Positions 1 through 64,000 of a stretch of DNA of 64,000 bases are shown piece by piece. A program made the translations under genes and the position numbers. The DNA is from Ascidia mentula (taxonomy: Eukaryota; Chordata; Ascidiacea; Phlebobranchia; Ascidiidae). Where the stretch lies: the NCBI GenBank assembly GCA_947561715.1, contig OX387202.1, positions 1 through 64,000 of the forward strand, in the 5' to 3' direction. Under the pieces are notes generated by a model. It had not been told where the DNA came from. It saw only the letters and a program-made list of their open reading frames with translations, and ran no database searches. Positions within the stretch are counted from its first letter, which is position 1. Every line of letters begins with the position of its first letter.

Positions 1-79
1 CCCTAACCCTAACCCTACCCTAACCCTAACCCTAACTCCTAACCCTAACCCTAACCCTAACCCTAACCCTAACCTAACC

Positions 80-120
<41 letters not shown>

Positions 121-3100
121 CCCTAACCCTAACCCTAACCCTAACCCTAACCCTAACCCTAACCCTAACCCTAACCCTAACCCTAACCCTAACCCTAACC
201 CTAACCCTACCCTAACCCTAACCCTAACCCTAACCCTAACCCTAACCCTAACCCTAACCCTAACCCTAACCCTAACCCTAACCCTAACCCTAACCCTAAC
301 CCTAACCCTAACCCTAACCCTAACCCTAACCCTAACCCTAACCCTAACCCTAACCCTAACCCTAACCCTAACCCCTAACCCTAACCCTAACCCTAACCCT
401 AACCCTAACCCTAACCCTAACCCTAACCCTAACCCTAACCCTAACCCTAACCCTAACCCTAACCCTAACCCTAACCCTAACCCTAACCCTAACCCTAACC
501 CTAACCCTAACCCTAACCCTAACCCTAACCCTAACCCTAACCCTAACCCTAACCCTAACCCTAACCCTAACCCTAACCCTAACCCTAACCCTAACCCTAA
601 CCCTAACCCTAACCCTAACCCTAACCCTAACCCTAACCCTAACCCTAACCCTAACCCTAACCCTAACCCTAACCCTAACCCTAACCCTAACCCTAACCCT
701 AACCCTAACCCTAACCCTAACCCTAACCCTAACCCTAACCCTAACCCTAACCCTAACCCTAACCCTAACCCTAACCCTAACCCTAACCCTAACCCTAACC
801 CTAACCCTAACCCTAACCCTAACCCTAACCCTAACCCTAACCCTAACCCTAACCCTAACCCTAACCCTAACCCTAACCCTAACCCTAACCCTAACCCTAA
901 CCCTAACCCTAACCCTAACCCTAACCCTAACCCTAACCCTAACCCTAACCCTAACCCTAACCCTAACCCTAACCCTAACCCTAACCCTAACCCTAACCCT
1001 AACCCTAACCCTAACCCTAACCCTAACCCTAACCCTAACCCTAACCCTAACCCTAACCCTAACCCTAACCCTAACCCTAACCCTAACCCTAACCCTAACC
1101 CTAACCCTAACCCTAACCCTAACCCTAACCCTAACCCTAACCCTAACCCTAACCCTAACCCTAACCCTAACCCTAACCCTAACCCTAACCCTAACCCTAA
1201 CCCTAACCCTAACCCTAACCCTAACCCTAACCCTAACCCTAACCCTAACCCTAACCCTAACCCTAACCCTAACCCTAACCCTAACCCTAACCCTAACCCT
1301 AACCCTAACCCTAACCCTAACCCTAACCCTAACCCTAACCCTAACCCTAACCCTAACCCTAACCCTAACCCTAACCCTAACCCTAACCCTAACCCTAACC
1401 CTAACCCTAACCCTAACCCTAACCCTAACCCTAACCCTAACCCTAACCCTAACCCTAACCCTAACCCTAACCCTAACCCTAACCCTAACCCTAACCCTAA
1501 CCCTAACCCTAACCCTAACCCTAACCCTAACCCTAACCCTAACCCTAACCCTAACCCTAACCCTAACCCTAACCCTAACCCTAACCCTAACCCTAACCCT
1601 AACCCTAACCCTAACCCTAACCCTAACCCTAACCCTAACCCTAACCCTAACCCTAACCCTAACCCTAACCCTAACCCTAACCCTAACCCTAACCCTAACC
1701 CTAACCCTAACCCTAACCCTAACCCTAACCCTAACCCTAACCCTAACCCTAACCCTAACCCTAACCCTAACCCTAACCCTAACCCTAACCCTAACCCTAA
1801 CCCTAACCCTAACCCTAACCCTAACCCTAACCCTAACCCTAACCCTAACCCTAACCCTAACCCTAACCCTAACCCTAACCCTAACCCTAACCCTAACCCT
1901 AACCCTAACCCTAACCCTAACCCTAACCCTAACCCTAACCCTAACCCTAACCCTAACCCTAACCCTAACCCTAACCCTAACCCTAACCCTAACCCTAACC
2001 CTAACCCTAACCCTAACCCTAACCCTAACCCTAACCCTAACCCTAACCCTAACCCTAACCCTAACCCTAACCCTAACCCTAACCCTAACCCTAACCCTAA
2101 CCCTAACCCTAACCCTAACCCTAACCCTAACCCTAACCCTAACCCTAACCCTAACCCTAACCCTAACCCTAACCCTAACCCTAACCCTAACCCTAACCCT
2201 AACCCTAACCCTAACCCTAACCCTAACCCTAACCCTAACCCTAACCCTAACCCTAACCCTAACCCTAACCCTAACCCTAACCCTAACCCTAACCCTAACC
2301 CTAACCCTAACCCTAACCCTAACCCTAACCCTAACCCTAACCCTAACCCTAACCCTAACCCTAACCCTAACCCTAACCCTAACCCTAACCCTAACCCTAA
2401 CCCTAACCCTAACCCTAACCCTAACCCTAACCCTAACCCTAACCCTAACCCTAACCCTAACCCTAACCCTAACCCTAACCCTAACCCTAACCCTAACCCT
2501 AACCCTAACCCTAACCCTAACCCTAACCCTAACCCTAACCCTAACCCTAACCCTAACCCTAACCCTAACCCTAACCCTAACCCTAACCCTAACCCTAACC
2601 CTAACCCTAACCCTAACCCTAACCCTAACCCTAACCCTAACCCTAACCCTAACCCTAACCCTAACCCTAACCCTAACCCTAACCCTAACCCTAACCCTAA
2701 CCCTAACCCTAACCCTAACCCTAACCCTAACCCTAACCCTAACCCTAACCCTAACCCTAACCCTAACCCTAACCCTAACCCTAACCCTAACCCTAACCCT
2801 AACCCTAACCCTAACCCTAACCCTAACCCTAACCCTAACCCTAACCCTAACCCTAACCCTAACCCTAACCCTAACCCTAACCCTAACCCTAACCCTAACC
2901 CTAACCCTAACCCTAACCCTAACCCTAACCCTAACCCTAACCCTAACCCTAACCCTAACCCTAACCCTAACCCTAACCCTAACCCTAACCCTAACCCTAA
3001 CCCTAACCCTAACCCTAACCCTAACCCTAACCCTAACCCTAACCCTAACCCTAACCCTAACCCTAACCCTAACCCTAACCCTAACCCTAACCCTAACCCT

Positions 3101-3168
3101 AACCCTAACCCTAACCCTAACCCTAACCCTAACCCTAACCCTAACCCTAACCCTAACCCTAACCCTAC
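1..3168. repeat. Telomere, CCCTAA/TTAGGG tandem array
   Basis: About 3.17 kb of the hexamer CCCTAA on the + strand, the C-rich strand expected at the 5' side of a left chromosome end. It is TTAGGG on the other strand, the canonical metazoan telomere repeat. Irregular units (lost or added C, T or A) occur only in about the first 375 bases, for example near 15, 33, 75, 100, 207 and 372. From there to 3160 the repeat looks uninterrupted. The last unit reads CCCTACCC and passes directly into unique sequence. Confidence 0.98.
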
Positions 3169-4018
3169 CCGGCGTAACAAAGAGGCATTAGTAATCCGGT
3201 ACTTGCAAGAAATAAAACACATACATTAAACTTTATTTGTGAGGGGGAAGACAATGCACAAAAATGAAAATGAAAATTTACAAAAATGTTTCACATTTGC
3301 AGCAAATACGACAAAATTCGCACGGTCAAGGCAATATTTGATGTCGCAGTAAACGCACGTGCGTGGGCACCGACGTCGTTCGTCATTGTGACGCCATGCA
3401 TAGCAACAAGACAGTTGAGAGAAGGATGTACAAAAATCTACAAACGAAAACAATGACATTATGTTTTTGAAGAACTATCAAAATGTACATGGAAAATCAT
3501 ATTTGTGTTTTACCTATTGTGATCATTTCTCAGTGCTTTGCTGGTTGTTTGTTCAAACCTTCCAACCAGAATAGTCTCAGTTGGTTGGTTGTATGTAGTT
3601 GTCTCAGACATTGTGATTGTTGTGTTTTGTGCAGGACATGGGTCAGACATACTACCATAGGGATATGTGTCACATTGACCACATGTGGTCGGATAGGAGT
3701 TCCCAGATGCTATCACTGCTGTCAAATCAGCTCCTGCATATTCAACAGATTTTCAAGGATTGGTTTAGGATATACGGAACCAGCTAAAGTAAACCAAATG
3801 ATAAAAATACGATTGCTAATATTACTAGTAAGGGCTTCGCAGTGGGGCGACCCAAGTTTGAGTCACTAATGCGTTGCCTGAATATGATTGTAGGGACCCT
3901 CTACGTAAATTGCTGCCTTGACTTTGGCCAAGCTCGATTGCTATCCGGATTTAGTTGTTGCTATTATGAGGGGAATAAAAATACTTTCAATGCAACCAAA
4001 CTTTGTTGAACCCAACTT
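3169..4018. other. Subtelomeric spacer, no gene recognised
   Basis: About 850 bases separate the telomere from the stop codon of the first gene. Short open frames here have no recognisable family. Positions 3830-3880 contain a GCAGTGGGGCGA segment that recurs at about 35635-35648 beside a tRNA-derived SINE, so part of it is probably SINE remnant. I see no large subtelomeric satellite. Confidence 0.5.
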
Positions 4019-4023
4019 TTATT
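4018..4023 (-). terminator. Poly(A) signal overlapping the MCO-A stop codon
   Basis: AATAAA on the minus strand overlaps the predicted TAA stop (4019-4021). No other AATAAA was seen within the next 60 bases, so cleavage would leave a very short 3' UTR. Inferred from sequence only. Confidence 0.4.
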
Positions 4024-7000
4024 TTATATTATCACCTTGTGGTACAATTTCTGTTGTCAACATCATTCCAATATCTTCATGGTTAAGAAAATGGCAATGA
4101 ACCACAACCGTACCAAGGAACTTGTCGGCAAGAAACCTTACCTGATGTAAATACAAAATATTTATTTGTGACCACTAGGTTCCGTTCGTGCACTAACTTA
4201 CAGTAATATTTGACAGGGGTGGTACCCAAACTACGTCACGGAATTCCCCTGCTTCTGCGTAACCAAGTGTTCCGCTCCCGCCTGCCACCCAGCGTTCGTA
4301 ATGACCGGACCATTGATTTTCCGGGAATGGAATAACGTCATCAGCTACACGGGATTTTAGTAATACGTTTATTTGTATTTCGGCGTCAAACTCACGATTA
4401 AAGTTGTGATGTTGGTGAAAACAAGTCTCTTTGTTCCTTCCAAATAATTTCCAATCCAATGTATCGAAATCCACGTTTCCTATTGGTCCTTTGTACGGCT
4501 GGAAATTTATGATCTGTAAACATCAGAACTTTCACAAACCAAACTGTTCACACGAATTCAACACCGCGATGACGTCATAAATACCATCGAACGAGATAGA
4601 ACAAGAATAGTGATCTTACTTGGAAATGGTTGACGTGTATGTGTATCGGGTGACCAATATCAGGAGAAGTGTTGACAATTTGCCATTCCTGTATACTATC
4701 AACCTCCATTTTGTATCTAAACAAATATTGGTTGCGAACGAACGTTAATGTAACCATATGATATTGATCGCATAAGTTTGTTGGCAATTTTAACACGTGT
4801 ACTTTTGTAACAATTAACCCAACACTTCATTCGATTATGCTTTTGGTGGGAATCGAACCACCAACCTTCGTACATGAGACAAATTACCTGTAGTGTTCTT
4901 CGCATGTAAAACGATCTCGATTTAAACCGAAAGAAGGACTCAGTTCCAAAACCCATCTCCCGCCAATTTCCTCATCGGTAACGTTTTGAAAATCTCCAAT
5001 AAAACTTGGTCGTCTTGGTAGTCTGGTATCAATCGTTGTGAAGTTTTTCATACCACCGACGTTGATAGTAAGAAGCGTTCCGCTCCAACGCACAGCCGGT
5101 CCCAACGACGCTTCATCGTCTGGATCCGCGTTCGAGCGTAACTAAAACACGAACACTTCTCATTTCATCAGTGGTTTTCTATCATCTGTTGCTTACCAGA
5201 TATATTCCAGGTTGACTGCACATTACCAACCAATCAGAACGTTGTGATGACATTAGAAAAGTTTTATTCAATCTCTGCTTCCTAGCTTCGTTTAAATAAA
5301 CACCGTCTATAGAAATCTCATACACCTCACAGGCAGGCTGTCCGCTAGAGGCGTCAACGAGTTCAACCTCAAGGGTAGGTCCCCCACCAGCGTTCGCCAT
5401 TCTGTAATAAACAAAATTTACTTCGTAGGGATTTGAACCCTTGACCTTCGGGCTACCCCAGCTTACCTAAATCTTTTAACTTGTCCAGTTGATATGTTTA
5501 AAACAGGTTCAATTTGTCCGTTTGTTGTGAAATAATCGACGCCATTGTTTTCATTTTCAATCCATTGTCTAAACGTCCCACCGTCGGAAACGTTGAAACG
5601 ATTTAAACTGTTGACAAAGGTATGAAGTAGAATACGTGAGTGTTTGTAAACCACGCTTACTCGTCGACGAGATCCCCAATTTCATCCTGCACTGACGAGA
5701 ACTGATATCTTGTTACAATATTTGAATAAAGCAAGGTTGGCTGGAAAAGAAGTTGGACGTCATCCTGGCAATTAAATGGACACGATACTGACTTCAGTTG
5801 TTCGCTTAACTCTGTTTCATCGTCTTCAACTATTATGAAACCGGCCATTCCACTGTGGACCTACCGAATATTGTACTTTTTATAAACGGGTTACTTACTT
5901 TTCATGTTAACATCTACATTAAACAGAGGAAAATGTATTTAAATAAACTTATTTCATTTGTGAGGTAAATTGTAATCATCTCACTTTCGTGATGTATCAA
6001 TAAACAATTCTGTTTCGCACGTAGGCACAGGGGGGTTACCTGCAAACCCTTTTTCGCGTTATGTTAGAATAAATAATTTAATGCATTGTATCTGAATAGC
6101 GCGCACTAATTTTATTGATTTTGTTTTTTCCAAATTAATATTATAACCCACTTTATCGATTTGATATATAATTCCATACTTTTAGTGGTTTCCACGTTAC
6201 TCGTTATCATGAACTTAATCGAGAATGTATTTTCTATTCCGGATTAAATTATGAAACGATTCAAGGCGGTCACGTGAGTGACAACATTGCCGGTCTGTGT
6301 GGATTTTTTTACTCCTGCCCAACGAATATCACTTTAATATTCAATGGATTTCTTCTTGTGTATAATTTGCATTGTTAAAATTTCAAGTTGTTTTCAACTA
6401 GATGACCTACAATGCAAAATGGTTGAGGACCAACGAGGTTCCCTGAAATGACATCATCAGAAGTTTCAACGTATTTTGTTTTCCTTCCTTTGTATTACGC
6501 AACTTACTGGATGCTGGGATATCGGAGGTTTAACACACATGAATATTTAAGATTATTTCACTCGAGGCGAATCCACAAAACCGTTGGGTGGCAGCAGACA
6601 GCACATGTGTGATGACGCCATCCAGCGGACTACGTAGGAAAGATGAAAACAGACTCGTAAATAATGTCGGAATAATTTAGATATGGGTCAAAACAATTTC
6701 TCAATAAAGTTGGTATTCAATACAATGATAAATAGAATGAAAAATTCTTCTCAAATTTCTTCACTAGGATTTTAATCGCATCTGATTTTGTGGCATTTTA
6801 ACATCCTGGTTACTTACTTGAAACAAGGTTGCTCCATGTAAATGGGGGTGGTACCAGTAAGTTCCGGATGGCTGGTCACGCTCGATGGTATATTCATAAG
6901 TAAATTCTTGTTGGGGATAAACGTGTACGAATACATTGTCCCCGGGGACCTGGGGAGAAGTTTTTTATTACTCGGCCCACAACAGTGTTAATAATTGTGA

Positions 7001-7655
7001 TGAAACAGAAGAGTTATATAAATTAAATATGACGTCACAAAAATATGTCACCTGACTCCCAACATGTAGTCCGTGGGTGTGAAGGTTTGTGCTGTTTGGA
7101 AACCTCATATTGTTGTGGCCAAAGTTAGGATCAGGTCGTGTGAGTTTGTTCATCTGAAAACATTGATTAGGGATATTCTCATATCAAGGAAGTAAAAAGA
7201 ATGGACTTGACGCCCGTTTGCATGGATGGATGCCGTAAACATTTCAATGACCTACCAGCCTGACTTTGACCTTGTCTCCTTTCCTAATGTTCCAAGTTGG
7301 GGCTGAGATGAATCCGTTGAACATTCTTCTTCTCAATCTCATCCAATCCACGACAAAATCACCAACATCAGAAATCAAATCTATTTCTAAAGATCCGTTA
7401 ACTGAACGAACTTGACGCGGTTCCACCAAATCGTTTCCGCCTAAATATACAAACTTTTATAACCTTTTCAGCACAAAAACTTACCAACTTCGTAACCAAC
7501 CAAACGTTACAACACAAACCTGTTAGTCGACACGGATGAGTGAAATTACATGATTTTTCTCTTTGTGTCGTCATTATGTCCACGAGTATTTGTGTTTGTC
7601 CATCTCCCCACAAGCAACCAATCACAAAGAGTAATAGCATCACGTGATTATACAT
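4019..7655 (-). CDS. Secreted multicopper oxidase, laccase-like (copy A)
   Basis: Multicopper oxidases couple one-electron oxidation of phenols, metals or similar substrates to reduction of O2 to water; the substrate here is unknown. Eleven exons: 7520-7655, 7256-7440, 7052-7153, 6818-6949, 5661-5860, 5467-5607, 5197-5401, 4888-5141, 4620-4716, 4202-4513, 4019-4141. They sum to 1887 nt (628 aa) with matching phases. The N terminus is a signal peptide (start MYNHVMLLLF; an in-frame ATG at 7691 would add 12 residues). All copper motifs are visible: HTHG (~132), HPHLHG (~175), HPIHIH (~474) and HCHFLNHEDIGM (~603), which holds the T1 cysteine and a methionine axial ligand. Length fits the three-cupredoxin laccase type. 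An AATAAA overlaps the stop codon. It is the first gene from the telomere and is transcribed toward it. Laccase versus ferroxidase activity cannot be decided from sequence. Confidence 0.9.
6497..6783. mobile_element. 287-bp insertion in intron 4 of copy A, absent from copy B
   Basis: The intron between the exons at 6818-6949 and 5661-5860 is almost identical to the corresponding intron of copy B. Copy A has 287 extra bases inserted after a TTGTATT that joins directly to GATTTTGTGG in copy B (near 15718). No coding potential, and no clear target duplication or inverted ends were seen, so the class is unknown. It could equally be a deletion in copy B. Confidence 0.6.
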
Positions 7656-10330
7656 GGCTTGTAATTTTGAGTTTTCACCTGAATAATCCATAAGAAATTG
7701 CCATCATTTTATGGCGTTCTTTGTCTCAAAATCATTTCACGAAGTGACGGAAAGTTGTGGAGAATATTACTGCAGTTCATTTGTCCTTATTTAGACTGAA
7801 GTTTGAGGGTTTATGCGCAAAATGGGTGAAAAAGGGTTGCAGATAACTATGTTATAGTTCAGTCAAAATCAGCACTTTCATTGACAAATTACCAACAGAG
7901 CATATTTAAATGGAAATACATGTCACACACAAATCAATGTAGTTAATGCAAAGCAACGTCTGACGTAATATTTATTTTATTTATTTTTCAATCTGCTTCG
8001 GTGATTACCCTTTGGTTGTGGGTCAGATAGAAATGATACAAAACCTTACAGTAGCTGTGTTTGCATCTGAATTGCCACATATAAACATATGAAGTTCAAC
8101 ACTGGGGGAATACCTTATTGTGACACAGCACCTTTTTATTTTCCTGCTTCTTCGTTTTAAAAATAAATTCCTGATACAAAAACAAGCAAAACAATTGCTC
8201 AACCCTTTATAGTATTTTCTACAATCTCGAAAACTAACGAGTTAAAATTTATGCGATGTTTTCGAAGGGGCGCTTTATATATACCCCTAACAAAGCTCGT
8301 ATTGTTTCTCAACAATGCCGTCTTTGCTTGAATAGAGGGGGCGGGGGTTTTCCACAGAAATTTCCAAACAAGTTCTTTGGAATTTTCCACAGACAAACAT
8401 TCAGGGGTAACTTTCTCACAAATGAGTATTGAAAATAATGTTTACTAAAACGGGAATTTAAAAGCAAAAGTTCTTAATTTCAGTGTTAAGCAATTAATAG
8501 AAACAAGAAAACGTGCCACAAAATGTAAAATAAAATCGTAATTAATCTGACAGTTTGGTGGAATGAACCGGACTTTGGGGGCAATAGTTGGCTCTAACCC
8601 CGCTTATATATTTACGGTCATTATGTTAAACCCTACAAATTTAAATGTCCATGAGTTAGACTTTTTCCGTTGGATAATTTTTGCCACAAAAGATATGGCC
8701 GAAGGTGAAGTTTAATCGGGATTTAAAAACCAAATTACTGAAGATTTCAACAAGGGAAAGGAAACTAGTGCTTGGTCTCCATAATGCCGTGTAAATATAT
8801 CGCGCCCTTATTGTGACGTCAGCTAACAGTAAGGTTGCCTCGCTCTGAAAACCACAGAGTTTCTAAAGCCCGCATAGTTTCGACAAAACCTGCATAGAAG
8901 GCCACGCGCGAATGAACAACCTCCACTGCTGTGGATTTAGGTTTCGGAGGCTAAATAAACCTTTTGATCAATGAGGTGGATTCGACTTACCTATGAAGTT
9001 ATTTTGTGACGTCACAATATCAACCCGACTCGTAAGGATGTAATATTTATTTATCAATTATACCTGAGTTTGTTGCAGAACAATAGGTTAACAAAGGAAG
9101 GCGTTTATCTTTCGAAAATCCACCACGCGGTAGTCGAAGCCCGATTGACTCCTGTGGGTTACAGCGTAAAACCCCAAAGTTTCACAAACCGTAATTTAAT
9201 CCCGACAGACGGCTTTTGGGGATTTCTAAAGAGATGCGTAAACCCCCCCAGTGCCCCCTGGATTCTTCACGCTTGCTTTCAAAGTGTGCTCAACATCTCA
9301 CAAACACATTTCTTTGCATTTTATACACGATAGTCCGGTGTTAAATGATTGTTAATCGATTTTAAATTCACATTTACTTGAAAACACGATGATCAGAATG
9401 AAGACAATGAACCTGGAACAAATATAAATCTTGTTGGTGTTTCACCGAAACAACCCAAAATATTTGTTTATAAAACTTACACAAATCTTGGATTCACTCT
9501 GATTGCGTCACTGGTGGTTACGTTAAGAACGCGTGGTGTGGCGACAAAAGGTGACCTCAGTTGCATTTTTGCATTGGGTAAGTTACATGGACTTGGTGAG
9601 TTTGACGGGAAGCTGTCGCATCTGTCACAAGTGCCTGGGTAGGAATCTCCTGGTAGTAGCGCCGCTATATTGCTCTCTGTGTAAAGGAAATATGGTCTCA
9701 GTGGTTTTCACTGTTTTTTATGCTTCCCCCCTTATTTGTGCCTCTAGTGTTTGCGCTGTCTTTGAATCGTTTTGAATGTGGGTGTGGCAGTAGCGAATAA
9801 ACATGTCTTAGAGCAGAAACAAATTCCTTTTGGCCATTTGTTATAGGCATTACACTAGTGATTTGTTTGGTGGGAACAGTGCGTCTATAGTTGCATCCAT
9901 TGGCTCTCTGTAAGGGTTCAAGTATTACACCTTGCGCTTGCGGCCCAAGTCGTTCTTTCAGTTGTAATATGACCTCACAGTCGTCAATTATTGTGACACA
10001 AACAACCGAATAATGTCATTGTTTGTGTGTCAGAGGAAGATGTTTACTTTCAATGTCAGGCCAATTTGTTGTAATTGAAAGTATGAGGGCAAAAGAAAGG
10101 TTTGGCCAAATTAAGTTTTTGAAGGCAGAGGATATTGTGAATAATTTGAAAGTGTCTGTTTCTTGTAAATGTGTTGTCAGACACTTGAAAAAACCAGCGC
10201 AGCTGTATTCTTTATTTCGTATTCCAGTCTTTCCCCAATAATTTACCCCTGCCACAAGTGTTGAGCCCTGCTGACGTAGATCATAAATTCCCACGCAAAT
10301 ATACAAACATGCGTTACTGAAGATGAAAGT
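7656..10330. other. Intergenic region between the two multicopper oxidases
   Basis: About 2.7 kb with no supported gene. A short + frame at 10023-10241 encodes a basic peptide with a faint helix-turn-helix look (VSCKCVVRHLKK) that could be transposase debris, but this is weak. The other small frames look random. The region just above 7655 should hold the promoter of copy A; I saw no convincing TATA box. Confidence 0.4.
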
Positions 10331-13300
10331 TTAACCTGAATTAGAAACTTTAACTGTCAACATCATTCCAATATCTTCATGGTTAAGTAGATGGCAATGA
10401 ACCACAACCGTACCAAGGAACTTGTCGGCAAGAAACCTTACCTGATGTAAATACAAAATATTAATTTGTGACCACTAGGTTCCGTTCGTGCAGTAACTTA
10501 CAGTAATATTTGACAGGGGTGGTACCCAAACTACGTCACGGAATTCCCCTGCTTCAGCGTAACCAAGTGTTCCGCTCCCGCCTGCCACCCAGCGTTCATC
10601 GTGACCGAGAAATTCAAGGGCATTTTCAGGAAAGGGGATTGTTGTGGAGTCTGGTGAAAAATAAATCATCAAAACTTAATCATTCACTGGCGACGTCGAC
10701 AAGACATGATTTTCTTGCTAATACAATCTAATACAATTTCACTTTTACAATTACAGAAAAACACTATAAAGTAAAATTGTTGTATAGCCACCGTCATATA
10801 ACTTGTGTTGGTAAAAACAAGTTTGGTTTGTTTGTGAATAAAGTTTCCAATCTCCGTCTCTCGCCGCTCCCACCGGTCCAGTGTATTCCTCAAAACGAAT
10901 TATCTTTGAAACAAAAATTATTTCTATGTTATTGCAGAGTGTGTATAAGCTGCAGACAGATGGCCACTGTCTGCAGCTAATACACAATTCATATCATTGG
11001 CTCCACTTTGCTTATTGCAGAGTGTTTGTCACAAGCAAATCAGGCGACATAATATTTCATTGTTTCTTCATGATTAATTGAAATTACCTGAAAATGATTC
11101 ACATGGATATGAACTGGATGGCCCTCAGTCGGATGAGAGTTAAGAAGTTGCCATTCTTGCAGACTCCCTTCTTTCATTGTGTATCTGTAAAATAAACACT
11201 GTGTGGTAGAGTTATTAGGAGGGCTTTATTACGTAAACACTTTGTAGTAGATTGATTAGGAGGGCTTTATTACGTAAACACTTTGTAGTAGATTGATTAG
11301 GAGGGCTTTATTACGTAAACACTTTGTAGTAGATTGATTAGGTGGGCTTTATTACGTAAACACTTTGTGGTAGAGCTATTAGGAGGGCTTTATTACGTAA
11401 ACACTTTGTAGTAGATTGATTAGGAGGGCTTTATTACGTAAACACTTTGTAGTAGATTGATTAGGAGGGCTTTATTACGTAAACACTTTGTAGTAGATTG
11501 ATTAGGTGGGCTTTATTACGTAAACACTTTATGGTAGAGTTATTAGAAGGGCTTTATTACGTAAACACTTTGTAGTAGATTGATTAGGACGGCTTTATTA
11601 CGTAAACACTTTGTAGTAGATAGATTAGGAGGGCTTTATTACGTAAACACTTTGTAGTAGATTGATTAGGTGGGCTTTATTACGTAAACACTTTGTGGTA
11701 GAGCTATTAGGAGGGCTTTATTACGTAAACACTTTGTAGTAGATTGATTAGGAGGGCTTTATTACGTAAACACTTTGTAGTAGATTGATTAGGAGGGCTT
11801 TATTACGTAAACACTTTGTAGTAGATTGATTAGGTGGGCTTTATTACGTAAACACTTTATGGTAGAGTTATTAGAAGGGCTTTATTACGTAAACACTTTG
11901 TAGTAGATTGATTAGGACGGCTTTATTACGTAAACACTTTGTAGTAGATAGATTAGGAGGGCTTTATTACGTAAACACTTTGTAGTACATTGATTAGGTG
12001 GGCTTTATTACGTAAACACTTTGTGGTAGAGTTATTAGGAGGGCTTTATTACGTAAACACTTTGTAGTAGATTGATTAGGAGGGCTTTATTACGTAAACA
12101 CTTTGTAGTAGATTGATTAGGTGGGCTTTATTACGTAAACACTTTGTGGTAGAGTTATTAGGAGGGCTTTATTACGTAAACACTTTGTAGTAGATTGATT
12201 AGGAGGGCTTTATTACGTAAACACTTTGTAGTAGATTGATTAGGAGGGCTTTATTACGTAAACACTTTGTAGTAGATTGATTAGGAGGGCTTTATTACGT
12301 AAACACTTTATGGTAGAGTTATTAGAAGGGCTTTATTACGTAAACACTTTGTAGTAGATTGATTAGGACGGCTTTATTACGTAAACACTTTGTAGTAGAT
12401 AGATTAGGAGGGCTTTATTACGTAAACACTTTGTAGTACATTGATTAGGTGGGCTTTATTACGTAAACACTTTGTGGTAGAGTTATTAGGAGGGCTTTAT
12501 TACGTAAACACTTTGTAGTAGATTGATTAGGAGGGCTTTATTACGTAAACACTTTGTAGTAGATTGATTAGGTGGGCTTTATTACGTAAACACTTTATGG
12601 TAGAGTTATTAGAAGGGCTTTATTACGTAAACACTTTGTAGTAGATTGATTAGGAGGGCTTTATTACGTAAACACTTTGTAGTAGATTGATTAGGTGGGC
12701 TTTATTACGTAAACACTTTGTGGTAGAGTTATTAGGAGGGCTTTATTACGTAAACACTTTGTAGTAGATTGATTAGGAGGGCTTTATTACGTAAACACTT
12801 TGTAGTAGATTGATTAGGTGGACTTTATTACGTAAACACTTTATGGTAGAGTTATTAGAAGGGCTTTATTACGTAAACACTTTGTAGTAGATTGATTAGG
12901 AGGGCTTTATTACGTAAACACTTTGTAGTAGATTGATTAGGTGGGCTTTATTACGTAAACACTTTGTGGTAAAGTTGTTAGAAAGGCTTTATTACGTAAA
13001 CACTTTGTGGTAGAGTTATTGGGACGGCTTTATTACGTAAACACTTTGTGGTAGAGTTGTTAGGTTGGCATTATTGCGTAAACAGTTTGTGGTAGAGTTG
13101 TTAGGAGGGCTTTATTACGTAAACACTTTGTGGTAGAGTTGTTAGGAGGGCTTTATTACGTAAACACTTTGTGGTAGAGTTGTTAGGAGGGCTTTATTAC
13201 GTAAACACTTTGTGGTAAAGTTGTTAGGAGGGCTTTATTACGTTAACACTTTGTGGTAGAGTTGTTGGGAGGGCTTTATTACGTAAACACTTTGTGGTAG

Positions 13301-16300
13301 AGTTGTTAGGTTGGCTTTATTACGTAAACACTTTGTGGTAGAGTTATTAGGTTGGCTTTATTACGTAAACACTTTGTGGTAAAGTTGTTAGGTTGGCTTT
13401 ATTACGTAAACACTTTGTGGTAAAGTTGTTAGGAGGGCTTTATAACGTAAACACTTTGTGGTAAAGTTGTTAGGTTGGCTTTATTACGTAAACACTTTGA
13501 GATAAAGTTGTTAGGAGGGCTTTATAACGTAAACACTTTGTGGTAAAGTTGTTAGGTTGGCATTATTGCGTAAACACTTTGTGGTAGAGTTGTTAGGTTG
13601 GCATTATTGCGTAAACACTTTGTGGTAGAGTTGTTAGGAGGGCTTTATAACGTAAAACTTTGTGGTAAAGTTGTTAGGTTGGCTTCATTATGTAAACACT
13701 TTGTGGTAGTGTAATTAGGTTGGCTTTATTACGTGAACACTTTGTGGATGAGTTATTAAGTGAGCTTTATTACGTAAACACTTTGTGGTAAAGTTGTTAG
13801 GTTGGCATTATTGCGTAATCACTTTGTGGTTGAGTTGTTAGGAGGGCTTTATTACGTAAACACTTTGTGGTAAAATTGTTAGGAGGGCTTTATAACGTAA
13901 ACACTTTGTGGTACAGTTATTAGGTTGGCTTTATTACGTAAACACTTGGTGGTCAAGTTGTTTGGTTGGCTTTATTATGTAAACACTTTGTGGTAGTGTA
14001 ATTAGGTGGGCTTTATCACGTAAACACTTTGTGGTAAAGTTATTAGGTGGGCTTAATTACGTAAACACTTTGTGGTAAAGTTGTTAATCGAATATTTGTG
14101 ACATCTGAACGAAACGTACTTGTAATTTTCCTCATACGAATAATGCTCTCTGTTTAGACCGAATTCTGGAACAATCTCAACGGAAAACCTTCCCCCCACA
14201 TTTGAATCGGTAACGCCATGCAAATCGCTGACGTAACCCGGTTGCTGGGGTAACGCGGTGTCGATTGCTGAAAAGCGTTCGTTTCCAATAACGCGAAGGG
14301 AAAGAAGCGTTCCGCTCCAACGCACACCGGTGCCGATTGATATGACGTCATCTTTAAGCGGGTTGGAACGGAGCTGGCAAACGCGAAATGAGTTAAGATA
14401 ATGTTAAGGAATCACATATTATTTACCAGATATATTCCAGGTTGACTGCACATTACTATCCAGTCACATCTACCAGCGGGAACAAGAAAAGTTTTGTTCA
14501 ATCTCTGCTTCCTAGCTTCGTTTAAATAAACACCGTCTATAGAAATCTCATACACCTCACAGGCAGGCTGTCCGCTAGAGGCGTCAACGAGTTCAACCTC
14601 AAGGGTAGGTCCCCCACCAGCGTTCGCCATTCTGTAATAAACAAAATTTACTTCGTAGGGATTTGAACCCTTGACCTTCGGACTACCCCAGCTTACCTAA
14701 ATCTTTTAACTTGTCCAGTTGATATGTTTAAAACAGGTTCAATTTGTCCGTTTGTTGTGAAATAATCGACGCCATTGTTTTCATTTTCAATCCATTGTCT
14801 AAACGTCCCACCGTCGGAAACGTTGAAACGATTTAAACTGTTGACAAAGGTATGAAGTAGAATACGTGAGTGTTTGTAAACCACGCTTACTCGTCGACGA
14901 GATCCCCAATTTCATCCTGCACTGACGAGAACTGATATCTTGTTACAATATTTGAATAAAGCAAGGTTGGCTGGAAAAGAAGTTGGACGTCATCCTGGCA
15001 ATTAAATGGACACGATACTGACTTCAGTTGTTCGCTTAACTCTGTTTCATCGTCTTCAACTATTATGAAACCGGCCATTCCACTGTGGACCTACCGAATA
15101 TTGTACTTTTTATAAACGGGTTACTTACTTTCATGTTAACATCTACATCTACATTATATTTAAATAAACTTATTTCATTTGTGAGGTAAATTGTAATCAT
15201 CTCACTTTCGTGATGTATCAATAAACAATTCTGTTTCGCACGTAGGCACAGGGGGGTTACCTGCAAACCCTTTTTCGCGTTATGTTAGAATAAATAATTT
15301 AATGCATTGTATCTGAATAGCGCGCACTAATTTTATTGATTTTGTTTTTTCCAAGTTAATATTATAACCCACTTTATCGATTTGATATATAATTCCATAC
15401 TTTTAGTGGTTTCCACGTTACTCGTTATCATGAACTTAATCGAGAATGTATTTTCTATTCCGGATTAAATTATGAAACGAATCAAGGCGATCACGTGAGT
15501 GACAACATTGCCGGTCAGTGTGGATTTTTTTACTCCTGCCCAACGAATATCACTTTAATATTCAATGGATTTCTTCTTGTGTATAATTTGCATTGTTAAA
15601 ATTTCAAGTTGTTTTCAACTAGATGACCTACAATGCAAAATGGTTGAGGACCAACGAGGTTCCCTGAAATGACATCATCAGAAGTTTCAACGTATTTGGT
15701 TTTCCTTCCTTTGTATTGATTTTGTGGCATTTTAACATCCTGGTTACTTACTTGAAACAAGGTTGCTCCATGTAAATGTGGGTGGTACCAGTAAGTTCCG
15801 GATGGCTGGTCACGCTCGATGGTATATTCGTAAGTAAATTCTTGTTGGGGATAAACGTGTACGAATACATTGTCCCCGGGGACCTGGGAAGAAGTTACCC
15901 ATGTTGATAAACAAATTTGCAACTGGACGTCCCCGTATCGATTCCTTTCTTGTTTATTCAAAGGAAATGACAAAGTAATAAAATTTAAAGATCTGATAAA
16001 GGAATTCGTCATCGCCGCTAACTATATATTGATATGACACAAGTTACTGGTCTATAGTGTACCCATGTATTTTACCTCACTTCCGATGTGTAATCCGTGA
16101 GTGTGGAGGTTTGTGCTGTTTGGAAACCTTTGGTTGTTGTGACCAAAGTTATGGTCGGGATACTGCAGCCTATTTTCCTGACAAGAAATACACGGAATTT
16201 TCGTTAATTTTTGTTAAAACTCTTGCCCCGAATCTCATTAATGGACGAAGAAATTGACACCAAAATGAACTTAGAGAAATTGAAATACATTTCAATGACC

Positions 16301-16664
16301 TACCAGCCTGACTTTGACCTTGTCTCCTTTCCTAATGTTCCAAGTTGGGGCTGAGATGAATCCGTTGAACATTCTTCTTCTCAATCTCATCCAATCCACG
16401 ACAAAATCACCAACATCAGAAATCAAATCTATTTCTAAAGATCCGTTAACTGAACGAACTTGACGCGGTTCCACCAAATCGTTTCCACCTAAATATACAT
16501 AATTTCAATACCAACAGGTTTGTGAGTTACACCTGTGGGAAGCAACCTCTTAGCCGACACGGATGAGTAAAATTGCAAATATTTTGTTTTGTTGTCATTA
16601 TGTCCACAAGCACTTGGCTTTGCCCTTCTGCAAACAAGCATCCAATCACTACTAGCACAAGCAT
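10331..16664 (-). CDS. Secreted multicopper oxidase, laccase-like (copy B)
   Basis: Tandem paralogue of copy A, same strand. Twelve exons: 16547-16664, 16304-16488, 16076-16162, 15752-15883, 14891-15090, 14697-14837, 14427-14631, 14120-14373, 11088-11184, 10792-10903, 10502-10650, 10331-10441; total 1791 nt (596 aa), phases consistent. An in-frame stop precedes the ATG, which begins a signal peptide (MLVLVVIGCL). Copper motifs are intact: HTHGLHIG, HPHLHG, HPVHIH and HCHLLNHEDIGM. Differences from copy A: exon 3 is five codons shorter, and exon 10 of A corresponds to two exons here with about 17 codons missing (the GTGGCT donor at 10791 is uncertain). The C terminus is SNSG rather than GDNIK. 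Intron 8 is expanded to 2.9 kb by a minisatellite. Exons 2, 5, 6 and most of 7, with their introns, are nearly identical to A, suggesting gene conversion. Confidence 0.85.
10948..10978. repeat. Hairpin in MCO-B intron, CTGCAGACAG family
   Basis: Perfect 12-bp arms (AGCTGCAGACAG and its complement) around a 7-base loop. The segment is flanked by a direct repeat TTATTGCAGAGTGT at about 10930 and 11012, as if inserted with a target duplication. The CTGCAGACAG core recurs at several other sites in this window. Confidence 0.6.
11190..14088. repeat. 41-bp minisatellite filling intron 8 of MCO-B
   Basis: About 70 tandem copies of a 41-bp unit; the most stable core is TTATTACGTAAACACTTTG. The array runs from within about 10 bases of the exon-9 acceptor (11184) to about 30 bases past the exon-8 donor (14119). 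Units nearest exon 9 are homogeneous and form blocks: an ATGGTAGAGTTATTAGAAG variant recurs at about 11530, 11858, 12310, 12597 and 12841. Units toward exon 8 are more diverged (about 12950-14088), implying recent growth at the exon-9 side. Copy A has only about 170 bp in this intron. Confidence 0.95.
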
Positions 16665-17361
16665 CACGTTACAACACTTCTAAGAAATCTGCAAAAGTTA
16701 GGCAAGACATATTTATGATCATCTGCAAAATTTTATCCCAATTTGTCCTTTGTAAAAATATTTCTGGTTTCCAATTAGTTATCGCACGTTTTGTTCAAGT
16801 TAAAATGCGCAGACCGCTAGCTTTTCTATCGATCATTGACATCGAGAAACTATTGCTTGTTTATTTTTCACTTTAAAAAACCAGTTATTTTCCTAAATAC
16901 CTCCAAAGATCGCTTGACAACCTTCTGCATTTATAGGGTTTGTAAAAACGTAATCTAAATGTTCCCCGCAGTTAATCTAGCTATGCGCATACACATAGAT
17001 GAGGGGCTACGGAGTAAATATATGCAACGGATTTGAAGTGTGTTCATGCCGCCGAATACATGCGTACCTCGTGTGTTTACACGTGTAGCGACCTGTTGAA
17101 CCGACCAACAGCAAATAAGGGACAGAAACACGTGGGTTTAAAGCTGCAAATTTGTGGGGGTTTATATCAACAAGAAATCACGATACTACTGGAATCTTTA
17201 TTTCTAATAAACGCCAGAACTGCAAGTCATTTGACGTTATCTATGACAGTAATCTCAATTATTCGGATGACTTCGTCACATGTCACATGTCGTTTAAAGC
17301 GACGTATCCGGATTAACAAGTTCGCAAACATACAATGAAGCTTTGAAATACGCAAGGAGCC

Positions 17362-17473
17362 AACTCTGAGAGTTATGGATTGCAGGAGATTAGAAACTCA
17401 CCGTGGTCTGGTGCTAACCTTACATTGTTACCCCATAGTGCACTTGAAATTATCTGTGTTCCTACCAAAGCAC
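17362..17473 (+). pseudogene. Copied fragment of MED14 exon 7
   Basis: 112 bases match 24378-24489 inside the last MED14 exon with about two mismatches, on the same strand and 1.9 kb upstream of the MED14 start codon. Similarity ends abruptly on both sides. It is too short to be functional and has no splice sites of its own, so I read it as a recent local duplication or a captured fragment. Confidence 0.85.
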
Positions 17474-18402
17474 AAAGGATTGTCCATGATATATCGTGTT
17501 ACTTCACCAACAATGCTGTTATATTCACTGCCATTTCTTTGTATTATCTCTACCTGTTGCAGGTTTGGGCCCTGAAGTCTAAAACATTTCAGGTAAAATC
17601 CTGACGAGTATCGAATGCCTGGCCTGCAAAGACAATCTCAGAATGGTAATGATTGGGGTCATTATTTCACACACATTTGAGGTTAAAATGTCAGGGTTTT
17701 CAAAGTATCACTAAATCAAAAATTGTAAATTCGTCAAAGAAATTATTTGATCGGTAATTTATGTTTTTTTAAGTTGTTTGAACATCACAACATATCAAGC
17801 TTAGCATTTAATAATGTTTAAACGATAGTTCAGGATCACGGTTTATTAACAAACTTGCACAGCATAATATAATGCAGGTTTGAAAGCCTAGTGGTGATAT
17901 TCCAGCACAAACACATGAAACTTTCAAAAGGTTTTGTGCGTTAAAAATCCATTAGGTCCGAAGCCATTTTGGAGCAGCTGTTATGGGTATTATTGATAAG
18001 CTTGGACAAAAAAGTTTTCGAGACATTGTTTAGTTTAAACGTCAGAACTTGTTTGCTTTTCAAGTTAAAAGATACTAATGATATACTAAACCACATAAGA
18101 TCACCAAACACGGTATATTGACGTCACAGCGACAGCATCTGCAACAACCGCACTGCTATATATACCAAGACCATCGGGTTTCTACAACGAATTTACGAAA
18201 CAATATACATTTCACTAAACCAGTGTTTCCCAACCGGAGGTACCACTAGTGGTACGCGACTGCATTCTAGGTGGTACGCGAGCACCTTTCCCTAATTTGA
18301 ACCCATAATGCTCGTTACTTCATATCACTGCACTAAACCACAATCAGCACCACCAAACTATACCGTAGTATCTTACACACACAGTTTTTTGGATACCGTA
18401 TT

Positions 18403-18805
18403 TACTCGATTGTAAGCCGCGGCTTACAAAGTTGTTTAACCTACCGTTTGTGATGCTTACAATCGGGGACGGCGTACGTTATTTAATTGCAATATAAAAT
18501 AACGTTGTGTCAAACGCATTTATTGTTAAGAATACATGTTTCGCTCAAAATAAGCATCCAAGTGGCGTTAGAAAAGGTCGATTTCGAAATAAAAATATTG
18601 AATGTTGTTACATTATTTAATGTCACGCCATATTTTCTCTGCAACTCTGAGTTTTAATAAAATTCACTTATTTCAATACGTTTTAACGCTCATGGTTGTC
18701 AGCTTATCTGACAATTTTAAACGACAGATTTGTTGATAATTGTTGTTGTATTGCACTAGTTTGCCTTTAACATTTATGTGCGGGCTTACATTCGAGGGCT
18801 TGTAA
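18403..18805. mobile_element. Small non-autonomous DNA-transposon-like element
   Basis: The left end reads CTCGATTGTAAGCC and the right end contains the inverted match CTCGAATGTAAGCC, about 400 bases apart, with no coding capacity. This looks like a MITE with imperfect terminal inverted repeats. The exact ends and target duplication are not clear. Confidence 0.45.
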
Positions 18806-19240
18806 AAGGTCTAGAAAAACGCCAATTTTAAGGCTACCCTTTTGTCTCTCGCTGCAGCCATTTTTTCAGTGCTTTTTTAACATTTTAGAGGGGAACGTTG
18901 TGGTTGGATACTCACACATAGTTTGCGGAGCAATAAACTGGTAAATTGAAGCAACAACGGCATTTTTAACACGAAATATGGTCAGATAAACAAATGCTTT
19001 TAATTCGTGTCAGAATGAATGAAAAACAACACTTGCTTGTATATTCTATTGCACAACATACGACGCTTTTTCTAGAATTAAGCAGTTTTACAAACCCTGA
19101 CCAAAAGAATTAAAATTATCTGCAACCACGCACAAACCCTGTCGGTCTGGATTAGTCAATAAAAAGGTTTTTACTGGCGAAGTCTCAATTTGTTTGGAAG
19201 ACGGCGTTCGTGATGTTTGAATTAGCACGGTAACGGAAAG

Positions 19241-22200
19241 ATGTCACACATGATCCAAAACCCATTGCTTCAATTGAATCAGCATCCAATGCAGTTTAAT
19301 GAGCAGAATATGAACCATATTCATCAAGCAAATAATTCACAGATGAACCAAAACTTTATGCAGTCCATTCAATCACAAAACCAGATAATTCCAGCAGTCA
19401 ACCAGTCGCAAACTGTGCCTCCACCTGGGACAATTCCACTGAACACCTTAATTGAATTTGTTGTGCATAAAACGTATCATGACGTCACAGTGATGGCTGA
19501 CTTGTTGCCTTGCAAAACCGACATGGAGAGGAAAGTTGCCGTATTTCAATTTGCAACAAGGACTCGACAGTTGTTTATTAAATTGCTCAGTTTGGTAAAA
19601 TGGGCAAGTTCAGTTGGAAAAGTTGTAAGATGCAGTGAGATTTCATCATTTCTAGACAGACAGGTAATCCCAGTTTCACTGGAAATTATTGTTATCAAAA
19701 CTATTACAAGATACTTCTTAAACAGAACAGCCAACAAATAAAAATCTTTTTTTGCAATATCACCACACCCAAGGGTTGGTTTCAGACAACCAATTGCAGA
19801 TTTTACCGGCCCTACGTCGCAATCCTATGTTAGATTTATCATTTTTACCTGTACAAAGTTTTCATTGTTTGCAGATAAATTGGATTGAACTAACTAAATT
19901 CTGCTGGTCACAATTAAATCATTTTGTTTTACATTATTTTGTATGTTGAATTTAAATTTGCCTGCTATTTACAGGGACACTGAAATAACCTTAATTGAAG
20001 CTATCAAGTTAAACACCCATAAAATATAACATATATAAGTGTTTGGTGTTGTTTCTTCAAATTTTATTGTTTTTTGTGGGTGCACAACACATATTAACTA
20101 AAGTTCACTTTACTAATCAGACAATTTTTTTATGGATTGCCATAATATATCAACATAATGATATTTGTTACTATCAGAATTTTGTTATTGCAGGCAATGC
20201 TGTTCGTGGACACTGCAGATAAATTACATATCCTCGCAAATCAGGTTGTCGTCCAAGCTCGGCTTCCAAACTTCTCTGTTCCCGCTGCTGTTGATGTTCT
20301 CACTACAGGGACTTACCCACGACTGCCAAGCTGCATCCGCGACAGAATTGTACCTCGGGATCCAATCAACAAAAAAGAAAAAAAGGCAACATTGAAAAGA
20401 ATAGAGCAGATCATTTTGTTCCGTTTGGTCACAGAATTTATTCCTCCTCAAATTAATGAACTTGTGGTTAGAAATGGAGTTGTGTTCCTACACGTTCCCA
20501 GTGAATTTAAAGCTTCTGTAACACTAATGGGGGATGGAGCCGAAGTACCGTGGAGACTTCTAAAACTGGAGTTTTTGGTAGAAGACAGAGATGTTGGGAA
20601 TGGAAAAGAACTTGTCCACAGTGCCCAAGTTAACTATATCCATGAGCTTGTTCAATCAAGGCTGCTTGCTAATGAAAAACCTTTACTTGATCTTTTCAAT
20701 TTGCTCCATTCATTCTGCCTATCCCTGAAGTTGGAAGTCCTTCAGGCCCAGGCCGATCGCCTTATGAGATTAAGATGGGGAAAGTTTATACAATTGGATG
20801 AATACCAAGCAGGAAACAAGATGACTTTATCTTACTGGAGAGTTAACCCTTACAAAAAGCAAACCAAACCTTTTTATATTGTGATACGCCAATCAGCTAA
20901 AAAGCCTTCAAGACCCCTTGAGGTGATACAATATGGCCAGAGGTCTAATAATAAAATAACAAGCATAGTCAGCAATGTACATTTGGTGAATTTTTTTATT
21001 TAAAATGTTCTTTTACATTTAATAATCCAATAATATTTTATCAGATTGTGCATAACCCAAAGCTTCCATTGAATGAAGTGGTATTGGTCAAGTCCGCGTC
21101 CAACATCAATCACCTTTCGTTAGAACTTCTCATTAACCAATCTATCTGCATAAGATCTCAACACCTTCTTATTCAAATGAAGGAGATGCTTCACAAGCAC
21201 ATCAAGTTTGTATTATTTCAAAGTTTACAAAATGTGCCATAGAAATATATAGAGTAAGTAATAGTTAGCAGACCTGGTTTTGCACTTAATGGATTGAAAA
21301 TGACTTTAAATCTTTTTATGTAAGTTACCAGAGGTGGCCAACCAAACTTATATATTACGGCAAATAATATAGAACTGCAGACAGTTGTATACAGGCTGTT
21401 TCAACCTATAAGGTCAGATTAGTGCAGCTGGTGACTGGCTGGTAAACTGGCCTGAAACAGTATCTTCCACCGTGTGTGATATACATGCAAATAGAGATTG
21501 ACTCCCACAGTACTAATGTAATGGTCATTATTTGTGTAGTACATTTTCACCTGAAATTCTGTTTTAATTATGATTCATGATTTGGAGGAATTTATGTTTT
21601 ACTTTTTTTCTATATGTATATATACAAACATATATCTATTAATAGTATTAATGGAAAGGGAGCATTTTATTTTCTTTGATGTGTTGTACACCGCTCATTG
21701 TATAATGTGCCACTGTTGGCCAACCCAGGTCCAAACAGATTGGGAGGTCACCTACAGAATGTGGGTGTGGCTTTGATCCTTGGCTGCAATCCCTTGAATG
21801 TGATGCTAATAAACTTAAATGTGGGATTATCATGAAAAATTGTCATGTGTTTAGGCACGATGCTTCATACTTGGTGGGCAAATCCCATAGACAATCACCT
21901 GTTTTGCTGATTCCTTTGTTGCATCCTTACAAAGACAAAGATTGTTTGAATATTCACATTGACCCACAAACTGGAGCATTTGTGCCAACGGTTAACAAAA
22001 TTGCACAGACAGTACTTGACAAGGTAATGAAGTTATCAAAATGTGTGGGTGTAAAATGTTGTTTGGCTGTCGATATTTTACAGATGGAGAAGGAAATTAA
22101 CGAAAATCAAATTTCCTTGCTTGCATGGATAAGCACATTGCGGCAGATGTCTCTTATGACAAGATGTCGTAGCTTCCTTCAGCATTTACCCATCGTATGT

Positions 22201-25200
22201 TTGGACAGACTGCCTTTGGCTGAAAACCAAGCCGTCTCTATTGGTGAATAAAAATGTTGCTTTTTTTCTACTAACATATTTAAAATTTTGATGGATGGTT
22301 GGGGGTCACCAAACTTTTTTTTACACATAAAGGTCTGATATGTGCAAAAGCCATAATATTGGAGAGCTGCAGACAGGGTGTGTACACGCACTGTTTCGAC
22401 CTGTAAGGTCTCATCAGTGCACCTGTTGAGTGACACTGTGCTAGCTTTTACACTAGCGGGCACACTAATTTCCACTTTGTGGTACCAAGGTCTGATATGC
22501 CTGAGTAATAACATGAATATTTATATTTTGTACGGTAACACCCATTTCAGACAACGCATGAAACTTCATATACAAGGGCTTGAAAAACAAGAATTTTTAA
22601 TTCCAGTTCCAGCTAAAAAACTAAACAAAATAAAAAGTAATGCTGCTTAGAATGTGTTTTTTCTGTGGTGCCTACGAGTACCAACATATATCTGAAAAAA
22701 CTTATCAATCCATGGCCACATCCTGGTATTTTACACATGTATATATCATGAGGGCAATCTGGCACCGAAAGTGTTGATAACTCAAATATTTTGCACCTAG
22801 TTACTTCAAATGGCCGGTCATGCTATGGTAACCAAAGTCAACTTATCTTTCAGAGCACCTCAGCAAGCATCGAATGTTTATTAAAATGTCCCGTTATCCT
22901 CTCTATTACATTTTGGTTACAATGAAAATTGATGGGATTCAGCCGATGAAATTCAACAATGAATATTATTTACTACAAACAAGCAATACACCACCCATAA
23001 AGTCTGAAATCAACAGGGAATGTGAAACGAATGAATTGTTCATCATCAGTTTGGCCCAACTTAACATTAAACTGACCAATGTGGACATGGGATTTAGGTC
23101 ATCAGCTAAAAGGTGGAATAACTTGACCTGAACTTATGTTACTACCACCTAAAGCTGTATTCTGTCTTATTAAATCATGTTTTAATAATTTAATAAAAAT
23201 CGAATCAATGTTGCAACATAAAAACGTTACTGTGTGTTAATTAATACAACAAGCCAGTTCGTCACAAAAACTCAATGTTATTATTCTCAGGATAAAAACT
23301 GAATCGTGCCAAGAGTTGGATGAAAATGGCTCCCAACTTCTCTATGTCACCTCATTATGTTGTACCAGAATCCCATTCGTATCACTGATGGAAAAACTCC
23401 GGGATGCAGGAATCAAGCATCAGGGTTTGGAGGAGGAAGGATCAGATGTTGGGATGTCATGTAAAATCCTTGATCTTCCTCCTGTAAAGGGGATAAGCCC
23501 TGAATTGAATCTTCTCCTCCAGGATTCTATTCTGCAGTGTTCCTTTAGACTCCAAGAAAGGTTAAATAAGTTTTGGTCGGTTGAACTCCTCATGAAAAAT
23601 CCTCCCCTTAAACCTGTGTTGCCACGACAAGAAGGGGAGTCCATACAGGTCACTTTCCATTATGAGGTTGGGATTCACTCAAATTCCTCTAACCCAAATC
23701 CAGTTGAGTCCTTTCTATCTGATTGGGGATCGATAGCCCGCCTCTATGGACCTTACTATTTGTTTGTTGAGCAGATCAAGCATTCCGCTCTTCTCAGAAA
23801 CTTGACTGAGTTGCATTCATTTAACTACAAGTCGATCACAGTAAAATATGGGAAACCATCAGTGTTTTTTGTCACCATTACATGGAATCCCACCAAGAAA
23901 TACCAATTGCACTTTGGCCGTTGTGAAAATGCTGCCAGTAGCAACGCTCATTGTCTGACTCGCCATTACCTGAATGATATGTTTAACATTAACCCAGATA
24001 TATCAAAACTGATGCATGTCCTACTCGATACGCTGCAACCCTTGCAGGCGATCGCTCAACTGCCAACAACACCCATTATTGGGGTTGGATTCAAACTTAA
24101 CATAACAGATCAAGTTTTTTCTGTTATTGCTCAAGCACCAACCCATGTTAAACTCACTTTCCTCTCGACCTACTGCATCGAGTTCTACTTCAGAAGTGAC
24201 GGATTGGTTGCCATTAGAGACGCTTCATTTTCACAATTTGACTTTGCAAAAGTTAAAAACAATCTTATTCCAATACCTGGATTCTCCACTTTCCTTGCTC
24301 GGTTTAAAGACCCAAAAGATCTAAGACTTCGTTCAGGTTTAGAGAAGGACAACCCACCTTCTCCAACACAGGGTTCTAACTCTGAGAGTTATGGATTGCA
24401 GGAGATTAGAAACTCACCGTGGTCTGGTGCTAACTTTACATTGTTACCCCATAGTGCACTTGAAATTATCTGTGTTCCTACCCAAGCACGGAGCAGTAGG
24501 AATCAATCTTTTAGTCCTTGTGCTCTTGAACAGTTTCTTGGTGTGACAACAGTCCGAAGAAATCTGGACCGATGCATTAAATCCGCAAGCAGTGACATCA
24601 CAGTCATCCCTATATCTAATACTGATGGAGCAGATGGTTCCCTTGCCTCTGCATTTGCTACCAGGTCTCTTCAGTTTCTTTGTCGACCGCATCCACAGAC
24701 TTTTCAACAATTAGTTCTGAAAATCCAGCCTGTTCAGATCGGACCACAGATGGAGAATTGGACCCCGGACGACCTCATGTGCCTTGAGAATTACTTTGAA
24801 AGTCGTGTGGCATGTCCACCGTACAGATTTAATGCGATGAAGTCTTTCTTCACCATGATCTCCGCTCCTACACAAATCCTCAAGGACTTTATTCAACTGA
24901 TGAGGATGGAGTTGAATGGGTCGAGAGGAGCAGGACCTAATATTAAGTGGACAATGAACATTGGTCTCACATCACCTCCGAGAGTGTCTATCGCACCTTT
25001 CGGGATGCCTTCAGTTCTAATTAAGGATAAAATTCTTCTTTTTGTCCAACTCACGCAGATTCTTCCTGCAGGAAGCAATGCAATGCCCCAGACAGTGGTC
25101 ATACCATTCCTCCACGAACCACAATCTTCTACAGTTAAAATCCTACCTCAAGCTTTGGGAGGAAATATTATTCTGCAGCAAATTTCAGAGTTCCTCATTC

Positions 25201-25271
25201 GCCTGCCAGAAGTTCGTGAAAACTGGTTTTCTCACACAATCCGAATGATTATGGACAATTTCACAATGTAG
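19241..25271 (+). CDS. MED14: Mediator complex subunit 14
   Basis: MED14 is the scaffold subunit that joins Mediator head, middle and tail modules in RNA polymerase II transcription (nuclear). Seven coding exons: 19241-19663, 20194-20922, 21045-21205, 21855-22023, 22084-22243, 22854-23112 (alternative donor at 23097), 23291-25271. With the first choice the total is 3882 nt (1293 aa); human MED14 is somewhat longer (~1450). A Gln/Asn-rich leader of about 55 residues precedes the conserved N-terminal domain: [60 protein letters not shown] and [17 protein letters not shown]. The C-terminal 650 residues lie in one exon and end at NFTM. An open frame running past the exon-2 donor to 21003 is intronic read-through; the GAG|GTGATA donor restores family-like sequence (SRPLE joined to IVHNPKLPL). 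Identification is secure; the exon-2 and exon-6 donors are inferred. Confidence 0.95.
21365..21465. repeat. CTGCAGACAG-family repeat in MED14 intron
   Basis: Carries CTGCAGACAG followed by GTTTCAACCTATAAGGTC, the shared core of a dispersed family also present near 22370, 26865, 40868, 41200, 47940, 50840 and 59777. Probably a diverged MITE fragment. Confidence 0.55.
22365..22490. repeat. CTGCAGACAG-family MITE fragment in MED14 intron
   Basis: CTGCAGACAG, GTTTCGACCTGTAAGG, CTCATCAGTGC and a terminal AATTTCCACTTTGTGGTACC all match the arms of the palindromic element in the cofilin intron (40868-41200). This copy is a single arm. No coding potential. Confidence 0.7.
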
Positions 25272-25324
25272 ATCACATAGGGATTTTTATTTTAATAAGA
25301 TTTTGTGAAAACAAACTTCACTTC

Positions 25325-25330
25325 AATAAA
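25325..25330 (+). terminator. Poly(A) signal for MED14
   Basis: AATAAA 54 bases after the MED14 stop codon; the likely polyadenylation signal, giving a short 3' UTR. Confidence 0.5.
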
Positions 25331-25404
25331 TTTACTGCCGTAAAATACCTTGTGTGGAAATGTGAAAGGCATAAAAGCAACATGTACACAAAACGAAAAG
25401 TATC

Positions 25405-25530
25405 AATTGACCACAAAAAAGGCAGCAAAATTAAACATAGCAGGTTAATGTGTTGTATTTGTGTGTTTTCACAGTAGAATAATGAGAGCCACAATAACAA
25501 TAATGAATAAGGATTGAGAATTTCATCATC
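25405..25530 (-). repeat. Dispersed repeat, inverted relative to 35925-36075
   Basis: Read on the minus strand, it shares AATAATGAGAGCCACAAT-type sequence, CAACACATTAAC and TTTAATTTTGCTGCCTT with the segment at 35925-36075. The two copies are in opposite orientation 10 kb apart. No open frame; class unknown. Confidence 0.6.
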
Positions 25531-25664
25531 CACATTGTATTTTTAGTGGAAGTATTGTTTTGCATAAAATTACTTTGTCGTGGAAACCAGTTATATTTAA
25601 TTGGCCTCATCAAGCCTGTTACGTTTATATCCGGCACCAATCATGTAAACAACCTTTTATTAAG

Positions 25665-25799
25665 ATGGCTGAAACGTACGGCAGCAGTCCAAATGAAACC
25701 ACAAGTAGAAATGGAATAATCATGCAAGCCAATGTGGCCCATATAAAGCATGAACACAAGTCACAAGTGCCCGCTAGGCATGTCAGGGCGGACCAACAG
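25665..25799 (+). CDS. Possible isolated first coding exon, unknown protein
   Basis: An ATG in a reasonable context (AAGATGG) opens 45 codons that end exactly at a CAACAG|GTTACAG splice-donor-like site. The peptide begins MAETYGSSPNETTS and is hydrophilic. I recognise no family and found no matching downstream exon before the Penelope-like element, so this is speculative. Confidence 0.25.
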
Positions 25800-27724
25800 G
25801 TTACAGCACTTTATAGTCCTTTATTGTTTTAGAGCCAGGGCGGTCGTTGTTTAAAGGTCTGTAATTATTACTGTACCACGTTTAGTTTGACCTTTCTACG
25901 TGGGAACCCGGTCACAAATATGAACAGTTCCAATATTACAATTGTCATATTAATATTAACTGTGTTCGCTACAAGCCTTATTTATTTTAAACAAAGCTTG
26001 CGTCCATTCCCAACACGACTGTTTTTAACCATAACAAACTAATCGCCATCATCTTAATTTGAGCAAAGCTAATAATCAGAGAACCGCATCGACTTATGGT
26101 CGCATCATAATCTTTGCCTTAATTTTTCTGCCGCTTCAAACCGTTGTTACACCTTACTATTTTGGTAATTTTTGCGCATGGCTATTTGACATTAAGCTGT
26201 AATTTTGGCCGTTTTTCATTATTTACTTGATCTATTTGATGGTAATTATTATGGAAAACGTTGTAATTAATTATTGGTAAATGTTTTGCCGTACTGTGAA
26301 ACGTTCTATTAATGGCCTCAATATTATTAATGCGCTATCTGACTCAAGAGTAACTCCAATACTAGTAAAGCGACAAAAACCAAACCTTCATGTAATAATA
26401 ACAGTACGACTCCAAATAAGGCGCGACAAAAAATGCGAAATTCTCTTGTTTATTTTCTTATCTCACAGCATACAATATATATATTGTCAAGAGATCTACA
26501 TGCGTCTCACCAATTTACGTAACTAAAAATCAGCGATGTTTTATTGGTACAGTACAGTTCGGTGATTGTAAAATAAAAGGGAAGTGAAAAGACGAGAAAA
26601 CGATACACAATACATGTCACGGGGTTTGGCGATACACTGTCAAACAACTCTAAAACAAAAGGTATAACTTTGCGAATGTGATTAAAACCAACGTTAGCGA
26701 ATCAATCAACAAACAATATATTTGTCTTACTTAGCCTTCCTAGCGCAACCCAAACTACATTCGTCTCTTTCCGGTTATTTACCCAGCTCTGTTATACGCT
26801 GTCCTCTGCATCTTTATAGTCTTATGGACTAGAGGACGTAAAATAACATTTTATAGATGAGCTGCAGACAGAGGGCCCTGTTTCGACCTAAATAGGTCTG
26901 ATAACTTCTATATATTCAAGCAACTTTCAAACGAAACAACTTTGCGGAAATCAAAAAATGACAACGAAACAACGCATCTTGCTTCCACGACGCTACAGAA
27001 ATGACCCTGAAATATTCTCCGGTCCGTTGACTTAGTTAAGGCCAGCAATAGCAAAGCGAAGCAATAAAACGAAACAGCGATATATGAACTATTCGTTTTT
27101 GTTCGCACAGACGAAACGCCAGAGAATAAAACAAACACCAGTAGCGAACCCAAAGGTTTAAGGAAGCGACAAAAAAGTACAGCTAAATCAGAGTGGGATA
27201 TAAATCAATACAAAGCATCAATCACTGGTCAAACGGCCAAACATAGGAAACAATGAGTCAAGAGTTGTTACGGGCGAAATTGCGGAACACGGGCGAAAGT
27301 ACTTTTACGATTTAAGCATTCGTACAGGCGAAACGTCAGAAAAATAAAATCTTTTTAAACAAATGGTGGATATTTGTTGTTCTCCACCAGACGAACGAAC
27401 AGTTTAGTATTTACCATAATAGCTGGTGGTTATAAACCTATTACAGTTTTAACCATATACGCTTTTAAAATGGTCGATTAGATTATTAATCCCAATACGT
27501 CATGAATTTCATGGTTTCGGCTTTGCATCATCAATGGGTCTCACGTGACGAAGGTGCAGGTACAAATTGCCCGAAAATGCATTGGTTTAGATAGGGGTTA
27601 TTTACTAAAACGCGTGTAGCGCAGCCTTAATGTTTTTGTGGGAAAAATGTTACATTTAGGCATAACAACTGTCTAGGAAACTTTCATTTCAGGTTAAAAT
27701 CTTTCAGTCTTCTTTAATTAGACA

Positions 27725-27765
27725 TATATATTTCGCTTCATTAAAAGCATCATCAGTGTCTATAA
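27725..27765 (-). ncRNA. Hammerhead-ribozyme-like core in Penelope terminal repeat (downstream copy)
   Basis: The minus strand reads CTGATGA (27750-27756), then a short helix-forming GCTT..AAGC segment, then GAAATATATATG. Penelope-like elements are known to carry hammerhead motifs in their terminal repeats. Stems I and III are weak, so activity is uncertain. Confidence 0.4.
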
Positions 27766-28642
27766 AAGCAAATTAAGTATTAGGTTCAAATAAAATAAAG
27801 TAAAGGCTCTCCACTACCTCACAACACGCCATTTACACAACTAAAAACCTGCCACATGCGGCCGTGCACATTTATATCAAAATATATGCATTGGCGGCCG
27901 CCGTGGCTTCTGAAACTTGTTTTTCTAGCGGTCGCAAGAGTTAAGCTTTTAATTCGGCCCATTTCCGCGTTATACACATTCGTTCGCTGTAGCGAGTAGT
28001 AACTGGTGCAGCCACCGCAACCGAGACAAAGCGCAACAATACGGATGGTGACGTCATAAAACGCAAAAGGTTGTTAAAACAAGAGAAAATGGCGTTTAAT
28101 CCCAAATGGGAAGTGGATTATTTTATGATGGAGACGTGAACCTAGCGTGCAAGAACAAGGCAGTCATTGAATAATTCGACATTTTATTACATAGTAATAT
28201 ACGTAATTTGGCAAATGTAAATGATAAATAGTGCACATTTTTCAGGTATGGAATCATTTCCATTCCTTTCAAATAATGCTCACCTCAACTTGTCGTAATT
28301 ATTAGGAGTATATCGTTGGAAAAGCAGTATATTCAGTGGCGGCCGTTAGCACACAGTGGTGTGTGTGTTGCGGCCGGCAATAGTAAAAAGGTTGTGCACC
28401 CCTGACGTTGACCAACCGCTTACTTCGTTTAACTTCGATGGAATTTCACACACGACTTTCTCTGTTTAAACTAGTTAACACGCCCTTTACACAACTAAAA
28501 ACCTGCCACATGCAACGGGTGGAAGCGTTGAGAAACCACGGAAAAGATAAGGACACAGGGAAAAAATAAAAACACGGTTATGATAAAACACGGGAAAGAT
28601 ATAGAAACAGTATCTGCTTAAAGCAATGTAAACAAAAAAACA

Positions 28643-29638
28643 TCATTTACACCGCGGTAAAATCATTTTTTGTATATTAATTTTAGCGTTTATTTTATTT
28701 AACCATTTATCTTCAGCCATGTCCAAATTTGCGGTGCGTGGTTGTTCAACGAAAGTGACTTCGTAACATTGTTCAATGGGTGGATGTTGAGAAAACGAGC
28801 GTGGATGGCAATCTTTAAAATGATGCAAAAGCGCTGTTCCATCGTTGCGCTGTGAAACGTCGAACTTGGACCATGTGGCACGGTGACCCGACCAACGAGT
28901 GGCAAACCTGTTTTTTGTTTGTCCCACGTATTGTTCCTTACATATGTTGCAAGTACCAACGTATATACCACAACTTTTGCATGTTAAGCTTTGAATAATC
29001 TTAACTGTGCCAGTTGGAGTTTGTAAACATGTTGATGGTTTAACCATGCTTGTTCTATGTCGACCGTGGTTGCCACATAAGGCACAATGCCCGCAGGGAT
29101 ATGATCCTGTTGCAGAGCTATCTGCAGATTTTCCGATGGCAATTTGCCTATGGCGTATCACAATGTCTTGGAGAGATGGTGGTCTCTTGTATGTCACCAT
29201 ACAGTTTGGTTTAAGTTGTTTTTCTTTTTCTGAAAGTTGTAGTAGCGCTGGAAACTGCGAGGCCCAAGTGATTTTCTTAATATCTTGCATTGACGTCTTG
29301 TCTCTGTTGTTGTTGTTCCAAGTTCTCGCTTCTCTAATGATATCAGCAGTCACTCGTTTGGGAAACTGCGAGCGCTTTGCCTTTGCCTCTAGTCCGTCAA
29401 TGCTGTTGTTATAATCGATTTGTAGCTGATTGAGGTACCTCAATCTAATTGCTTCAGGGAGCACAATGGACTTGAAAGTGGCAGGTGGGTGGTGTGATGT
29501 TCCATTGAGGTACAATCGATTAAAGCTAGTTGGCTTAGTGTAACTACACTTTACAAATCGAAACGGATGCAATAATGGTGTAGTTCTATGGAGCACATCC
29601 AAAAATTCCAGGCTTTTGTTTTCTTTCCTTGTGTTCAA
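28643..29638 (-). pseudogene. Penelope-like element C-terminal fragment (linker plus GIY-YIG endonuclease)
   Basis: 331 open codons. N-terminal part: the post-RT region (YTKPTSFNRLYLNGTSHHPP, then IVLPEAIRLRYLNQL) typical of the thumb and linker of Penelope-like reverse transcriptases. Middle: a Cys-rich motif, CGHCALCGNH. C-terminal part: a GIY-YIG nuclease core with GIYVGTC, EQYVGQT and RWSGHRATW. This EN domain nicks target DNA for retrotransposition in intact elements. The reverse-transcriptase palm with its YxDD motif is missing, so the piece is 5'-truncated although the remaining frame is uninterrupted, implying fairly recent insertion. The listed start is only the first Met of the open frame. 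Confidence 0.85.
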
Positions 29639-30133
29639 CGAGCGCCAGGTTAACTTTAGTCCGAAGCGTACAAATTGCTTATAAGGTCTTTGGTGATTTG
29701 CTCGGACAAAGTTTTGCCAATGCAGATAAAAATAATATCATCAATTGTACCTCAATGGAACATCACATCACCCACCTGCCACTTAATGTCACGAAGTCAC
29801 TTTCGTTGAACAACCACGCACCGCAAATTTGGACATGGCTGAAGATAAATGGTCAATAAAATAAACGCTAAAATTAATATACAAAAAATGATTTTACCGC
29901 GGTGCAAATGATGTTTTTTTGTTCACATTGCTTTAAACAGATACTGTTTCTTTATCTTTCCCGTGTTTTATCATAACCGTGTTTTTATTTTTTTCCTGTG
30001 TCCTTATCTTATCCGTGGTTTCTCAACGCTTCCACCCGTTGTATGTGGCAGGTTTTTAGTTGTGTAAATGGCGTGTTGTGAGGTAGTGGGAGAGCCTTTA
30101 CTTTATTTGAACCTAATTCTTAATTTGCTTTTA

Positions 30134-30175
30134 TAGACACTGATGATGCTTTATACGAAGCGAAATATATATGTT
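30134..30175 (+). ncRNA. Hammerhead-ribozyme-like core in Penelope terminal repeat (inverted copy)
   Basis: CTGATGA at 30140-30146, GCTT..AAGC stem II with a 6-base loop, then GAAA at 30162-30165 and an ATATATAT segment usable as stem III. Same motif as 27725-27765 on the opposite strand. Activity is untested. Confidence 0.4.
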
Positions 30176-31055
30176 TAATTACAGAAGACTAAAAGATTTT
30201 AACCTGAAATGAAAGTTTCCTAGACAGTTGTTATATATATAATAAGGTGGAAATCTTCAGGGCCAAAATTGCAACAGAATGGAAAATGATTCCCAAAATC
30301 AATTCTCAAGCATTTAGGCAGAACAGAAATTATCAATGAATATAAGTAACAAGCACTAAAAACTAAAATTAACGTCGGAGCGAAGAAAAAAATGTGTGCA
30401 ATTAATGACAATAAGGCGTCATAGCAGCAACTTGGCAATTTGGTGTGCTCTACTGCGGCATGGTTTGGGTCTTCATCGCACGGAAAATCACAGCAGATGG
30501 ACGCTATAAAGTTTATCTGTCATGTTTTTTTCTAAACTGACCTTGAGAATTAGGAGAACACATTTGTAAATTGATTTGGTGTCGTTTGTTTCAGTATTTT
30601 CCCCACTACCAGAAAGTAAAATCCCATACCAATGTTATGTCGCTGCCAAACGCTCTAGTTGCCGTCAACTCTACACCTATTTCTTCGCCCAAAAGTAAAA
30701 TTTTCCCCAAAACAGGATTTTTATCGCATCGCTACACACGTTTTGTTGAAGAACTCCTATCTATTCTAAACCAATGCATTTTCAACCAATTTCTACCTGC
30801 AGTATTGTGACGTCGGACCCATTGTTGTGCGAAGTCGGGAGCATGAACATGGAGAGTTGTGGCATTGAGCTTTCGTTGTAGTCTGGCAACCCTGGAACAT
30901 ATTTTGCCACAGTGTGAATTATTAATCGTTAATATGCCACATACCACATTTTATACATTCCATGACAGACAGTTTTACGTAGCTTTTATTCTAGTGTACA
31001 AAAAATGTGGGTTTATGGTTTAGTTTTTCAGTGCTTTGTATGTTTTGGTTTAATT

Positions 31056-32954
31056 ATGTCCTGCCCTATTGGTGAAGAAAGTAGGTTTGTCCGGGCCAGA
31101 AATCAACAAGTTGAAAGATTTACAAAAGGTCTAAACAGTTATGTAAATTTTGTTGCACATGTTTCTTGGATTGCAGTTTGCACTATGTTGTTTTGCTGCA
31201 GCAACCCCATGGGGTCTAAACCCAAGCACATCTGCAAAGTTAAATTAATGCATCCATTGCCCAGAAATTTCCCATATTAAGCACAGAGTAACATGGATTG
31301 TATAGAAAACATTTTAAAAATGTATTTTGCATGAATTGCCTATTAAATTTTGTCATACTCACAACTATTGGTATGTATGTGATGATTTTTAGAGTTGGAG
31401 GGGGATTGGGTGGAACCATATACATTCATATTTGCAACAGACCCACAACCTGGATTGATCAACCAAGTACAAGATGAAGGGGATGGTATGTGTGTGTATT
31501 TACATGGTTTGTAGCTAATGATTACTTTTTCCTTAGGAGGACATTGGGATGCTGAGGTTGAGTTAATGGATCAAGCTGTTTTAGCTGTAAACAAACTAAC
31601 TCCCCAACCAAGATTCATGGTAATTGGTGGCGATCTTCTTAATGCATTCCCAGGTAGGTAAACATGTTGTACCCCAACTTGTATGCCCTACTTTATACTT
31701 AGAAAGTAGTGTTCCCAATAATATCGCTAAATGACAGTTATATATTACTGTTGCGCATGGCTTTGTATAAAAGGCTATTTTTCTGCTACTTCACTTAAAT
31801 CCAATCAAAACTTAATAATGGGGTTTAGAAATGAAGTCTTCTAACCTATAAGAAATTTTTTTCAGGTCAACCTTACAGAGAAGCACAATACCGTTCTGTC
31901 CAGGCCTCATTTGCAAAATTAAACAAAAGCATTCCAGTACTTGTTGTTAGCGGCAACCACGACGTTGGGAATGTTCCAACCAATGAAACGCGAGATATTT
32001 ACAACAAAGAGTTTGGGGATGAGTTTTATTCTTTCTGGGTTGGAGGAGTCTTTTATATTGTAATCGACTCACAATATCTGTTCGATGACTCTCTAACACC
32101 GGAAAGATCGTCTGCCCAACAAACTTGGTTCATTGACACTTTGGCAAAGTAAGACAATGTCTCGACTGCCATTTTACTTTCACATCTTAATGTAGAAATT
32201 GTAACAGCATCAGCTATTGCTGTTGTTGGGTTACACTGCTCTAATTGTTACTTTGTAAGTTGGTTTTTAATGATGTAGAGATTATATTCAATTCGCATAA
32301 AGTGATGGACACAAACGAGCGGCTATAACTTGACTCGTTTGTCTTATAAGTACCCAGTTGTTGCCAGAATTAAGTGCTGATGTCACAGGGCTCGTGAAAG
32401 CGGGAGCAAGCATACTGTTCTCTTCATGCACATCCCGTTATTCATCAAACATGTTGATGAGGATGACAATTACTTTGCTATCAGAAGGAATGAAAGAGTT
32501 GGAATTCTCACCAAACTTGCTGAGGCTGGAATTAAAATAGTGTTCCACGGGCATTACCATCGTGAAGGTGGAGGTTCGTGGAGCACCCAAGTTAATGGAG
32601 AAATGCACACAGTAAGTCGACTCAATTATCTACTTTTCATTGTTAGTTTGTGCTTATTTAAACTCAATCTATGCTTTCCATGTGTAAATACGTCTATATT
32701 CTCAACCTTTTTTTTCATGAACGAGTGTGTGCCACAGTTAGTGATAATTTTATTTTTAAATTGAAAATTACTAATTATTTTTTTTTATTGTGTCCAAATA
32801 TCGTTGATTTCAGATAAAAGTTGTTGTTTCATCAGCCATTGGATGCCAACTTGGTGATCAAGAACCAGGAATAAACATTGTAAAAGTTTTGGAGGATGAA
32901 GTTTCTCATCAATATTATCCAATGCAAGACATACCATGTCTAGTTGACTTTTAA
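31056..32954 (+). CDS. CPPED1: Calcineurin-like phosphoesterase, CPPED1 type
   Basis: CPPED1 is a cytosolic metallo-dependent Ser/Thr phosphatase (in mammals it acts on AKT). Six exons: 31056-31128, 31393-31485, 31537-31653, 31866-32148, 32389-32611, 32814-32954; total 930 nt (309 aa), matching the usual ~314. Metal-site motifs are all present in order: ATDPQ, GGDLL, GNHD, MHIPLF and GHYH; the DPQ variant in place of DxH is usual for this subfamily. No signal peptide or membrane segment. A 3' splice-site-like GTTTTTCAG lies about 25 bases upstream of the ATG, compatible with a 5' UTR intron or spliced-leader addition. AATAAA overlaps the stop. ZGPAT starts 380 bp downstream on the same strand. 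Confidence 0.93.
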
Positions 32955-32958
32955 TAAA
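32953..32958 (+). terminator. Poly(A) signal overlapping the CPPED1 stop codon
   Basis: TAATAAAA: AATAAA begins inside the TAA stop codon of CPPED1. Confidence 0.45.
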
Positions 32959-33334
32959 ATATCTTCAATTTTCTTGCTGAGGTGTATCGTTGCAAGTTGT
33001 CTTCAAGAATGTTTCAGACTGCTGCACTGTAATTTACAATTGACATCATTATTATCCTTCATTGTTCTTCCAATATGAAAATATTAAATCTCATCCAATC
33101 ATGGAAATTTTCCTATCAGGAAATCATCTTTCACTTGTTTAAAGTTGATGCAATTTGTTTGCGCGTTTTACCTTTTAAAACTTTACAAACCACTTATTTG
33201 CATATTGCTTTAATGCAAAAGTGCATTGTGCAGAAATTATTTCCTTTTGATGCAATTAAAGCCAAACTTATTTTATGTTTCAGAATCACTGTTTGTAAAA
33301 AAGTATGTAGTAATTATCATTACAAGCAGATATT

Positions 33335-36300
33335 ATGGATGAGTTAAAATCAGCTCTCAAGTTGCATCAGAGCCAACTTACCCAGGTATAAATTTGCTTT
33401 TTATAGTTGTAATGCTTTTTATTTTGCACAATTCTTTATTATCTCCTGTATGAAGATTGAAAAAGCTATTTCCAGTGGACAAGGAAATGAAGAGTTGGTT
33501 CAGTTGCATGAAGACATGAAGGAACTGATTTCCCTGAAGCAAGATAGTTTGCTCTCATATGAAAAGAGCAAGCTCATAGCAGCTGTTGATGATCACCAGC
33601 AACAGGCATGGATATATTTTTTTCATGAAGTGGGAGAGAGCCAATATAACGTCTATTGGTTTCCGGGTATTTATATTTGACTAGTTTGCCAACTGGACCC
33701 GACTTATTTAGGTTCTTATCACAATGCAATTTTAAATCGAGAAAATCATATAAAAATAACAGCAAGTTAAAACTGGAAAGGAATATTACAAAAGTCAGAT
33801 ATATATTTTCCATAAACATAGGTGGCAGGACAACACTAAATGATATATTTTCGAAATAACTTTACCTTTCATGATTTTCAAAAACAAGTTTTTTTCAAGG
33901 GAGTTTTAGTTTATTTACAAAATATTTTTAAGTTTAAAATAAAGTTATGTTTATAAGGAACCTCAACAAAATTCTGAAGATAAATGCCTTGGTGTCCCAG
34001 AAGTTGCTTTTGACAAAGAAATGTCCAAATTTTACACTGAAATTGCTGAAGGTGATGATAATATAACAAACAAAAACAATGAAACTAGAGAAGAAAACAA
34101 AATCAGGAAAAACACTTTTTTGGAATGGAATGATGATGAACGGAACAATGAGTTTTTGGATACTATTGAAAATTGCGATGATATCTGTGGAAGAAAGTGT
34201 CGCGCCCCAATAACCACTGACTGGTCTGGAACAAGTTACCACAACGCCATGATTATGAACGTTGTCAATAACGAGTTTGTTACTGTTCTGTTTATAAACC
34301 CCGTCAGTGAGGATATGAAAACATGTCCTTACAATCTTGATGAGCGATGCAGGTGGGATGCATCCTGGTGTAAAATAGTTTTGTACAAATAAATTTACAT
34401 TATTTACAGGTTTTCTGATGGCCAATGTCAATATTCCCATGGACACTTAGTTAACCTGTACCACCTGCACAAGTTTAAAGAGCCGGATTTCTCCAACTTT
34501 TGTAAAGGCTCTTCATGTCTAGTGAAACAATCTGATGGCTTGTGGGCTCATGCCCAAGTGGAGAGTTGCCATGACAACCACCAGTTTTCAATCAGGCAAG
34601 TAATCGAGTAAAGTTCTTCATCTTTTTTATGTTTATCAATTGTTTAGATTTTTGCACAAGAACTTGAATAGTGTTGTTGACATATCGGACATTTTCCCAA
34701 CACACCATGATAAAAACAGTGATGATGACAGTGATAATGATGACATTATTGAACTTGGCAATACTATTCTCACAACAGTTGGTAATGTTATACAGTTTTT
34801 ACATTCACACGGTTTCTCACAACTAAATGATGTCCATATTTCAAGAAAAAGATACAAAAAATTCAGAGCAAGTTGGATCTTGGGAAAAATACACAAGAGG
34901 AATTGGTTCAAAAATTATGATGAAACAGGGGTAAGTTTATTGGCAGTTTATTAAGCTGGTCACTAAAAATAGTTAAACAAATATATGTAAAGTATATTGA
35001 TCTTATTTAACACTGTCCCAATTCTCAGTTATGTTCGAGGAGAAGGACTTGGACGGGATCGAAAAGGTCGTCTGAATCCCGTCCCTGTGGTGGTACTTCC
35101 CCCGGGAAAGTCCCTGGACCATTGTATGAATGTAAAGGAAAAGAAAAAGGTATTTGTTGTAAATATTTGCACTGAAATGACAAAAACGCATAATAAAGTT
35201 CACAGGCTTCGCAGCCAAGGCATTGCAGCCAAGCTGGATCAGCCACTTTTCCCAACAAGTCGGGCGAGATCTGAGAAATCTAGCTCCCGGTGAGGTTTGA
35301 ACTCACGACCCTGGGCTAACCAGGCCCTGAGCTACAGGAGCTCAGTGGCTTCACGGGGTATATTGTGGCCAAGGTACACTGGTGCGCAAGCGCACAACTT
35401 GTCAGGCGACCTTCACATGCGTAGAGGATCTCCACCACCGTAATCAGACAAAGCAGTCTGGTTAGCCCAGGGTCGTGAGTTCAAACCTCACCGGGAGCTT
35501 GATTTTTCAAATCTCGCTCTGACTTGTCAGGAAAAGTGGCTGATCCAGCTTGGCTGCAATGCCTTGGCTGCAAAGCCTGTGAACCTTATGATCAGAATAT
35601 TAGAGCTGTGATTGCCAAATATAAAGGGCCTGCGCAGTGGGGCGATCCCGCCTTGCTATGCGTACTAATGCATAATAATATTGTTTTGCTATTTTTGTTG
35701 CCAGGCATACTAATTAATCAGAATTGCTCTTCTGGCACTTAGTTTCTTAAGTGCCAGAAGTGCAATTCTGATTAATTAAATATTGTTTTGTTCTATTACT
35801 ATTACTCACTGAAAATCTACCAAGTTAGCACTAGATTCAAAAGTGTAACAATTTAACTAGAATAACTTCATGAAAGCAACCTTTTTTGAAGAGATACTAC
35901 TTGCTTTAAATTAGTAATTCTCAACCATTATTTATTATTATTATTGTGGCTCTCATTAATCTACTGTAAAATCCATCAACACTTTTGTTGGCAAAACAGT
36001 CAAATACAACACATTAACTTGCTATATTTAATTTTGCTGCCTTCTTGTGGTCGATTGCTGCCCTGCAATAAGGCTCAGTGGGACCTGATTAGAAAAAAAG
36101 AATGCAACGTCTACACTTCACCTAAAAAGATCTCTAGATTTTAGATTTGACCTTATTTGGGATTATTGGTAAACTGTGCCTCCTTTTGATAAAGGGGTTC
36201 CCTCTAAAATTATGGGCCCTGTTTTGGTCATATCGTTTAAATGTGCCCTTGAAGGTTTATGGTGTTTAATCCAGCTCTTGTATTTGGTTCCTACTTTAAA

Positions 36301-37199
36301 CACTGGTGTAAATAAAAGAAATATTCTGGCCTTAATATTATCACTTGCTGTGTAAATATTACGCTAATAAATAGTAGCCATTATTTCATAGGTAGAGAAG
36401 CAGAAGCAACCTCAGAAAGTTTACAAATCACCAACAGTTTTTCATTTTATCAACAATGCTCTTGGTGACAAACATAAGAAAATTCAGGCCAACAAATTTT
36501 CAAGGAAAAAGGATTTGTTTGGAATAAAACCAGATTCTTCTTCAGATAAAACAACTTTTGGAAGCCAACTTTTGAAAAATGATTACAGGCTAAAAGAACT
36601 AAACAATCGCATAAAAAAATTAAGAGGATCTGTGTCAAGAAATATGATCAAGTATGTTCATGAAATCTGGTGTTTGTTGCAGAACTAGTTGATAATTTCT
36701 ATTATTTGGGATCTTGGCATAAACTGACAGAAACAATTGCTGGACATTGTGTTAAATTTCAAATTTTTGTCAAAATATAGAGTATTAGAAAAGTCCAAAT
36801 ATATCAATTATCTGGAGCATGGTTTCGCGAATACTTTTTGTGTGACCAACAAAAATATTTCCAATATTATGTGAACCAAAAAGGAATGTAACATGTTGTT
36901 TGACTGTCAAAGTAATGTAATTGTGATGTAAGAATCGAAAATATTAGTGAATTTGTGGCAACAAAGCAACATTATGAAGTGCATTGAATCAGTGTCAATT
37001 TAAGCACAAAATACGTACATGTGTCGAAGTTTTACAACTCAAAATTGTGTCCTGTATCAGAAACCCAAAAGTAGCAAATCAACTTGGCGAAAAGTTAGCG
37101 GAAGCATTAGAAGAACTAAAGGCAATCCAATCATCCAGCAAATCAATCGAAGCACACCAAAACAGGAGTGAAACCCACAAAAAAATGACCAAGTTCTGA
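33335..37199 (+). CDS. ZGPAT: Zinc finger CCCH-type with G-patch domain protein
   Basis: ZGPAT is a nuclear CCCH zinc-finger/G-patch protein, reported in mammals as a transcriptional repressor and linked to splicing factors. Nine exons: 33335-33385, 33456-33605 (or to 33629), 33958-34352, 34410-34595, 34648-34781, 34867-34930, 35029-35149, 36392-36651, 37061-37199; 1500 nt (499 aa) with the first choice. The order matches the family: N-terminal coiled coil (MDELKSALKLHQSQL), a Tudor-like stretch (YHNAMIMNV), a C-x7-C-x5-C-x3-H finger (CPYNLDERC to QYSH), an acidic linker, a G-patch (TRGIGSKIMMKQGYVRGEGL) and a C-terminal coiled coil ending HKKMTKF. The intron after 34595 uses a GC donor (AG|GCAAGTA). 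The exon-2 donor is unresolved: either AG|GCATGG or GAA|GTGGGA. The 1.2-kb intron 35150-36391 is full of SINE and hairpin repeats. Confidence 0.93.
35206..35585. mobile_element. Pair of tRNA-derived SINEs in inverted orientation, in a ZGPAT intron
   Basis: Arms at about 35206-35325 (minus) and about 35457-35585 (plus) are inverted copies sharing GGTTAGCCCAGGGTCGTGAG, TTCAAACCTCACCGGGAG and AAAAGTGGCTGATCCAGC. About 130 bp of other sequence lies between. Each arm carries a Pol III B-box-like GAGTTCAAACCTC. A possible third fragment follows at about 35630-35672 (GCAGTGGGGCGA). When transcribed with ZGPAT the arms could form a hairpin of about 120 bp. Confidence 0.75.
35283..35341 (-). tRNA. tRNA-like head of SINE (degenerate, D-arm lost)
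   Basis: On the minus strand: a 7-bp acceptor stem (GCTCCTG with CGGGAGC, one G-T pair), an A-box-like TAGCTCAGGG, a 4-bp stem GGGC/GCCC enclosing the 7-base loop CTGGTTA, and a perfect T-arm (GTGAG-TTCAAAC-CTCAC). The loop would give anticodon GGT (Thr). At 59 nt it lacks a proper D-arm, so it is a SINE head or tRNA pseudogene rather than a working tRNA. Confidence 0.55.
35711..35778. repeat. Near-perfect 31-bp hairpin in ZGPAT intron
   Basis: Arms 35711-35741 and 35748-35778 are inverted copies with one mismatch around a 6-base loop. The sequence starts TAATTAATCAGAATTGC. It is probably the relic of a very small palindromic element. Confidence 0.85.
35925..36075 (+). repeat. Dispersed repeat, partner of 25405-25530
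   Basis: Shares several 12-20 base blocks with 25405-25530 in the opposite orientation, including the segment around TTAATTTTGCTGCCTTCTTG. Intronic in ZGPAT. Confidence 0.6.
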
Positions 37200-40126
37200 C
37201 CCAGTTGGTAAACAAATTTTAGTTATACTTCTTTAATATTTTGTTAATTTTAATCAGACTCTTGTGTTACAGGCACTGAAGAGACAGAATCTGCTTTTGG
37301 CATGTCATATGTTGCACTTGTATATTACTATAGTAATATCCAGTACGGCCAGAAATTGTAATGGTCTTTTTTCAAACAGTTTTATGTGAATTGACAGAAG
37401 ATTTCAACATTTTATCAAATATTATTTTTGTTGTTATTATTGTAGGGTGTGAGGCCATCGCATTCAGGACACAATCCTCGTTTGGCTGTAGAAAAATAAC
37501 AATCGGCTTGTGGGAATAAGGCCGTAATGTCGTATGTGTGTTTCACCAATTAACTGTGTGGGAATACGCAACCTGTCATATGTGTTTGTCAAACGGTTTC
37601 TAAATATAATATTTATTTTAACAAGACCTCTGCAAATGCACTACTAAGTCCGAAAGGTTTCATTTATTTGCTGAATGTATCACAACGCTGAATGTTATTG
37701 GTGAGGTAATGTGTGTATAAGATGCATGTCGAAGAATAAATTAAAACTTTCCAAGCCGATTTAACATGAGGAATATCATGATCTTGCGTCACAATGCTGC
37801 AGGTAAAAATTGGCTGAAAGTGGTTTGGTGTAGATAGGACTGAAATTCCTGTGGGCAGCGGTATAACTCGTTTTTTTGGAAAATTTCACGTTTGCGCAAA
37901 GCAGAAATAGTCGATGAATATATGCGCCAAGCTACAAAAACGAAAATTTACGTTTAGGCGAAGAAAAAGGTGCAGAATTGACGGCAACTGCGCGTCTGAC
38001 AGCGACTTGGCTTTGGTGTGCGCTACGCTGCACGCGTTTCATTAAATAACTCACTATCTCCTAATGCATTTCCCGCCAATCTTTGTACCTGCAGTATTGT
38101 GACGTCAAGCCCATTGATGACGCGATGAAATTCTTGTCAGAAGTCGCTCCGTGACCATTATTTGTAATCAAGGCGTAAATTCCGGACATTATCAAGGTCC
38201 TGTGAGAAAGCCTCCAGCTCAATGAATCTTAACCTTGGTTCGACGGCGGGGTTTCAGGAGTTCGGCGTAAGATCCAACATTTTACAAAAAAAAGGCGCAC
38301 GTTTCAACGATAGTTCTCATTTAAATTATGTTTTTTTTTGTTACAAGTCTGCCACGGAGTCGAATTTAGTGCTAACAGCAAGAACACGCAAGCAGAATTT
38401 AGCTTCAGCAAAGCAGCGACTGGGAATCCTATATTGGTACGCTGCAGTAGGTATAGTGGGGTTGAATTGTAACATTATAGTTTCACTTCTGTGGTGTAAC
38501 AATGACCATTACAGCTATATGTACTTCCAAGCATGAGTTAATAAGATAGTATAATTGCTGGGCGTAAATTTAAACGTTCGCTGTCTTATTGGCACAGGCC
38601 GCACAAAAGGGCGTTTAAAAAATATTTTTATATGCTGTGGTGCAATCAATACACTCCAGTAGCTAGGTAAAATATGCTTTATTGAGCGAGTACCATATCT
38701 GACTAAGTACGGTGATGTCCTTCCATTGCGCCAGCTCGTGTCCCCATACCTAAAACTTTTAAAACCGTGCCAACAGTTTCGGCTTCCACACTCAAAACAA
38801 GAATTTCATGAAATGAAAATCAATCAACAGTTGCTTGTGCAAGTTTAACGTGTGTTGTGATGCCATAGAGACTTTTTTATTTGGCAGCTAAGTAAACACA
38901 ACAGACGCAGTCCGTTTAAACTGTCGAGTTCGGGTTGAGGGATATGGGCCGGAACCGAATCCGAATATCGACAACAAATCCGAATATTGACTTCCTCACG
39001 AATTGTACATTTATTGTGTTTTGCTGAAATTTGAGCAAGGATACTAAGAATCAAGCAACGTTGTCGGTATTTGTGCTCAAAATATGGATTATACGAAGCA
39101 AACAACGGTCACTCGCTTCCAGCTGCGTCCTAACTATGAATTACTATGCGATTTCAAAATCTCCGACTTTATTCATTTTTGTCATTTCTCCCCAACCCAT
39201 ATCTTTTGCTATTTTAGCGAGCAACAGGCAGCGATTGGTCGTGGTTAATGATTACCAAACTTGTGGCGGCTTGCTGTGATCCTAGCGTAAATCTCCGTGA
39301 GGAAATTACCTTCACATATGGCGCCTGACTAGGAAATTTCAGCGCCATTTTATGTATGACATTTAGTCATTTAAAACCGGCGATGGTCAACACTTTGCTG
39401 GTATTCATATTACGCAACTTTATCTAAATGCAGATTGCCTTGCAAATGAACTGTCAAAACCCAACACTAATTTACCAGCGCAGTACTTCCAAAACTTTTT
39501 GCCAACCCTCATTTTTATGGTAAGGGGGTTTACTGAGATTAAATTTGACGAGGAAACCTCTACTACACCGGTCTGGGACGGCCCGTAACTATCGCCAACT
39601 TAATAATCCTACACAAACTGCACCAGCAGTGCCAAGTTGTTCCATTCCAACATTATAAACATCTTGTTCTACATAAAAAATAGTGACTATTACGTCACAG
39701 CAAGGAAACTTCAGCACCGAGGAGCGGAAGTGACGTAATATGAGTGTACATCCTGTTTTAGAGTGGAGGGCGTTTTGTTGTTTATGTTTTCTGGGAGATA
39801 CCAGCACTCATAGTTTCTTGATTTGTTTTAATCGCATTTTGTTGCCTGCTTAACATATGGTGAGAAATACAAGTTAAATTAAACCCAAAAGCAAGTGGCC
39901 ACATACACATTCAAAATCGTTCCACAAGAACACTGAAAGTCGCTTTTAACAACAAATTAAAGAGCTGTTAGTACTGACAGTGAAATTATCAATGAAAATT
40001 CCAAAGTTCATATTTTAATAAATTTAGAAGGCTGACTCATTAAATCCCAGTATTGCAACAGCACAGCTACTGGAAAGCTAATGGACTACATCGATTATGA
40101 TTTAGGATACAAATGTGGAAAAGTTT
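37200..40126. other. Intergenic region, ZGPAT to cofilin (convergent)
   Basis: About 2.9 kb between the 3' ends of ZGPAT (+) and cofilin (-). Positions about 37840-38150 are a diverged copy of the repeat at 30240-30480 and 30790-30840. Short frames (such as 38222-38536) have no recognisable domain. An ATTAAA on the minus strand near 40014 may be the cofilin poly(A) signal. I see no further gene. Confidence 0.45.
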
Positions 40127-41521
40127 TTAATCTTCTTCACTGTCATCACCAGAGCTTTCATATTCTCTGTTTTGAGAGTTGACATGGTAACGACGGCCCT
40201 CAAATCTTCTTGCTGCTGCCCCCTTCTCACAAATTTTCTGCAGGACTGTGTTGGCCTTCTTATCAGAATCATCATTCATCTCCATGAAAGCAACACCTGT
40301 CAACGACTTCTTCACTGCATCATAACTGGTTGTGGACACCATCTTCTCTTTAATTGATGCTTTATCGGATGCCCAATGAATGCACACAACTTTGTCAATA
40401 ACTCTGCCTTCACCATTCTTGCATTTCACATTTGCTATTACATATCTGCAAAGTATTCATATTTTATGGTCTCTTTTCATAAACATTTGACTGAAATTGC
40501 AAATTATCATAAGGTATTTGCATTTTATCTATCGTAATTTGCCTTTATGGCGATACTGACCAGACCCAAATAAATGGCAATATGCGAACATATTTAGTTT
40601 GTGCACCTCTACATTTGACAGAAACATTGATATTCATAAACATTATTACCAGTAGACCGTTTTTGTATTGACAATATGCCCAGCACCTGTTATTAAATTT
40701 AAGTCATTTGTTTGTTCTCATATTTATGCAAAAGCATGTAAAAAATGAAATTATAACCAGTAGAATAAATGCCAACATAATGCATTGCTCCATTTTCTAC
40801 ATTTGCCTCATAATTGTGATAATGCCACAAGACAATATATGTGCAAAACAAGCCATAATATTGGACAGTTGCAGACAGGGTGTACACGCACTGTTTCAAC
40901 CCGTAAGGTCTCATCAGTGCAGCTGTTGACAGTGGCACTGTGATAGCTTTTATACTACACACTAATTTCCCCTTTGTGGTACCTTTTGGTCAATGTCGAT
41001 TCGCTCCACAGTGCTTCGTCATCTCTGTTGTTCGGTACCTAGTATAGGGTACCCAACGGAACGACGTTGACAGAAAGGTACCACAAAGTGGAAATTAGTG
41101 TGCAATATAAAAGCGAGCACAGTGCCACTGTCAATAGTTGCACTGATGTGACCTTACAGGTCGAAACTGTGCATGTACACATCCTGTCTGCAGCTCGCCA
41201 TAAGACAGTTATATGAAAAAACTTTTGTCCGCTGTAATAGAAAGTTTTTTTTCATGAAAAGAGCATTACCATACTGTTTTTAAGAAACATCATGCACAAT
41301 TAAAAACAACAATATTACCTGCAATTGTTAAGTTTACATGCAGCCATTGCTTTTTTGTAAGGTCTTTTTTCATCACATTTGCATTCAAATTCAGGGTCAA
41401 CCTCAATGCACTTCTGGTCTTTGCTGATTTTCAACAAGCATGCTTTGTCTCCTTTGGGTCCCTTAATTTCATCACATTTTGTTTTTGCAGATTCCTGCAG
41501 TTTTACTCCGGACATTGCCAT
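40127..41521 (-). CDS. CFL: Cofilin/actin-depolymerizing factor (ADF-H domain)
   Basis: ADF/cofilin proteins bind and sever actin filaments in the cytoplasm. Two coding exons, 41319-41521 and 40127-40445, joined in phase (522 nt, 173 aa). Family landmarks: the N terminus MAMSGVKL, the exon-junction NNCRYVIANV corresponding to the conserved DCRYA region, and the actin-binding long helix IHWASDKASIKEKMVSTTSY followed by DAVKKSLTG. The two Lys and the Met at the helix start are in place. The C-terminal segment departs from vertebrate cofilins: after the core it carries a basic stretch (RRFEGRRYH) and an acidic end (SSGDDSEED). The ATG follows directly on a TTTCAAG acceptor-like site, so a non-coding first exon or trans-splicing is likely. 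The single intron holds a palindromic MITE. Confidence 0.85.
40868..41200. mobile_element. Palindromic MITE in cofilin intron
   Basis: Two arms of about 115-125 bp (about 40868-40985 and 41075-41200) are inverted copies. They read from TTGCAGACAGGGTGTACACG through GTAAGGTCTCATCAGTGCA to AATTTCC..TTTGTGGTACC. About 90 bp of unrelated sequence lies between. No coding capacity. It is the most complete member of the CTGCAGACAG family in this window. Confidence 0.8.
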
Positions 41522-44225
41522 CTTGAAACAATTTTTTGATTTTTGCCACAAACTAGGAAATCTGTAACTAATATAAAAATTTTAAGTCAACACATTTTGA
41601 CCACTCGAAAATTGGCACTTTTTGGATTAAAACTTTATGCAGTGGCCAGATTGGAAAAACACCAATAATCTGAATAAAAACAATTACCATACACAGTAAC
41701 TTAGGAAAAATGTTTTGATAATCGGTTGATTGTCCCCACACTTAACGATTACAACAAAAATTCCTCCATAGAAATTACAAACTTTTCAATGTGGTGTGTA
41801 GCACATAACCACAAAAGTCCACTGCATTTATTGTAATAGGCATATTGTTTTATTTGGGTCTGACAATATCCTCTAGAACTTCCAAGACATAAAATAGTTG
41901 TACAGAAAAATTACATTTTTAGACATTTTTTTGTAGATTCTGTTTCTCAGGTGCACATACTGCACAACACAGCCATGATTGGAAAAAAGGACATGAACCA
42001 CTATCGAATTATTTTTGCAATTTTATCTGACAAAAAATCAGTGCAACAAACTAATACACTGATATCAGAAAAAAGATAAAATCCTTCATAGCAATTACGA
42101 ATTTTCTGGCGCCCTGATGAATGGTGACCCATAATAAGTATGGGTTCCAGCCTATGCATCCCAACACCACAATGAAGTTTTCGAAAACATACTAACAGTA
42201 GTGATCTTTAACTTGGCGTATTTAAATAGAGTTACGTTATCCACATAAGTGGACAACAAATTAATACGGTTGACGTTGCCTATAATTAAAACATAAAAAC
42301 TTTATCAACTAGAAACCTCAGATTTTACTTGTACAACAATCAACGTCTGACTGCTGTATTTAAACTAAATTATGTCAACAAGTCATGAACTAATGTTTGA
42401 CTACAGCTTAATTTCTACTTCCGGATATGGACATCTTCACATCAAGGGACCACGTGATGAAACTAAAAGGTAAAACACAACCTAATAAGCCGCACAAGCC
42501 GACAATATCGTGTTCCCTTTTAACATTTCGACACCCCTACTAAAGCAAACAACCTATCCAGCTTTACAAGAATAAGCAACTAATGCTGAAGGAAAGAAAA
42601 CGGACTAAACAGACCTTATTTAGAAAAACGTCGCACTTGTGGCTCGGAACTGAAAGAGAGGCCGGTTACCAGTTCCCTTTCAAGCATTTTTATTGGCTGT
42701 GATCAGTAGTGCGTAACTCTTTGACCATATATGGTGCTTCGGGGCGTATGTGTGCTTAAAATTTAGAAATGAAACTTTCCGCCAACAAGGTAATTTGTTA
42801 ATTACTGATGTTTAACAGTAATCGACTTTTAGAGTCTTTGATTCCCACCTCCTAGTGGTACAACTGTTCCGCGCGAGGTCAAACCTTCAAATAATTGAAA
42901 ATGGGGTACACAGTACAGCCAGGTCGCAAACCCAAATCAACATACAAGCCTATGTAACATATAAATTTAAGTGATCATTACCTGTATAATTAATTACTGT
43001 ATTTCAATTTGAGTTGATAATAAAAAATAACAGGTGGTTGCTTTGTTTACACCTGACCGTTAACGTTTGCACATATTTCTATGTTACATAAACGTATATG
43101 TGGATCGGAAAATACTACAACACCGAGTCACAAAGTTTTCGCCAAACTTGATCCACATATAAGTCTGTGTGAAACAGGAATCTGTGCGAATTTTAATGAT
43201 TAGGTGTAAACAGGGCAGCCATATGTTATATTGTCATAAATTTGAATTGAAATACTACACTAAATTATAGCGTTAATATTTGCACAGATTTCTCAGTTAC
43301 AAAGGCTCAGTTATCTTCTACAGCATTTTGTGAATCAAATTTGGTAAAAACTTTGTGACCCTGTGTAATAGTATCTTCCATGTGTATCAGGGTTTGCAGC
43401 CCTGTTTGTGGTGTGTCCCGGTGAATTATAATATACCCAATTAACGCAGGTCCTCTTGTTTCAGCCTTCTAGTTCTCTATTTTAAAGAAGCATAAACAAT
43501 TAAACACAACAATACACAAAACACATAGTTGTAACCGGGCCCGCCCAACCCGAAGTTATAGTTAGTTTGGGTCAAGTATACCCCACTTGTTTCTGTTATA
43601 GTCCTATAGTTTTCAAAAATGTAAATACCAAAAACGCTTTGAAAATATACTAATCTTTTAAAATTGTGCTGGCAACTACAGTGACAGATAAAATCTCTTT
43701 TGGTAAATTTTACGTCACACTTAAAAGATTGGTTACGTCCTAATGCAGAAACATTTTTGGCGAATATCTCGGAATTATTTGGAGTAAGTTTGAGATTTAT
43801 ATGTAGAAAATTTCGTGAGCAGTACGATTAATAACAGAAGTTAACATTTAATTTAGCTGAAACAAAAACATCTGCAAAATAGCAACGTTATGACGGAAGA
43901 TATATTTTCAATGAGCAAAGGATTTTGGTCCTCTACCCGAAACGTTTGCCACCTGCATGATTTCAAATAAATTCCAGTAAAACCACGTTTGTTTACATTT
44001 TTGCCTGAACTTTAAATAAAAACAACTTTACAAAAAAAAGTGTAACTGGGGAAATGTTGTCAGTGAATGGGTTTCTAGGACAATAAAGACACACCAGAAT
44101 AAATCATAGAATTCAAAGGAAAATTCAGTGAAAAACACTAAATAGCTAAACTAGGTTTTCTTGTCGATTTACTACCAACAAATATTTAAAAATAGTTTGG
44201 TGCCCCTGATTTGAATGTGTGCTTA
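41522..44225. other. Intergenic region upstream of cofilin
   Basis: About 2.7 kb without a recognised coding region. It should hold the cofilin promoter and any non-coding first exon. An ETS-type ACTTCCGG near 42417 and a CACGTG near 42451 are candidate promoter elements. One copy of a 181-bp direct repeat sits at 42537-42717. Confidence 0.4.
42537..42717 (+). repeat. 181-bp direct repeat, copy 1
   Basis: Nearly identical to 44498-44678 (about 1.96 kb away, same orientation), sharing for example GCTTTACAAGAATAAGCAAC and AAAACGTCGCACTTGTGGC. Each copy ends with ATTGGC (an inverted CCAAT box) and GTCAGTAGTGCGTAAC-like sequence. Function unknown. Confidence 0.85.
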
Positions 44226-47200
44226 TTATTGCTCCTTGTTGTCAGGAACAACGTTGATAAACCGTTGCATGAAGCTGGTCACGTGATCAATACCCGGCAC
44301 TTTCTTGTTAAAGTAAACGAGTGGAATATAGAAGAAGATTCCAGAAATTGTAAAGCAAGAAGCATACAAAACAAACGGGTCTGGTTGCAATACAAGAGGG
44401 GCCACAACAAGATAGGCTGACATTATGACCACAGCTCCAGGGATTACAAGCGGGACCTGTAGAAATAAAACCTTGTTGGTTTGATTGTTCATCATTGCTA
44501 CTCAAGCAAACAACCTATCAAGCTTTACAAGAATAAGCAACTAATGCTGAAGGAAAGAAAACGGACTAAACAGACCTTATTTAGAAAAACGTCGCACTTG
44601 TGGCTCGGAACTGAAGGAGAGGCCGGTTACCAGTTCCCTTTCAAGCATTTTTATTGGCATTGGTCAGTAGTGCGTAACGGAACTATACTTTCTCCTCACA
44701 CGATTACGTTATTTAGGTAGTGACGTCACGCCATATTTGTCTCGAATGTTTTGAATTTATGCGGAGTTACTTTCTCCACAATAGGCTAACACCCAAATAA
44801 GCCCGTTTGCACAATGAAAGGAACAACTACAGTAAAGATATTAAACTTACCTTATAAGGTCGCTCCAAATGCTTTTGTGTGTAACGAGTAAATATTAAAC
44901 CAAGTGCGCACATTCCAATGTAAAGCCATTCCATGAATTGCGTGCCCTGAGAAAAACAATTGAATTAAATTTTAAAAGTACATTTAACAAACATCAAATA
45001 TACAACTAAGGCTTAATTGAAGTTTTAGTCGACGAGGAAAGTAACCACTAAACTGGATCTAATTGACAACAAGAAACAAGGGTGGTGATGATTCTAACCT
45101 GCACTAAAGCGTCAAAATTAGATGGGAACACGAATATGACGTCAAGAATCGCAAGAAGCCCGATGCCGGCTGCTGGAGTTTTGTAATCAACTTGAACCAT
45201 TGAAAGGATCTGCGTGAATACAATGAGTTATTAGCACCAAATTAAAGATTGATAATTGCATAGTCGACATGGACACTGTATCTGTAACCATCGGTTTTCC
45301 AAGCAAACTTTGTACCTGGGGAAGAAAACCTCTTCTTCCTGAAATGTACATCATTCTACCGTTTGCCAACAAACCAGAGTTAATCGTTCCTGCTACAGAT
45401 AAAGCGACACCCAGCGGAGCAATCCAAGACCATGACGTCATTGTTCGGTCAGCGACAGAAGTTGCAACAGAGCGGGATTGAAGAAGTTCACTTGGGGTCA
45501 GCACTGCCACGTGACAAACAGAGACTATAGAGTTAAAACTGCCACGTGACAAACAGAAACTACGGTTACCACTGCCACGTGACAAACAGAGACTATAGAG
45601 TTAAAACTGCCACGTGACAAACAGAGACTATAGAGTTAAAACTGCCACGCGACAAACAGAAACTACGGTTACCACTGCCACGTGACAAACAGAGACTATA
45701 TAGTTAAAACTGCCACGTGACAAACAGAGACTAGAGTTAAAACTGCCACGTGACAAACAGAGACTAGAGTTAAAACTGCCACGTGACAAACAGAGACTAT
45801 AGAGTTAAAACTGCCACGTGACAAACAGAGACTATAGAGTTAAAACTGCCACGTGACAAACAGAGATTACGGTTACCACTGCCACGTGACAAACAGAGAC
45901 TAGAGTTAAAACTGCCACGTGACAAACAGAGACTATATAGTTAAAACTGCCACGTGACAAACAGAGACTAGAGTTAAAACTGCCACGTGACAAACAGAGA
46001 CTAGAGTTAAAACTGCCACGTGACAAACAGAGACTACGGTTACCACTGCCACGTGACAAACAGAGACTAGAGTTAAAACTGCCACGTGACAAACAGAAAC
46101 TACGGTTACCACTGCCACGTGACAAACAGAGACTAGAGTTAAAACTGCCACGTGACAAACAGAGACTATAGAGTTAAAACTGTCACGTGACAAACAGAGA
46201 CTAGAGTTAAAACTGCCACGTGACAAACAGAAACTACGGTTACCACTGCCACGTGACAAACAGAGACTATAGAGTTAAAACTGCCACGTGACAAACAGAG
46301 ACTAGAGTTAAAACTGCCACGTGACAAACAGAGACTATATAGTTAAAACTGCCACGTGACAAACAGAGACTAGAGTTAAAACTGCCACGTGACAAACAGA
46401 GACTAGAGATAACACTGCCACGTGACAAACAGACACTAGAGTTAAAACTGCCACGTGACAAACAGAGACTAGAGTTAAAACTGCCACGTGAAAAAAAGAG
46501 ACTTTATAGTTAAAACTGCCACGTGACAAACAGAGACTAGAGTTAAAACTGCCACGTGACAAACAGAGACTAGAGATAACACTGCCACGTGACAAACAGA
46601 CACTAGAGTTAACACACTTCTTACTTACCGGAGAAATAAGCACAGTTGACGAACAAGTACACGATTATCACGACACAAACGCCAACAGTTATTGAACGCG
46701 GAAGATTTTTTTTTGGTTTATTTATTTCCTCAGCGATCACGCTTAGATTGGCGAATCCTGCGTACGGCCATAACCCCTGCAGAAACCACACAGGTTTGTT
46801 GTTGTAAGTGAATGTACTCACTACACTTTCTTACAAACCGCGTGTGGTTGTAACACATTCATACCTGGTACAATGCTAGACTGATTTCTTTTGCCCCAAC
46901 TTCATCAACCGACCCGTAAACAGGATTGGATAAATCAAAAGCATTGTTAAAGTTCGATTCAGCTACAGAACTGTCGACCCCGATGTAGATGTACGCAGAA
47001 ACTGAAACCACAGCAAGATCATACACCACTTTACCATGTTGCAAAGAAATGCAGCATAAGGTTTTTGCCCACCTGATATTATGACGAGGACAATAACTTT
47101 AGCTGCCGTGAAGAAAACAATTAACCTCACTGCCGTCCGCACACTCAAACAATTAATAAGAGCCAGAGTTAAGATGACAGCGATAGCAACACACTTGATC

Positions 47201-48631
47201 AATACATCAGGAGCCTGACATCCGTTATAGAATGGTGACGTCACGTATTCTCCCATAGCAATGCCCAGAGCTGCTCCCTCTAAAAACGCATTTGTTTGGA
47301 AGGGAATTCTTTCAGCTGAATTAAACCTAGCATTATATCAATTAATTCATTCTTGAAAGTAACAGCGATTCAACTAGTGCATTCCAAAATGTTAGGGGTT
47401 CCACAACAAAAAGGTTTCATGACATAAAGGGTTTAAGGAACTACCTCGAGTTCTAGGCAAGCTTAAAAACCTTTTATTCGTGATTGACTTGAGATTTAAA
47501 ATAATGTTTGAATAAAACAATTGTTGATACTTCCGGGTAGTACAACCAGACAGTAACTCCACGCATGTAGGAATGCAATCCCTTGTCCGTAGCATTCCAG
47601 AATGTATGTGTTGATGCCTCCAGATGCTGGGTATGTGAGACCGAGTTCACTCAGGGTGAGAGCAGAAAGTAGGCATAGCAACCCACAGACTACCCACACA
47701 ACCAGACTTAAACCCACACTCCCTCCACAATACCTCAATATTCCAGTTGGAGAAAGAAATATCCCTGATCCAATCATGCTTCCTAAATAAACATAGTCAA
47801 TGCTTTAGTAATTGTAACGTCACAATACTATGGACTATTACACCACATCCTACTTTTATTGCGTAATTTGGCTGATAAAAAATAAGATCGCGTTGAGAAG
47901 AGGGAAATACCCATGTTGTGTTAAAGAAGCAGACAGTTTTGACCTATAAGGTCAAGGTCAATGCAAACCGTAGCACTGAACAAGCTTTGAAGAAGCAGGC
48001 GCACAAATAATTTCCACTTCGTGGTACTTTTCAGTCAACTTCGATATAGGTACTCAACCACATCAGAGGCGGACCGCTTTGAGTGCAACAACTTACTTGT
48101 ATTTAAATTATGGTTTGTCAAAAACCACCAAACTAACCATCCAGTAAGTTGTTAATTTAACGTGTTTCTTTCAAATGCCCTGAGCATTGGTGGCTAATAT
48201 ATAATTGGAATAAAATCCACCTAATGGACATAATAACAAAAAAATAGTGTGTTTCGTCTGGATTGCAATAAATCGCTTGAAACTTTGAATTACCCTGAAA
48301 TTACTTCGACGTTTTAAGATATGCAAAAAACACAAACTGTCAACCGCGGGGTTTGAGGTTTTCTTTCAACATCGTTTCCAAATCTAATTCAAGTGAGAAT
48401 TTACATTCGAATAAATTTAAGCAGCAATTTCTATTTGAAGCGTTTCCGAGGTTCTTACATTAAAATGTTTTCGAAAGTAAACGTGGCAACAAAATGTCAT
48501 GTCCGCTACAGTACGTTTCTTTAAATTGCAAACTTAACAAACTTCTCACCAATTACGATGCTCATCCCACGCACGAAACCGATTCTTTGCTTCAAGATAA
48601 CATCATGTGGCAGTTTGGTACCCGTGTCCAT
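44226..48631 (-). CDS. SLC7-family amino-acid transporter (light-chain type)
   Basis: LAT-type APC-superfamily exchanger in the plasma membrane, normally disulfide-linked to an SLC3 heavy chain. Nine exons: 48550-48631, 47531-47782, 47073-47279, 46865-47001, 46629-46776, 45316-45503, 45099-45209, 44851-44946, 44226-44456; 1452 nt (483 aa), phases consistent. TM1 carries the substrate motif GSMIGSGIFLSPTG. The family signatures SALTLSELG, YPASGGINTYILE and YAGFANLSVIAEE and the pre-C-terminal ERPYKVPLVIP are present, with about 12 hydrophobic segments. YNGCQAPD in the TM3-4 loop contains the cysteine that binds the heavy chain. The start is MDTGTKLPHD; an upstream in-frame ATG at 48727 exists. 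Intron 5 (45504-46628) is nearly all minisatellite. Whether it is b0,+AT, y+LAT or LAT type cannot be settled here. Confidence 0.9.
44498..44678 (+). repeat. 181-bp direct repeat, copy 2
   Basis: Second copy of the 42537-42717 repeat with a handful of substitutions. It lies in the last intron of the SLC7 transporter gene (44457-44850). Confidence 0.85.
45504..46610. repeat. 33-unit minisatellite of reiterated 3' splice sites in SLC7 intron 5
   Basis: 33 tandem units of 33 or 35 bp. On the gene (minus) strand each unit contains TTTAACTC (branch-point-like), the pyrimidine-rich GTCTCTGTTTGTC and CACGTGGCAG. The acceptor used for exon 6 (CACGTGGCAG|TGCTGACC, exon starting at 45503) is the AG of the last unit, and the array ends 12-20 bases from the exon-5 donor. 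32 of 33 units keep the palindromic E-box CACGTG (one has CACGCG). Open frames of about 100 codons across it are by-products of the repeat, not genes. Confidence 0.95.
47930..48060. repeat. CTGCAGACAG-family fragment in SLC7 intron 1
   Basis: Contains GACCTATAAGGTC, AAGCAGACAG and AATTTCCACTTCGTGGTAC, the same order of blocks as in the palindromic element at 40868-41200. Diverged. Confidence 0.55.
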
Positions 48632-49481
48632 TATAAGACTGATTGAACTAATACGATGAAATACAGAGCTGCAATAGTAACTGACGCAGAGAGGGACTGT
48701 TATCTGTACGCAGCATCCACTTCCCAACTAGTAAATAAGTAATTTGCACAGAACTGTAGGCAACTGCGCTCCATGCAATACCGGCCTTCCTGCAGGGCAA
48801 TATTTACACAAAATCTTCATTGTCATCAATGTTTGTTTGAGCTGCACTCCCAATCCATCAACAATTGCCTTTGTTGGATCATAAGTGCTGAATAATGGAT
48901 GCATTCCCTGTGCTAATAATCAAATAATTTGCTTCTTTGCTTTGCAAACAAAGTTAAAATGAACCAAGACATATTTATAGGGTTCATTCATTACTTTTCA
49001 CAAATAAAAGTCAAACTTCACCTAATGTTGGTTGAAATATTCGCCGCCAGTTCAGTAGAAACCATTAGCGTTGTTAATGAACTAGGATGCAGCAATTAAA
49101 GGTTTAATTCATATGGTCACTCCTTCAGGCTATCTGTCTTGCAAGATAACAACCATTGAAAAGTTTTGAACAATGCAGGGAATATCAATTTTGTTGATTA
49201 TGGAAAGCCTGTGGTTTGGTCTAAAGATTTAAAATATTTGATGAACTTTTCACATTAAACTTGTTTATTTCGTCGACAAGGTAACGTGGGAAGAGATTTA
49301 CTGGTCATAAACCAATTCACAAACCATTACGTTTATTGCGTCATAGATCAGTCGACCTGTGGATTGTGACATCACACAGCAACAAACTTCGCCGAGGGCA
49401 GGGACACTGAAGTTTTACAATTATCACTGGTAGATATATAGACTGGATGTGGAGAACAGATGCAGGAGTTTAGAAATCAGA
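48632..49481. other. Divergent intergenic region, SLC7 (-) and Ly6-sushi-vWA (+)
   Basis: 850 bp between two divergently transcribed genes; it must contain the promoter of each unless there are distant non-coding exons. A TATATA box at 49435-49440 serves the + strand gene. No repeat was recognised here. Confidence 0.5.
49435..49440 (+). promoter_or_regulatory. TATA box of the Ly6-sushi-vWA gene
   Basis: GATATATAGA lies 42 bases upstream of the ATG at 49482, so transcription would start just before the coding region with a very short 5' UTR. Position and sequence fit a TATA element; not otherwise supported. Confidence 0.5.
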
Positions 49482-52400
49482 ATGAAGACGATTGTAGCAT
49501 TTTGTTTGTTCGCAATTTCGACTGTAGCGGGTAAGTGTGATTGTTGTTTCTAAAATACAAAGTGTTGAAGCAATCTGGTAAATAAATTATTTTGCTGATT
49601 GAATTTCAGCCCTTCATTGTTGGCAATGCGAAAATGCTTGGGGGAATGAAGATTGCTTGGAAAAAGGCCATTTACAAAAATGTCAACCAAACGAGGTTTT
49701 AAACGTTTAACAAATATGTTGCAAGTTTTATCTCTCGGTAAAATAACGAGAGGACATAAGTGAGATGTTTTTTTTAATTTTCATGACAAATTTAATTGGA
49801 ATATTCACTTCCAGCAATCTTGCCTAACTGAAATACGACACGGGAATTGGAACAGCAGAATTTTGATAAAGAAAGGTTGCAAGCAACCCCTTGCGTGTTA
49901 TAACAATTACATTCAGGTGATGACAGTATTTGTTACATTCTTACCGATTACTTACGTCTATTGTTCAATGCAGAACCCGCGTGGAGCTTGGGTCCCTTCT
50001 CAATGCAATGAGAAGGACCCTTCATCTGTCTGTAGATGCTGTTGTGACACCGATTCATGCAACATCGACCTAACCTCATGCACAGATAAAAGTAATACGT
50101 CATTTTACTTTATTTCGTCACTGTGATATGATTGTAAATGTGTGGTTTAGGTCCCAGGTGCTTTCCTTCCCATGTAAATCCAGCTGACGGGGATGTCACC
50201 TGTTCTAATGGCAACGAGGTGGGCAGTGTTTGTTCATTCAAATGTAACGTCGGTTACGATTTATTCGGGGAAACCACCTCCCTTTGTCGTAAGTTTTTGA
50301 ATTTATCAGACTTAAAGTGCATATGACGCGGCCATGGCAACTTTGCGTAAAACTAAAGGTACATCTACAACAAACATATATCCAAAGTTTTACGGTTCTA
50401 CGTCAACTAAAAAATGTAGAAAACTGCACGAAAAGTAACGGCGACCAAAAATCGTGAACCTTCATTTCTAGAACTATATTGCGAAAAATACATTAGTGGT
50501 TGATTGTGGCGAATCAAATTAATCATTTATGACGCGAACTCGTAGGCAACTACTGTCGGACAAAAAGTGGTTCTATGACAGGATAACAGTGTTGTGTTGC
50601 ATAATCAGCTAATTTGGTGGGTTTTTCTCGGCGGTCTTTGCCAGCCTCAAAATTCAATTCCTTTGCAGTGAGTGGACAAAACGACAATGCTAAATTGGCG
50701 GTTTGTCTCTGTCGTGTTTTCAAAAGTTCATGTATCACGTTAGCGATCATAAATGGTGCAACAACAAGAACACCCTCTCCCATAAGTAACTGTTTTTTTT
50801 ATCACATAACTAAATAAGACATAATAGGTCTAAACAGCGGCCATCTGTCTTCAGCTTAAATTAACATCAAAATCCGTTTGTTGCACTTGTTCACTTGTTG
50901 TCCCCTGTTTAATGCAAAACTATACCAAACCAGTTTTACAATGTTTTCCATTCGTACGCATAAGACCGTAGCGCCTTCAATGACGTCACGCAACAATAAT
51001 CTCGCTTTCCCACGATTTCGTTCGCAGCGGTAAAAGTGCGACTTTGATCAGCTGTATCTCAGAAACCAGTCGCCGTATCAAGCTAATTTTTTCGCAAAAA
51101 ATGTTTTAAAGTTATGAACATCTCTTAGTTTAATTATTGACATGTTTGATTTTTCCGTGTCACGTGCACTTTAACAGCAAAATCTTTAAAAACGTTCTGA
51201 CGTTACAGAAGAAAGTAAACAATGGAACAATGCCGCCCCCTTGTGCCGACCATCAGTTTGTCGCCCACTTCACGTAGCGTCACCTAACGGTCGACTTTCA
51301 TGTTCGGATGAGAACAGAGTAAATAGCAGATGCACGTACGTTGTATCCTAGTATTGTTTACAGACTTTCGTAACTTTTACCTCTCTCTTACCCACAGACT
51401 TCCGTAACTTTTACCTCTGTCTCACCCACAGACTTCCGTAACTTTTACCTCTCTCTCACCCACAGACTTCCGTAACTTTTACCTCTCTCTCACCCACACA
51501 CTTCCGTAACTTTTACCTCTCTCTCACCCACAGACTTCCTTAACTTTTAACTCACAGATTTATTTTTATTTACAGATTTTTTTGCGATTTAGGATTTTCT
51601 ATCAAGGGAATCTCAGTCTCCCGTTGCCAGGACAACGGAAGGTGGTCTTCCCCCCCACCAACTTGTGAAGGTAAAGAAATAATTTAACAACTCACTGTAA
51701 CTGTAGTTTTCCCGCCCATTTTTTATACATCACATGATTTTACAAGCGGTGTTAGCGTTATCCCCTTTTTCGTGTTGGCACGTTTTTTGGCGTTAGTTGT
51801 GTGCTGTACCATTACCTTGAGGAAGCCTTGTTGAATAACAGGCGAAACGTCGGTGAATAAAGCTACGTTTTGGCTTTATGGCCGACAAAGACATTGAAAC
51901 ATTGATTTTTACAGCTTTTGTAAGAAACATTAAAGTCGATTGTTTCACAACGAAGTGTTCGTTTGACTCAAACTTACCCTAAAACAGTTATTAGTGTTGA
52001 ACGCCAGTTTACTGCTTTTTGTTTTGTGAAAAAGCCCAGATTTTAATTCTAACAATAAACAAACCTGGTCTAACCAAGAACGGTTGAAACATTTGTTCTT
52101 TAGTGTAAACATTTACTTGGTTCGGAAGCTCGATAAAGCCATATAATCATGCAAGAACGAGATGTTTTAGGAAAGGGCTTTGAGGCACTTATGCGATTAT
52201 ATCTTGAAACGCCAAACTCTAGTTTGAGAAAGATATATTCCCCTTACACAAATTTCATTTTTACAGAAATCCGATGCATTCCTCCATTAGTTGCGCCTGA
52301 GAATGGTGACGTCAGCTGCTCACATGACAACCTGGTTGGTAGTGTTTGTAGCTTTGCATGTAAAGCTGGCTTCGCTCTTATTGGTCAGTCTAAGGCCACG

Positions 52401-55400
52401 TGCGTTGACGACGGTAACCAGGATTCCTTTGGAGTCTGGAGCAACCCTCCGCCATCTTGTACAGGTTCATAAATTTGAACTAATTGTTCCAAAGGTTACT
52501 GTTGTCAAAAGTCCTGAATGATGCTCGGCAAGATGATGAAAATATTCCAGAATAACCAAATTTTATTCTTTAGCGATCACGTGCTTACCGGCGCACACCT
52601 CCACAGCAAATGGCGATGTCTTCTGTTCAAATTCCAACTTCCTGGAAAGCGTTTGTGAATTTTCCTGCGCTTCTGAATATTTCATAATTGGAAGTCCGAT
52701 TTCCGTGTGCGGGGAATCCCCATCAGGTGGAGTCCTTGGTGTGTGGAGCGAAACACCACCAATTTGCCAAAGTGAGTTTTCTTTTAGTCGCAGTAAGGTG
52801 TGTTTTGTATAACATTTGTTACTAACAAATGCAAAATATGCCCATGTCAAAAAAATTTAACTGGTTACCATCTAGATTGGAAAAAATGTTGTGCATATTT
52901 GCGAAAATTAGCGGATAATCCGTGTATTGTTCGCACAATTAATGTTCACCAAAAATAATGTAAACTTTCAAATCTGGGGCAATTTTGTTGCTTTCAGGAA
53001 AATCATGTCCACCTGGCCCTGGATCTCCATTGAATGGAAGAACCTTGTGTTCTGATGGAGCATACATTGGATCAGTTTGTGAGTTTGTTTGTGACGACTA
53101 TCATAGATTGGCGGGTGATCACATATCTCAATGCATTGAAAGTGATGAAGGAACTATTTCCTGGGACAAACAACCTCCAACCTGCTTGCGTGAGTACTTA
53201 ATTGTGGATTATTCCATGCCCTCTACTATCAACTTTTATCCTTTACCGCCGTAATTCCAATGATAAATAAATGAATCAATAAATATTGTTTCAGCAAATT
53301 TATGCAGCCACCAAAAAGCTCTGCCCCATGGGCAGATATCATGTACCAAAGATAACTTTGCAACATCGCAATGCAACTTTCGTTGTACAACTCCAGAGTA
53401 TAATCTTTATCCTGCTGAAAGTTTATCCAACGTCTGTCAGAACAACACTCAATGGACAATTCCTATGCCATGTTGTGCAAGTGAGTTTTGTGCTAGTTTG
53501 TTATCTAAGACCAGGAGTGTGCGACCCTTGCTCCTTGGCTGGTTGCCCACAAGTTCTCCAGAGAAAATTTGACCACAATAAGAAAATTTTAACTTGACAT
53601 ATTTTTGTCAATTTGAAATAATTGTTGACCTCTGCTACAAGTTTGTACAAATGAAAGTCCGTTGAATTTTAGAACTCTACTAAAACGTGTTTGGAAACCC
53701 CCTGACAGTCTCATGGTAACAAAGACCTGGTATCTGATTTTTTTATTATCTAAGACCAAACCTTTGTCTTTAAGTTGTTTTTAGTGATACTGATGATGAC
53801 GAGGTATAGGTGGAATATATATAAATCATAAACAACTGAAAGACAAAGGACTTAGGTTTCCTCTTTTATAACCCATTGACCATTATTTCCATTTTCCTCA
53901 TTGAATTCCCTTTTTTCTGTATATGTTAAAGGCCAATATATCATACTTTCTGCTAATAATTTAGGGATGTCTGTCAAAGTGAATACAAAGTGGTCTAATG
54001 TGGTTGGATGTATTTGGACCAGTTATATTATTGGATGCACCACCCTTATTTAAAAAAAATTAAAGTGCAACTTTGCTTTTGCCTTTTATGAAGGCAGAAA
54101 AATATCGGATCCTGTTTTAAAGTATGTGCTTTTTATGTGTGTATTCTTACAAATAAAGATAGCCAGGTCTTCATCTGCAGATTATGGTTTAGATCCCTAA
54201 TATTAAATGTTATTAAAAAAATAATTAACGCTATTTAATTTCTTTAAAGGCAAAGTAAATGTTTGATAAAAATTAAAATAATTACAACATTTGTTAATCA
54301 TAAACCAATTTAGATTATCTTTTTGAATTTTGATTAATGTTTAAAGGACCTTGCCCACCATATGCTGTGATGGATTTCATTGTCATTCTGGACTCATCAT
54401 CATCTGTCGGATCAGAAAACTGGATTAAAGTGAAGAATTTTGTAAGAAATTTTCTCAAGTAAGTCATTGTCAGTCTTGAAAAATGTTTTATGCTCCGGTT
54501 GCAAATAAGCAAAATTTTAAACAAAGTGAATGTCGTTATTGAAAGTACTCAACACAAAACCTTAAGATTCATGAAATGAAATATTGAAAAATCTGCTTCA
54601 CATTATTGTGTCACAGTCATAACAAAAATTTATAAATAGTGATTTCACGGTTGCTCCTGATGCGAGTTACTATGGAATCTTCCGATACAACAGAGAGGTT
54701 GACACCGATACCCAAATACTGTTAGGGGATTACCCCAACAATATTGATGCCTTACTAAATGCTTTTGATGAAATTCCTTATGATGGATCAGGTATTACGT
54801 CTATTGAGTTATAATTACATATTAAGTTCATGAAAAATTGTTGACCAGAATTCCTAAGTAAGGAAGTTTTTTTTTATGTAAATCTGGAATAATTCTCGTT
54901 GTGAACAATCACTGACCAATGTGACGCAACAAACACGTTTGTTCGAAGGAACGAGAACAGGCAACGCGATTAACCACGCTGTTGACGTCATGCTAAAGGA
55001 GGAAAACGGCAACAGACCCGGGGCTCGTGACGTAGTGCTGATTATCACCGATGGAAAATCACAAGATGACGTCATCGAACCGTCACAGAGGCTGAGGGAA
55101 TCCGGAGCTATTGTAAGTTTTGTTAATATACAGACTCCCAATGCTGACGTAGGCGCATGCAGGGGGAGTGCGAGGGATCCGGCCCCCATTTTGTATTTGG
55201 TCTGTTTTGATAGCTAAACAAACGCCACTGTATTAAAATCCCTTTGAAAACCAGAAACTTTTTTCAACGTTGACAAAAAAAAAACGCATTGTGCTTGCAT
55301 TCACATATTGCATTGTTACGAAACAAGTGTCATTTTTCGTCAGTGTAAGGACGAAATGTCGTTTATTAGTGGTTACGTTGTTGTATTGGCAAGCGGTTTT

Positions 55401-56047
55401 CTTGTGTGTGAAGACAATTAGTTTAGTTGTTAAAAACGTTGCCAATGTTACGTATGTTAAAAACAACTGTTAGCGCTTGCATGGATGCAAAGAACAATAT
55501 CGGTTTTTATTTGTATGTTTTCTTGATAATTAAGCGCACATTTCATCCTTTTTGGTTACATATATTCAAGCCTTTCTTTTAAAAAATCCTGGATACGCCG
55601 ATGCTTGCAAGTAAAAACAACTTTTTTTTACTTGTTACGTCATTTACAACCATAATAAGTTTGTGACGTTAAAATGAACGCGTGCGATTTAAAAGCACGA
55701 AGCAACCTTGAGGCAAAATTTTTGCGTCCTGTCCCCACGCCCCCTTACTGTGTAACATTGTGACCAACAGTATTGTCACGACGTATTCTGTCACAATATC
55801 CCCACAAACTTTCAACTCTTTGCACCAGGTCTTCGTTCTCCCAATCAAACCGCCTCAGAGAAATCCCAACAAGGTCATCACACTTGACCTTGAAGAAATT
55901 CGTGCTATGTCAGGGAGTGAAGAACGTGTGATAACAGCCGCTATTGAGGGTGGATTTGACGCCCTCACCGACGACTTCTCCATCGAAGTGAGCAACATAA
56001 TTTGTGGTAACCCCTGTGATCACGTGCTTCACGTACACCAAGATTGA
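49482..56047 (+). CDS. Secreted Ly6/uPAR - five sushi - von Willebrand factor A protein
   Basis: Function unknown; all domains are extracellular binding modules. Fourteen exons: 49482-49530, 49610-49695, 49815-49916, 49974-50091, 50151-50288, 51593-51670, 52267-52464, 52574-52771, 52998-53189, 53295-53480, 54347-54458, 54640-54791, 54949-55112, 55829-56047; 1992 nt (663 aa), phases consistent. Order: signal peptide [14 protein letters not shown]; a Ly6-like ten-cysteine module from [10 protein letters not shown] to the diagnostic [11 protein letters not shown]; five six-cysteine sushi (CCP) modules, most with GS-V-C-x-F-x-C cores; then a vWA domain with an intact metal site ([26 protein letters not shown]). 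No transmembrane segment or protease domain follows. The first sushi is split across exons 5 and 6; that acceptor (51592) is the least certain and gives an extra cysteine. Complement factor B also pairs sushi with vWA but adds a protease. Confidence 0.85.
50312..51174 (+). mobile_element. 863-bp non-autonomous element with TTAA ends, copy 1
   Basis: Begins TTAAAGTGCATATGACGCGG and ends with the inverted CGTGTCACGTGCACTTTAA. A second copy lies inverted at 59448-60666. It contains the CTGCAGACAG-like block near 50840 (degenerate). It sits in intron 5 of the Ly6-sushi-vWA gene, just after the exon-5 donor. TTAA at both ends suggests a piggyBac-like target choice, but no transposase is present. 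Confidence 0.75.
51355..51546 (+). repeat. 34-bp tandem repeat of 3' splice-site-like units
   Basis: About six copies of a unit containing CCGTAACTTTTACC and CTCTCTCACCCACAG. On the gene strand this is a branch-point-like GTAAC, a long pyrimidine tract and a CAG. The array ends about 45 bases before the predicted exon-6 acceptor of the Ly6-sushi-vWA gene. Confidence 0.9.
51816..51854 (+). repeat. Penelope/hammerhead-related fragment (degenerate)
   Basis: TTGAGGAAGCC, an AT-rich loop, then GGCGAAACGTCGG. The paired GCC/GGC followed by GAAAC resembles degenerate hammerhead cores found in terminal repeats of Penelope-like elements. The CTGATGA box is not intact. Intronic. Confidence 0.3.
53761..53850 (+). 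ncRNA. Hammerhead-ribozyme-like structure in sushi gene intron
   Basis: Flanks CCTTTGTCTTTAAGTTGTTT and AACAACTGAAAGACAAAGG form a long stem. Inside are CTGATGA (53790-53796), a possible stem II, GGAA, a self-complementary TATATATA and AATC before the closing arm. This is the layout of a type-I hammerhead, but the GAAA box reads GAAT and stem II is poor, so it may be an inactive relic. Strand and activity are inferred. Confidence 0.4.
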
Positions 56048-56133
56048 CCTGCAATAACCCTGGACTGACACATAGTAACCCCGCATTATCTTTGTGGTCA
56101 TCTATCATTTGTTAATATTTTATTTCTTGCATG

Positions 56134-56139
56134 AATAAA
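56134..56139 (+). terminator. Poly(A) signal for Ly6-sushi-vWA gene
   Basis: AATAAA 87 bases after the predicted stop codon; the likely 3' end signal. Only 215 bp separate the stop from the convergent SRD5A stop. Confidence 0.5.
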
Positions 56140-56262
56140 GTGTTATATGAAATGTCGACTGTGTTGTCACAATGTTCGTGAGGGAAAAACGACACGAATC
56201 ACGTGGTTTGAAGGTTAAATTATGACCTTTATGACATCACGTAAAATGCAAGAGAAGTTAAA

Positions 56263-58117
56263 TTAAAACAGAAAAGGAATAAAAGCTTTTCTGTTTCGGG
56301 GATAATCCTTAAAGTGGCGTCTGTACCAAACGTGATGAGAATAACTTCTGGCGCCAAGAAAAGCCACCGCAAACGCAGCAAATGCGACACCTTGTGGTGA
56401 CCAACATGCGAGCGCCCATCCAAACCATTCCGTCGCTTCTCCCAAGTAATTTCCTCCAGATACAAGTTCAAACATCCAACCATGAGGGACTTTGTACCCA
56501 ATCTCACCGGGGGCTCGAAGATTGCGCAATATCTTGTCACACCTTTGGTTTGTGTAAAAACCGAAGAAAAATATGAAAGAACCGACCACAAAGTTCCATT
56601 CTTTTATCCAAGAAAGAGAGTAGTTACTGTGACGTAACAAATAATTTGCCTGCAACAACAAACAATAACATAAGTCTGAATGAACGGCTTCATTTGTTTG
56701 TGTTAAAGACAACTCCAGCTTTACAAATAACCGATTTTTTTGCAATCTTTAATTAAAGTTTGTTAAAAATTGAATACGTTTTAAACAATAGTCCTATATC
56801 CTGAGCAAACCACGCTGGTATTTATTCTGTGGCTAACCAATAAAATGACACCTAGCGCGTAAAGGAATTTGTCCCGTGTAGTTCATAACCTGTTTGTGGC
56901 TACAATCTGACGTAACAATCTTCTTTATTACAACACAGATGAGTTAAGGTTTTTTTGCTTTGTGTGCTTAAGGGCCTGTGGCCTGCTACATCGATTAAAA
57001 CGAACATACCTCAAATCAAACTAATTTAGAAGCATTTCTAGCGAAATGAACGTGAAGCGCCGTGTGGGCTCAGTTAAGGCCTTACATTTTGTGCAGAAAT
57101 GCATGTTTAGGTTTGGACACAGCAAAATTAAATGCGTGCAGTTTCGTTAAAGTATGAAAAATTAACCATCCAAGTTTCACTTTACCACTAGTAATGGTCG
57201 TGGACCACCCGGAAAACTATAGCCAATAATCGCATTTTGTTTGTTGGACGTATTGGAATTATTTAAAGTGTTGAAAGCCCTGCTGAGTTATTGGACAAAC
57301 ATTCACTTCAGCGTATTCTCGTAAGTCAAGTAAAATATTTTGAAGTAATTTGAACTTTGAACCCATCAACCCATTACTGAACTCCCCGTTGCCTGGCAAC
57401 GCATATTTTCTGACGTCACAAGTTTGTTTAAACTGTAGGTGAACCCGGGGTCACGCACAGTTTAATACTTGTGTTGTACTTTGTTCGCAAACAAACGACG
57501 AGATTATGACGTAGTAAAAGGTTAGCCTTTAATTGAACTCTTACCTGCATGTACCCATTGATCGTACAAAAGAATGTCGCAAGTACGAAGAACGGTAATG
57601 GTGATGGTTTGCCCCCCCTGATACTCCTGCTGTAGATCAACACCCTGTACCCATAATGCATCACGAACATCCCTAGCAACACCAGTGACGTCACTGAGGG
57701 TGGATTGTTCCGGTCGTATGACGTAATAAGTGCGTATATTGGAATAACGAACGATGGTAGTTCCTGATAAAGAATGGTTGAGGTGATTAGATTCAAGAAA
57801 AAGGACTTAAGGCTGTTGTAATTAACCTCTGTCACGTTCTGATTGAATCCCATCCTCAGTATTACGTCACTATTCGCTTATTGTTTGGCTTATTTATATA
57901 TAGAACTTACCTGCACTATCCATCCCAATCTTGCGTTGATGTGAAGCATTTTGCTCTCAGTTCCGTATCTTCCATACGGCAGCAAACCGCTTATGACAAC
58001 CAGGGGAGCCATGCAGGCCCAATCGATCATTAAACTTGCCAGCAAATCAACCCGTTTCTTTTCATCTACATACGGCCACACCGCTAACATCAGTCTTCCT
58101 ACTATTGTATCTGCCAT
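56263..58117 (-). CDS. SRD5A1: 3-oxo-5-alpha-steroid 4-dehydrogenase (steroid 5-alpha-reductase)
   Basis: NADPH-dependent reductase of the delta-4 double bond of 3-oxo steroids, an integral membrane enzyme of the endoplasmic reticulum. Three exons: 57911-58117, 57545-57763, 56263-56649; 813 nt (270 aa), close to the family's 254-260. Landmarks: ELPSFVIPIY, MHYGYRVLIY, RGGKPSPLPFF, FCTINGYMQ, HILRNLR-type DKILRNLRAPGEIGYKVPHG, ELVSGGNYLGEATEWFGWAL and the C-terminal YPRNRKAFIPFLF, all typical of SRD5A1/2. Several hydrophobic helices are evident. It overlaps no other gene and is convergent with the Ly6-sushi-vWA gene. SRD5A1 versus SRD5A2 orthology is uncertain, as tunicates may have a single pre-duplication gene. 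Confidence 0.93.
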
Positions 58118-58754
58118 TTCCTTGTGTTACTCCCACACCTGTAAGTAAGAGACCTGATTGGTTGCGACAATTTAAACGTAACATTCCAGATTTTTCCAGG
58201 GTGTAAATTTGCTTGACTGTGCGTTTGTTACGTCATTATACATCACCACTTCATTATCTTAACTATAATCCAGGATATATGAGTAAAATACCACCGACTT
58301 TCAACAAAACGCATTGCCACCGAAACAAGCGGTTACCACGCCGCCTAATACCGGAACTGTAATGTCTGACTTCTGAGCAGCTTGGGCATCGGGCTTCATA
58401 ATCACCACGTACCAATACTGATTAAATACAGCGTTCTCGGATTCAAATTATGATTTTCTCGGTAGTTATGGTTGAAATCACTTAACCCATATGAACCGTC
58501 TTTCCCACCAAAACTCATTAATTGTACGTCAGCCGGTCGAAACAAGGTTATTTTATTTCTATGTTTGTATGTTTATTTTAATTTGAGAAGATTATTTAGC
58601 AACCAACTTAAGACCTCGAAATGGTGCAAGAGATGACGTCATATATAACTGATATATGTTTTCAGCAATACTGTTCCCTTAGTTTTTTCCGAATCTAGTC
58701 CTCTGGTTTGCATTGTTTACTAATCAGCGACACCAATCTCCTATTTAGTATTAA

Positions 58755-58930
58755 GAATTCAATGAAACTAGCAGAAGTTTCGAATTGAGTCAGCTGATAC
58801 CGCATAGCTTTCTGTGTTTATTTGCAAATTCGAATTTGAAGAAACTGAGGATGCCAGTTCAGGCGAAATCGATTTTTTACTAATAAATCAGCTGACTCAA
58901 TTCGAAACTTCTGCTAGTTTCATTGAATTC
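58755..58930. repeat. Palindromic element with 43-bp perfect arms
   Basis: Arms 58755-58797 and 58888-58930 (beginning GAATTCAATGAAACTAGCAG) are exact inverted copies around about 90 bp of spacer. No coding capacity. Probably a MITE; both outer ends sit at GAATTC. Confidence 0.85.
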
Positions 58931-59447
58931 TCTGTTTTCAGCAATATTGTATGTTTTGCGCATAGATATTAACAAATTGTTTGTACCAAAGCTTGCTTCA
59001 GTTGCAAAAATATGAAGAGAAGATATCAAAAATTTCCACGACCCAAACATTCCTGGTTTTGATCCAAAACAACTCGGAGGTTACTTTGTCTGATAAATTG
59101 CTCTTTGCATTATTGTTTGCAGGGAAGATACAGAAATCTGGAGAACAATTGTTTCCATAGATCTTACTGTCACAAGAATCATAATTATTTTGTTATCGGG
59201 CAGATATTCTGCATCACTAGGATTGCCGCTCTTCCCACAATGCAGTGGGGACCTTCCACAGTAAATCAGGGTTAACTGGAATGTTTACTATGTGTTTTGT
59301 ACGCACTTACCACCATGCTGGTTCAAAGGTCAAGGATGCCCATCAAAATTTCGGAAACGAGAAAACATTACAAGCTACTAATGAGGGGAAGGCTATATCG
59401 CTACTTGCAGAGTTTAAATTGGCTTCTCTCTGTATCGCGATATGACG

Positions 59448-60666
59448 TTAAAGTGCATGTGACACGGAAAAAACAAACATGTAAATAATTAAACTAAGAG
59501 ATGTTCATAACTTTAGAACATTTGCGAAAAAAGTAGCTTAATACGACGACTGGTTTCTGAGATACAGCTGATCAAAGTCGCATTTTTACCGCTGCCAACG
59601 AAATCGTTCGAAAGCAAGAATATTGTTACGTGACGTCATAGAAGGCGCTTCGGTCGTGTGAGTGCTGACAGCAAGCCTTATGCGTAGGAATGGAAAACAT
59701 TGTAAAACTGGTTTAATCATAATATTGCATTAAACAGGGGACAACAAGTGAACAAATGCAACAAACGGATTAAGCTGCAGACAGATGGCCGCTGTTTCGA
59801 CCTATTATGTCTTATTTAGTTATGTGATAATTAAACAGTTACTGGGACAGGGTGTTGTTGTTGTTATAGTATTTGTGATCGCTAACGTGATACATGAAAC
59901 TTTTGAAAACGCGATAGAGACAAACCGTTGGTTTAGCATTGTCGTTTTGTCCACTCACAGCAAAAGATGGAAATAGGTTAATTCCATTTTGACCGCCGAG
60001 AAAAACCGACCAAATTAGCTCATTATGCAACACAGTTATTCTGTCATAATACCAATTTTTGCCTGGCAGACCAGTAACGTTGCCTACGAGTTCTCGTCCT
60101 AAATGATTAATTTAATTCGCCACAATCAACCACAAATGTATTTTTCGCAATATAGTTGTAACTAGAAATGTTGGAATCATCAAATTAAAATCAACAGAAA
60201 GGTGAGGATAACATTATGACATCACAACCAAAATGACGTCACGTAATGTCACTTAGCAAAGAAACGCACCATTCCCGTCTTATCGAAGTACAGAGTTATG
60301 TCGTTTTTGCTATACCCTTTAGTTTTCCGATAAGGGAAAAATATTCCTTTCGTCTGTGACGTCACAGTGACATATTTTTGTGTGATGCAAAACCCTATCC
60401 TGACCTTTAACGTTTGAAACTATTCGATATGTGCAATATAAGGCGCCTTCTCCTATCTAAACAATGCATTTTTTCGACGCGAGCGCCTTGTGTGATGTCA
60501 TTTTCGCCACAGCGAAAAAGGTTCACGATTTTTGGTCGCCGCTGCTTTTCGTGCAGTTTTCTGCATTTTTTAGTTGACGTAGAACCGATAAACTTTGGAT
60601 ATATGTTTGTTGTAGATGTACCTTTAGTTTTACGCAAAGTTGTCATGGGCGTGTCATGTGCACTTT
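59448..60666 (-). mobile_element. 1.2-kb non-autonomous element, copy 2 (inverted relative to copy 1)
   Basis: Reads in the opposite orientation to 50312-51174, sharing long near-identical stretches such as GGTACATCTACAACAAACAT and CGACCAAAAATCGTGAACC. It has about 340 bp not present in copy 1 (about 60180-60515). The left end is TTAAAGTGCATGTGACACGG and the right end GTGTCATGTGCACTTT. It contains CTGCAGACAGATGGCCGCTG near 59777. Confidence 0.75.
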
Positions 60667-61604
60667 CAGCGTTTACGACCATGTTACAAAGTATCACTGT
60701 CTTTATGTAAAAGTATGGTATTACTTCTGTGCTTATTTCGTTCAGCTTTACATTAAAAAGAGGGCACATCGGTTTATAAAGTCTACCTCGATAAAAAAAA
60801 ACGCTATGCAAAGCGATAGAGAGTATTGACGAGCCAGTTGTTCCATAAGTGATCGAGTGGTTAACGGAATTCTCTTGATAAAAACGTTTCCGGTAAGGAG
60901 TTGACGAGAGGATATTTTATTTACATTCGACTGCAGCAACATGACAAAAAATGCAACAGAAACATATAAAAAACAGCAAACGTCACTACAAAATATGTCG
61001 GTGGGCACGGAAAGTTTTTTAATTTTTTTATTCCTTTTATTTTTATTTCTTGCGTAACAAGGGATCAAACTATCGTGTTTTGGGAACAAAGAAAAACTGC
61101 AACCCCAAAACCACGAAATTCCACCTTTATATTTTCATGCGTTGCTCTGATTGGATAAAACGACAACACAACATTTCATATGGGGCTGTGTGTGGACTGT
61201 GGACGGACGCAGTGCAATATATAGGGTAAATGATTTCAATTACCCTTCTTAGATGAAAATATGTATTCCTGTTGGCCGCTGCAGTCACGTGTTTAGGTAA
61301 CTGATTTTGTCCAGTTTACTGATCTTGGTCGCTTACCTATGTTGGCCGTTACGTTGCAGCCCCTTCTCAAACATTTGCTGAGTCATGAATTGCCCAAAAT
61401 CCCAAATACAGCTGGTTTTGCTAAAGAGCGTTTGTTGCAAATTTTAGATTGAAATTACCAGCAAAACTGCATAACCAGTGTTGGTTTGTTCGCTGCAAAA
61501 ATTACACGCCGGTTCTTTAGTGTAGAGTTAAATCCACTAAGTTAATTCCAAATCCAACTATTTGTTACATTTCAAGTTTGTCCAGTTAGCATTTGCTGAA
61601 AATC

Positions 61605-63089
61605 ATGAGCAACTATACAGAAAAGATTGAAATTGCCCGCAAAGCATTTTACAGTGGAAAGTCCCAAGTTATCTCATTTAGAAAGAAGCAGCTTCACCAA
61701 CTGTTGAAGTTTATCAAACAGAATGAGGAAGCAATTGTTAAAGCTGTTTCACAAGACTTGCATCGACCAAAAACTGAAACAATTTTGTCCGAAACGGTCA
61801 TGACTGGTAATGCCATCGCCAATGCCCTGGACAATATTGATAATTGGGTCAAGGATGAACGCCAGCCCAAAACTTTGCTGACAATGTTTTCTGAGGCAAA
61901 TATAAGGATGGAACCATATGGTGTTTGTCTCATTATATCTGCATGGAATTACCCTGTTGTGCTTCTACTAATTCCTCTTATATCAGCAATTGCTGCTGGG
62001 AATTGTGCCATTGTGAAACCAAGTGAATGTGCATGGCATACAGCCCAACTACTATTGGAGGTATTACCAAAATATCTTGATCCGGAATGTTATCCTGTAG
62101 TTGTCACAGATGCAGCAGCTTCTGCTGATTTGGTGAAAAATAATAGATTTGATTTTATCTTTTTCACTGGAGGCACTGTGATTGGCCGCAACATAATGAA
62201 ATGTGCAGCTGAATATCTAACACCTGTAGTGTTGGAGCTTGGTGGCAAAAATCCGTGTTTCATTGATCGAACCGCAAACATCAAAGTTGCAGCTCGCCGT
62301 GTTTGCTGGGGAAGATTTTTGAATTGTGGCCAAATCTGCATCGCACCCGATTATATCCTTTGTGAGACTGAAGTCGTTGATGAATTCATTCAGGAAGCAA
62401 AAGCAGCAATTGTGGATTTTTTTGGGATGGATCCGCAAAATTCTCCTGATTATTCAAGAATTATAAATGAACGTCAAATGAGAAGGTTGGTTGATTTGCT
62501 AAAATCTAATGATGGAAAAATTGTCCATGGTGGGTCATTTGACATGAAAGATAAATATGTGTCTCCAACAATAGTAACAAATATCACACTTCAGTCAAGT
62601 TACATGCAACAGGAAATGTTTGGCCCGATCTTGCTCGTCATGCCAGTTGCTAATGTGGGTGATGCCATAGCAACAATCAGACAGCTTGAAAAACCATTGG
62701 CGGTTTATGCTTTCTCTAACAATCGGGCAACGATTGACAAGCTGCTCCTGAACACCTCCAGTGGTGGAGTTACTGTAAATGATGTCACAATGCATTACAC
62801 CCTTGATTCACTGCCTTTTGGTGGAGTTGGTAACAGTGGAATGGGAAGCTACCATGGAAAGTTTGGATTTGATGCTTTTACCCACAAGAGGGCAGTGTTG
62901 TTAGACGGAACACCAGAAGCAATTATGACTATGCGATATGCTCCATATGATGATTCAAAACTGGGACGGTCAACTTTCTTCATCAGAAAGCGTCCCAAGT
63001 CAGTTGGCTTTTATGGATGGCTCAAAAGTTTCCTCTGGATATCAATCATTGGTGTTATTTTAGCTTGTAGCTACAGCGTAATTGTGTAA
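61605..63089 (+). CDS. ALDH3: Aldehyde dehydrogenase family 3, membrane-anchored (fatty aldehyde type)
   Basis: NAD(P)-dependent oxidation of medium- and long-chain aldehydes to acids. A single uninterrupted frame of 494 codons from the ATG at 61605 (an open frame extends 4 codons upstream without ATG). Conserved parts: cofactor-binding AWNYPVVLLLIPL, AGNCAIVKPSE and FTGGTVIGR; the general base Glu211 in LELGGKNPC; the nucleophile Cys245 in NCGQICIAPDY; and then EMFGPILLVMP and LPFGGVGNSGMGSYHG. The C terminus RRP..FYGWLKSFLWISIIGVILA forms a tail anchor as in ALDH3A2 (endoplasmic reticulum or peroxisome). The absence of introns contrasts with the other genes here and suggests a retrocopy origin. 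ALDH3A2 versus ALDH3B orthology was not resolved. Confidence 0.93.
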   Translation: MSNYTEKIEIARKAFYSGKSQVISFRKKQLHQLLKFIKQNEEAIVKAVSQDLHRPKTETILSETVMTGNAIANALDNIDNWVKDERQPKTLLTMFSEANIRMEPYGVCLIISAWNYPVVLLLIPLISAIAAGNCAIVKPSECAWHTAQLLLEVLPKYLDPECYPVVVTDAAASADLVKNNRFDFIFFTGGTVIGRNIMKCAAEYLTPVVLELGGKNPCFIDRTANIKVAARRVCWGRFLNCGQICIAPDYILCETEVVDEFIQEAKAAIVDFFGMDPQNSPDYSRIINERQMRRLVDLLKSNDGKIVHGGSFDMKDKYVSPTIVTNITLQSSYMQQEMFGPILLVMPVANVGDAIATIRQLEKPLAVYAFSNNRATIDKLLLNTSSGGVTVNDVTMHYTLDSLPFGGVGNSGMGSYHGKFGFDAFTHKRAVLLDGTPEAIMTMRYAPYDDSKLGRSTFFIRKRPKSVGFYGWLKSFLWISIIGVILACSYSVIV

Positions 63090-63410
63090 TTTGTGCAATA
63101 TTCGTCTAAAGTTTGATGATTTGATTAATGTATTTGTAATCTTAGGTGCTAATACAGACTTTGAACTTGGTGCTGCAAATAGATTATTGTCCTGGAGATT
63201 TGTGTGAATGCAATATTTGAAACTATGCAGTAATTATTTAGGCTTGTAATGCAACTCATGGGCAAGCAATATTCAGCATGGTTAATTATTGATCATATGT
63301 TTGTGAATATTTCGTAAATGTGTTCTAATTTTTGATTTTCCCTTTTATTTAAAAGCTTTTAATTTTCTACTTAGCACTGTATTGTATTTGTCCCATTCTA
63401 TACTTCGAGT

Positions 63411-63416
63411 AATAAA
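63411..63416 (+). terminator. Poly(A) signal for ALDH3
   Basis: AATAAAAATAAAG gives two overlapping AATAAA hexamers about 320 bases after the stop codon. Between 63090 and 63850 nothing else was recognised. Confidence 0.45.
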
Positions 63417-63852
63417 AATAAAGTAATTCTACGTTTACATTTTCTTGGAAACAGCATAGTTTGATGGCAGAAAAGTTGTGTTTCAACAAACAACGGACCA
63501 AATAATGCCATAACGCATGCAAATATTTATTCTGCCTCGCTTAAACATATGCCAGAAAGCTTCAGCCAATGATTTTTTTTCACTCTGTATTTCCGAGCCT
63601 AACTGGTCGAACATTATGTTTAGAGCGGATTGGTTGTGGCCATTCGTGTTGAAATTATCAGTTAATAGTAAACTATTTTGTTAAGTTCAGCCATAAATTA
63701 GAAAATATAATTCAAGGTTGCACATATTCCAAACTGCATTGTGCAGTTTCCCGTTAAATTTCGAACTCGTAAAAGCACATTTCCAGTTCCTAACACCTGG
63801 TCACAAGTTTTTGTCAAACTTGATTTACAAAAAAGAATAATCTTTGCATGTT

Positions 63853-64000
63853 GATGTGGGACAGGTTTCAGGTAAATGTGGGACGGGTTTCATGTGAATA
63901 TGAAACCGATTTCATGTGAACATGGGACGGGTTTCATGTGAATGTGAGACATGTGTCATGTGAATATGAAACCGACTTTAATGTGAATATGGGACGGGCT
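63853..64000. repeat. 22-bp tandem repeat, cut by the window end
   Basis: About six to seven units of about 22 bp alternating between GGGACGGGTTTCATGTGAAT and GAAACCGATTTCATGTGAA forms. The array continues past the end of the window, so its full length is unknown. Confidence 0.8.

Follow-up and report, generated by a model that had tools for sequence, protein, structure and literature searches.

New introns are reportedly gained from tandem arrays that carry splice signals, in work ascribed to Rogers and to Zhuo 2007. In amphioxus, minisatellite-like tandem duplications of the intron–exon boundary, called mirages, have many units with splice signals, and regular splicing is reported to be undisturbed, as outlined in PMC3087553 and PMC3902484. 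The mirage genes named in these reports are Adh3, the globins BflGb6 and BflGb9, troponin C and PGBD5, with units of 150–160 bp in BflGb6 (one haplotype with 6 copies and another with 3), 157 bp in BflGb9, 10–72 bp in Adh3, and 60 and 108 bp in PGBD5 (PMC3087553, PMC3902484). In human IFI6 (6-16), a minisatellite contains multiple splice donor sites, and their alternative use is stated (PMC4526556). Here we describe an ascidian amino-acid transporter gene of the SLC7 family with an intron filled by a minisatellite of 33 acceptor-like modules (array 1). With a probability of roughly 0.6, we regard it as a mirage-type minisatellite that arose from the boundary of an old SLC7 intron, is tolerated, and has its last unit used in splicing.

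The gene lies in a 64,000-nucleotide stretch of the Ascidia mentula genome, which was analysed as a whole and is referred to below as the window. Its model, an SLC7/b(0,+)AT-like gene on the reverse strand (44226–47782) without the N-terminal part, has eight exons: 47782–47531, 47315–47073, 47001–46865, 46776–46629, 45503–45316, 45209–45099, 44946–44851 and 44456–44226, the last ending in a stop codon. They are separated by introns of 215, 71, 88, 1125, 106, 152 and 394 nt. The 467-residue product has b(0,+)-type amino acid transporter 1 as its best match (6yup, E = 5.9e-89) and also matches Pfam AA_permease_2. The array-filled intron of 1125 nt (45504–46628, reverse strand) has the donor GTAAGTAAG at 46628 and the acceptor GGCAG at 45504. 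The exon upstream of it (46629–46776, reverse strand) reads ...VIIVYLFVNCAYFS and ends in TCCG. The downstream exon (45316–45503, reverse strand), which is the fifth of the eight modelled and is called exon 6 here as in the original prediction, starts with TGCTGACC, translated as (G)V-L-T-P-S. The junction ...NCAYFS/VLTPSELLQS aligns without a gap to ...NVSYFTVMTATELLQS of b(0,+)AT in sequences of solved structures. Thus, the intron borders originally predicted at 45504–46628 in an amino-acid transporter are exact by both the exon model and protein homology.

The minisatellite (TRF, 45503–46612, reverse strand; period 33, 33 copies, score 1721) makes up 98.6% of this intron, begins 16 nt from the donor and runs flush up to exon 6, so that the repeat ends at the intron–exon boundary. 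The donor had been expected near the far end of the array, and the measured distance bears this out; likewise, the proposed array of reiterated acceptor-like modules is there, with 33 in-register unit-end AGs counted. The modules have the general form TTTTAACTC...TCTCTGTTTGTCACGTGGCAG. Counted from the donor, a 47-nt first module is followed by 32 units, 21 of them 33 nt and 11 of them 35 nt long; CACGTGGCAG forms the module end in 31/33 and a one-base variant of it in 2/33, and TAAC is found within 31/33. At the donor end, two consecutive five-module blocks of 167 bp each (46281–46614, reverse strand) represent a multi-unit duplication: modules 1–5 and 6–10 are identical at 163/167 bases, which is direct evidence for multi-unit exchange as a growth mode of array 1. 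A dispersed repeat or transposon was ruled out as the source, since the 17 exact matches of a 24-mer from the unit in the 196-Mb genome all lie inside array 1.

The modules also share CACGTG, which we take to be an E-box of the USF/MITF/MYC/TFEB type, and the units could on this account be a putative intronic binding platform, that is, a regulatory array acting as DNA. The motif occurs in 32/33 modules, but a homogenised array retains any motif, and the consensus units of two further array-filled introns of the window (arrays 2 and 3, below) are without it. We consider a regulatory function of this kind highly improbable.

An intron at the same position was found in five distinct SLC7 paralogs when 22 partly overlapping loci were scanned with two motifs. 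The lengths are 60 nt (L014), 120 nt (L033), 123 nt (L023), 491 nt (L016) and 509 nt (L019). The introns of L023 and L033 start alike; the 120 nt of L033 are open in frame, and the L023 intron has a stop. As a separate observation, two SLC7 copies on C69 (L011 and L012, 539436–542402) have one open frame each (496 and 493 aa) across the intron position and are probably intronless retrocopies. Because the position is common to five paralogs, the SLC7 intron is old, and a newly gained intron was ruled out on the same ground. The notion of an ancestral intron of about 47 nt finds no support in this comparison, given paralog introns of 60–509 nt and a first-module branch-point A that would sit no more than about 20 nt away from the donor.

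An old intron and gap-free homology together make the AG of the last unit the expected acceptor. Among the 68 AGs of the intron, the frame is open only from the last one, at position 1125, and from another in the same last unit, at position 1104. The AG at 1104, 21 nt upstream of the last, would add VSVCHVA; it stays a candidate because AGs of such kind outscore the unit ends in an acceptor profile (below), but the family spacing and its closeness to TAAC make it an unlikely acceptor for exon 6. The original assignment of the functional acceptor to the AG of the last unit agrees with the gap-free continuation against b(0,+)AT. Judging from this homology-defined boundary, a functional mRNA most likely requires splicing to the acceptor of the last unit, and its use would be expected in vivo.

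The units seem to contain more than intron. Read in the phase of exon 6, the 8 nt after the unit AGs encode VLT in 24/32, VVT in 6/32 and VLS in 2/32 cases; by comparison, in-phase VLT follows 17/5507 other AGs of the window, and V[LV][TS] follows 46/5507. Exon 6 itself starts with VLT, as do four of the paralog exons, the fifth starting with VLS, and the exon start of L023 is identical to TTTTAACT of the unit. Between the start of exon 6 and the best-matching unit type, 6/9 bases are identical, a match equalled by 1.0% of the 9-mers in the window. The VLT match covers 8 nt only and was noticed before being tested, and a T-rich TAAC branch site just after an AG would itself tend towards a VLT reading. 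With these limits, the sequence suggests that the units copy the intron–exon boundary, probably with the initial 8 nt of exon 6 as well. The earlier proposal of repeated duplication of the 3′ part of the intron was therefore nearly right; what it lacked is the start of the exon, which the unit seems to include (in-phase VLT/VVT/VLS).

We suggest that about 25 nt of the intron end, probably together with the initial 8 nt of exon 6, were duplicated in tandem, and that the array could then have expanded through unequal exchange, by single units or several at a time, to fill the intron. The exon codons Val-Leu-Thr (TTTTAACT) of each copy would sit at the would-be branch-point position, and for this reason each unit would resemble a 3′ splice site. 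Alternatively, an ordinary intronic minisatellite with a repeat of 33–41 bp may have expanded in a short ascidian intron and taken in its 3′ end, in which case the acceptor-like content would be incidental and nothing would be exon-derived. The in-phase VLT, VVT or VLS in 32/32 units speaks against such an origin, and the remaining evidence comes from the other array-filled introns of the window.

The second of these introns (51336–51575, forward strand), 240 nt long and located in a sushi-domain gene (junction ...VNSRCT/FFCDLGF..., Pfam Sushi 2.5e-12), contains array 2 at 51360–51553 with a 34-bp unit, CGTAACTTTTACCTCTCTCTCACCCACAG, that occupies 81% of the intron. Its full units end in CCCACAG in 4/5 cases and in CCCACAC in one, with CGTAAC upstream in all five. 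Of its upstream AGs, 6/7 lead to a stop, the exception being a degenerate AG 18 nt before the true site that keeps the frame open; use of CCCACAG as an acceptor gives an immediate stop because the TAA of the branch point is read in frame. The sole genome match of array 2 is itself, which rules out a dispersed repeat or transposon. The third intron (11185–14119, reverse strand), of 2935 nt, belongs to a multicopper-oxidase gene (Cu-oxidase_2, 2.2e-6), and array 3 (11193–14086; 41-bp unit, 70.6 copies) fills 98.6% of it, ending 33 nt from the donor and 8 nt from the acceptor. In a neighbouring oxidase copy, the intron at the same position is 171 nt long and has no TRF row. The two neighbouring oxidase copies lie at about 3226–7703 and 9477–17137; when translated, 5463–5681 and 14693–14911 are identical and 5182–5466 and 14412–14696 nearly so, with the adjacent stretch (4884–5141 against 14053–14403) far more diverged, a pattern suggestive of patchy gene conversion close to the telomere.

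Telomere aside, the window has four minisatellites with at least 4 copies and a TRF score of at least 50, three of which fill introns. These three introns lie at a distance of 11–52 kb from the telomeric end of the contig (CCCTAA, 1–3167). Across 14 arbitrary 10-kb stretches with unannotated genes (L040–L053), one 15–80-bp repeat of at least 4 copies was found, a 20-bp satellite in L052; no such tandem repeat was detected in 28 partly overlapping paralog loci (L011–L038) or in two stretches near contig ends (L055 and L056), genes again being unannotated. Other repeats were observed in passing: a 22/44-bp minisatellite at 63847–64000 that continues to about 64231 (L039, 3847–4231), a 22-bp array at 6165–6294 of L039, and tandem repeats of about 273–275 bp with tRNA-like sequence, as judged by eye, at 4561–6802 of L041 (C72). 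A genome-wide search for a triple TTTTNCAG pattern gave 586 matches, compared with 9 for reversed controls; among the 100 matches listed, a single 24-bp array on C52 accounts for 45, a 138-bp satellite that is present in L050 too for about 26, and a dispersed 56-bp repeat for 8. Separately, TTTTNCAG was seen in each unit of tandem repeats on C52 at 26349–26447 (about 46 bp), 8018755–8020970 (about 24 bp) and 19348474–19348697 (about 27 bp), and on C67 at 8182152–8182249 (about 30 bp).

How common the splice-signal content of such repeats is was measured with a module defined as T[AG]A[CT], a pyrimidine content of at least 11/17 and YAG, using random 33- and 34-mers of the window, iterated in tandem, as a control. 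The module is present in the three unit consensus types of array 1 and in the consensus unit of array 2, always on the gene strand, the opposite strand having none, and it appeared in 3.9% of the random 33-mers and 4.5% of the 34-mers. When at least 12 of 17 pyrimidines are required, the units of array 1 drop out and only array 2 passes; on the gene strand of array 3, no module was found at any pyrimidine setting tried. Of the authentic acceptors of the window, 5/15 contain the module at 11 pyrimidines. An acceptor module in 2/3 arrays, compared with about 4–5% of random tandem units, again disfavours an ordinary minisatellite. Such an origin does gain from array 3, the 41-bp array and one of three, which lacks the module, and from the fact that three window introns are mostly array: when all but one unit are removed, about 48, 80 and 82 nt remain (arrays 1, 2 and 3), and short introns therefore seem to have been filled. 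In addition, exon-derived sequence is not clear by eye in the two other array introns, which counts against boundary duplication. On balance, we hold an ordinary minisatellite to be possible but somewhat unlikely.

In a small profile built from 15 acceptors of the window (positions −15 to +1), with ranks taken against 5514 window AGs, the unit-end AGs of array 1 fall at the 24th–47th percentile, and other AGs inside the same units outscore them (up to 4.85, compared with −2.8 at best for the unit ends). The full-unit AGs of array 2 reach the 57th–86th percentile and a leader AG 28 nt from its donor the 99.5th, as do the acceptors next to the exon in arrays 2 and 3, each left out of the profile in turn. 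The picture is thus mixed: array 1 units contain the elements of a 3′ splice site, yet their T-rich stretch adjoining the AG is poor. Calling them complete 3′ splice sites is generous, as they have TAAC, pyrimidines and YAG but rank with random AGs in the profile. The last acceptor of array 1, with GGCAG in a context as weak as in the other units, is no exception, and the profile therefore leaves its winning unexplained.

Splicing to any one of the 32 upstream unit acceptors would run into a premature stop, with open frames in 0/32, and inserted peptides are therefore not expected from them in complete mRNA; the suggestion that upstream units add in-frame peptides was rejected on this count. 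Since upstream acceptor use runs into a stop codon, it would at most cause mRNA loss, and leakage would only lower output. A more active role can be imagined, in line with the original suggestion that mRNA output may be tuned by copy number and unit type. The units would then form a splicing rheostat: they would compete as acceptors, a fraction of transcripts would be spliced to upstream units and enter nonsense-mediated decay, and copy number or unit type would set transporter output. The restriction of branch-point, pyrimidine and YAG modules to the gene strand and the stops behind every upstream unit would fit such a device, although a long stretch of retained repeat usually hits a stop anyway. 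Acceptor choice has been described by a rule of the first AG after the branch point (PMC1431707), and each GGCAG, 27–29 nt from its own TAAC, would be usable under the rule as reported there. Against this stand the unit acceptors themselves, which rank with random AGs in the local T-rich profile, and the amphioxus mirages, which are reported to be silent in splicing (PMC3087553, PMC3902484). A rheostat therefore appears unlikely. Under the boundary-duplication reading, the array would be tolerated because its units are mediocre acceptors by the T-rich style of this genome and only the last one adjoins a real exon; we infer that array 1 is neutral in this sense.

Surplus acceptors could also be used in trans. 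The single spliced leader of Ciona intestinalis is ATTCTATTTGAATAAG (PMC7986045), and the 195.8-Mb genome (79 contigs) contains 1091 + 1066 = 2157 exact copies of it, on which ground we take the genome to be that of an ascidian. Among the matches listed, a tandem with a spacing of about 720 bp was seen on C1 (15239666–15297871), along with many scattered copies. If the array trapped spliced leaders, 5′-truncated mRNAs would result; the exact copies, compared with 0 for the reversed control, and a leader followed by GT in L054 are what such a trap would need, but the good-looking donor 16 nt upstream of the array means that the acceptors are not unpaired. We regard this explanation as exceedingly improbable.

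Finally, RNA folding was considered as a reason for the choice of the last unit. The core of the unit, UGUCACGUGGCA, is self-complementary as RNA when G–U pairs are included, and neighbouring units are therefore predicted to zip into hairpins of 13 bp (−18.1 kcal/mol). Under local folding, each AG together with the two bases before it has an unpaired probability of at most 0.08, and the last AG ranks only about third of 33 (0.007–0.028). For the whole pre-mRNA, the predicted global ensemble places the G of the last AG first of 33 in openness (0.457), a value that was equalled by 0/6 and 0/36 substitute flanks from the window and by 2/24 shuffled exons. The A of the last AG is unexceptional, its real value being reached by 9/36 flanks and 4/24 shuffled exons. 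Among model arrays of 2–12 modules, 10/11 had their last G as the most open one (the exception having 9 modules), and no odd/even effect of module number was seen over this range. The fold z-score against shuffles is −16.6, a value that is misleading for a tandem repeat, as 8–9% of 600 random 33-mers in tandem match the folding of this unit. These predictions would allow a self-masking array, whose unit hairpins bury their own AGs, whose last G is the most open depending on the sequence of exon 6, whose copy number drifts without a change in the protein, and whose recycled exon codons serve as branch points. We consider this idea quite unlikely, and the predicted openness of the last G is a lead, no more.

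The locus is of interest as a natural test of acceptor choice: 33 near-identical modules lie behind one donor, and only the last leads to protein, with proximity, scanning from the branch point, exon definition and RNA structure as the models at stake. Why the last of 33 similar sites would win under the first-AG rule, as reported in PMC1431707, is the interesting point. If confirmed, the findings would extend boundary-duplicating minisatellites from amphioxus to tunicates, and array 1 would show exon codons turning into branch points. No tunicate or acceptor counterpart was recognised in the literature by titles and the starts of abstracts, which is not proof of absence in print.

Compared with described systems, array 1 shares splice signals in its repeat units with the tandem arrays said to create new introns, but those arrays make an intron, whereas the position of this one is common to five paralogs. 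As with the IFI6 minisatellite, its units act as, or resemble, splice sites; in IFI6 they are donors for which alternative use is stated (PMC4526556), whereas here they are predicted acceptors. With the amphioxus mirages, as outlined in their reports, it shares a minisatellite at the boundary, units with splice signals and a chordate gene (PMC3087553, PMC3902484). It is unlike them in being ascidian, in having 33 acceptor copies that fill the whole intron, and in a unit made up largely of intron sequence, of which only some 8 nt resemble exon; mirages are reported from cephalochordates, and this difference in lineage reflects where they have been reported rather than how they work. By analogy with the mirages, array 1 looks like an extreme case of a known type of boundary repeat rather than a new mechanism.
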